Assembly: GCA_021204865.1 (NCBI GenBank)
Contig: JAJPYQ010000031.1
Location: forward strand, 1 to 37,142
Direction of reading: 5' to 3'
DNA: 37,142 bases
Origin: Prevotellaceae bacterium
Lineage (GTDB): Bacteria; Bacteroidota; Bacteroidia; Bacteroidales; Bacteroidaceae
The position numbers and the translations under genes are program-made. Within the stretch, counting starts at the first letter, position 1. The number at the start of each line of letters is the position of its first letter. Below are positions 1 to 37,142 of this stretch, piece by piece. The notes below the pieces were generated by a model that did no database searches, had not been told where the DNA came from, and saw only the letters and a list, made by a program, of their open reading frames with translations.

Positions 1-157
1 TACCGTGGGTTTTCAACCCACGGCTACTCGTATTGAACCCCCTCTGGGGGTTCTCCTTAACCATACGAAAAGATGGCGAGGTTCTCACGATAACTTGGCA
101 AAGACATCACGAGAAAATGCAAAGATAACCGCAGACGATGTGCATTGTCTCGGGCAG
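1..157. repeat. Hairpin repeat plus two array units, first copy
   Basis: Begins with palindromic words (GTGGGTTTTCAACCCAC, then a CCCCC/GGGGG hairpin), followed by two 22-nt tandem units (84-127) and a CCGCAGAC block. The first 120 bases recur almost unchanged at 486-604, so this is a direct duplication. The short open frames across it are translations of repeat DNA; I see no gene here. Confidence 0.85.
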
Positions 158-236
158 GCGATTGATTTGTCGTGGATGGTCAATGGCAAAGATGCCGTGA
201 GACAATTACAAGCGACCACATAGTCTTTTCCTCATA

Positions 237-545
237 CCCGCACTATTTGCCATCAAAACCCCCAGCGGGGGTTTAAGAAGAGTAGCCGTGGGTTAAGCGA
301 AGCGATACCCTCGGATTCGGCGTTAGCCAAGTTGAGTGCCAGAGGTACTCAACGCTCGAGGAAGCGAGAGCAAACGAACTCTTTCGATTTACCGAGCGCA
401 GCCGAGCCTCGCCGAAGGCAACCCTTTTGCCAACGTTGGTGGAAGATGTTGAGTACCTCCGGCACTCAATAGGTGCGATGCACCTTACCGTGGGTTTTCA
501 ACCCACGGCTACTCGTATTGAACCCCCGTTGGGGGTTCTCCTTAA
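237..545. repeat. Compound hairpin repeat, left copy of ~310-bp inverted pair
   Basis: This block reads, in order: a CCCCCAGCGGGGG hairpin, a GTAGCCGTGGGTT segment, GAGTGCCAGAGGTACTC, a unique-looking middle with CCAACGTTGG, GAGTACCTCCGGCACTC, GTGGGTTTTCAACCCAC and a second C5/G5 hairpin. The same modules in the same order occur on the other strand at 23427-23735 with only scattered differences. GTAG beside an imperfect palindrome resembles REP elements, but no RAYT transposase gene is in the window. Confidence 0.85.
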
Positions 546-568
546 CCGTACGAAAAGATGGCGAGGTT

Positions 569-790
569 CTCACGATAACTTGGCAAAGACTTCACGAGAA
601 AATGGCAAAGACATCACGAGGAATTGCGTTAAACATCACGAGGCGTTGCCTAAGACATCACGAAGCGTTTGCAGGATGTCCGCAGACAATGTGCAACGTC
701 TCGGGCGGTCGACGAAAAAAGTCGGCGCGACTTTCGGGAAAAGAATGCGCGACTTTTAAGAAAAGAATGCGCGACTTTTAAGAAAAGAAT
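569..790 (+). repeat. 22-nt tandem array (array A)
   Basis: Five consecutive 22-nt units start at 569, 591, 613, 635 and 657, with core TCACGAG and a tail usually AAGAC or AAAC. After a degenerate stretch, three units start at 725, 747 and 769 with core GCGCGACTTT and an AAAAGAAT tail; the last two are identical. The array lies about 140 bp upstream of ychF. Unit length and lack of separate spacers exclude a CRISPR. Confidence 0.85.
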
Positions 791-932
791 GCGCGGTCGT
801 TTCCACCGCCTCGCACGGGTTAGTGAGATGGTTCACAGAACATCCACAAAAACCAGCCTCCCCTACCTCTTATTGCCCTAATTTATTTATCTTTGCACCC
901 ACGAAATCACAAAGGAGGAGACACATAACGAT

Positions 933-2036
933 ATGGCGTTAAAAGCAGGTATTGTGGGACTGCCAAACGTGGGGAAGTCCACTTTGTTCAACTGTTTGTC
1001 GAGCGCTAAGGCGCAAGCTGCCAATTTCCCTTTCTGCACCATCGACGCACAATTAGGGCAAGTGAGCGTGCCTGACGAGAGATTGACGCGGCTCGCCGAA
1101 TTGGTTCACCCGGGACGTATCGTGCCTGCCGTCTGCGACATAGTGGACATAGCCGGACTTGTTAAGGGCGCGAGCAAGGGAGAAGGCTTGGGAAACCAAT
1201 TCCTCGCTAACATTAGGGAGTGCGACGCTATAATCCACGTGCTTCGCTGCTTTGACAACGACAACATCGTGCATGTCGACGGCAGCGTTGACCCAGTGCG
1301 CGACAAAGAGATAATAGACATTGAGCTGCAGCTCAAGGACTTGGACTCCGTGGAGCAGCGAATCAAGCGGGTGGAGAAAGCGGCGAAAGTGGGCGGAAGC
1401 AAGCAGGCGAAGACGGAACTCGACGTGCTTGAGGCTTACCACAAGGCGCTCGCGGAGGGAAAGAGCGCAAGAACTGTGACATTCGATACGGAAGATGAGA
1501 TTGAAGCCGCCAAGGGCTTGTTCCTGCTCACCACGAAACCTGTCCTTTACGTGTGTAACGTTGACGACAAGAGTGCGGCTCACGGCAACCATTACACCGA
1601 GGCGGTGGCGAAAGCCATAGAGGGCGAGAACGCAGGCATGCTGATAATCAGCGCACAGACCGAAGCTGACATAGCAGAACTCGACAGCTATGAGGAGAAG
1701 CAGCTGTTTCTCGCTGACATAGGACTTGAGGAGAGCGGCTGCAATCGCTTGATAAAAGCCATCTACAGCCTGCTTAACCTTCAGACATTCCTTACGGCGG
1801 GCGAGATGGAAGTAAAGGCGTGGACGTTCCGCCGCGGCTGGAAAGCTCCGCAGTGCGCAGGGGTAATCCACACCGATTTCGAGAAGGGATTCATCCGCGC
1901 CGAGGTGATAAAATACGAAGACTATATTAAGTACGGCAGCGAAGCCGCAGTGCGCGAGGCCGGGAAAATGGGAGTTGAGGGGAAGGACTACGTGGTGCAG
2001 GACGGAGACATCATGCACTTCCGCTTCAACGTTTAG
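933..2036 (+). CDS. ychF: Redox-regulated ATPase YchF (Obg-family GTPase fold)
   Basis: Cytosolic P-loop NTPase of the YchF/OLA1 family, which binds ATP in preference to GTP and associates with ribosomes. Seen: the P-loop GLPNVGKST near residues 9-17, the switch II region DIAGLV, an NVDD element in place of the classical NKxD (consistent with altered base specificity), and a C-terminal TGS-like region. The 367 aa length is typical. The start is supported by an AAAGGAGG sequence upstream of the ATG and a TATCTTTG promoter element at 888-895. It begins a likely operon: lgt follows after 15 nt and metY after that. No defects seen. Confidence 0.97.
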   Translation: MALKAGIVGLPNVGKSTLFNCLSSAKAQAANFPFCTIDAQLGQVSVPDERLTRLAELVHPGRIVPAVCDIVDIAGLVKGASKGEGLGNQFLANIRECDAIIHVLRCFDNDNIVHVDGSVDPVRDKEIIDIELQLKDLDSVEQRIKRVEKAAKVGGSKQAKTELDVLEAYHKALAEGKSARTVTFDTEDEIEAAKGLFLLTTKPVLYVCNVDDKSAAHGNHYTEAVAKAIEGENAGMLIISAQTEADIAELDSYEEKQLFLADIGLEESGCNRLIKAIYSLLNLQTFLTAGEMEVKAWTFRRGWKAPQCAGVIHTDFEKGFIRAEVIKYEDYIKYGSEAAVREAGKMGVEGKDYVVQDGDIMHFRFNV

Positions 2037-2051
2037 CAGATATTTCGCCCG

Positions 2052-2897
2052 ATGTCCGCAGAGTTTCTCTTTATTTATTGGAATCCCGACGTGGTGGCCT
2101 TCCATCTCGGAACGTTTGCCGTGCGCTGGTACTCGATATGTTGGTGCGTGGGCTTGCTGGCTGTCTACCTGCTCGCGGGGCGGCTCTATAGGGAGCAGGG
2201 CATTGCGGAAGAGAAGTTCGAGCCGCTGTTCCTGTATTGTTTCGTCGGAATACTTGTGGGCGCGAGGCTCGGTCACTGCTTGTTCTACGAGCCTGGCTAC
2301 TATCTGACGCACCCCGTTGAAATGATACTTCCCGTCCGTCACGACGCGGGGGGCTGGCATTTCGTAGGCTACGAGGGACTGGCAAGCCACGGAGGCACGC
2401 TCGGAATGATGCTTGCCCTATGGATTTACGTGCGGAGAATGAAGCTCCGGCCGCTTACCGTTCTCGACAACATAGGCATTGTGACACCCGTTTGCGCCTG
2501 TGCCATCCGCCTCGGCAACCTTATGAACAGCGAGATAATAGGCAAGCCGACTGACGTGCCTTGGGCGTTCATCTTCGAGAGAGTGGACGAGATTCCGCGA
2601 CATCCGGGGCAACTTTACGAGGCGCTGTGCTACGCACTCTTCTTCGTCGTGGGGTGGATTCTCTACAGACTAATGCCAAAGAGGGTAGGGACGGGCTTCT
2701 TTTTCGGCTTGTGCCTGACGCTTATTTTCCTAAGCCGCATAGTCATCGAGTGGTTCAAAGAGAACCAGGAAGAGTTTGAAAGTGGGATGTGGCTGAACAT
2801 GGGGCAGCTCCTGAGCATCCCCTTCGTGGTGGTTGGCGTTTACTTCGTGGTGCGCGGGCTGAGAGCAAGTGTGAACAATCAGAAAACAAAGCGATAA
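2052..2897 (+). CDS. lgt: Prolipoprotein diacylglyceryl transferase
   Basis: Inner-membrane enzyme that transfers diacylglyceryl from phosphatidylglycerol to the lipobox cysteine of prolipoproteins, the first step of lipoprotein maturation. Seen: several hydrophobic membrane segments; an early RWYS motif; HGG at residues 113-115, matching the essential histidine region; the signature around RLGNLMNSEIIG (153-164); and HPGQLYEA (184-191). The 281 aa length is usual. It is the middle gene of ychF-lgt-metY, with 15 nt before and 3 nt after it, so it is probably co-transcribed. Confidence 0.97.
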   Translation: MSAEFLFIYWNPDVVAFHLGTFAVRWYSICWCVGLLAVYLLAGRLYREQGIAEEKFEPLFLYCFVGILVGARLGHCLFYEPGYYLTHPVEMILPVRHDAGGWHFVGYEGLASHGGTLGMMLALWIYVRRMKLRPLTVLDNIGIVTPVCACAIRLGNLMNSEIIGKPTDVPWAFIFERVDEIPRHPGQLYEALCYALFFVVGWILYRLMPKRVGTGFFFGLCLTLIFLSRIVIEWFKENQEEFESGMWLNMGQLLSIPFVVVGVYFVVRGLRASVNNQKTKR

Positions 2898-2900
2898 ATC

Positions 2901-4181
2901 ATGGCAAAGAAACCGAACCAAGGCACTATTTGTGTGCAGAGCGGCTGGCGGCCCAAGAACGGCGAGCCGAGAATGCTGCCTATCTTCCAGAGCACAACCT
3001 TCAAGTATGACGACAGCGACCAGATGGCTCGGCTGTTCGACCTTAAGGACACGGGATATTTCTATACTCGTCTTCAGAACCCGACCAACGACACGGTGGC
3101 TGACAAGATTAAGGAATTGGAGGGAGGCGTGGCGGCTATGCTCACATCTTCGGGGCAAGCCGCCAGTTTCTATTCTGTCTTCAACATTTGCGAAGCGGGA
3201 AGTCACTTCATTGCCAGCAATAACATCTACGGGGGTACGTATAATCTCTTCGGCGTCACAATGAAGAAATTGGGGATAGACTGCACGTTTTTCGACCCGG
3301 ACTGCACGGATGAGGAGATAGAACGCCTGATAAAACCCAACACCAAGTGTATTTTCGGCGAAACTATATCGAACCCAGGCTGCCACGTCTTCGACATTGA
3401 GCGTTTTGCCCGCATGGCGCACCGCCACGGCCTGCCGCTAATCATCGACAACACGTTTGCGACTCCCATAAACTGCCGACCGATAGAGTGGGGGGCTGAC
3501 ATAGTTATTCACTCAACCACTAAGTATCTTGACGGGCACGCCACGAGCGTTGGCGGTTGCATAGTGGACAGCGGCAACTTCGACTGGCTTGCCCACGCAG
3601 AAAAGTTCCCTGGTCTATGCCAACCGGACGAGTCGTATCACGGCTTGACATACGCAAAAGCTTTCGGAAAGAATGCATTCATCACCAAGGCAACCGCTCA
3701 GATAATGCGCGACCTCGGCTCTATCCAAAGCCCGTTCAACGCTTTCCTTCTGAACTTGGGCATAGAGACTTTGCACCTTCGTATGCAGAGACATTGCGAG
3801 AATGCAAAGCGTGTGGCGGAATTTCTCTCTAAGAACGAGAAGGTGGCGTGGATAAGCTATCCGGGATTACCTACAGACAAATACTACAGTCTCGGGCAGA
3901 AATACCTGCCCGAAGGCTCTTGCGGAGTGATTGCCTTCGGCTTGAAGGGAGACCGCGAGACGGCTATCAAATTCATGGACTCGCTCAGGATGATAAGCAT
4001 AGTAACGCACGTGGCGGACGCTCGCACCTGCGTCTTGCATCCCGCCAGCCATACTCATCGCCAATTGTCTGAGGATCAATTGCGCGCGGCTGGCATAGCG
4101 CCCGACCTCATCCGCCTTTCTGTTGGCATAGAAGACGTGGAGGACATCATTGCGGACATAAAGCAAGCTCTCGGAGAATAG
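2901..4181 (+). CDS. metY: O-acetylhomoserine sulfhydrylase (PLP-dependent)
   Basis: Cys/Met-metabolism PLP enzyme, most likely O-acetylhomoserine aminocarboxypropyltransferase, which makes homocysteine from O-acetylhomoserine and sulfide. Seen: the fold-type I pattern with TSSGQAA in the cofactor region, the ETISNPG and DNTFATP motifs, and the PLP lysine K208 in STTKYLDGH. The length of 426 aa matches the sulfhydrylase branch rather than shorter cystathionine gamma-synthases. The ATG lies 3 nt after lgt, implying co-transcription. No riboswitch is visible because it is internal to the operon. A gamma-lyase activity cannot be excluded from sequence. Confidence 0.9.
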   Translation: MAKKPNQGTICVQSGWRPKNGEPRMLPIFQSTTFKYDDSDQMARLFDLKDTGYFYTRLQNPTNDTVADKIKELEGGVAAMLTSSGQAASFYSVFNICEAGSHFIASNNIYGGTYNLFGVTMKKLGIDCTFFDPDCTDEEIERLIKPNTKCIFGETISNPGCHVFDIERFARMAHRHGLPLIIDNTFATPINCRPIEWGADIVIHSTTKYLDGHATSVGGCIVDSGNFDWLAHAEKFPGLCQPDESYHGLTYAKAFGKNAFITKATAQIMRDLGSIQSPFNAFLLNLGIETLHLRMQRHCENAKRVAEFLSKNEKVAWISYPGLPTDKYYSLGQKYLPEGSCGVIAFGLKGDRETAIKFMDSLRMISIVTHVADARTCVLHPASHTHRQLSEDQLRAAGIAPDLIRLSVGIEDVEDIIADIKQALGE

Positions 4182-4189
4182 CGAGTACC

Positions 4190-4430
4190 TTTGGCACTCA
4201 TTTGGTCGTGCCGAACAACCGTGGGCTACAGCCCACAATGCGCCCCAAAGGGATAGCATTTATCATAGTATAGCCCCGTCGGGGTTCGCTCCTGACAATC
4301 GGCCGTAGCTCGTTGCGAATATGGGTCGTACCTTCGGCACAAATCGGACTAACGTCCCATACCGGGGGTTCCGCTTCGCTTAACCCCCGGCTACGCATAT
4401 GCAGCCCCTTCGGGGCTTCTCCCAAACGCA
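4190..4430. repeat. Hairpin-word repeat block downstream of metY
   Basis: A string of short palindromes follows the metY stop: GAGTACCTTTGGCACTC, GTGGGCTACAGCCCAC, CCCCGTCGGGG, a CCGGGGGTT/AACCCCCGG pair and GCCCCTTCGGGGC. The same vocabulary appears at 23890-24045. This may include the operon terminator, but as a whole it is a repeat rather than a single terminator. No coding signal. Confidence 0.75.
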
Positions 4431-4443
4431 TTCGCCAATGTCT

Positions 4444-4531
4444 CGCTATGTTTTCGCCATCGTCCCGCAATGTTTTCGCCATCGTCCCGCAATGTTTTCA
4501 CCATCGTCCCGCAATGTTTTCGCCATCGTCT
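4444..4531 (+). repeat. 22-nt tandem array (array B)
   Basis: Four exact 22-nt periods start at 4444, 4466, 4488 and 4510, with core CGCAATGTTTTCGCCATCG; the first unit has CGCTATG and the third has one base change. A partial unit precedes it. The core resembles the units at 23244-23375 (CGTGATGTTTTTGGCAA) and at 24146-24211 (GCAAGCCTTTCGCCC). Confidence 0.9.
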
Positions 4532-4561
4532 CGGGTGGATGATTGATTCGTCACGTTAGTC

Positions 4562-4680
4562 ACGAATAAACCCCGAAGGGGTTCTACTATGATAGCCGCT
4601 TGCCTTTAGGCTGGCGGTAAACGCGGATAGCGTTTGAAGAGTGCCGACGGTACTCTCTATTCTCCGCAGAGATAGGGTAA
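4562..4680. repeat. Dispersed repeat, copy 1 (second copy at 23785-23885)
   Basis: Contains CCCCGAAGGGG, TTCTACTATGA and a hairpin AGCCGCTTGCCTTTAGGCTGGCGG-type stem, then GAGTGCCGACGGTACTC and TCTATTCTCCGCA. The same order is found in direct orientation at 23785-23885. Both copies sit within larger repeat fields. Confidence 0.8.
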
Positions 4681-4726
4681 GGCAGATAGCGAGCCCCACC
4701 TAAGGGCACACTTAGTTCTGCGAGTT

Positions 4727-4780
4727 ACAAGCAGAGACGCACGTGGAAGAATGCCGAATCCACGTGCGTCTGCCGCTTGT
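4727..4780. repeat. Long imperfect palindrome upstream of mutS
   Basis: Arms GACGCACGTGGA (4736-4747) and TCCACGTGCGTC (4759-4770) are perfectly complementary. The stem continues outside a small internal loop with ACAAGC (4727-4732) and GCTTGT (4775-4780). It ends 25 nt before the mutS -33 element and could be a terminator for upstream reading or a regulatory site. Confidence 0.7.
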
Positions 4781-4804
4781 CGGAGGGTAAATTTCGCCTT
4801 GTAA

Positions 4805-4836
4805 CTTGCTAATTTAATGGGAAAAATCTAATTTTG
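4805..4836 (+). promoter_or_regulatory. mutS promoter
   Basis: CTTG (TTG at 4806-4808), 20 nt, then TAATTTTG (4829-4836): a full match to the Bacteroidetes -33/-7 pattern. Predicted transcription start is near 4842, so translation cannot sensibly start at the in-frame TTG at 4841. Confidence 0.75.
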
Positions 4837-4873
4837 CCCGTTGCGGTTTTCCCAAAAAGACGCTACAGAAGAG

Positions 4874-7477
4874 ATGGCAAACGAGGCGCAAACTCCCATG
4901 ATGAAACAGTTCTTCGAACTGAAGAGCAAGCATCCTGATGCCATACTTCTGTTTCGCTGCGGGGATTTCTATGAGACTTACGGCGAGGATGCCGCCACAG
5001 CCGCGAAAATTCTCGGCATAACCCTTACAAAAAGAAACAATAAAGGGGAGGCGGAGACCGCTATGGCCGGCTTCCCTCACCATGCGCTCGACACCTATTT
5101 GCCTAAACTCATAAGGGCCGGTCGACGTGTGGCCATCTGCGACCAACTGGAAGACCCTAAGAAAACGAAAAGCTTGGTGAAGCGCGGCATCACGGAGCTT
5201 GTGACCCCGGGCATAGCTATGAGCGACAACGTTCTTAACCACAAGGAGAACAATTTCCTCGCGGCAGTTCACTTTGGCAAAGCGGTCTGCGGCATAGCTT
5301 TCCTCGACATAAGCACGGGGGAGTTCCTTACCGCTGAAGGAACTGCCGAATACATTGACAAACTCATAGCTAACTTCGCACCGAAAGAGATACTGTACGA
5401 GCGGGGGAAAAAGGCGCTTTTCGAGAATCTCTTCGGCACGAAACACTGCACGTTCGAGCTGGAGGACTGGATTTTCACCGAGCAAACGGCAATGAAGAAG
5501 CTGCTCCGGCACTTCGAGGTGAAGAACCTTAAGGGATTCGGTGTGGACCATCTGCATAATGGCATCGTGGCTTCGGGCGCGATATTGCAGTACCTCGAGA
5601 TAACCCAGCATCTTCAGACACGACACATCAGCAGTCTGGCGCGAATAGAAGAAGAGAAATTCCTCCGGCTCGACAAGTTCACGATAAGAAGCCTGGAGCT
5701 TATCAGTCCGATGAATGAGGACGGGAAATCGCTGACCGACGTGATTGACCGCACCATCACGGCTATGGGCGCAAGAATGCTCAGGCGGTGGATCGTGTTC
5801 CCTCAGAAGGACGTGCGGGTGATTAACCAAAGGCTTGACGTGGTGGACTGCATGTTCAAAAGCCCCTCGCTGCGGGTTTTGCTCGACGAGCAGCTGCACC
5901 GCATAGGAGACCTCGAGAGGATTATCTCAAAAGTGGCGGTGGGCAGGGTGAGTCCTCGTGACATTGTGCAGCTGAGGATTGCGCTCGACGCGATAGAGCC
6001 TATTAAGAATGCGTGCCAGCAAGCGGAGAACGAGACGCTGAAGCTAATAGGTGAACAGTTGAACACGTGCGCCTCCATCCGAGAACGCATTAAACGGGAG
6101 ATTCAGCCCGACCCGCCTCTCAGCGTGAACAAGGGGAACGTGATTAACAACGGTGTAAGCACTGAGCTGGACGAACTGCGGGACATCTCTTACCACAGCA
6201 AGGAACATCTCCTGAAGATACAGCAGAGGGAGAGCGAGAAGACGGGTATCGTAAGCCTGAAGATAGGCTATAACAACGTCTTTGGCTACTATCTGGAGGT
6301 GCGCAACACGTTTAAGGACCAGGTGCCGCCCGAATGGATTCGCAAACAGACACTGGCGCAGGCGGAGCGCTACATAACGGAAGAGCTGAAGGAATATGAA
6401 GAGAAAATCCTGGGGGCCGCAGACCAAATCCTTTCACTCGAGACAAAGATCTTCAACGACTTGGTGCTTGCGCTCGCCGACTTCACCGAACAAATCCAAA
6501 TTGACGCTAATCTTATAGCAAGGCTCGACTGCTTGCTCTCTTTCTCCACGGCTGCCAAGGAGAATTCTTACATACGTCCCGTCGTGGATGACACTGACAT
6601 TATAGATATACGTGCGGGCCGTCACCCTGTGATAGAGAAACAATTGCCAACGGGCGAGCGGTACGTGCCAAACGACGTGTATCTCGACACGCAAAAGCAG
6701 CAGATAATTATCATCACAGGTCCGAACATGGCGGGAAAGAGTGCCTTGCTTCGTCAAACTGCCTTAATAACTTTGATGGCGCACATAGGGAGTTTCGTGC
6801 CAGCCGAGCGGGCTCACATCGGAATTGTGGACAAGATATTCACCCGCGTCGGGGCGAGCGATAACATTTCTATGGGGGAAAGCACCTTCATGGTAGAGAT
6901 GAGCGAGGCGGCAAGCATACTGAACAATCTCTCGCAGCGGTCGCTCGTACTGTTCGACGAGCTTGGCCGTGGCACCAGCACATACGACGGAATCTCAATT
7001 GCCTGGGCTATCGTGGAATATATTCACGAGAACAGTCATTGCCATCCACGCACGCTTTTCGCCACTCACTACCACGAGCTGAACGAGATGGCTGCCAGCT
7101 ATCCACGCATAAAGAACTATAACGTGAGCGTGAAGGAGGCGGACGGCAAGGTGGTTTTCCTGAGAAAACTGGAGCCGGGCGGCAGCGAACACTCCTTCGG
7201 CATACACGTGGCGAGGCTCGCAGGCATGCCGAGCTCCATCACCCATCGGGCGGACGAGGTGCTCAAACAGCTGGAACAGACGAAAAACTCTGAGGTGAAT
7301 GGCAAGATAGCTATAACGACGAGGCAGGACGGAATGCAGCTCAACCTCTTCCAACTGGACGACCCTGTGCTCAGGCAAGTGCGGGACGAGATACTCGACA
7401 TTGACATCAATAACCTGACACCGCTGGAAGCCCTCAACAAACTCAGCGAGATAAAGCGGATTGTCACGGATAAATAA
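4874..7477 (+). CDS. mutS: DNA mismatch repair protein MutS
   Basis: Mismatch-recognition ATPase that binds mispaired or looped bases and recruits MutL. Seen: the mismatch-wedge FYE motif at residues 32-34, the Walker A GPNMAGKS at about 616-623, STFMVEM, the Walker B segment [16 protein letters not shown] and THYHEL; a short helical C-terminal extension follows. Length is 867 aa from ATG 4874, normal for MutS1. The frame is open upstream to TTG 4841, but the promoter's predicted start point at about 4842 makes the ATG the credible start. It stands alone, with repeats before it and a candidate antisense small RNA after it. Confidence 0.97.
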
Positions 7478-7485
7478 ACAGAAAA

Positions 7486-7658
7486 CCAAGGGGCTCTTTT
7501 CTCAAAGAACCCCTCGTTCAGCTTAATGAAAAGCTTGGTTTTTACCCAATAACTAATACTTAACTAAAATAACTTACCTTATCAAAAACTAAAACCAATA
7601 TTCTTTTTCCAAAAATTCTTTTTACCTTGTCAAAACTAACTGCCTATTCGTCCGTCTC
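7486..7658 (-). ncRNA. Candidate small RNA antisense-oriented downstream of mutS
   Basis: A full minus-strand promoter (7665-7694) faces an interval with no minus-strand gene and ends at a hairpin (about 7489-7513) whose arms pair better as minus-strand RNA: GGGGTTCTTT with AAAGAGCCCC uses a G-U pair there but a C-A mismatch on the plus strand. A short T-rich tail follows. The predicted RNA of about 170 nt is A/U-rich and holds two near-identical segments, TAGTTTTGACAAGGTAA and TAGTTTTTGATAAGGTAA. The hairpin may also serve as the mutS terminator. I did not recognise an Rfam family. Confidence 0.5.
7489..7513. terminator. Bidirectional terminator between mutS and the candidate sRNA
   Basis: Inverted repeat AGGGGCTCTT / AAGAACCCCT, starting 11 nt after the mutS stop, with a six-base loop. 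It can end mutS transcripts and, with better pairing, the minus-strand RNA. Confidence 0.55.
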
Positions 7659-7664
7659 ACGGTG

Positions 7665-7694
7665 CAAAGGTAGAGAGATTTCTCTCTGGCGCAA
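7665..7694 (-). promoter_or_regulatory. Minus-strand promoter for the candidate sRNA
   Basis: Read on the minus strand: TTG (7694-7692), 19 nt, TACCTTTG (7672-7665). No minus-strand reading frame of note lies downstream before the end of mutS. Confidence 0.65.
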
Positions 7695-7809
7695 CGGCAA
7701 AGAACTGGAATTGCAGAAAATCGCACACTTTATTGACTTATGTCAAAACCTGCGGCCTGAGGGGCGGGAGTAGGGGAGGGTGGGGGAGCGATATATGCAG
7801 TTGGAGTTG

Positions 7810-7839
7810 TTGGGCTTACTGCCTTTTTGCTTAACTTTG
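7810..7839 (+). promoter_or_regulatory. leuS operon promoter
   Basis: TTG (7810-7812), 19 nt, TAACTTTG (7832-7839); the leuS ATG follows 34 nt later. Confidence 0.75.
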
Positions 7840-7873
7840 CAGGCGCTAAACAAGGCTTAAACAAGGTAGCGCA

Positions 7874-10726
7874 ATGGCTAAGGAATACAATTTCAGGGAG
7901 ATTGAGAAGAAGTGGCACGAGAGGTGGCAGCGAGAGGAAACCTACAAAGTGAGGGAAGACCAGAGCCGCCCCAAGTTCTACGTGCTTAATATGTTTCCCT
8001 ATCCCTCGGGAGCGGGCTTGCATGTGGGGCATCCCTTAGGCTACATCGCCAGCGACATATATGCGAGGTACAAACGTCAGCAGGGCTTCAACGTGCTTAA
8101 CCCTATGGGCTACGACGCTTACGGCTTGCCTGCTGAGCAATACGCCATACAGACTGGGCAGCACCCCGAGAAGACAACCCAGCAGAACATAGACAAATAT
8201 CGTGAGCAGCTTGACAAGATCGGCTTCAGCTTCGACTGGAGCCGCGAGGTGCGCACCTGTGACCCGGCCTACTACAAGTGGACTCAGTGGGCCTTCGAGC
8301 GTATGTTCAACTCGTTTTTCTGCAACAAATGTCAGAAGGCTCAGCCTATAGAGAAGCTCATCTCTTGGCTGGAGGAGCATGGCACCGAGGGGCTTGACGC
8401 TGCAGAGACGGAGGAACTTCGGTTCTCTGCCGCTGAGTGGAGGGCTATGTCCGAGAAGGAAAAGAACGACACTCTGATGAACTGGCGCATAGCTTTCCTT
8501 GGAGAGACGATGGTAAACTGGTGTCCTGAGCTTGGCACTGTGCTTGCGAACGACGAGGTGGTGGACGGAGTGAGCGAACGGGGCGGCTATCCTGTGGAGC
8601 AGAAGCGCATGCGTCAGTGGTGCCTTCGTGTGAGCGCATACTCCCAACGCTTGCTTGACGGGCTGGAAACTCTGCAGTGGAGCGAGTCAATCAAAGAGAC
8701 GCAGCGCAACTGGATAGGCAGGAGCGAGGGCGCGGAGGTGCGGTTCAGGGTGGCGGACTCTGAAGAGAGTTTCACAATCTTCACTACGAGGGCAGACACT
8801 ATGTTCGGTGTCACCTTCATGGTGCTTGCGCCTGAGAGCGAACTCGTCGCACGGCTTACCACAGAGGCTCAGCGGAAGGAGGTGGATGACTATATTAAAT
8901 ATGTGAAAGGGCGCACTGAGAGGGAGCGGATGATAGACCATAAAGTGACGGGGGTCTTCAGTGGTTCTTACGCTATCAATCCTTTCACTGGTGAGAAGAA
9001 CCCCATATGGATTAGCGAATATGTGCTGGCCGGCTACGGGACCGGGGCGATAATGGCAGTGCCGGCTCACGACAGCAGGGACTATGCCTTCGCACGTCAT
9101 TTCGGATTGCCAATTATCCCTCTCATCGAGTGTGCGGACGTGAGCGAAGAGAGCTATGATGCCAAGGAGGGAATAGTAACGAACAGTCCTCGAAAAGACA
9201 TAAAGCCGTACATCGATTTCAGCCTTAACGGGCTCTCTGTCAAGGAAGCTATTGCCGCTACAAAACGCTACGTGAAGGAGAATGGCTTGGGTAAGGTGAA
9301 GGTGAACTACCGCTTGCGTGACGCTATATTCAGCCGCCAACGCTACTGGGGCGAGCCGTTCCCGGTCTACTACAAGCAAGGTATCCCAACGATGATACCC
9401 GAGGAATGCCTGCCGATAGAGCTGCCTGAGGTGGAGAACTTCCTGCCTACCAAGACGGGAGAGCCGCCTCTTGGCAACGCACGCTGCTGGGCGTGGAACG
9501 AAAAGGAGCATAAGATAGTGGACAAAGCGCTGATAGACGAGCAAACGGTCTTCCCGCTCGAGCTCTGCACTATGCCTGGTTTCGCTGGCAGCAGCGCCTA
9601 TTACCTGCGCTATATGGACCCGCACAACAACGAGGCTCTCGTTAGCCAGGAGGCGGACACTTACTGGCGCAACGTGGATCTCTACGTGGGCGGCAGCGAG
9701 CACGCCACGGGTCACCTTATATACAGCCGCTTCTGGAACAAATTCCTCTCAGACATTGGTGTCAGCTGCGTGGAAGAACCTTTCCAAAAGCTGGTTAACC
9801 AAGGCATGATACAAGGCAGGAGCAACTACGTTTACCGCATTCAAGGCACCAATACCTTCGTGTCGTACGGCCTTAAGGAGCAGTACGAGGTCACGCCTCT
9901 GCTGGTGGACGTGAACATAGTGCGCAATGATGTGCTTGACATCCAGCGGTTCCGCGCTTGGCGACCTGAGTATGAGACGGCGGAGTTCCTGCTGGAGGAC
10001 GGGAAATACGTGTGTGGCTGGGCTGTGGAGAAGATGTCGAAGAGCCGCTTTAACGTGGTGAACCCGGATATGATAGTGGAGAACTACGGGGCGGACACGC
10101 TGCGGCTCTACGAGATGTTCCTCGGCCCTGTGGAGCAGAGCAAGCCGTGGGACACGAACGGCATTGACGGGAGCTTCCGATTTCTCCGCAAGTTCTGGCA
10201 ACTGTTCTGGGACAAGGAGGGCAGGCTTCAGGCGGACGAGAGCGAGCCTTCGGCAGAGAATTTGAAGAGTCTGCATAAGCTGATTAAAAAAGTCAGTGCT
10301 GACATCGAGGCGTTCAGTTATAACACGTCTATCCCCGCCTTTATGGTCGCCACAACAGAGCTCATTGCTCAGCGTTGCCGAAGCCGTAAGGTCTTGCAGC
10401 CGCTCGTCGCATTGATTGCGCCCTTCTGCCCGCATATCGCAGAAGAGCTTTGGGAAGCTCTAGGCAACACGACAAGCGTGTGCGACGCTCCCTGGCCGCA
10501 GCTCGAAGAGCGGTATCTCGTGGAGACGAGTGTCACGATGCCCGTGCAGTTCAACGGCAAGGTGCGCTTCACTCTCCAGTTCCCTGCCGACACATCAAAG
10601 GAAGACATCGAGAAGGCTGTCCTCAGCTCGGAGCAATCGCAGAAATATCTGCAAGGAATGCGTGTGGTCAAGACGGTCGTCGTGCCAGGACGTATAATAA
10701 ATATCGTGCTCAAGCCGCAGGATTAA
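7874..10726 (+). CDS. leuS: Leucyl-tRNA synthetase
   Basis: Class I aminoacyl-tRNA synthetase charging tRNA-Leu in the cytosol, with a CP1 editing domain. Seen: the HIGH motif as HVGH at residues 50-53 after PYPSGAGL, the editing-domain region with TTRADTMFG and [14 protein letters not shown], and KMSKS at about 720-724. At 950 aa it is longer than the E. coli enzyme; part of the extra length is an insertion of about 60 residues just before KMSKS, which I associate with Bacteroidetes LeuRS. It leads a likely operon with two yitT genes, rdgB and porZ. tRNA-Leu(CAA), a substrate, is encoded at 34042-34123. Confidence 0.98.
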
Positions 10727-10751
10727 TCCCTGTGACCCACAGACTTTAAAG

Positions 10752-11651
10752 ATGCGCAAGCTACACCTGAAGAAAGAAGATGTCTGGACAATCGTCCAGG
10801 ACATGGTTCTCATAAACCTCGGAATGGCAGTCTACGACATCGGTTGGGCTGCGTTCCTTCTCCCTTACCATATAACCACTGGCGGATTGGCGGGCTTGTC
10901 TGCCATCATTCAATACGCAAGCGGCTTCCCTATGCAGTATACTATCTTCGCCGTCAACCTTATCTTGCTGCTCCTCGCCTGGTGGATACTTGGCTTGAAG
11001 TTCGCAGTGAAGACGCTCTACGCCGTCATCTTCCTCACCACTTACCTTGCTGTTGGACAGGACTTGATGAGCGACGGGCAGGGAGGTTTCTTGCAGGTCT
11101 TGGGGCCAGGGCAGGACGGGATGGCGTGTATGCTCGGGGCGGTGTTGAACGGAATAGGCATAGCCCTTGTCTTCCTCTCGGGAGGCAGCACTGGAGGCTG
11201 GGACATTCTTGCGGCTATAACCAACAAGTACCGCAACATATCTCTTGGGCGTGTGCTGCTTTACCTCGATTTCATTGTCATAGGCTCCTGCTGGTTTGTG
11301 TTCAACGACTGGCGGATGGTGGTCTTCGGCTTCGTTACTCTTGTGATATACACCTTTACCGTTGATATGGTGATGAACAGCACGAAGCAGGACATCCAGC
11401 TGACAATCTACACGAAGCTGCACGAGGAGATAGGGGACGAAGTGAGGCGCAAGACGGGTCACACGCTGACGCTGCTCTACGGCGAGGGAGGATATTCGCA
11501 CACGCAGATGAAGGTGGTGGTGGTGATAGTGCATAAGCGGGAGGCGATCAAGGTGCTTCGCATCGTCCGCTCCATAGACCCTGACGCATTCGTCACGCAG
11601 CATCGTGTGGAGGGCGCTTTCGGCAAGGGCTTCAACGCTATTAAGGGATGA
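10752..11651 (+). CDS. YitT family membrane protein (first copy)
   Basis: Integral membrane protein of the YitT family (DUF161 membrane region plus C-terminal DUF2179). Seen: about five hydrophobic segments, the family motif TTGGLAGLSAI in the first third, LSGGSTGGWDI in the second membrane repeat, and a soluble C-terminal domain ending in DPDAFVTQHRVEGAFGKGF. No transport substrate is established, so I assign none. The gene starts 25 nt after leuS and its stop overlaps the next start as ATGA, so the two paralogues are translationally coupled and may form a heteromer (inference). Confidence 0.93.
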   Translation: MRKLHLKKEDVWTIVQDMVLINLGMAVYDIGWAAFLLPYHITTGGLAGLSAIIQYASGFPMQYTIFAVNLILLLLAWWILGLKFAVKTLYAVIFLTTYLAVGQDLMSDGQGGFLQVLGPGQDGMACMLGAVLNGIGIALVFLSGGSTGGWDILAAITNKYRNISLGRVLLYLDFIVIGSCWFVFNDWRMVVFGFVTLVIYTFTVDMVMNSTKQDIQLTIYTKLHEEIGDEVRRKTGHTLTLLYGEGGYSHTQMKVVVVIVHKREAIKVLRIVRSIDPDAFVTQHRVEGAFGKGFNAIKG

Positions 11652-12526
11652 GGGCGACTATAAGAGATTACGCTCAGATATTGCTGGGTCTGCTCATTTA
11701 TTCGGTGGGCTTCACCTGCTTTATGCTGCCCTACGGCATCACCACGGGGGGTGTTAGCGGTATCTCTGCATTGATTTACTACGCCACTGGCTTCCACGCC
11801 AACTTCAGCTACCTTATCATCAACCTCCTCCTGCTTGTTGCCGCCGTGCGCTATATGGGCTGGCGCTACACGGTTCGCACAATAATCGCCACGCTGTTGG
11901 TGAGCCTTGCCATTGGCTGTATACAAAGCCTCATCACGTACACCGACGAGGAGGGACGGGAGCAGCTGCTTCGGCTCATTGGCGACCAGACCTTCATGGC
12001 TTGCGCCATAGGCGGACTGATGGAGGGACTGGGGCTCGCCCTTGTCTTCCTTGCGGGGGGCAGCACGGGAGGCACGGACATCATTGCCAGTTGCGTTAAT
12101 AAATACTGGAACATCTCGCTGGGCCGCCTGATGCTCTTCCTCGACATAGTCATCATCAGCTGCAGCTGGTTCGTGTTCCGCAGCATAGAGACGATGGTGA
12201 TAGGCTACCTGACGATGCTCATCTCCATGACGTTCCTCGACTATATTATCAATGGTGCGCGGCAGAGCGTGCAGTTCTTCATCATCAGCGAGAGGCACGA
12301 GGAGATAGCCGAGGCGGTGTGCAGCGAGGTGAACCGAGGCGTGACGGTGCTCATGGGTCAGGGCTGGTACAGCAAGGAGCAGCGGCAGGTGTTGCTCATA
12401 ATGGCACGCAAGAGGGAGAGCCGCCTCATATTCCGCCTCATCAAGCGGATAGACCACGAGGCGTTCGTCAGTATGGGCAACGTGGAGGGCGTGTTCGGAG
12501 AGGGCTTTGACGTAATAAAGAGATAG
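11648..12526 (+). CDS. YitT family membrane protein (second copy)
   Basis: Paralogue of the preceding gene with the same architecture: membrane repeats carrying TTGGVSGISAL and LAGGSTGGTDI, then a DUF2179-like C-terminal domain ending in HEAFVSMGNVEGVFGEGF. The two proteins differ in many positions, so the duplication is old. The start overlaps the upstream stop by 4 nt and rdgB follows after 2 nt. Function unknown; likely acts with its neighbour. Confidence 0.93.
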   Translation: MRATIRDYAQILLGLLIYSVGFTCFMLPYGITTGGVSGISALIYYATGFHANFSYLIINLLLLVAAVRYMGWRYTVRTIIATLLVSLAIGCIQSLITYTDEEGREQLLRLIGDQTFMACAIGGLMEGLGLALVFLAGGSTGGTDIIASCVNKYWNISLGRLMLFLDIVIISCSWFVFRSIETMVIGYLTMLISMTFLDYIINGARQSVQFFIISERHEEIAEAVCSEVNRGVTVLMGQGWYSKEQRQVLLIMARKRESRLIFRLIKRIDHEAFVSMGNVEGVFGEGFDVIKR

Positions 12527-12528
12527 GT

Positions 12529-13122
12529 ATGAAGCAATTGGTAATGGCCACGAACAATGAGCATAAGCTGCGGGAGATACGGCAGATACTTGGGGAAGGC
12601 TTTCAGGTGAAAGGGCTTGCGGACATAGGTTGTCACGAGGAGATACCCGAGACGTGCCTAACGCTTGAGGGCAACGCCTTGCAGAAAGCGCACTACGTGG
12701 CGGATAGCTTTGGCTTGGACTGTTTCGCCGACGACACGGGTCTCGAGGTGGAGGCTCTCGCAGGCGAGCCCGGGGTGTTCACGGCTCGCTACGGTGCTCT
12801 TAACGGTTACGGCGCAGAGCACGACTCGGACGCTAACATCCGCTGCCTGCTGGATAAGCTGAAAGGCGTGAGGGACCGCGGGGCTCGCTTCCGCACGGTC
12901 ATAGCTCTCATTCAGGGAGGAGAGGAAAGGCTCTTCGAGGGCGTTGTGGAAGGGCGCATAACCACGGAGCTGCGAGGCACGGACGGCTTCGGGTACGACC
13001 CCGTGTTCGAGCCCGAAGGCACGGGGCTTACCTTCGCCGAGATGGGGCACGAGGAGAAGAACCGCATAAGCCACCGCGCCTTGGCAGTGCGCAAGCTAAT
13101 AGACTACCTACAAGCACTATGA
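12529..13122 (+). CDS. rdgB: XTP/dITP diphosphatase (RdgB/HAM1 family)
   Basis: House-cleaning nucleotide pyrophosphatase that hydrolyses dITP, ITP and XTP to monophosphates and so keeps deaminated purines out of DNA and RNA. Seen: the N-terminal ATNNEHKLREI substrate-loop motif, FADDTGLEVEAL with metal-binding acidic residues, GEPGVFTARY, GFGYDPVF and the C-terminal KNRISHRA. Length 197 aa is standard. Between yitT and porZ; its stop overlaps the porZ start as ATGA. Confidence 0.97.
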   Translation: MKQLVMATNNEHKLREIRQILGEGFQVKGLADIGCHEEIPETCLTLEGNALQKAHYVADSFGLDCFADDTGLEVEALAGEPGVFTARYGALNGYGAEHDSDANIRCLLDKLKGVRDRGARFRTVIALIQGGEERLFEGVVEGRITTELRGTDGFGYDPVFEPEGTGLTFAEMGHEEKNRISHRALAVRKLIDYLQAL

Positions 13123-15224
13123 AGAAGACACTCACATCCCTCCTCCTCTCCCTTGCCGCCACCCTTTGCCTCGCCCAGGCGATAGGCTCGTGGCAGGTCT
13201 ACCCCTCCTACTGGATAGCTACGCAGAACCTCACCGTTGGCACCCGGGTCTACGCCCTCATGAACGGCAACCTCCTCTGCTACGACACGGAAGACACCTC
13301 GGTGCGCCTTTACGACTGCCTTAATGACCTCAACGACGTGCACATAAGCCTCATCGCCTACTCAGAGGAGGCAAAGAGGCTCATCCTCGTCTACGAGGAC
13401 GGCAACATCGACCTGCTCGACCTCGATGACAACGTCTGGAACCTCTCGGGGCTCAAGGACAGCTCCCTTGGCGACAAGACGGTGAGCGGCATCGCCATCG
13501 ACGGCTCTACGGCTTACCTCACCACGGGCTTCGGCTTCCTAACGGTGGATATGGGCGAGGGGGTGATAAGGGACACCTACAACCTCTCCCTAAGCCTCAC
13601 AGGCATACTCTTGGAGGACGGCAAGACCTACGTCTGCACCTCCTCGCAAGTCTACGTGGCATCGAACACGGACAACTGGCACATCGCCTCCTCTTGGCAG
13701 AAGACCACGGAGCACAAGGTCTCCGAGGTGGCTTACCAAGCCTCGGAGTACAACCCCGCAGGCGGGCTCTACTGGCACAGCGACGGGTCGCAGGGGCTTT
13801 GCGGCTACCAAAGGCTAAGCGACGGCACGTACCAGCTTGCCTCGGGACCCATACAGCCCAACAGCCCCGTCCGTGACCTATGCTACCATATGAGCTACGC
13901 AGGCGAGCGCCTGCTCATAGCGGGGGGCATCAACACGAACTACGCCATCTACTACCCAGCCACGGCTATGTACCTCGACCAGGACGGAACGTGGACTAAC
14001 TTCGACGAGGAGACCCCCGCCCAGCTCTACCCCGACACGCACCACTACAACACCACAGACCTCGTGGAAGACCCGCTCGACCCTACGCACCACTACGCCT
14101 CGCCCTACCGCAGCGGGCTCTATGAGTACCGAGACGCCCAGTTCGTAACGCTCTACAACCACCAGAACAGCCCCTTGCAGCCGATGAACGACTACACGGG
14201 GCAGAGCAAGCAGAACTACGTCTCAGCCGTCTGCCTCACGTACGACACGGAGGGAAACCTCTGGATGGCTAACCAGAACACAGACACCATCGTGCGCCTG
14301 CTTACGCCCGAGGGCAAGTGGCTCTCGCTCTACTACCCCGACATCGCCGCCACGCCCAACTGCGACCAGTACCTCTTCACCACGAGCGGCGTGAACTTCC
14401 TCGTGTGCCGGCGCATGGACAACCGTGGCTTCTTCGCCTTCACCACAGGCGGCACGCTCACGACCACCTCCGACGACCAGCACCAGCTCCGCTCCACGCT
14501 CACCAACGAGGACGGCACGTCGTACACGCCCGACCAGTTCTACTGCCTCGAGGAAGACCTCGACGGGCGCGTGTGGTGCGGCACGAACCTCGGGCTCTTC
14601 GTCATCGACGACCCTACGCAATACTTCCAGAGCGACTTCCGCTTCAACCAGATAAAGATAAACCGAGACGACGGCTCGGGGCTCGCCGACTACCTGCTCT
14701 CGGGCGTGGCGGTGTCGTGCATAGCCATTGACGCTGCCAACCGCAAGTGGATAGGCACAAGCAGCAACGGGCTCTACCTCGTCTCTGCCGACGGCACAGA
14801 GATGCTCCAGCACTTCCAAGCCTCAGACAGCCCCTTGCTCAGCGACAACATACAGTGCCTCGCCCTCAATCCCTCCGACGGCATGCTCATGATAGGCACC
14901 GACGCTGGGCTCTGCTCCTACATGAGCGACGCTGAGCCTGCGCGGGAGGAGCTCAGCAAGGACAACGTCCTCGCCTACCCCAACCCCGTCACCCCGGGCT
15001 ACAGCGGCGTGGTGACAATAGACGGCCTTAGCGCGAACTCCGAGGTGAAGATACTCACCTCAACGGGGCAGCTCGTGGCGCGCGTCTACAGCAACGGCGG
15101 CAGAGCCACATGGCGACCAGTGGCCACCTCAGGCAAACCCCTCGCGAGCGGTGTCTACAACGTGGTCGCCTCCGACGAGGCGGGCAAGAAGGCGGTGGTG
15201 ACACGCATCGTCGTCATTAGGTAA
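13119..15224 (+). CDS. porZ: PorZ-like type IX secretion component with beta-propeller domains
   Basis: Secreted cell-surface protein. Seen: a signal peptide of about 19 residues ending LCLAQA; an N-terminal region like the PorZ propeller domain (VYALMNGNLLCYD and GNIDLLDLDDN words); two-component-regulator-like propeller blades, e.g. DTEGNLWMANQNTDTIVRL, LDGRVWCGTNLGLFVID and ANRKWIGTSSNGLYLV; and a C-terminal sorting domain beginning AYPNPVTPG and ending in a basic residue. P. gingivalis PorZ helps attach cargo to anionic LPS. Length 701 aa is slightly below that homologue. The assignment rests on domain order, not on T9SS neighbours, which are absent. It is the last gene of the leuS operon; the coding strand is unusually C-rich. 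Confidence 0.78.
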   Translation: MKKTLTSLLLSLAATLCLAQAIGSWQVYPSYWIATQNLTVGTRVYALMNGNLLCYDTEDTSVRLYDCLNDLNDVHISLIAYSEEAKRLILVYEDGNIDLLDLDDNVWNLSGLKDSSLGDKTVSGIAIDGSTAYLTTGFGFLTVDMGEGVIRDTYNLSLSLTGILLEDGKTYVCTSSQVYVASNTDNWHIASSWQKTTEHKVSEVAYQASEYNPAGGLYWHSDGSQGLCGYQRLSDGTYQLASGPIQPNSPVRDLCYHMSYAGERLLIAGGINTNYAIYYPATAMYLDQDGTWTNFDEETPAQLYPDTHHYNTTDLVEDPLDPTHHYASPYRSGLYEYRDAQFVTLYNHQNSPLQPMNDYTGQSKQNYVSAVCLTYDTEGNLWMANQNTDTIVRLLTPEGKWLSLYYPDIAATPNCDQYLFTTSGVNFLVCRRMDNRGFFAFTTGGTLTTTSDDQHQLRSTLTNEDGTSYTPDQFYCLEEDLDGRVWCGTNLGLFVIDDPTQYFQSDFRFNQIKINRDDGSGLADYLLSGVAVSCIAIDAANRKWIGTSSNGLYLVSADGTEMLQHFQASDSPLLSDNIQCLALNPSDGMLMIGTDAGLCSYMSDAEPAREELSKDNVLAYPNPVTPGYSGVVTIDGLSANSEVKILTSTGQLVARVYSNGGRATWRPVATSGKPLASGVYNVVASDEAGKKAVVTRIVVIR

Positions 15225-15264
15225 ACGCACAACGCTCAAAGACTCACAAGAGACCCTTCATCGC

Positions 15265-15471
15265 AGGTAGCCGCTGCCCTTCGCGGCAGGTAGCCGCTGC
15301 CCTTCGCGGCAGGTAGCCGCTACTCTTAGTGGCAGGTAGCCGCTACTCTTAGTGGCAGGTAGCCGCTACCCTTAGTGACAGGTAGCCGCTACTCTTAGTG
15401 GCAGGTAGCCGCTACCCTTAGTGACAGGTAGCCGCTACTCTTAGTGGCAAGTAGCCGCTACCCTCGCGGTC
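15265..15471 (+). repeat. Nine 23-nt tandem hairpin repeats (array C)
   Basis: Units start every 23 nt from 15265 to 15449 with AGGTAGCCGCT at the head (AAGTAGCCGCT in the last). Each can fold within itself: GCCGC...GCGGC in the first two units, GCCGCTA...TAGTGGC in most others, so both sides of the stem change together (TAGTGAC weakens it in two units). It starts 41 nt after the porZ stop, between convergent genes, and may end transcription on either strand. Confidence 0.92.
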
Positions 15472-15480
15472 TCTTAGGTA

Positions 15481-15545
15481 AGGCGTTGAGGTTCCTCGTA
15501 CGAGGCGTTGGAGCGAGTCGTACGAGGCGTTGCGTCAGCCAGCTT
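15481..15545 (+). repeat. Three 22-nt units following array C
   Basis: AGGCGTTG recurs at 15481, 15503 and 15525, exactly 22 nt apart, the last two inside CGTACGAGGCGTTG. ACGAGGCGTTG also occurs inside a unit of array A (at 638), tying this block to that family. Confidence 0.75.
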
Positions 15546-15565
15546 AGCCCTATGGCCAGAAGCCG

Positions 15566-17056
15566 CTAATGCCGCCACGCACGTGGCATAAAGAGGAAGA
15601 GAACCGTGAATATCTCGAGCCTGCCGACGAGCATGTAGAAGCTCAGCAGCCACTTGCCCACAGCGGGAGCCTGAGCGAAGGAGCTGGCGGGACCGTACAC
15701 GCCCGTGCCCGGCCCTATGTTGCTCAGGGCACTGACGCAAGCCCCGAGAGCCGAGTCGACATCAATGCCGAGCAGCGTGAACACGAACACCCCGAAGCCT
15801 ACCAACGCGAGGTAAAGCACGATGAACGCCATGACGCGGCGCACCCGCTCCTCGCTCACCACCCTGCCGCCCACGCGGACGCTCAAGACTGCGTGCGGGT
15901 GGAGGTGAAGCAGGAACTCGTTCAGCACAGCCTTGAAGTAGATGACTATCCTCACCACCTTCATGCCGCCAGCCGTGCTCCCCGCACAGGAGCCTACTAT
16001 CATCAGCAGCACCGTCGGTATCCAGTACGTAGCGCCCCAGCCCACGTAGTCGAAGCACTCGCCCTGAAAGCCCGTCGTGCTGATGATGGTAGCCACGTGG
16101 AAGAGCGATGTCCTTATGACTTCCCCCACACGGCGTGGGAAGAGCCACTCAACCTCGCCCACGCTCCGCGGGCGGAGCAGGAAGAAGAAGCAGAAGAGCA
16201 GCACGGAGAACGCCACGATGTAGAGGAATGTCTGAAGCTCCTCGTTGCGGAAGAACACGCCGAGCTTGCGGATGGTGAGGTAGTAGTAAAGGGAGAAGTT
16301 GACGCTCGCCAGCAGCATAAACACGGTGGCGACGTACTCGATGTAGGCGGAGTGGTAGTAGCCAAGGCTCTGGGAGTGCGTGCTGTATCCCCCCGTCGCC
16401 ATGGTGGACATGCCGTGGTTCAGGGCGTCGAACACGTCCATCGGCCCGAGCCAATAAAGCAAAGCACACAGAGAGGTGAGGAAGATATATATGAGAAGCA
16501 GGCGGCGAGCAGTCGCCCCTATCTTGGGGCGCAGGCGGTCGAGGCTGATACCTGTTGCCTCTGCCTGGTAGATGTTAGCGTTCTTCATTCCCGCCACGGG
16601 CAGGAGGGCGAAGGAGAAGACCACTATGCCCAAGCCTCCCATCCACTGCGTGAGGCTGCGCCAGAGCAAGAGCCCGTGCGGCAGGCTGTCTATGTCACTG
16701 AGCACAGTCGCCCCCGTCGTGGTGAAGCCGCTCATAGTCTCGAAGTATGCGTCCGTCACGCCTATCTGCAGACCCTTATATAAAAGGAAGGGAAGCATGC
16801 CGAAGGCGGAGAAGATAGCCCAAGTCAGGGCGACGACGATGAAGCAGTCGCCCTTCGTCAGTATCTTGCTTCTGTCCCTCTTCCTGCCGTAAAGCCAGAG
16901 CACGAGCCCTGAGAGGAACGTGGCCGCCGTGGTTATCGCAAAGGCTTGCCAGTCAGTGTCCCCGCAACGGTAATGGTAGAAGACGGAGCATAGCAGCACC
17001 GCCGCGAGGAAGATGCTCTCCATCATCAGCAATATGCCAAACAGTACTTTCTTCAT
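15566..17056 (-). CDS. trkH: TrkH/KtrB-type potassium uptake protein
   Basis: Inner-membrane K+-translocating subunit of the Trk/Ktr superfamily. Seen: four pore-loop filter segments in order, SGFTTTGATVL, MSTMATGGYS, IISTTGFQG and LSNIGPGTGVYG, plus the conserved GSCAGSTAGGMKVVR stretch; 496 aa with the expected pattern of four membrane-pore-membrane repeats. Trk channels normally need a cytosolic RCK-type partner (TrkA/KtrA); none is encoded here. The start overlaps the stop of the upstream radical SAM gene by one base (TGATG), so the two are co-transcribed from the promoter at 17843-17874. It ends opposite the porZ-side repeats. Confidence 0.95.
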   Translation of the reverse strand: MKKVLFGILLMMESIFLAAVLLCSVFYHYRCGDTDWQAFAITTAATFLSGLVLWLYGRKRDRSKILTKGDCFIVVALTWAIFSAFGMLPFLLYKGLQIGVTDAYFETMSGFTTTGATVLSDIDSLPHGLLLWRSLTQWMGGLGIVVFSFALLPVAGMKNANIYQAEATGISLDRLRPKIGATARRLLLIYIFLTSLCALLYWLGPMDVFDALNHGMSTMATGGYSTHSQSLGYYHSAYIEYVATVFMLLASVNFSLYYYLTIRKLGVFFRNEELQTFLYIVAFSVLLFCFFFLLRPRSVGEVEWLFPRRVGEVIRTSLFHVATIISTTGFQGECFDYVGWGATYWIPTVLLMIVGSCAGSTAGGMKVVRIVIYFKAVLNEFLLHLHPHAVLSVRVGGRVVSEERVRRVMAFIVLYLALVGFGVFVFTLLGIDVDSALGACVSALSNIGPGTGVYGPASSFAQAPAVGKWLLSFYMLVGRLEIFTVLFLFMPRAWRH

Positions 17057-17826
17057 CAGTAACCTACGCTACACTCCAAGCCTTGCCGCCTTACCCTCGA
17101 GGCTATGCCGTCCAACACGCGAGGCTCTGTCTTGCGGAGCGAAGCGACTGGCGTCTCGCGGGCGATGGTGTATATCATCACTTGCCGGGGGCTTATCGTC
17201 CTAAGCGCCTCGAGCCACGGCTCAACGTACTCGTCGCCAGTGTTGTCCACGCTCCGCCCCTCGAGCGTTCCGCCGAGGAACATAGTCTGTATCACTATCT
17301 TCCGCCCCACCGTGGCGAGGGTCTCCACTATCCTCTGCACGTCGTAATGGCACTGAGGGCGGTCGAGCAGGCGGATATACTGCTCATCGACAGTGTCGAG
17401 CTTGATGATGGGATTGTCGGTGCGGCACAAAGCCTCCAGCACCTCCTTGCGCCCCACCTGCGTGCCGTTGCTCAACACCGAGAGCTTCGCCTCGGGGAAG
17501 TAGCGGTCTCTCAAGCCACGCACCCTGTCAACTATCCGAGGGAACTGCGGGTGAAGCGTCGGCTCCCCGTTGCCTGCGAACGTAAGCACGTCAGGTCTTT
17601 GCCCAAGAGCTTGCATACTTTCCAGCTTTCTCTGTAGGCTTTCAGCCACCTCCTCGCAGGTCGGCAGCCCCTTCGTAGCATGCCTTTCCGCATTAAGCCC
17701 GCACTCGCAGTAAAGGCAATCGAACGAACAGCACTTCCCGTCGGCAGGCAGCAGGTTGATGCCCAAAGAGATGCCCAGCCGCCTGCTGGAGACTGGTCCG
17801 AATATAGGCGAGGAGTAAAGAACCAT
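17056..17826 (-). CDS. Radical SAM protein (COG0731-like)
   Basis: [4Fe-4S]/S-adenosylmethionine enzyme of unknown substrate. Seen: C33-x3-C37-x2-C40 binding the cluster, preceded by SRRLGISLGINLLP; the TFAGNGEPTLHP segment typical of the branch related to tRNA-wyosine and pyruvate-formate-lyase-activating-like enzymes; and LSNGTQ and IKLDTVD strands of the barrel. Length 256 aa. First gene of a two-gene unit with trkH. I cannot assign the modification; a link with K+ uptake is not implied by the family. Confidence 0.9.
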   Translation of the reverse strand: MVLYSSPIFGPVSSRRLGISLGINLLPADGKCCSFDCLYCECGLNAERHATKGLPTCEEVAESLQRKLESMQALGQRPDVLTFAGNGEPTLHPQFPRIVDRVRGLRDRYFPEAKLSVLSNGTQVGRKEVLEALCRTDNPIIKLDTVDEQYIRLLDRPQCHYDVQRIVETLATVGRKIVIQTMFLGGTLEGRSVDNTGDEYVEPWLEALRTISPRQVMIYTIARETPVASLRKTEPRVLDGIASRVRRQGLECSVGY

Positions 17827-17842
17827 AACGCAGCAATCTGCG

Positions 17843-17874
17843 CGAAGTTAGTGCAAGTGAGAGCAATAAGCAAA
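17843..17874 (-). promoter_or_regulatory. Promoter of the radical SAM-trkH unit
   Basis: Minus strand: TTTG (17874-17871), 20 nt, TAACTTCG (17850-17843), one base off TAnnTTTG. It lies 17 nt before the ATG. Confidence 0.6.
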
Positions 17875-17994
17875 GAAAGCTGAGCTTTAGTTTGCCTCCC
17901 CTGCCCTCGCTTCCCGCCTGCCTCAGCCCTCTAATAGTTATATTATGTAAATCATTCAGGCTCTTCTCTTTTAATTTATAACTTTGCCACGCTT

Positions 17995-18636
17995 ATGAGA
18001 CTGCGGCTCATGCTTTGCTTCTCCGCTTGTCTTCTCGCATTATCTTGGGAGGCTCGCGCACAGGACTGGACGGATTACCTTTTAGACAACGAGGAACTTG
18101 CTCCAGCCCGCAATCAGACGTGGTATTGGGCAGGTAAGAAATACATCTACGAAGGCGAGGCTATCTGGACAATCCTTATGCCCGAGCTGCCCGTCTACAA
18201 GCCTTTGCGCTTTAAGTCGAAGAAGGAACAGGAAAGATACAACAAGCTGGTCTACAATGTCAAACGGGTCTTGCCGCTCGCCCAGCAGGTAAACAGCATA
18301 ATTCAGGAGACATATCTCGTTCTTGAGCAATTGCCCGACAAAAAGTCAAAGGAGGCTCACATAAAGATGATAGAGAAAGAGCTGATGACCCGCTACAAAC
18401 CAGAGATGAAGAAGCTGACTTATGCCCAAGGCAAGCTATTGATTAAGCTTGTTGACAGGGAGTGCAACCAGTCGGGCTACGATGTCGTCAAGGCTTTCCT
18501 CGGTCCTACAAGAGCCACGTTCTACCAGGTTTTCGCCTGGACATTCCACGCCAGTCTGAAGAAAGAGTTCGATGCGGAGGGTGACGACCGCCTTATCGAG
18601 CGGATTTGTCGGCAAGTTGAGGCAGGAACTCTTTGA
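17995..18636 (+). CDS. DUF4294 family exported protein
   Basis: Bacteroidetes-specific DUF4294 protein of unknown function. Seen: an N-terminal signal peptide ending near WEARAQ, a YIYEGEAIW segment, and a helical middle with alternating charged residues around YNKLVYNVKRVLPLA typical of the family. Length 213 aa from ATG 17995. A TAACTTTG element sits at 17979-17986, only 8 nt before this ATG, so the transcript would have almost no leader; the in-frame ATG at 18010 would still leave a usable signal peptide. The last 44 nt overlap the convergent methyltransferase gene. Confidence 0.9.
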   Translation: MRLRLMLCFSACLLALSWEARAQDWTDYLLDNEELAPARNQTWYWAGKKYIYEGEAIWTILMPELPVYKPLRFKSKKEQERYNKLVYNVKRVLPLAQQVNSIIQETYLVLEQLPDKKSKEAHIKMIEKELMTRYKPEMKKLTYAQGKLLIKLVDRECNQSGYDVVKAFLGPTRATFYQVFAWTFHASLKKEFDAEGDDRLIERICRQVEAGTL

Positions 18637-19153
18637 AAAATTCCCATACCACCACGCCAACGGCTACTGAAACGTTCATACTGTGCTTCGTCCCTGCCTG
18701 TGGTATCTCGATACAACCGTCAGACAAATCCACCACACTCTGCTGAACGCCCTTCACCTCGTGACCGAAAACAAGCGCCACCTTACCGCCTTTGCTCTCG
18801 CTCACCGCTTGGTTTGGCAAGATACTACGCTGACATTGCTCCACACTATACAGTCTGCAACCCTCCGACCTTAACACATTTACAGCCTCCTCTGTGTCTT
18901 TGAAGTAACGCCAACGGACAGCGAACTCCGCCCCTATGGCTGTTTTGTGGATCTCAATGTTAGGCGGACAAGCCGTTATGCCGCAAATTATAATCTCCTC
19001 CACACGGAAAGCGTCACAGGTGCGGAACACCGAGCCTACGTTATACAGAGATCTGACGTTATCCAGCACGACGACCACTGGAAGCTTGCGGCTCTCACGG
19101 AACTCCTCCACTGAAAGCCGTTGCATCTCTGTTATCTTAAGCTTCAAGTTCAT
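18593..19153 (-). CDS. SpoU/TrmH-family RNA 2'-O-methyltransferase
   Basis: SPOUT (trefoil-knot) RNA ribose methyltransferase; the RNA target is unknown. Seen, in order: motif 1 NVRSLYNVGSVFRTCDAF, motif 2 ALVFGHEVKGV, and motif 3 IEIPQAGTKHSMNVSVAVGV, which form the SAM-binding knot and dimer interface. Length 186 aa is a compact TrmH-like protein without an extra N-terminal RNA-binding domain. A TAACTTTG element lies upstream on the minus strand (19203-19196). The 3' end overlaps the DUF4294 gene by 44 nt, tail to tail. Confidence 0.93.
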   Translation of the reverse strand: MNLKLKITEMQRLSVEEFRESRKLPVVVVLDNVRSLYNVGSVFRTCDAFRVEEIIICGITACPPNIEIHKTAIGAEFAVRWRYFKDTEEAVNVLRSEGCRLYSVEQCQRSILPNQAVSESKGGKVALVFGHEVKGVQQSVVDLSDGCIEIPQAGTKHSMNVSVAVGVVVWEFFKEFLPQLADKSAR

Positions 19154-19309
19154 AACATGTCGATAACCCTTTTATATGATTTCATAACCAAAGGGCAAAG
19201 TTAATAAATAAAGGTCAAAGCGAGAAAGAGGGGAAGTTATCGCAGACATATAGAACCTTTATTAACCAAATATAGCAGGTTATCAAAGCGGGTGAAGCGA
19301 GATAATTAT

Positions 19310-19317
19310 TATCTTTG
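19310..19317 (+). promoter_or_regulatory. -7 element upstream of nadA
   Basis: TATCTTTG followed by CAC; no clear TTG at the expected distance. If used, the nadA mRNA has an untranslated leader of about 210 nt, unusually long for this window. Confidence 0.5.
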
Positions 19318-19331
19318 CACTTGTCGACGGC

Positions 19332-19418
19332 ATGTTAACAACTCAGGCTCTGCGGCTCACGAAGCCCTTTTTGGCAAAGAAAGATGAAAGTACTATAAGG
19401 TTCATATTGAAGACATAA
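19332..19418 (+). CDS. Possible 28-aa leader ORF of nadA
   Basis: A small frame starting MLTTQALRLTKPFLAKK and ending in TAA lies 15 nt after the nadA -7 element. It is basic and has no recognisable homologue. It may be chance; I list it because the leader is long and otherwise unexplained. Confidence 0.2.
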   Translation: MLTTQALRLTKPFLAKKDESTIRFILKT

Positions 19419-19536
19419 CGGAGACATAGCGGAAGATAAACGAGAAGGGAAGAGAGCGGCTGCAACTTATCGACATATAAACACGGTATCATCATCATAG
19501 AGCTTATTTTTTAAGATTTGAAAACCATAATAGATA

Positions 19537-20538
19537 ATGATAATGAAAACGAAAGACGAGTGGATAACCAAGGGCTTCGTTGACGAGCCAGTGCCTGAAG
19601 GACTTGACATCACCCAAGAGATTCGCAAGCTTTGCCAGCTGAAGAACGCCATCGTTATGGCGCATTATTACACGATAGGCGCAGTTCAGGATGTGGCGGA
19701 CTTCGTGGGCGACTCGCTCGCACTTGCACAGCAGGCGGCTAAGACGGAAGCAGATATAATAGTTATGTGCGGAGTTCACTTCATGGGCGAGACTAACAAA
19801 ATCCTCTGCCCAACGAAGAAGGTGCTTATTCCCGACCTGAACGCCACCTGTTCTCTTGCTGAAAGCTGCCCTGCAGACGCTTTCAAGAGGTTTATAGAAG
19901 CGCATCCCGGCTACACAGTCATAAGCTATGTAAACACGTCAGCCGCCATCAAGGCGTTGACAGACGTGGTGGTGACTTCTGGAAACGCACTGCAAATAGT
20001 AGAATCCTTCCCGAAGGACGAGAAGATTATCTTTGGACCGGACAGAAATCTCGGCAACTACATCAACAGTGTCACGGGCAGGAATATGCTTCTTTGGGAC
20101 GGAGCTTGCCACGTTCATGAGCAGTTCTCGCTCGAGAAGATACTGAAATTGAAGGAAGAGCATAGGGATGCGAAGATACTTGTGCATCCAGAATGCAAGG
20201 GACCAATATTGAAAGTGGCGGATAAAATAGGAAGTACAGCCGTTTTACTTAAGTTCTCAAAGCAAGACCTGGCTAAGGAATTCATAGTAGCAACAGAGAG
20301 TGGCATCTTGCACGAGATGCAAAAGAGCTGTCCTGGCAAGACTTTCATCCCCGCTCCGCCAGAGGACAGCACGTGTGCCTGCAATGAATGCAACTATATG
20401 AAGTTGGTTACGCTCCAGAAGCTGTATAACTGTCTGAAATATGAGTGGCCTGTGGTGGAAGTGTCCGCAAAGATTGCCGAGAAAGCAGTAAGACCAATCG
20501 ACAGAATGCTGGAGATTTCCCGCAAGGCTGGGCTATAA
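19537..20538 (+). CDS. nadA: Quinolinate synthase A
   Basis: [4Fe-4S] enzyme that condenses iminoaspartate with dihydroxyacetone phosphate to quinolinate in de novo NAD synthesis. Seen: MAHYYTIGAVQDVADFVGDS near the N terminus, cluster cysteines at C78 (VMCGVHFMGE), in HPECKGP, and in the CACNECNYMKL segment near the C terminus, plus the GPDRNLG motif. Length 333 aa is normal; ATG 19543 is an alternative start two codons in. nadB and nadC are not adjacent. A KefB-like gene follows after 6 nt. Confidence 0.97.
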   Translation: MIMKTKDEWITKGFVDEPVPEGLDITQEIRKLCQLKNAIVMAHYYTIGAVQDVADFVGDSLALAQQAAKTEADIIVMCGVHFMGETNKILCPTKKVLIPDLNATCSLAESCPADAFKRFIEAHPGYTVISYVNTSAAIKALTDVVVTSGNALQIVESFPKDEKIIFGPDRNLGNYINSVTGRNMLLWDGACHVHEQFSLEKILKLKEEHRDAKILVHPECKGPILKVADKIGSTAVLLKFSKQDLAKEFIVATESGILHEMQKSCPGKTFIPAPPEDSTCACNECNYMKLVTLQKLYNCLKYEWPVVEVSAKIAEKAVRPIDRMLEISRKAGL

Positions 20539-20544
20539 AAGCGT

Positions 20545-22785
20545 ATGACAGAGGAATTGCCTCACCTGATTTCCGACTTGGCTCTCATCCTCGTCCTTGC
20601 GGGCGTGGTCACCATCCTGTTTAAGAAACTCAAGCAACCCCTTGTCCTTGGCTATATAGTGGCTGGTTTCTTGGCAAGTCCCTATATGCCCTACACGCCT
20701 TCTCTCACAGACACTGAGTCGATTCACGTGTGGAGTCAGCTCGGCATCATTTTTCTTATGTTCTCGCTCGGGCTGGAATTCTCGTTCAAGAAGATATTGA
20801 AGAACGGATTGAGCCCAATATTTACCACCGCACTCATTATGTGCGGGATGATGGCTACGGGCTGCGCTGTGGGAAAGTTAATGGGCTTCAGCTCGATAGA
20901 TTGCATATATATGGGTGGAATGCTTAGTGTCTCGAGTACTACCATTATATATAAGGCGTATGCGGATATGGGCTTGAGCAACAAGCAGTTTGCAGGCAAC
21001 GTGATAGCCGTGCTTGTGCTTGAGGATATCTTTGCCATTGTCCTGATGGCTTTCCTTGCGTCTTTCACTGGAGGAGGCGGTGCGAGCAGCCCGATAGACA
21101 TACTGATGATATTCGTCCGACTGCTGTTCTTCCTTTTGCTTTGGTTCACGGTGGGGATATGGCTCATACCTACTTTTTTAAGGAAGTATGCGAGGTATAT
21201 CAATAAGGAAACCTTGTTGATAGTCAGTGTCGGGCTGTGTTTCCTTATGGTAGTCATTGCTCACAAGATAGGTTACGGTGCGGAACTCGGAGCTTTCGTT
21301 ATGGGAAGTATCCTCGCCGAAACATTGGAGGCGGAGAGAATAGAAAGTGCTATTGATTCAGTAAAGGACTTGTTCGGGGCTGTCTTCTTTGTCTCTGTCG
21401 GAATGATGGTGGAGCCTGCGCAGGTTATTAATCATTGGGGAGTTATTCTCTTGCTTGTCCTGACGATTCTTATAGGCAATATAATCTTCGGTTTCATCGC
21501 ATTTTTGGCGTTCGGCTCGTCATTGAAGGACGCTGTTCAAAGCAGCTTCTCGATGGTGCAGATTGGTGAGTTCTCTTTCATCATAGCTACGATGGGGGTT
21601 GAAAGCGGCTTTGTTGACGGTTTTCTTTACCCAGTCATAGTAGCTGTCAGCATAATAACCACCTTCCTTACCCCTTACTTTATATCGTTCGCCACCAAGC
21701 TTAAGTTCACGTCGAAAGGCAAGAAACAGAAAAAGACTGTGCAGGAAGAGAGTAACGAGCCTATGGGAATAGGACGGGCGTGGCGCATCTTCTTGGTGAA
21801 CTGTCTGTCTTACACGTTGATTTACGGCATACTTTGCTTTGCGGTCATCAAGCTTTTATTCGTTTCTCTGTTGCTTGTTTGCAGAGGCTTGTTTACTCAT
21901 TGGCCAGGCAACTGCGTCTGCGGTCTGATAACCCTCTTTCTTTTAGCGCTTTTCTTAAGACCTATCGTGGTGAGCAACAACAGCAACCCCGAATCCCAGT
22001 ATATTTGCCGCCAAGGAAAGGTGCACTACACGATATTCTCTCTTATCTTCCTGCTGCGCTTCTGCATAGCTGTGGCGGTTGTCTACTATGTTTTCGACTT
22101 CCTCTCGCCTTTCTGGTGGCAACTTCACGTTGTCCTCTCGATTTTTGTTGTAATACTTATAATAAAGTCCAAGCACATAAAGCAGCTGAGCAAGCGGATG
22201 GAGACGGCTTTTCTGTTTAATCTCAGCCGACGGGAGGAAGTCTTGCCGAAAGAGAACGAGGAGGTGGCGTACGCTCGCAGGCTGCAAAGCCGAGACCTTC
22301 ACGTTACTCAGCTGCGCCTGCCCGCACGTTCGCAATGGGGAGGCAAGACGCTTTCGGAGCTTCAGATTGGGGCAGAGGGAAGGGTCATCGTTACGGCTAT
22401 CATCAGAGACTGCGAGCGGCAGAACATTCCCGGCGGCGAGGCGATGCTCTTCCCGCACGACGTGATAGAGGTGGCAGGCGACGATGAGAGCATAGGCGAC
22501 ATTAAGCGGCGGATGGACGCTGAGGTTGAGGAGGAGGGACAAGGCGGCCGTGGGATAATGCAGATAAAGCGTCTGGAGGTGGGAAGCGGCTCGCCATACA
22601 ACGGCATACTGATTAAGGACAGCGAGATAAGGGAGCGTTTCCATTGTCTCGTCATTGGCAAGGAGGAGGACGGCGGGATGCTTTCGCCCGTCAGTGCGAG
22701 CCACGTGATAACTGAAGGCGAGGCTCTTTGGGTGGCAGGCGAGTACGACGACGTGAACAACCTGAAGCAGATGTTCAAGAAATAA
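20545..22785 (+). CDS. KefB/CPA2-type cation:proton antiporter with C-terminal RCK-like domains
   Basis: Inner-membrane monovalent cation/H+ antiporter. Seen: a CPA2 membrane domain over roughly residues 1-390, with a first-helix QPLVLGYIVAG motif, FLMFSLGLEFSF and the LEDIFAI ion-site segment; a second hydrophobic region around 420-540; then two TrkA-C-like domains at about 580-650 and 665-746 (GGKTLSEL...VIEVAGDDE and NGILIKDSEIR...LWVAGEYDD). RCK-N (Rossmann) domains are not evident, so ligand control may differ from E. coli KefB. 6 nt after nadA and followed closely by the thioesterase gene. Confidence 0.9.
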   Translation: MTEELPHLISDLALILVLAGVVTILFKKLKQPLVLGYIVAGFLASPYMPYTPSLTDTESIHVWSQLGIIFLMFSLGLEFSFKKILKNGLSPIFTTALIMCGMMATGCAVGKLMGFSSIDCIYMGGMLSVSSTTIIYKAYADMGLSNKQFAGNVIAVLVLEDIFAIVLMAFLASFTGGGGASSPIDILMIFVRLLFFLLLWFTVGIWLIPTFLRKYARYINKETLLIVSVGLCFLMVVIAHKIGYGAELGAFVMGSILAETLEAERIESAIDSVKDLFGAVFFVSVGMMVEPAQVINHWGVILLLVLTILIGNIIFGFIAFLAFGSSLKDAVQSSFSMVQIGEFSFIIATMGVESGFVDGFLYPVIVAVSIITTFLTPYFISFATKLKFTSKGKKQKKTVQEESNEPMGIGRAWRIFLVNCLSYTLIYGILCFAVIKLLFVSLLLVCRGLFTHWPGNCVCGLITLFLLALFLRPIVVSNNSNPESQYICRQGKVHYTIFSLIFLLRFCIAVAVVYYVFDFLSPFWWQLHVVLSIFVVILIIKSKHIKQLSKRMETAFLFNLSRREEVLPKENEEVAYARRLQSRDLHVTQLRLPARSQWGGKTLSELQIGAEGRVIVTAIIRDCERQNIPGGEAMLFPHDVIEVAGDDESIGDIKRRMDAEVEEEGQGGRGIMQIKRLEVGSGSPYNGILIKDSEIRERFHCLVIGKEEDGGMLSPVSASHVITEGEALWVAGEYDDVNNLKQMFKK

Positions 22786-22794
22786 GGAGAAGTG

Positions 22795-23226
22795 ATGGAG
22801 ATAAGGGAGATGTCGCTCGAGGAGCTGAACGAGATGAACAAGGGGACGCTTATGGAGGCGTTGGGGATACGCTTCGTGTCGGTGACCGCCCAGCGGGTTG
22901 AGGCTACAATGTCTGTGGACAGTCGCACCCGCCAGCCCTTTGGCATCCTGCATGGCGGGGCGACTTTGGCTCTTGCGGAGACGGTGGCAGGGATTGGAAG
23001 CTATATGAATATCCGTCAGGGCGAGCAGTCTGTCGGGGCGCAAGCAAGCTGCAATCACCTGAGCAGTGCGCTGGACGGTGACACGGTCTCGGCAGTCGCA
23101 ACCCCAATACACCTCGGCCGCACCACGCATATCTGGAATATCGACGTGCTTTCCTCCACGGGTAGGCTCGTGAGCAGCGTCAGGTTTATGAACTTCGTTA
23201 AGCCTGCTTCCTCTCGACAAAAGTAA
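22795..23226 (+). CDS. PaaI-family hotdog thioesterase
   Basis: Small acyl-CoA thioesterase of the hotdog fold, likely a cytosolic tetramer. Seen: GIRFVSVTAQRVEATM, the catalytic-site motif QPFGILHGGATLALAETVAG, GAQASCNHLSS, and RTTHIWNIDV. Resembles proteins annotated as 1,4-dihydroxy-2-naphthoyl-CoA thioesterase, but no menaquinone genes are nearby, so the substrate is open. I prefer ATG 22795 (143 aa) over the in-frame GTG at 22792; GGAGA precedes it. Array D of 22-nt repeats starts 17 nt after its stop. Confidence 0.92.
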   Translation: MEIREMSLEELNEMNKGTLMEALGIRFVSVTAQRVEATMSVDSRTRQPFGILHGGATLALAETVAGIGSYMNIRQGEQSVGAQASCNHLSSALDGDTVSAVATPIHLGRTTHIWNIDVLSSTGRLVSSVRFMNFVKPASSRQK

Positions 23227-23243
23227 AGTGTAAGGCAACGCCT

Positions 23244-23375
23244 CGTGATGTCTTTGGCAATACTTCGTGAAGTCTTAGCAAACGTCTCGTGATGTTTAAG
23301 CCAACACGTCGCTACGTTTAGGTCAACACGTCGCTATGTTTTTGGCTAATCTTCGTGATGTTTTTGGCAATGTCT
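23244..23375 (+). repeat. 22-nt tandem array (array D)
   Basis: Six exact 22-nt periods start at 23244, 23266, 23288, 23310, 23332 and 23354, with core CGTGATGTTTTTGGCAA or variants. The units are the reverse complement of array A units (ATCACGAGGCGTTGCC there, GGCAACGCCTCGTGAT here at 23234-23249), so the array faces the opposite way, as does the adjoining inverted repeat. Confidence 0.9.
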
Positions 23376-23426
23376 CGTGCGAATGAATGTTTCGCCCCGT
23401 GCGACCGATTGATTTGTCTCGTGCTG

Positions 23427-23735
23427 TTAAGGAGAACCCCCAGAGGGGGTTCAATACGAGTAGCCTTGGGTTGAAAACCCACGGTAAGGTGCATCGCACC
23501 TATTGAGTGCCGGAGGTACTCAACATCTTCCACCAACGTTGGCAAAAGGGTTGCCTTCGGCGAGGCTCGGCTGCGCTCTGTAAATCGAACGTGTTTGTTT
23601 GCTCTCACTTGCACGAGCGTTGAGTACCTCTGGCACTCAACTTTGCTAACGCCATGAATCCGAGGGTGTCGCTTCGCTCAACCCTCGGCTACTCTTCTTA
23701 AACCCCCGCTGGGGGTTTTTGTGGCAAACAGTGCG
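23427..23735. repeat. Compound hairpin repeat, right copy of inverted pair
   Basis: Reverse complement of 237-545, with the same order of palindromes and only scattered substitutions plus a few small length changes near 23590 and 23655. Pairing of the two copies by recombination would invert the intervening 23 kb of housekeeping genes. Confidence 0.85.
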
Positions 23736-23784
23736 GTCGTTAAAAATGACGGTACGGTCAATCAATTCGCCCCTTACGCCACAG

Positions 23785-24050
23785 ATAAACCCTGAAGGGG
23801 TTCTACTATGAAAGCCGCTTGCCTTTAGGCTGGCGGTTAACGGTGCTCCACGAAAAGAGTGCCGAAGGTATTCTCTATTCTCCGCATTCATCGATGCCAT
23901 TATATCAGGCGTAGGTCCAAACCGCGGGTTGCAACCTACGGATATAATAGGGAGTACCTTCGGCACTCAATTGGGGCGATGCCCTATACCGAGGGTTGCA
24001 ACCTTCGGCTATCATAGTAGAACTCCTTCGGGGTTCGCTACGCTACAACG
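23785..24050. repeat. Hairpin-word repeat field with second copy of the 4562 repeat
   Basis: 23785-23885 matches 4562-4680 in direct orientation (CCTGAAGGGG, TTCTACTATGA, GCTTGCCTTTAGGC, TCTATTCTCCGCA). It continues with GGTTGCAACC-type palindromes twice, GAGTACCTTCGGCACTC and CTCCTTCGGGG. No coding potential beyond repeat translation. Confidence 0.8.
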
Positions 24051-24080
24051 CCCAAACACCCTATGATTTCCCCTCGCCCT

Positions 24081-24211
24081 GTGCGACTTTCGCTCGAAAC
24101 CCGTGCGACTTTCGCTCAAACCCGTAAGTCTTTCGCTCAAAGCCCGCAAGTCTTTCGCCCACGGCCCGCAAGCCTTTCGCCCACGGCCCGCAAGCCTTTC
24201 GCCCAAAACCC
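24081..24211 (+). repeat. 22-nt tandem array (array E)
   Basis: Units start at 24081, 24103, 24124, 24146, 24168 and 24190 (one is 21 nt) and drift steadily from GTGCGACTTTCGCTCGAAAC to GCAAGCCTTTCGCCCACGG. The first form matches array A's GCGCGACTTTCGGGAAAAG; the last resembles array B's CGCAATGTTTTCGCC. It ends 33 nt before the araC-type promoter. Confidence 0.9.
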
Positions 24212-24243
24212 GTAAGCCTTCCCCTGTGACATAGCTTACCCCC

Positions 24244-24274
24244 TTGCAAACTATCCCATTTGTGCCTAATTTTG
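24244..24274 (+). promoter_or_regulatory. Promoter of the AraC-family gene
   Basis: TTG (24244-24246), 20 nt, TAATTTTG (24267-24274). Nearly the same layout and -7 sequence as the mutS promoter. It fixes the translation start at or after 24301. Confidence 0.7.
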
Positions 24275-24300
24275 CAGCGAAGGACAAGCGCAGAAGGGCT

Positions 24301-25161
24301 ATGGGAATGTCTCCGATCCCGTTTGAGGTGTGGGTGTACGCCCCGACTTCTTCCCGTTATTACGAGGACGGGCATACCATCTCCATGCTTAACAAATGCG
24401 GCATCTTCTATTGTCGTCAGGGCCAGGCCGAGCTGCTTGCGGACGGCAACCCGTACACCATCAAGCCCGGAGATATGTACATCTACGTCACGTCCTCCTT
24501 GGTGCGCCTGATGCACCGCTCAGACGACCTCAAGGGAGTGGTGGTGGAGGCTGACATAGACTACGTGCTCCCCATCGTCAACAAGGTGGTCTCTGCCGAA
24601 AATCTTATGCTCCTGCGCCAACACCCCTGCGTCACCCTCACTGAAGCCCAGTGTGAGCACCTCGACTTCCTGCTGCGCGACATCGAGAACTACACGAACG
24701 CCGGAGCGGAAAGTAGCGGCAGCCTCTCGCTCGTCCGCCTTAGAGTGGAGCTGACGAAAGCGATGGGGCAGACACTTTGCTACGAGGTGATGCACATTTA
24801 CTTCACTAACCGCCAGCCGATAGAAACGTCGCTCAATCGCAAAGACGCCATCTTCCAGAACTTTATGCTTGCGCTTTTCCGCCACTACCGCACGGAGCGA
24901 AGCGTCTCTTTCTACGCCCGCAAGCAGCACCTCAGCCTGCGCTATTTCTCCGCCATCGTGAAGGAGCGCACGGGTTTCAGCGCCTTGCACTGGATAACCA
25001 ATATGGTCATCGCCGACGCCAAGCGGCTTCTCGAGAATCCCGAGCTTAGCACCAAGGAGATTGCCTACACGCTCAACTTCCCCTCCCCGTCGTGTTTCGC
25101 CCGATACTTTAAGCTCTACGCCGGGGTCTCCCCAAGTCAGTACAGACGCGATTTGCGGTAA
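24301..25161 (+). CDS. AraC-family transcriptional regulator
   Basis: DNA-binding regulator of 286 aa. Seen: an N-terminal cupin-like sensor half (NKCGIFYCRQGQAELLADGN, IKPGDMYIY) and a C-terminal double helix-turn-helix: HLSLRYFSAIVKERTG in the first and LSTKEIAYTLNFPSPSCFAR in the second, ending VSPSQYRRDLR. The start is ATG 24301 because the promoter covers the upstream in-frame TTG. It precedes the kduD-type dehydrogenase on the same strand by 91 nt, so control of that gene in response to a sugar acid is a reasonable guess, not shown. Confidence 0.93.
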   Translation: MGMSPIPFEVWVYAPTSSRYYEDGHTISMLNKCGIFYCRQGQAELLADGNPYTIKPGDMYIYVTSSLVRLMHRSDDLKGVVVEADIDYVLPIVNKVVSAENLMLLRQHPCVTLTEAQCEHLDFLLRDIENYTNAGAESSGSLSLVRLRVELTKAMGQTLCYEVMHIYFTNRQPIETSLNRKDAIFQNFMLALFRHYRTERSVSFYARKQHLSLRYFSAIVKERTGFSALHWITNMVIADAKRLLENPELSTKEIAYTLNFPSPSCFARYFKLYAGVSPSQYRRDLR

Positions 25162-25186
25162 GCAGGCTGTATTTAAGGTGGAAAAT

Positions 25187-25217
25187 TTCGTTTTCTCACT
25201 GCAAATCGCTACTTTTG
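25187..25217 (+). promoter_or_regulatory. Promoter of the dehydrogenase gene
   Basis: TTCG (25187-25190, imperfect), 19 nt, TACTTTTG (25210-25217), 35 nt before the ATG. Gives the dehydrogenase its own start despite the nearby regulator. Confidence 0.55.
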
Positions 25218-25252
25218 CAGCGTTGACATTAACTTTAAATTTATAAGGTATT

Positions 25253-26056
25253 ATGGCTAATCTATTTTCTTTGGAAGGCAAGAACGCTTGGATTACGGGC
25301 GCGTCTTACGGCATCGGGTTCAACATCGCCAAGGCTTTCGCAGCCGCCGGCATTAAGAACATCATTTTCAACGACATCAAGCAGGAGCTTGTCGACAGAG
25401 GTTTGACAAGTTACAAGGAGGCTGGCGTCACAAACGTTAAGGGATATGTCTGCGACGTCACGGACGAGAACGCTGTGAAGGCTTTGGTCGAGACCATTCA
25501 CAAGGAGGTCGGGCAGATCGACATACTGGTGAACAATGCGGGCATCATTAAGCGCATCCCGATGCACGAGATGGAGCGCAAGCAGTTCCAGCAGGTCATC
25601 GACATAGACCTCGTTGGCCCCTTCATCGTTTCCTCCGCGGTTCTGCCCGAGATGATGGAGCGCAAAGAGGGAAAGATCATAAATATTTGCTCAATGATGA
25701 GCGAGCTTGGACGCGAGACCGTAAGTGCTTACGCCGCTGCCAAGGGCGGACTGAAGATGCTCACACGTAATATTTGCTCGGAGTATGGCGAGTATAACAT
25801 TCAGTGCAACGGCATCGGGCCGGGTTACATAGCCACTCCTCAGACGGCTCCCCTGCGTGAGCGCCAGCCGGACGGCAGTCGCCACCCGTTCGACTCGTTT
25901 ATCTGCGCCAAGACACCCGCAGGCCGTTGGCTCGACCCAAGCGAGCTTGGCGGTCCCGCCGTGTTCCTCGCCTCGCACGCCAGCGATGCCGTGAACGGAC
26001 ACGTGCTTTATGTCGACGGCGGCATCCTCGCGTACATCGGCAAGCAGCCCCAGTAA
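25253..26056 (+). CDS. Gluconate 5-dehydrogenase / KduD-type SDR
   Basis: Short-chain dehydrogenase/reductase of 267 aa. Seen: the nucleotide-binding TGASYGIG at 15-22, NNAG at 94-97, ICSMMS with the catalytic serine around 147-150, and Y160-x3-K164. The C-terminal half (IGPGYIATPQTAPLR, HPFDSFICAKTPAGRW, YVDGGILAYIGKQP) is the conserved Bacteroidales form annotated as gluconate 5-dehydrogenase or KduD, which reduces 5-keto sugar acids during uronate breakdown. kduI and lyase genes are not here, so pathway placement is inference. A hairpin with a T tract follows at 26083-26135. Confidence 0.92.
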   Translation: MANLFSLEGKNAWITGASYGIGFNIAKAFAAAGIKNIIFNDIKQELVDRGLTSYKEAGVTNVKGYVCDVTDENAVKALVETIHKEVGQIDILVNNAGIIKRIPMHEMERKQFQQVIDIDLVGPFIVSSAVLPEMMERKEGKIINICSMMSELGRETVSAYAAAKGGLKMLTRNICSEYGEYNIQCNGIGPGYIATPQTAPLRERQPDGSRHPFDSFICAKTPAGRWLDPSELGGPAVFLASHASDAVNGHVLYVDGGILAYIGKQPQ

Positions 26057-26082
26057 GCTTTTACTCTTCAATAATACTTTTC

Positions 26083-26135
26083 ACGCCCTGCCCTAAGGTT
26101 TTATTGCTCCTTAAGGCAGGGCGTTGTCTTTTTCC
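26083..26135 (+). terminator. Terminator hairpin, copy 1 of a repeated stem
   Basis: ACGCCCTGCCCTAAGG (26083-26098) pairs with CCTTAAGGCAGGGCGT (26109-26124), one mismatch, followed by TGTCTTTTTCC. Located 27 nt after the dehydrogenase stop. The stem recurs at 26348-26390 and 29379-29421. Confidence 0.8.
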
Positions 26136-26221
26136 TCGCAGGCTTTTATCTCACTCCTCCTTGCCTTCTATGCCTCAAAACACCTTTTTCCCATGGCTTT
26201 CAGCTAATTTCCTTTGAAAAG

Positions 26222-26253
26222 TTTGCGGGAAAGAGATAAAAGTGCTACTTTTG
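26222..26253 (+). promoter_or_regulatory. Promoter of candidate small RNA 2
   Basis: TTTG (26222-26225), 20 nt, TACTTTTG (26246-26253): a full Bacteroidetes promoter with no credible gene behind it on this strand. Confidence 0.65.
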
Positions 26254-26259
26254 AATCGA

Positions 26260-26395
26260 CAGTTTCCGCCACGCCTCTTTTCAATGCGTACCAGGGCGGA
26301 ACTTTTGCTTTTTATATACTTTATGGGTTATACAGATCATTTTAATCACGCCCTGCCTTTAAGGTTTCGTCACTCCTTAAGGCAGGGTGTTGTCG
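26260..26395 (+). ncRNA. Candidate small RNA 2, promoter to hairpin
   Basis: About 135 nt between the promoter at 26222-26253 and the hairpin at 26348-26390 with its T-rich tail. Inside, GTTTCCGCC and GGCGGAAC can pair as a 5' stem with one bulge. A 51-codon frame from ATG 26284 runs through the hairpin and looks accidental. The transcript would end head-on against the minus-strand HAD gene. Confidence 0.4.
26348..26390. terminator. Terminator hairpin, copy 2
   Basis: ACGCCCTGCCTTTAAGG (26348-26364) and CCTTAAGGCAGGGTGT (26375-26390) with loop TTTCGTCACT, then TGTCGTTTCC. The loop is identical to copy 3, which independent terminators would not need. It also lies downstream of the minus-strand HAD gene and may serve both sides. 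Confidence 0.7.
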
Positions 26396-26456
26396 TTTCC
26401 CTTGCAGTCTTTTCTCTCACGACCTGCGGAGAATCATGACGAAAGCCTATGTTTTC

Positions 26457-26954
26457 TTAATTTAGAATGTGATTAATCATTTGCAAGGCACGGTCGGCAT
26501 CAGCAGCGGTGAGACCCGTTTCTGGGTTGGTGTGCACGAGGTGAGGAAGCTGGTATGGAAGAAAGTCTTCGTCATCATCGAGAATGACATAGTTGACAGA
26601 TGCCCCGTGCGCCATTAGCCAAGCGTTAATTTCAATGCCTCTCTTGCATCTTTCTTCTGGATCAATCAGAAGGTCTGTCGGAGTGACACTATAGACTAAC
26701 CCCGGTAACTGCCGATCGCTCCACATCTTCCTTATGTCATCTTTGTCAAGGATATACCGCCACGAGGACGTTACCACAATACTCACCCCAGTCGCATCCA
26801 CGATCTTTCGCAAAGCCGCCACGCAGTCGCAGTCGAATGCAGTCCCGTATTCATCGCCCGTCTGCCGACCCTCCTCCCTCGCTTTCCGATACCCCCTTAG
26901 CGAGTTCAGCACCCCATCGAAGTCCAAAAATATAATCCCGTCTTTAGCAGTCAT
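26457..26954 (-). CDS. HAD-superfamily phosphatase-like protein (Swiss-Army-knife RNA-repair type)
   Basis: Small HAD protein of 165 aa. Seen: the nucleophile motif LDFDGVLNS at about 10-18 (DxD), VVTSSWR with the conserved motif II serine, and a late LDDDEDF with the acidic metal-binding pair. The layout matches the HAD domain described in Swiss Army Knife RNA-repair proteins, a probable 3' or 5' nucleic-acid phosphatase; substrate inferred only. It lies 18 nt behind the UDG-like gene and is co-transcribed from the promoter at 27798-27829. Confidence 0.8.
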   Translation of the reverse strand: MTAKDGIIFLDFDGVLNSLRGYRKAREEGRQTGDEYGTAFDCDCVAALRKIVDATGVSIVVTSSWRYILDKDDIRKMWSDRQLPGLVYSVTPTDLLIDPEERCKRGIEINAWLMAHGASVNYVILDDDEDFLPYQLPHLVHTNPETGLTAADADRALQMINHILN

Positions 26955-26972
26955 ATAGTGGTCGCATATAGT

Positions 26973-27770
26973 TTAATCTTTCACTTCTATGCAACTCTGC
27001 CATAGTTTTACCTCATGTCGCAGATCCTTCCGAACCTGAGCGAGTGGCTTTGCGGGCTTTCCATTCTCGTAAACATCGCTAAGTCTCAGAAGATAAAGGA
27101 ATATTGAAGTGAAGCAATGACTTACAGGCCATTTCCCTGACGGATGCTTCACTTGATATGTAGGTATTGTAACCGTTTGACCAGTTTCCGTCTGGAAAGA
27201 TATTCGTCCTATCTCCAACGGAAGATTGTCAAACACCTTAATATGCTCAAGTTGCAGTTCCGCAGAGTATCCTGAATATTTGTCCAATAGATTGAATGCA
27301 TTAGCGCTGTGAAGGATGATCTGCTGTGGTCGAAGAACGGAAATAAGTTCGGCAGTGCTTTCAATACCTGCGTCTCTTAATTCTGGTTTCAATTCCGAAA
27401 ATCCATTCTCCGAAGCGAACGGTGACAAGTTCGTCCATACCACCCGGCTGTCATCGTCTATGGTGTCGTCGTGCCTGCGGCTGTCATAGCCCAAGTAGAA
27501 CCTAACGCCATTTGTGTAACGCCAGACATTTCTGCCGTCTTTGAATCGTTCCTTCCATGCGGGATTTCCTTTAAGAAATTCTTCAGGAGTAACGTATGTT
27601 ACCCCCGCTCCGTTTCCTCCCGGGTTGATGCCGATGAGCATGACTTCAACATCGTCTTCGATATGGTCAAGCGGCGACTGGGTGTAGTATACGGTGTTGT
27701 ACTTTTCAGACAGTTCGTTGAATGTCGGAACCCATTTTTGTCCCCACTCTTCTAATTCTTTTCGGTTCAT
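26973..27770 (-). CDS. Uracil-DNA glycosylase-superfamily-like protein
   Basis: Protein of 265 aa that I place tentatively in the UDG fold. Seen: a beta strand leading to GINPG (47-51), which fits UDG motif A; VWTNLSPFA (111-119); PQQIILHSANAF (149-159), like the central strand; and HPSG at 209-212, like motif B (HPS). No Fe-S cysteine set of family 4 is evident. Such proteins excise deaminated bases or act on nucleosides; this one's substrate is unknown. It forms an operon with a HAD phosphatase, which suggests nucleic-acid repair or clean-up. Confidence 0.6.
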   Translation of the reverse strand: MNRKELEEWGQKWVPTFNELSEKYNTVYYTQSPLDHIEDDVEVMLIGINPGGNGAGVTYVTPEEFLKGNPAWKERFKDGRNVWRYTNGVRFYLGYDSRRHDDTIDDDSRVVWTNLSPFASENGFSELKPELRDAGIESTAELISVLRPQQIILHSANAFNLLDKYSGYSAELQLEHIKVFDNLPLEIGRISFQTETGQTVTIPTYQVKHPSGKWPVSHCFTSIFLYLLRLSDVYENGKPAKPLAQVRKDLRHEVKLWQSCIEVKD

Positions 27771-27797
27771 AATTATAAGAGTTTAGATGTTATGCTG

Positions 27798-27829
27798 CAA
27801 AGATAATAAACGGGAGGGTGGTACTCAAA
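27798..27829 (-). promoter_or_regulatory. Promoter of the UDG-like/HAD operon
   Basis: Minus strand: TTTG (27829-27826), 20 nt, TATCTTTG (27805-27798), 27 nt before the ATG. A perfect match; the -33 element lies just beyond the stop of the AAA+ remnant. Confidence 0.75.
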
Positions 27830-27834
27830 TGTTT

Positions 27835-29141
27835 TCATGCCCCTGAGGCGAAGCCGATACTGTGCGAGGAGGGGTGTGCGAGGCGTTCCTCGGAGCAGAT
27901 CACCCTTAAGGAGTCGAGGGTTGGTGCGGCACCGCTGAAAGCCTCTTCGATGGCGGCCTTACGAGCCACGTTGTCAATCTCTCCTCCGCTGAAATCGTAG
28001 AGCACGGCAAGCCTGACTGCGTCGGCTTCGGACAGTGACGGCATCTTGTCACACCAGATGCTCGCTCGTGTTTGTTCGGTAGGTTTCCCGAATTGGATCT
28101 TGAACAGGAATCGCCTTTCAAAGGCAGAGTCGAGGTTATCCGCCATATTTGTCGTGGCGATTAGTATTCCATGTTATACAGTCTTTGTATATTATCTGAC
28201 GCACTGTAATTGGAGAGCAGACATCCATCTGACGGGTCATAAACGGAACGACGCAGATCAACCGCATAACAGTAGATCGTATGTGCGAAATCGTAGCGGT
28301 TGAGTCCAGAGCCATCAGTTGCGAACAGCGGAGCCAATTCTTTGAAATACAGATTGCTACCTTTGTCGGTAAGCACGAGTATCTTTTTCGACTCGACATC
28401 GACTAATCCTGCGGTCAGCACTGGATGCGAACCGTCGAGAAGGGATAGTTTGACTCTCGCCTGATCCCGAACGCCGTCATATATGCTGTCCAAGGTTCCG
28501 TCGATACCTGAGAACTGATCTTTCAGCGGTCGGTAATCGTTGCAGATTTCGTAGAAAAGAGTACGGCTCTCGATGTCGGGGAGGAGCGCAAGCACGTCTT
28601 TTACGAAAGGTAGGTCTCGATACTTTTCCTCTATTGTCTCCACCTCGGACATTAGTTCCCGGGTGTTGAATTCTCCTTCCTCGCGCGCTTTTACCAATCC
28701 ATCTACTCCCTTGCAAAACACGAAGCGGTCGGTCCCTGTTTCCGTCGGTTTCCGCTCGGACGGGATGTCGCGGTCTTCGACTATGGCGTTGAAAATTGAG
28801 GTGTCGACTTTGAAGCTGTTCTTGGCGAACCGCGTTTCATAGCGATTAACCATGGTGAGGAAACTTTTGTCCCTCAAGGACTTGATAGATTTGTAGTAAG
28901 TTGCAACATCTATTGTTGAGCAGCCGAAATAATCGGCAAGATCTGAGACCACAGTAGTCACTGACGAACACTGTCTGTCCATAACTGCCACGAAGATCAC
29001 CACCTCATCGGTGGTCTCCAAGCCGAGAGCGGTCTTGATTTTCTCCAAGGTCGGAGCGATCTTTTCCAAGTTTCTCAGTTTGCCGTTTCTCAACTTCGAT
29101 GCCGCGGCGCGGATTTCCTTTATAATTTCCACCTTGTCCAT
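27835..29141 (-). pseudogene. AAA+ ATPase gene with internal deletion and frameshift
   Basis: The N-terminal part (29141-28161, 326 aa) starts MDKVEIIKEI and ends abruptly after DNIQRLYN. The reading then resumes in another frame with GILIATTNMADNLDSAFERR at about 28165 and runs to a normal-looking end at 27835 (FSGGEIDNVARKAAIE, then a GFASG tail). In intact relatives, several hundred bases encoding the Walker A GTGKT region, the Walker B acidic segment and the linker lie between these parts; here they are missing. The remaining sensor-1 and arginine-finger regions cannot work alone. The N-terminal product may still be made from the TATCTTTG element at 29251-29244. Intact-family function is unknown to me. 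Confidence 0.85.
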
Positions 29142-29378
29142 TGCACGGATTTAATCAGTCTTATTTGTTTATCAAGTGTGTCGTTTAAATTAATGCGTTT
29201 CATTTTGCTTGTGATCTGTATGCCAGTGTTTCGGAATGCTGTGCAAAGATAGATGCAGCCTCCCTCATTTTGAGAGACAGGCTGGGGAATTATTCTTCTC
29301 CAGGCAAACTTTCCTTAATCTTTTTTGTTAAGTCGCTGATAACCCGTGATAAGAAGGGCGGCAGACATCCCAAAACTT

Positions 29379-29421
29379 ACGCCCTGCCTTTAAGGTTTCG
29401 TCACTCCTTAAGGCGGGGCGT
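29379..29421 (-). terminator. Terminator hairpin, copy 3
   Basis: ACGCCCTGCCTTTAAGG (29379-29395) and CCTTAAGGCGGGGCGT (29406-29421), loop TTTCGTCACT as in copy 2. It begins 20 nt past the minus-strand TM2 gene and is followed on that strand by AAGTTTTG, so it probably ends TM2 transcripts. Confidence 0.75.
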
Positions 29422-29441
29422 TGTCATGTCCCTCGGGGAGA

Positions 29442-29765
29442 TTACAGCAATTTGTTCTTTCTTTCCTGGTATTCCTCTTCCGTGATTGCGCCCCTTTCCT
29501 TAAGGTCGTACAGCTTGTTTATCTCGTCGGCCACGTCCACAGGGCTGGGAGGCTCGATGGAATTATACTTGTAGTCGAACTCCTCGTCGCTCATGCACAG
29601 ATAAAGAATGAACTCTATAAAGGCGATAATTGTAGGGATTCCGGTCCAGCAAAAGATAAGATAGATTATTCCCTTGCCAATCTGACCTAAATAGAACTTG
29701 TGAACGCCCAAGCCTCCCAGAAAGAATGCGAAGAGGGCTGCTGCCACTTTCGATTTTTTATTCAT
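29442..29765 (-). CDS. TM2 domain protein with C-terminal SHOCT motif
   Basis: Small membrane protein of 107 aa. Seen: the TM2 signature KSKVAAALFAFFLGGLGVHK, FYLGQIGKGIIYLIF and a second hydrophobic stretch, then an acidic linker and a SHOCT motif at the C terminus (INKLYDLKERGAITEEEY). TM2 proteins are of unknown function; SHOCT is a short oligomerisation-type motif. It is preceded by a leader module shared with the exported-protein gene at 30143-30988, and its ATG overlaps the stop of the leader frame (ATGA). Confidence 0.93.
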   Translation of the reverse strand: MNKKSKVAAALFAFFLGGLGVHKFYLGQIGKGIIYLIFCWTGIPTIIAFIEFILYLCMSDEEFDYKYNSIEPPSPVDVADEINKLYDLKERGAITEEEYQERKNKLL

Positions 29766-29857
29766 ATCGGATTACAATTACCTTTGTGTCCCCGCGGCTC
29801 TAAGGGAACGTTCTTCATATTTCTCTGTGAGGCACAAACAGAAAGGGAAGCCACCAT
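29762..29857 (-). CDS. Possible 31-aa leader peptide of TM2 gene
   Basis: A small frame beginning MVASLSVCA and containing KNVPLEPRGHKG; its TGA overlaps the TM2 ATG by 4 nt. The homologous position upstream of the exported-protein gene has a frame beginning MVAPLSFCA. Shared start and coupling at both loci suggest translation, although the two frames diverge after an indel, so the peptide sequence itself may not matter. Confidence 0.35.
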   Translation of the reverse strand: MVASLSVCASQRNMKNVPLEPRGHKGNCNPI

Positions 29858-29951
29858 CCGCCTAAATGCGCTTTCTTGTTGAGCCTTTGCACGCTGCGCC
29901 TCGCTCGGCAGGTGCTGAGCAAAGGTATTGATTTATGCTTGCATTGGCAAA
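29766..29951 (-). repeat. Promoter/leader module, copy 1
   Basis: Minus-strand unit: TTTG (29951-29948), 20 nt, TACCTTTG (29927-29920), a CCGAGCGAGGC segment, AAGAAAGCGCATTTAGGCGGATGGTGG, the leader frame, then ACGTTCCCTTAGAGCC and ACACAAAGGTAA just before the gene. The whole is repeated at 30989-31342 in front of an unrelated gene. Confidence 0.8.
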
Positions 29952-30082
29952 CTTTCCTTAGACTTTCTACTCAGAAGCAGCATGTTAGAGTTGGATAATC
30001 TGCGGCGAGATGGGACGAAAGCTTAAGGAAATGCGTCACGCCTCCTTGCCTTCGTCGGCAAAACTTGTTTGTTATACGAAGA

Positions 30083-30113
30083 GGGGCTGCCTGCTTTTCG
30101 TTCAGGCAGCCCC
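30083..30113 (-). terminator. Terminator of the exported-protein gene
   Basis: Perfect 11-bp stem, GGGGCTGCCTG (30083-30093) and CAGGCAGCCCC (30103-30113), with a 9-nt loop, starting 30 nt past the minus-strand stop. The T tract is weak (CTCTTCGT). The rest of 29952-30142 holds no gene; GCTTAAGGAAAT near 30023 recurs at 31473. Confidence 0.75.
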
Positions 30114-30142
30114 GGTTTGTTGAGGGAGTACGCTTGCTGAGC

Positions 30143-30988
30143 TTACTTGACTATAAGCTTGCAGCTCTCAGTCTCGTTATTGCTGTTCTTCGTCGTCACG
30201 ATGTTCATTCCCTTGCCCCAACTTGAGGTGTTGAGGGAAACGGAGGTCTGCCCCGCAGCTACCGTTAGTCGCTGAACCACTTGTCCGCTTGCGCTTGTCA
30301 CGGTCACTTTGTGTGTGGCCTCCGTGTCGTCGACAAACTCAATCGTGACAGGTGTGCTGCGCTCCAAGATCGTGGGCGATATGCTCAAGCCTTTAACTTT
30401 GCCCACGTACTTAATGCTTGCCTCCTCGCCAGAGTTTATCTGGTAGAAGATAAGCCCATCATAAGGATATTCAAGTTCTACAACAAGGTATACTTTGTCG
30501 TCAAGAAGCCATATCTGCAAGTACAAACGCGAATATTCTGTATCGAAATCCAAAGAACAGAGTTCAACATCCCCCTCTTGCATTACTTTCAAGCCAGCAT
30601 ATTTACCATCCTCATTTTCTACCAGTGCTACCCATTCCCACTTGTCGTCTTGGTTGAAAAGTGTCTGCGATAGATAGATTTCGAAATCTTCCCCGGAATT
30701 ATTTGTATTCAGGTTCCTATAATCGAGATGCTTCCAATCATCCGTCAACGTTATTGTCTTTTCTAACTCAATGTCAGAGTTGTAAATCTCAAAAGTATAC
30801 GTATCATCAGTTGGATCATCTGCTGGATTCGATATTTGAATCAGGAAATGAGCTTTTCCTTCATACAAGAACTCACTGGGGCAATATCTCAGCGTACCAC
30901 TGACTTCCCCAACTTTCGTCAGTTCATTTTGCGCCGAAGCGCCACACACGCCCGCAAGAAGCAGGCAAAAAACAAATACTTTCTTCAT
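30143..30988 (-). CDS. Exported protein with type IX secretion-like C terminus
   Basis: Protein of 281 aa. Seen: a signal peptide (KKVFVFCLLLAGVCGASAQ) and a middle region of beta strands rich in acidic and aromatic residues that I do not recognise. The C-terminal 80 or so residues form a T9SS type A-like sorting domain: VTSASGQVVQRLTV, SLNTSSWGKGMNIV and a final CKLIVK. It is therefore probably exported and anchored or released at the surface. It shares its promoter and leader with the TM2 gene, but its leader carries a MITE-like insertion. Confidence 0.8.
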   Translation of the reverse strand: MKKVFVFCLLLAGVCGASAQNELTKVGEVSGTLRYCPSEFLYEGKAHFLIQISNPADDPTDDTYTFEIYNSDIELEKTITLTDDWKHLDYRNLNTNNSGEDFEIYLSQTLFNQDDKWEWVALVENEDGKYAGLKVMQEGDVELCSLDFDTEYSRLYLQIWLLDDKVYLVVELEYPYDGLIFYQINSGEEASIKYVGKVKGLSISPTILERSTPVTIEFVDDTEATHKVTVTSASGQVVQRLTVAAGQTSVSLNTSSWGKGMNIVTTKNSNNETESCKLIVK

Positions 30989-30993
30989 GGCTT

Positions 30994-31074
30994 TTACCTT
31001 TGTGTCCCTGCGGCTCTAAGGGAACGTTCTTCTTTTGTTTGCTTAAAGGCACAAAAAGAAAGTGGAGCCACCAT
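30994..31074 (-). CDS. Possible 26-aa leader peptide of the exported-protein gene
   Basis: Small frame starting MVAPLSFCA and ending GTQR with TAA; the stop lies 5 nt before the exported-protein ATG, and the AAAGG that could act as its ribosome-binding site overlaps the last codons. Same position and start as the frame at 29857-29762. Confidence 0.35.
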   Translation of the reverse strand: MVAPLSFCAFKQTKEERSLRAAGTQR

Positions 31075-31083
31075 CTGCCTAAT

Positions 31084-31242
31084 CTGTTGAGTAGGGCTTG
31101 GACTCCCCATAGTATTGAAAAAGAAGATTAAATAGCCCCACTTGGATGTAATTCGTACATATACGAATCCATACCAAGGAGAGCATCAATTCCTCTTATC
31201 CCAAATACTATTTTAGTGAAGTGTCCAAGTTCACTCAACTGG
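31084..31242. mobile_element. MITE-like insertion with terminal inverted repeats
   Basis: Ends are inverted repeats: GTTGAGTAGGGCTTGGACTC (31086-31105) against GTGTCCAAGTTCACTCAAC (31221-31239), whose complement shares GTTGAGT and CTTGGAC. It interrupts a leader that is continuous at 29766-29951, between CTGCCTAA and AAATGCGC. It is too short to encode a transposase. A perfect 7-bp palindrome, ATTCGTA/TACGAAT, lies at 31151-31168. The target duplication is unclear (AAT on both sides at best). Confidence 0.75.
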
Positions 31243-31474
31243 AATAAAGCGAAAATGCGCTTTCTTAATTATGTCTTTGCACATATATGCCTCGCTCGGC
31301 AAGTGCAGAACAAAGGTATGCATTAAAGCCTACTCCAACAAACTTTCAGTAGATTTTTTGCGGTCGCCGCACGTTTCGGCAGATAACCAGTGAAAAGAAG
31401 GGCAGCAGACAACGGGAAACCTTCACGCTCGCCCCAAGCTTTTTCTCACGACTAATGTGAGGAGCGACAAAAGC

Positions 31475-31677
31475 TTAAGGAAATATCTTCCCTTCTGCCT
31501 TGCAACCTGCGAGAAAGCTGTCTACTCCAGCCTCAAAGTCTGTGCGCAGTTCGTCTAATGTCTCCCCTTTATACAGGATTATGTCATTGCCTATGCCCAA
31601 ACCTTGCCAAAGAAGCAACCGTCCGACTTGCTATACTCAACGGAACCCTGATAACCTTTATATTCTAAATAGTTCAT
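31475..31677 (-). pseudogene. HicB-type antitoxin remnant
   Basis: Starts MNYLEYKGYQGSVEYSKSDG and reads CFFGKV before a stop; shifting frame at about 31595 continues GLGIGNDIILYKGETLDEL, RTDFEAGVDSFLAGC, KAEGKIFP and a stop. This is the HicB partial RNase H fold with one missing base, and it lacks the C-terminal DNA-binding domain. I find no HicA toxin gene beside it. Confidence 0.75.
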
Positions 31678-31788
31678 TCCTATGCTTCAATGTGTTGATA
31701 TAAAAGCGGCAGACAAGGGGAAAACCGTCGGCAACATATAGTACTTCTTAGCAGCACCTTCTGTCCCTATGCTTTTTTATATCTGAGT

Positions 31789-32568
31789 TTATATATCAGA
31801 AGAGATGGTTTTTGATTTTATGTAATATTTAATACCATTTGTAACACAAAAATCTTCTACTTCCGCAGCGCAACGATTATAAAATTGTTTTTGCTCTTTA
31901 TACTTAGTAACCTTCGAATTATAATTCATTCGACCAAAAACTATTCTGTCGGTAAACCTAACACATTCAAGAATTGAAGATAAATTTTGCTCAACCAAAT
32001 TAGGGGTGGGATAAGGCTCTATACTTACCCACGTTTTACACCCTCTATTATGCAAGAATTTCATTGCATTGAGTCTCTCAAAATATCCAGCAGAGAAAGG
32101 TTCCATTTTCGTCCGAAAACTCTCATCCAAGGAGACGAGAGTTATGCCGTATTCATTTTCCTTTGAAAGATCGCATAGTTCAGGAGGTAGTATACCTTTT
32201 GTCAAGACATTACATCTTATGCCATTTTCGTTTAGTTTCTTTATAGCCTTGATGCTCATGTCAGATATTTCCTCGTATTCATACATAAATGGGTCTGTGG
32301 TAAAGCATAATTGTACAGTCTTTATTCTATCCTTAAGTTGAGGGATCTCTGTATCCAACAAATCTAATGTGTTCTCAACCAAATAGGGTTGAAGCCATTC
32401 TGCATACGAACTAACTTGTCCGAATCTTTTTTTCATCATAAAAGCGTAACACGGGAATCTACAACCATGGGAACAACCAAGAACATGGTTCATTGTATAA
32501 TCGCCATACTCAACACCTGTAATATACAACATCGATTTACGATGGATATAACCTTTAACAGTCTTCAT
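31789..32568 (-). CDS. Radical SAM protein with Cx3Cx3C motif, partner of TcmP
   Basis: Protein of 259 aa from the ATG at 32568. Seen: C32-x3-C36-x3-C40 (GCSHGCRFPCYAF) where a radical SAM enzyme has its cluster cysteines, but spaced x3-x3 rather than the common x3-x2; TTDPFMY, NVLTKGI, ITLVSLDE and WVSIEPYPTP strands fit a SAM barrel like spore-photoproduct-lyase relatives. The start is chosen because ATGA overlaps the tcmP stop; an in-frame ATG at 32583 is possible. Very A+T-rich. Substrate unknown; the coupling to TcmP is the main clue. Confidence 0.8.
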   Translation of the reverse strand: MKTVKGYIHRKSMLYITGVEYGDYTMNHVLGCSHGCRFPCYAFMMKKRFGQVSSYAEWLQPYLVENTLDLLDTEIPQLKDRIKTVQLCFTTDPFMYEYEEISDMSIKAIKKLNENGIRCNVLTKGILPPELCDLSKENEYGITLVSLDESFRTKMEPFSAGYFERLNAMKFLHNRGCKTWVSIEPYPTPNLVEQNLSSILECVRFTDRIVFGRMNYNSKVTKYKEQKQFYNRCAAEVEDFCVTNGIKYYIKSKTISSDI

Positions 32569-33806
32569 TTCTGCTTCCTCCATAAGATTATTTGTTGCCC
32601 TTTCTTTTCTTCCCAGAAACTGCTCCTCTTACCCGTTCTCGTAAGTGGTGGAATCCGCTCAATATATAGTTTCCCTTCTCCTGATAGTTCTTCCAAGACA
32701 CCATAAATAATTTTAAAATCACATATAATGCCACTTTTTGTCATTAAATTCGCCAGAAACTTACCTTTACTAATACTTTTGTTAATCTCTGGAAGTGATT
32801 CTATGACTTCTTTTCGTACCTCTTCTCTCGTAACTATATTTCCTTCTGCTGAAGTTGGAGCATCAAAGAGACAAAGTTGTCCATTTCTTTGTACATCAAC
32901 ACATAATTCTTCTTTTCTGTTCAACATATTTCGAGCCATTAGACAACAACCATCTTCATGATTGCAGACGTGTATCATCCGATACTTCGGGTGTTGCTCA
33001 GGTTTTAATTTAATAGGAATGTCAAGAACATATTTAAAATATTTATTTAGACACTCCTTGTACTCTGCAGAAAGTCGCTTTTCTGCTTGATATCCATCAA
33101 TACTGTGTGATTTATAATCATTCACAATATTTTTCCAGTAATCTCCACCTGCAACTTTGTTTAGTAATTTTTCTGGATTTTTGATATCTTTAAAAGATAT
33201 AGGAGCATATTCAATTAGTTCATCCAAATCACCAAAAGCCTCATCCTTACTCGTATCTACCTTCATATAGCTACAAGCGCATCTAAAAAATCCAAATGAG
33301 TTAAAATTTACCAACATCTCAATAGAGCTAAATTTGTATAACGCAAGTTTCTTAAATAGATTCATATCAAGATATTTTATTCCATATGGGTCAATATACA
33401 GAAATACATTCTGCCCCTTTTCTTTACGTATAGATTCAGAAATAATATTATTAAAACTTCCCTTTTTAGTATCTGGGCTATTATATATCGTAGAATAATC
33501 AGAAATATTCTGGCGCAGTTCTTCTATATGATTTTTTTCAATAAAGAGTAATCTTATTTCGTTACCTTTATTGCAACACTTTGATAGGTTAAGGCATTCA
33601 TCGCGAACTTTTATAGCAATTAATGGAGAACCATCTTTACCATCTTCAAATTTCCCTTTGCCAGCAAAACAATCAACATAACAAATTGATTTGTTCGATT
33701 TAAGAAGTTTTTGGAAATATGGTTTCAAATAGCATTTAAGAAGTTTATCTTTGATAACTGCCCAATCACTTTTATGTTTGAAAAATTTAGAATTATCTTT
33801 TGACAT
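32565..33806 (-). CDS. tcmP: Three-Cys-motif partner protein TcmP
   Basis: TcmP family, named for co-occurrence with three-cysteine-motif proteins; function undescribed to my knowledge. 413 aa from ATG 33806. Seen: FFKHKSDWAVIKDKLL at the N terminus, DCFAGKGKF (45-53) followed by GSPL, and LYIDPYGIKYL (137-147); these resemble motif I and a catalytic DPxG of Rossmann methyltransferases (inference). A C-terminal region with an RKEVIESLP helix may be a winged helix. The frame is open upstream to TTG 33845, but ATG 33806 gives a family-like start. It overlaps the radical SAM start by 4 nt. About 14 of 60 bases are G or C at 33001-33060, suggesting transfer. Confidence 0.85.
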   Translation of the reverse strand: MSKDNSKFFKHKSDWAVIKDKLLKCYLKPYFQKLLKSNKSICYVDCFAGKGKFEDGKDGSPLIAIKVRDECLNLSKCCNKGNEIRLLFIEKNHIEELRQNISDYSTIYNSPDTKKGSFNNIISESIRKEKGQNVFLYIDPYGIKYLDMNLFKKLALYKFSSIEMLVNFNSFGFFRCACSYMKVDTSKDEAFGDLDELIEYAPISFKDIKNPEKLLNKVAGGDYWKNIVNDYKSHSIDGYQAEKRLSAEYKECLNKYFKYVLDIPIKLKPEQHPKYRMIHVCNHEDGCCLMARNMLNRKEELCVDVQRNGQLCLFDAPTSAEGNIVTREEVRKEVIESLPEINKSISKGKFLANLMTKSGIICDFKIIYGVLEELSGEGKLYIERIPPLTRTGKRSSFWEEKKGQQIILWRKQK

Positions 33807-33858
33807 ACTTTTATTGTTAAGGACTACAACACGAACTGTTTTCAAATTATTATCGGAA

Positions 33859-33866
33859 CAAATCTA
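33859..33866 (-). promoter_or_regulatory. -7 element of the tcmP operon with nearby palindrome
   Basis: TAGATTTG on the minus strand, 53 nt before the tcmP ATG. An 8-bp inverted repeat AATGATAT (33891-33898)/ATATCATT (33907-33914) covers the expected -33 position and could be an operator. The rest of 33846-34041 is A+T-rich and without genes. Confidence 0.45.
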
Positions 33867-34041
33867 AAGGTTTGTCTCAATGGATTTTATAATGATATTT
33901 TAGATCATATCATTAATAATCTCTGTGTATATGCTCATTTCTTATTTTTTACATCTGTTGCTTGTCGCAAATTTAATTAAAACGAGGAGAGATCGCTCAT
34001 CCAGTCCGATGGAATTTGCGACCCCTTCTCCTTTCTCTTCG

Positions 34042-34123
34042 TACCCAGAGCCGGGGTCGAACCGGCACGGGTTGCCCCACTGGTGTTTGAGACCAGCGCG
34101 TCTACCGATTCCGCCATCTGGGC
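34042..34123 (-). tRNA. tRNA-Leu (anticodon CAA)
   Basis: Class II tRNA of 82 nt. The acceptor GCCCAGA pairs with TCTGGGT (one G-T), discriminator A; D-arm with GGCGGAATCGGTAGACGC; anticodon stem CTGGT/ACCAG with loop CTCAAAC, hence CAA; a long variable arm; T-loop GGTTCGACCCC. CCA is not encoded. It reads UUG codons. The A+T-rich tcmP cassette lies directly downstream of its 3' end. Confidence 0.95.
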
Positions 34124-34137
34124 GTGGAGAACGGCGG

Positions 34138-34168
34138 CAAAGTTAGCGGTTTAGCTTGAGACGGGCAA
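34138..34168 (-). promoter_or_regulatory. tRNA-Leu promoter
   Basis: Minus strand: TTG (34168-34166), 20 nt, TAACTTTG (34145-34138), 15 nt before the tRNA 5' end. Confidence 0.7.
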
Positions 34169-34208
34169 GCGTTCTCGCCGTAAACTTCCCGACGTGTGCG
34201 GCAGGAGG

Positions 34209-35594
34209 CTACTTGTCCGCGTCGTCAGCCTTGGGGTTTTGCGGCTCTTCCTGCTGCTTTTTCGCCAAATATTCAGGCAGTGAGAGGCCGGCCTGCTCGA
34301 AGAGTTCGCCAAGCGGCGGGATGCTCTTCATCAGCCCGCTAAGGAAGTTCGCCGTGCTTGTGCGTCCGTCGCCTTGGCCCCCGCCGTTATCCCACACGGT
34401 GACCTTATCAATATTGATGCCCTTAATGGCCTCCACCTGCGTTTTCACAAGGTCCGGCAGCTTTTCCAAGAGGAGCAGCGTGTAAGCCTTCGTGGCGTCG
34501 CCGCCCGCCGCCTTGATCATCTTGTCGTAACCGTCGGCTTGCTTCGTCAACACCTCGTAAAGACCCTTGGCCTCCGCCTCCATCTTCGCGAAGATAGCGT
34601 CAGCCTCGCCCTTAGCGTTGACCCTTTTCTGCTCGGCCAACGCCTCGGCCGCCAGGACCACCCGCTGTTTCTCAATTTCCTGTGCGACGATGACGTTAGC
34701 CGTCTGGGTTGAGCGCTCACGAGCCGCACGCGCCTCCTCCGCCTTCTGTTCCGCGGCGTAAGCCTCCTCGAGGGCCAGCGCCTGAGCCACTTTCTCCGCG
34801 GCGGTAGCCTTGCGCTGCGCCTCCGCTTCCCGCTCGCGCCGGTTCGCGTCGCTGTTGGCTATGGAGATCTTTGCCTCGTTCTCACCCGCCACAGCCTGAG
34901 CGTTAGCGTCCGCCGTGCGTATGCGCGTCTCCCTTTGAGCCTCGGCTTTTCCTATCTCGCCCACTTTCTCCTGCTCCGCGACCCGCACCTTCGCCTCGTT
35001 TATCGCCTTGGCCGCGGCCTCCTGGCCGAGGGCCGCGATGTAACCACTCTCGTCTTTTATGTCGGTGACATTGACGTTTATCAGCCGAAGCCCGATCTTT
35101 TTCAGCTCAACCTCCACGTTCGCGCTGATGGCCTCGAGGAATTTGTCGCGGTCCGAGTTGAGTTCCTCTATGCTCATCGTGGCAATTACGAGACGCAATT
35201 GGCCAAAAAGGATATCCCTCGCCAGTTCCTGGATTTGCAGCGGGGTCTGTCCGAGCAGACGCTCCGCCGCGGCGAGCATTGTGTCAGGCTCTGTGCTGAT
35301 TCCCACGGTGAAGCGGCAGGGAACGTCCACGCGGATATTCTGCCGGCTCAGGGCGTTTGTGAGATTTGCGTCGATGCTTATGGGAGTAAGCGAGAGGTAC
35401 GCGTAGTCTTCTATGATGGGCCAGACGAACGCCCCGCCGCCGTGGTAGCATTTTGCGCTGCGGTTAGAGCCTTTTGCCCCGCCGTATACGACAAGCACCT
35501 TGTCTGACGGGCAGCGACGATAGCGGTTGATGAGCGCCATAAAGAGGAAAAGCGCCACGACGACGAAGATGACGATGAAAAGGAAAGAACCCAT
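34209..35594 (-). CDS. Flotillin-like SPFH protein (FloT/YqiK type)
   Basis: Membrane-microdomain scaffold protein of 461 aa. Seen: one N-terminal membrane helix (FLFIVIFVVVALFLFMALI), an SPFH/band-7 domain at about 30-210 (DVPCRFTVGIS, IQELARDILFGQLR), then a long coiled coil rich in Ala/Glu (EAKVRVAEQEKVGEIGKAEA onward to about 360) as in flotillins, and a polar C terminus. It forms an operon with the upstream NfeD-like gene, the usual partner, separated by 36 nt. Confidence 0.93.
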   Translation of the reverse strand: MGSFLFIVIFVVVALFLFMALINRYRRCPSDKVLVVYGGAKGSNRSAKCYHGGGAFVWPIIEDYAYLSLTPISIDANLTNALSRQNIRVDVPCRFTVGISTEPDTMLAAAERLLGQTPLQIQELARDILFGQLRLVIATMSIEELNSDRDKFLEAISANVEVELKKIGLRLINVNVTDIKDESGYIAALGQEAAAKAINEAKVRVAEQEKVGEIGKAEAQRETRIRTADANAQAVAGENEAKISIANSDANRREREAEAQRKATAAEKVAQALALEEAYAAEQKAEEARAARERSTQTANVIVAQEIEKQRVVLAAEALAEQKRVNAKGEADAIFAKMEAEAKGLYEVLTKQADGYDKMIKAAGGDATKAYTLLLLEKLPDLVKTQVEAIKGINIDKVTVWDNGGGQGDGRTSTANFLSGLMKSIPPLGELFEQAGLSLPEYLAKKQQEEPQNPKADDADK

Positions 35595-35630
35595 GGTGTA
35601 TTACGTTTTAAGATTTTTGCCAAAAGCTGT

Positions 35631-36230
35631 TTATAGCGGCTCCACGAGCAGCGAGTGGCTGTCGATAACCTTCGAGACTCTCACCTTCGCCCCCGAGGGA
35701 ATCTGCTCGCCGTCCGTTAGTGCCTCTATCTCGAGCACCGAGCCGTGCCAGCTGAGCTGCACCTTTCCGCTGCCTTTCCTGCGGGCCGGGACGCGGAGAT
35801 AGACGCTGCACGTCATGCCCACGCACTCGTCGATGCGGAAGTTGCCGCCGTGCTGCAGTTTCATCAATTGTTTGAGCATAAACATAAAGGCCACGACGAA
35901 GGCAAGCCCGCAGATGAACGCCACGACCGTGACAAGATGGTGATTTTCAAAGGTGTTCCAGAAGCAAACCCCGCCCCATCCCACTCCGAGCAGGAAGTTC
36001 ACGATGTTCCGCACGGTGAAAAGCTGTATGGCGCCGCCCGTGTCGAGCGTGTCGCCATTGGCGTCGCCCGCCGAGCCGTCGAAGGCGTCGCCCGAGGCGT
36101 CGGTGTGCCCCACGCCGATGAACGTGAGAATCATCTGTATCACAAAGACGAGCGAGGCGGCCACTGCTACTGCCCAGTAGAAACGCAGGGGAGCCGGGAA
36201 ATTTGTGTAAGCGTCAATCAGCGAGCCCAT
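35631..36230 (-). CDS. NfeD-like membrane protein, flotillin partner
   Basis: Protein of 199 aa. Seen: a first membrane helix near residues 15-40 (YWAVAVAASLVFVIQMILTF), an acidic/glycine loop rich in Asp and Gly, two more helices (NFLLGVGWGGVCFW; VVAFICGLAFVVAFMFML), then a soluble beta-rich domain from about 128 like the NfeD OB fold (VGMTCSVYLRVPARRKGSGKVQLS, SGAKVRVSKVIDSHSLLVEPL). The start is ATG 36230; the upstream in-frame TTG at 36278 falls in the TACCTTTG promoter element (36283-36276). Confidence 0.85.
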   Translation of the reverse strand: MGSLIDAYTNFPAPLRFYWAVAVAASLVFVIQMILTFIGVGHTDASGDAFDGSAGDANGDTLDTGGAIQLFTVRNIVNFLLGVGWGGVCFWNTFENHHLVTVVAFICGLAFVVAFMFMLKQLMKLQHGGNFRIDECVGMTCSVYLRVPARRKGSGKVQLSWHGSVLEIEALTDGEQIPSGAKVRVSKVIDSHSLLVEPL

Positions 36231-36315
36231 AGTCTTTTTCTGTTTTTTGTTGAGCTTTCCCTCAGGAGGGCTTTGCAAAGGTAGGGAAAAACCCCCGAAG
36301 TCCGGCCCTCAGCGC

Positions 36316-36346
36316 TTGAAAAAAAGCGGTGCTTGCCGTATCTTCG
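36316..36346 (+). promoter_or_regulatory. Promoter of the NUDIX gene
   Basis: TTG (36316-36318), 20 nt, TATCTTCG (36339-36346), one base off consensus, 19 nt before the ATG. Diverges from the nfeD-flotillin promoter. Confidence 0.55.
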
Positions 36347-36365
36347 CGCCAGAAAGCTTAGGATT

Positions 36366-36902
36366 ATGGCACACCCGATGCAGAAGTTCCGCTATTGTCC
36401 CCTCTGCGGCGCGGCCTCTTTCCGTGAGAACGACGAGAAGAGCAAGCGGTGCCCCAGCTGCGGCTTCACGTATTTCTTCAACCCGGCCGCCGCGACGGTG
36501 GCTATCATCACGAACGAGCGGGGCGAGCTTCTCGTTACGCGTCGCGCGAAAGACCCAGCGAAAGGCACGCTCGACCTGCCGGGCGGCTTCTGCGACCTCC
36601 GAGAGACGGCCGAGGAGGGCGTGGCTCGCGAGGTGAAAGAGGAGACGGGGCTGGTGGTAAGCTCCGTGAAATTCCTCTTTTCCTTGCCGAACACCTACCC
36701 CTACAGCGGGGTCGTGATACACACGGTCGACCTTTTCTTCGCCTGCCAAGTGGAAAGCGCCGCCGGGGCCCGCGCGATGGACGACGCAAGCCAGCTCTTT
36801 TGGCTCCCGCCCCGTGAGATTCGGCCCGAGCTCTTCGGCCTTGGGAGCATTCGCCTTGGGGTTCAGCGCATTTTGCAGCAGGGTTTCGCGGGTGAGCCTT
36901 AG
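36366..36902 (+). CDS. Zinc-ribbon NUDIX hydrolase
   Basis: Nucleotide-diphosphate hydrolase of 178 aa. Seen: an N-terminal zinc ribbon with C11/C14 and C29/C32, then the NUDIX box at 74-96 (GFCDLRETAEEGVAREVKEE), which matches the Gx5Ex7REUxEExGU pattern in full. Zinc ribbon plus NUDIX resembles NADH/ADP-ribose pyrophosphatases, but the NudC substrate motif is not evident, so the substrate is open. ATG 36366 is used because the in-frame upstream ATG at 36333 overlaps the promoter. Confidence 0.93.
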   Translation: MAHPMQKFRYCPLCGAASFRENDEKSKRCPSCGFTYFFNPAAATVAIITNERGELLVTRRAKDPAKGTLDLPGGFCDLRETAEEGVAREVKEETGLVVSSVKFLFSLPNTYPYSGVVIHTVDLFFACQVESAAGARAMDDASQLFWLPPREIRPELFGLGSIRLGVQRILQQGFAGEP

Positions 36903-36918
36903 GCCTTTCCCCGCGCGG

Positions 36919-37035
36919 CCCGAAGGTTTCGCGGGACTCCCCGTGGCTTTTTTCATTTTTCCCGTGGGTTTCGCCTCGATTCCTCGTGGAAAAAATTATT
37001 TTTCTCGAAGGGAATTTTATTTTTCCCGAAGGAAA
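36919..37035 (+). repeat. 21-22-nt periodic array (array F)
   Basis: The core CCGAAGG/CCGTGGG/TCGTGGA/TCGAAGG recurs with its G at 36922, 36943, 36964, 36986, 37007 and 37028, i.e. every 21 or 22 nt, with T- and A-rich filling. It starts about 17 nt after the NUDIX stop, like arrays C and D after their genes. Confidence 0.6.
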
Positions 37036-37043
37036 TGGGCTGA

Positions 37044-37079
37044 CGCTACGTGTAGCGAGGGCGAATGCTACACGTAGCG
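37044..37079. terminator. Perfect 13-bp hairpin after array F
   Basis: CGCTACGTGTAGC (37044-37056) and GCTACACGTAGCG (37067-37079) with a 10-nt loop. Each arm is itself nearly palindromic. No clear T tract, so terminator is only one option. The rest of the window end holds no gene I can see. Confidence 0.5.
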
Positions 37080-37142
37080 GGAACGGTTGCCTGGGGGCGT
37101 GGGAAAAAAGGTTAGGGAAGTCCTCTAACTATCCGCGAAGAT

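Follow-up and report, generated by a model that had tools for sequence, protein, structure and literature searches.

TcmP proteins, gathered in NCBIfam family TIGR04474, keep company with three-cysteine proteins, and PADLOC-DB holds two systems, PDC-M30 (A and B) and PDC-M41 (A and B), that were nominated as phage-defence candidates through guilt-by-embedding and are distantly related to both members of such a pair. What do these pairs do for their hosts? In the excerpts available of one study, PDC systems are termed uncharacterised; PDC-M30 is among the candidates considered there, with predictions in 32 of 100 Pseudomonas aeruginosa strains, of which 68.8% were resistant in the panel (PMC10855318). 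In Sinorhizobium meliloti, a list of up-regulated genes names the TcmP gene SMa2243 next to the phage-defence gene hna (SMa2245) (PMC12445080, in excerpt). A literature search covering few subscription journals and no bioRxiv preprints returned no function for the TcmP family, the excerpts of PMC12429752, PMC12445080 and PMC10855318 included.

Here we describe a TcmP pair found in a 37,142-nucleotide stretch of DNA, hereafter the window. Its TcmP is a member of TIGR04474 (120.8 bits against a cut-off of 53, residues 27-303) and, as in the family, is accompanied by a three-cysteine protein; the difference is that the partner here is a PF04055 radical-SAM protein with the motif C-x3-C-x3-C and not a protein over the DUF5131 cut-off. 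In PADLOC-DB, TcmP matches M30A (4.4e-15) and M41A (2.5e-8), and the partner matches M41B (8.2e-5) and M30B (3.8e-4), both weakly; these matches are partial (e.g. TcmP residues 22-168, and partner residues 22-73 to M30B) and come from a library that has no cut-off. The preliminary description of this locus had called it a candidate undescribed system, a claim that we withdraw because the family is named in NCBIfam and PADLOC-DB models match distant relatives of both proteins. The cassette is real; it is a variant, marked by its unusual cluster motif, of a kind that is known but still lacks an explanation. The novelty lies in two radical-enzyme families that exchange places beside a single methyltransferase-like protein, together with a tie to several types of restriction.

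Both genes lie on the minus strand. Open reading frames were called mechanically. The tcmP frame as called spans 32565-33845 (426 aa from a TTG at 33845); because homologues start with MSKDN or MAKDN, the likely start is the ATG at 33806, giving a gene at 32565-33806 that encodes 413 aa. Similarly, the partner frame as called spans 31789-32583 (264 aa from an ATG at 32583), and because its homologues begin near MKxVKGY, the likely start is at 32568, giving a gene at 31789-32568 that encodes 259 aa. With these starts, the stop of tcmP and the start of the partner gene overlap by the four bases ATGA (32565-32568); the upstream ATG at 32583 would give an overlap of 19. The genes do therefore overlap, as had been noted previously.

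How faithful is this pairing? The preliminary description held that TcmP families travel with three-cysteine proteins and named a rarely co-occurring pair as an outcome that would count against its reading. We surveyed 89 TcmP loci (80 genome and 9 viral) and found a three-cysteine partner in 85: 76 loci give a tblastn match to the window partner, three (L099, L103, L112) carry a C-x3-C-x2-C relative of it found by clustering, and six carry DUF5131, five of them in one cluster and L082 recognised by motif. One DUF5131 gene that lies four genes downstream (L080) and one partner on the opposite strand (L102) are both counted as partnered. Of the loci without a partner, three (L084, L095, L108) have sequences that stop within 50 bases of the TcmP match, and the fourth (L035) has a shortened TcmP frame. 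Where a genome locus has its partner on the same strand (68 loci), the called frames overlap or lie end to end in 66 (-52 to +5 bases), the remaining two gaps being 31 and 831. Split or interrupted TcmP frames, which are expected for decaying accessory genes, occur in L034, L035, L037 and genome G724.

DUF5131 occupies the partner's place beside related TcmPs. In a TcmP tree of 85 rows (the window, 73 of the 84 full-length locus TcmPs and 11 proteins, with rows dropped by eye, mostly near-duplicates), the five DUF5131 rows require five independent changes of partner, all of them forced by well-supported branches; therefore, the radical-SAM partner and DUF5131 replace each other. L082 is sister to one of the five DUF5131 rows. 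Among the rows labelled as having no partner or a cut one, three of five (L051, L094, L107) have a whole or partial partner by tblastn, and the count of DUF5131 changes is independent of these labels and of that of L082. The window partner itself scores 20.4 bits against DUF5131 (PF07505; E 4e-4), under the cut-off of 28.9, and differs from it in motif: DUF5131 has three cysteines ending in CY, with the spacing C-x6-C-x2-C in the members seen. TcmP evolves faster than its partner (mean distance 0.52 versus 0.35, C-x3-C-x2-C rows excluded; r 0.69), the partner alignment comprising the window, 65 of 75 locus partners and 8 proteins, also thinned by eye.

TcmP has the predicted fold and the conserved motifs of a SAM-dependent methyltransferase. 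The motifs DCFAGKG and DPYG, which the preliminary description had singled out, are present in the window protein, and across the alignment D45, F47, G49, G51, D139, P140 and G142 are identical in 85 of 85 rows, following the patterns DxF[AS]GxG and DP[YF]G; position 141 is Y in 81 of the 85 and F in the other 4. The structure model (pLDDT 86.5) adopts a class I methyltransferase fold, so that the fold check that had been proposed came out in favour of a methyltransferase, and the Rossmann-type fold, glycine-rich motif I and acidic motif IV (D139-P) of class I SAM methyltransferases can all be recognised in it. By VIA-align, the nearest structure is RlmJ, and the RNA methyltransferases RlmJ and Trm1 are among the best matches, in lists from which the absence of a family does not exclude that family. 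Foldseek places a protein-lysine methyltransferase and others at the top, MnmM with tRNA fifth and RlmJ ninth (E 0.0018). TcmP differs from both RlmJ (the 23S rRNA A2030 N6-methyltransferase) and Trm1 in sharing only 8-15% identity, in having DP[YF]G and in giving no sequence-profile match; a profile search against solved structures found no methyltransferase, its sole match being a phosphatase at E 0.83. The DPPY-type motif IV of RlmJ and of N6-adenine methyltransferases is replaced by DPYG in the window protein.

These structural neighbours bring us to the main rival of the reading that we prefer, a hypermodified base linked to restriction. The pair might instead modify tRNA or rRNA, guarding it against ribonucleases or altering translation during phage infection, with the restriction genes described below being merely defence-island company. 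In addition to RlmJ, Trm1 and the tRNA-bound MnmM, the sub-threshold TIGR04474 matches in other genomes speak for an RNA substrate, as these are mostly PF03602 (three of the four scanned), the RsmD rRNA methyltransferase family; moreover, Taw1 acting after Trm5 is itself an RNA pathway. We nevertheless judge an RNA substrate unlikely, since TcmP pairs are joined in operon-like fashion to DNA-restriction genes and the nearest fold of the partner is that of a DNA enzyme.

The partner exceeds the PF04055 cut-off (42.5 bits against 29.5, residues 31-195) and carries the motif GCSHGCRFPCYA, a C-x3-C-x3-C arrangement at C37, C41 and C45 in the 264-aa numbering. This spacing, reported in the preliminary description as unusual, is kept in 72 of 76 members of the partner cluster, with C-x3-C-x2-C in the remaining four. 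It departs from the customary radical-SAM motif, 'usually CX3CX2C' in the excerpt of one source (PMC9692996). One review, in the portions available, prints C-x3-C-x3-C once for NifB and CX3CX2C for NifB elsewhere, so that the former is probably a slip; beyond this review, our search of the literature for C-x3-C-x3-C with radical SAM gave, in excerpt, a single paper, in which the motif describes a peptide. The nearest NCBIfam radical-SAM model is TIGR04470, radical SAM mobile pair protein B (E 1.1e-10), but the partner lies well under its cut-off (41.4 bits against 410) and differs from it in having TcmP as its neighbour.

The structure model of the partner (pLDDT 94.3) shows a radical-SAM fold closest to that of spore photoproduct lyase, which is clearly ahead of the next entry, and a profile match agrees. 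Does the partner then work in reverse, removing a lesion or a phage DNA modification as spore photoproduct lyase does, with TcmP as a DNA-binding or marking subunit? The strength of the fold match argues for such a reversal, as does the HTH and M78-peptidase pair that lies upstream in some loci, M78 neighbours matching the CapP model in 6 of the 125 proteins scanned. However, the likeness to the lyase is limited: identity is 13% over the alignment, the lyase has 340 residues to the partner's 264, and its cluster motif is C-x3-C-x2-C and not C-x3-C-x3-C. Furthermore, C140 of the lyase, its hydrogen-donor cysteine, aligns to F94 in the profile alignment, with a cysteine, C93, one residue earlier, so that the catalytic cysteine of the lyase was not recovered in the partner; and TcmP retains all of its methyltransferase motif residues, which a mere binding subunit would not need. 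Taken together, these points make reversal quite improbable in our view.

The genes around TcmP tie the pair to restriction. Recurrent families nearby are N6/N4 DNA methylase, HsdM, HsdR, YhcG nuclease, C5 methylase, Dam and DpnII, along with phage DUF2800, DNA polymerase A and an Enc34-type ssDNA-binding protein. By clusters, the 80 genome loci include DNA methylase in 20, type I genes in 12, YhcG in 6, DpnII in 4, phage replication genes in 6 and an HTH-M78 trio in 8. Ten neighbours chosen for their large size are all helicase or restriction proteins: four ResIII, two ResIII with PLD and DUF3427, one UvrD with a PD-(D/E)XK nuclease, and one each of SNF2, superfamily 1 helicase and Eco57I-type enzyme. 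GmrSD, Eco57I-type and N6/N4 methylase genes are also found near TcmP, and in one locus (L091) the pair sits directly between an N6/N4-methylase-cluster gene and a ResIII gene, all on one strand. In Caproiciproducens faecalis (L061), the pair adjoins type I genes.

The neighbourhood survey for defence and phage association that had been proposed earlier thus gave a positive answer. By tblastn with 17 restriction representatives, a relative is present in 29 of 80 TcmP loci versus 1 of 36 control regions (Fisher p 5.7e-5), in a comparison in which the representatives were drawn from the TcmP loci themselves, favouring the test set (own-locus matches were excluded), and the controls, taken from these genomes too, were contig starts or arbitrarily placed regions, eight of them under 16 kb. 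The M78 protein likewise matches seven TcmP loci and no control region. A library comparison set 125 of 134 eligible nearest neighbours against an equal share of control genes (125 of 134) drawn from the genomes that supplied the neighbours, all of 150-900 aa. Among the 25 commonest families listed, the neighbours include M78 peptidase 11 times, N6/N4 methylase 7, YhcG 6 and DUF5131 4, whereas no family exceeds two matches among the controls and those at two are mostly housekeeping. PADLOC families matched at 1e-10 number 347 for neighbours versus 73 for controls, counts in which a single protein mostly matches several models. Looking downstream, 31 of 65 loci have their next gene (100 aa or longer) within 100 bases and on the same strand; upstream, 37 of 77 do. 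There are limits to this association: 51 of the 80 TcmP loci are without a restriction relative by tblastn, and 12 of 61 testable pairs stand alone, as the window's does.

Two further arrangements deserve mention. Ten loci, eight genome and two viral (L041, L042, L044, L049, L051, L062, L075, L077, L107, L108), have a trio immediately upstream of TcmP that comprises an HTH protein, an M78 (IrrE-like) zinc-ribbon peptidase and a small protein with a zinc ribbon; it may provide a regulatory pair for a modification module. Additionally, L042, L049 and L080 share a 311-335 aa protein and a 1125-1335 aa ResIII protein after TcmP, possibly as one larger restriction system; the L042 copy of the smaller protein gives no Pfam match, and L042 also has an Eco57I-type fragment and a GmrSD gene.

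Within its own lineage, the cassette is rare. A kinship sample of 150 genomes yielded a single one with TcmP, and a phylum sample of 395 a single one with the partner (E <=1e-20), each time the window's own, so that a core gene of the genus, an outcome that the preliminary description had set against its transferred module, is not what we see. The host probably belongs to Bacteroidaceae: among the 120 best relatives of the SPFH/flotillin gene next to the tRNA, only three come with an organism name, each from that family. In the TcmP tree, the window row falls within an eight-row clade (100/98), in the company of five Bacillota rows, one Actinobacteria record and one Desulfovibrionaceae record. 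In a 295-genome order-wide sample around the genome of L025, nine genomes have a TcmP over the cut-off: five with a close radical-SAM partner directly beside it, three with a DUF5131-type neighbour by motif, and a ninth (G724) with partner fragments elsewhere on its contigs and the TcmP frames interrupted; a further genome, G801, has a partner fragment without TcmP. Matches in phage records are mostly distant, 13 to the partner and 8 to TcmP; the unannotated faecal phage record MT836112 has both genes, at 67% (partner) and 51% (TcmP) identity, and in seven Gordonia phage records a distant TcmP is annotated as a methyltransferase. Plasmids gave matches in 16 records, 13 of which are from Streptomyces; none reaches 60% identity. 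We conclude that the cassette is an accessory and probably foreign two-gene unit, in keeping with the transfer proposed earlier.

Composition and site are consistent with that view. G+C is 33.0% over 31789-33866 versus 52.1% for the window, GC3 of the two cassette genes is 0.24 and 0.32 versus 0.51-0.78 in five neighbours, and the lowest-G+C 2,078-base segment of the contig (0.329, step 100) lies inside the cassette; the counts first given, 14 of 60 (0.233) at 33001-33060 and 27 of 60 (0.45) at 35041-35100, are correct. The cassette lies 3' of a tRNA-Leu(CAA) gene predicted by ARAGORN on the minus strand at 34041-34123, as previously stated, and it sits at the tRNA edge of a variable region, because alignments of the window to three relatives (L113, L114, L115) end at 34037-34039, the tRNA 3' end, while on the other side the gene at 25253-26056 is matched in 40 of the genus sample's 60 other genomes, the nearest relative having this match and the tRNA on different contigs. 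An SPFH/flotillin gene adjoins the tRNA, and tRNA-Leu(CAA) is beside SPFH in 3 of 19 relatives (~1.5 kb flanks), namely L113, L114 and L115; in a fourth SPFH relative (L116), the tRNA is absent. We considered tRNA-targeted integration with flanking repeats and set it aside, as no repeat of at least 11 bases of 34021-34123 was found elsewhere in the window on either strand. No integrase was recognised by eye in the window's list of open reading frames. Of the promoter with a palindrome proposed for the cassette, the palindrome can be read from the sequence upstream of tcmP as a 9-bp inverted repeat with an 8-base gap (33890-33915), a possible operator, and promoter-like sites do not exceed chance, with 11 versus 10.6 expected from shuffles; terminators were no more numerous than in shuffles.

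Elsewhere in the window, the segment 30144-31320 (a 281-aa frame and upstream sequence) is a repeated element, because G057, the most closely related genome, has relatives of it at three places, on contigs 7, 162 and 118. The mechanically called frames at 427-759 and 23318-23614 share the repeated peptide LPTLVEDVEYLRHSIGAMHLTVGFQP, which suggests a dispersed non-coding repeat.

Is the window copy still at work? A stand-alone, A+T-rich pair in a variable region, with a long terminal branch (0.81) in the TcmP tree, could be a passenger or a decaying remnant with no present function. But both frames are open and hold the invariant residues, and the partner retains 72% identity with the nearest relative among the matches listed, so we regard this as very unlikely.

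Our preferred reading, which we hold tentatively and at somewhat less than even confidence, is that the cassette arrived by horizontal transfer and encodes a module of two enzymes that modify nucleic acid, making a hypermodified base linked to restriction. TcmP would alkylate a nucleobase, probably in DNA; the partner would use a [4Fe-4S] cluster and SAM to generate a 5'-deoxyadenosyl radical that would act on the same base, perhaps on the group placed by TcmP, as Taw1 (TYW1) does after Trm5; and the resulting hypermodified base would keep restriction away, either as a mark on self DNA or as a disguise for phage DNA. There is precedent for two such steps: in the excerpts available of one article, Trm5 makes 1-methylguanosine, from which Taw1 abstracts a hydrogen (PMC7761594). 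Because the pair stands alone in this genome, it would act by itself or in trans. In favour of the module, the genes overlap and share their inheritance, and among their relatives many appear to form operons with various types of restriction effector or adjoin phage replication genes. Against it, the nearest solved methyltransferases to the modelled TcmP act on RNA and not DNA, the DPYG of TcmP differs from the DPPY of RlmJ, the C-x3-C-x3-C spacing is only putative for radical chemistry, and the loci without a restriction relative and the stand-alone pairs counted above show no such link. A further proposal is a viperin-like role for the partner, which would make a free antiviral nucleotide or some other small molecule for TcmP to methylate or sense; this strikes us as the most improbable of all.

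A broader and more doubtful extension of base hypermodification is that TcmP and a three-cysteine radical enzyme form a general, exchangeable module, in which either the C-x3-C-x3-C protein or DUF5131 would elaborate the DNA base alkylated by TcmP, producing an undescribed DNA mark used by type I, II, III and IV-like restriction and by phages. TcmP and its partners are widespread, with 1,654 TcmP relatives at E <=0.001 (52% identity for the best-scoring) and at least 7,931 partner relatives. If the pair writes a new base modification, this mark would be common to several restriction types and to phages; even otherwise, the close pairing and the repeated swap of radical enzymes put the question within direct reach of genetics and mass spectrometry.
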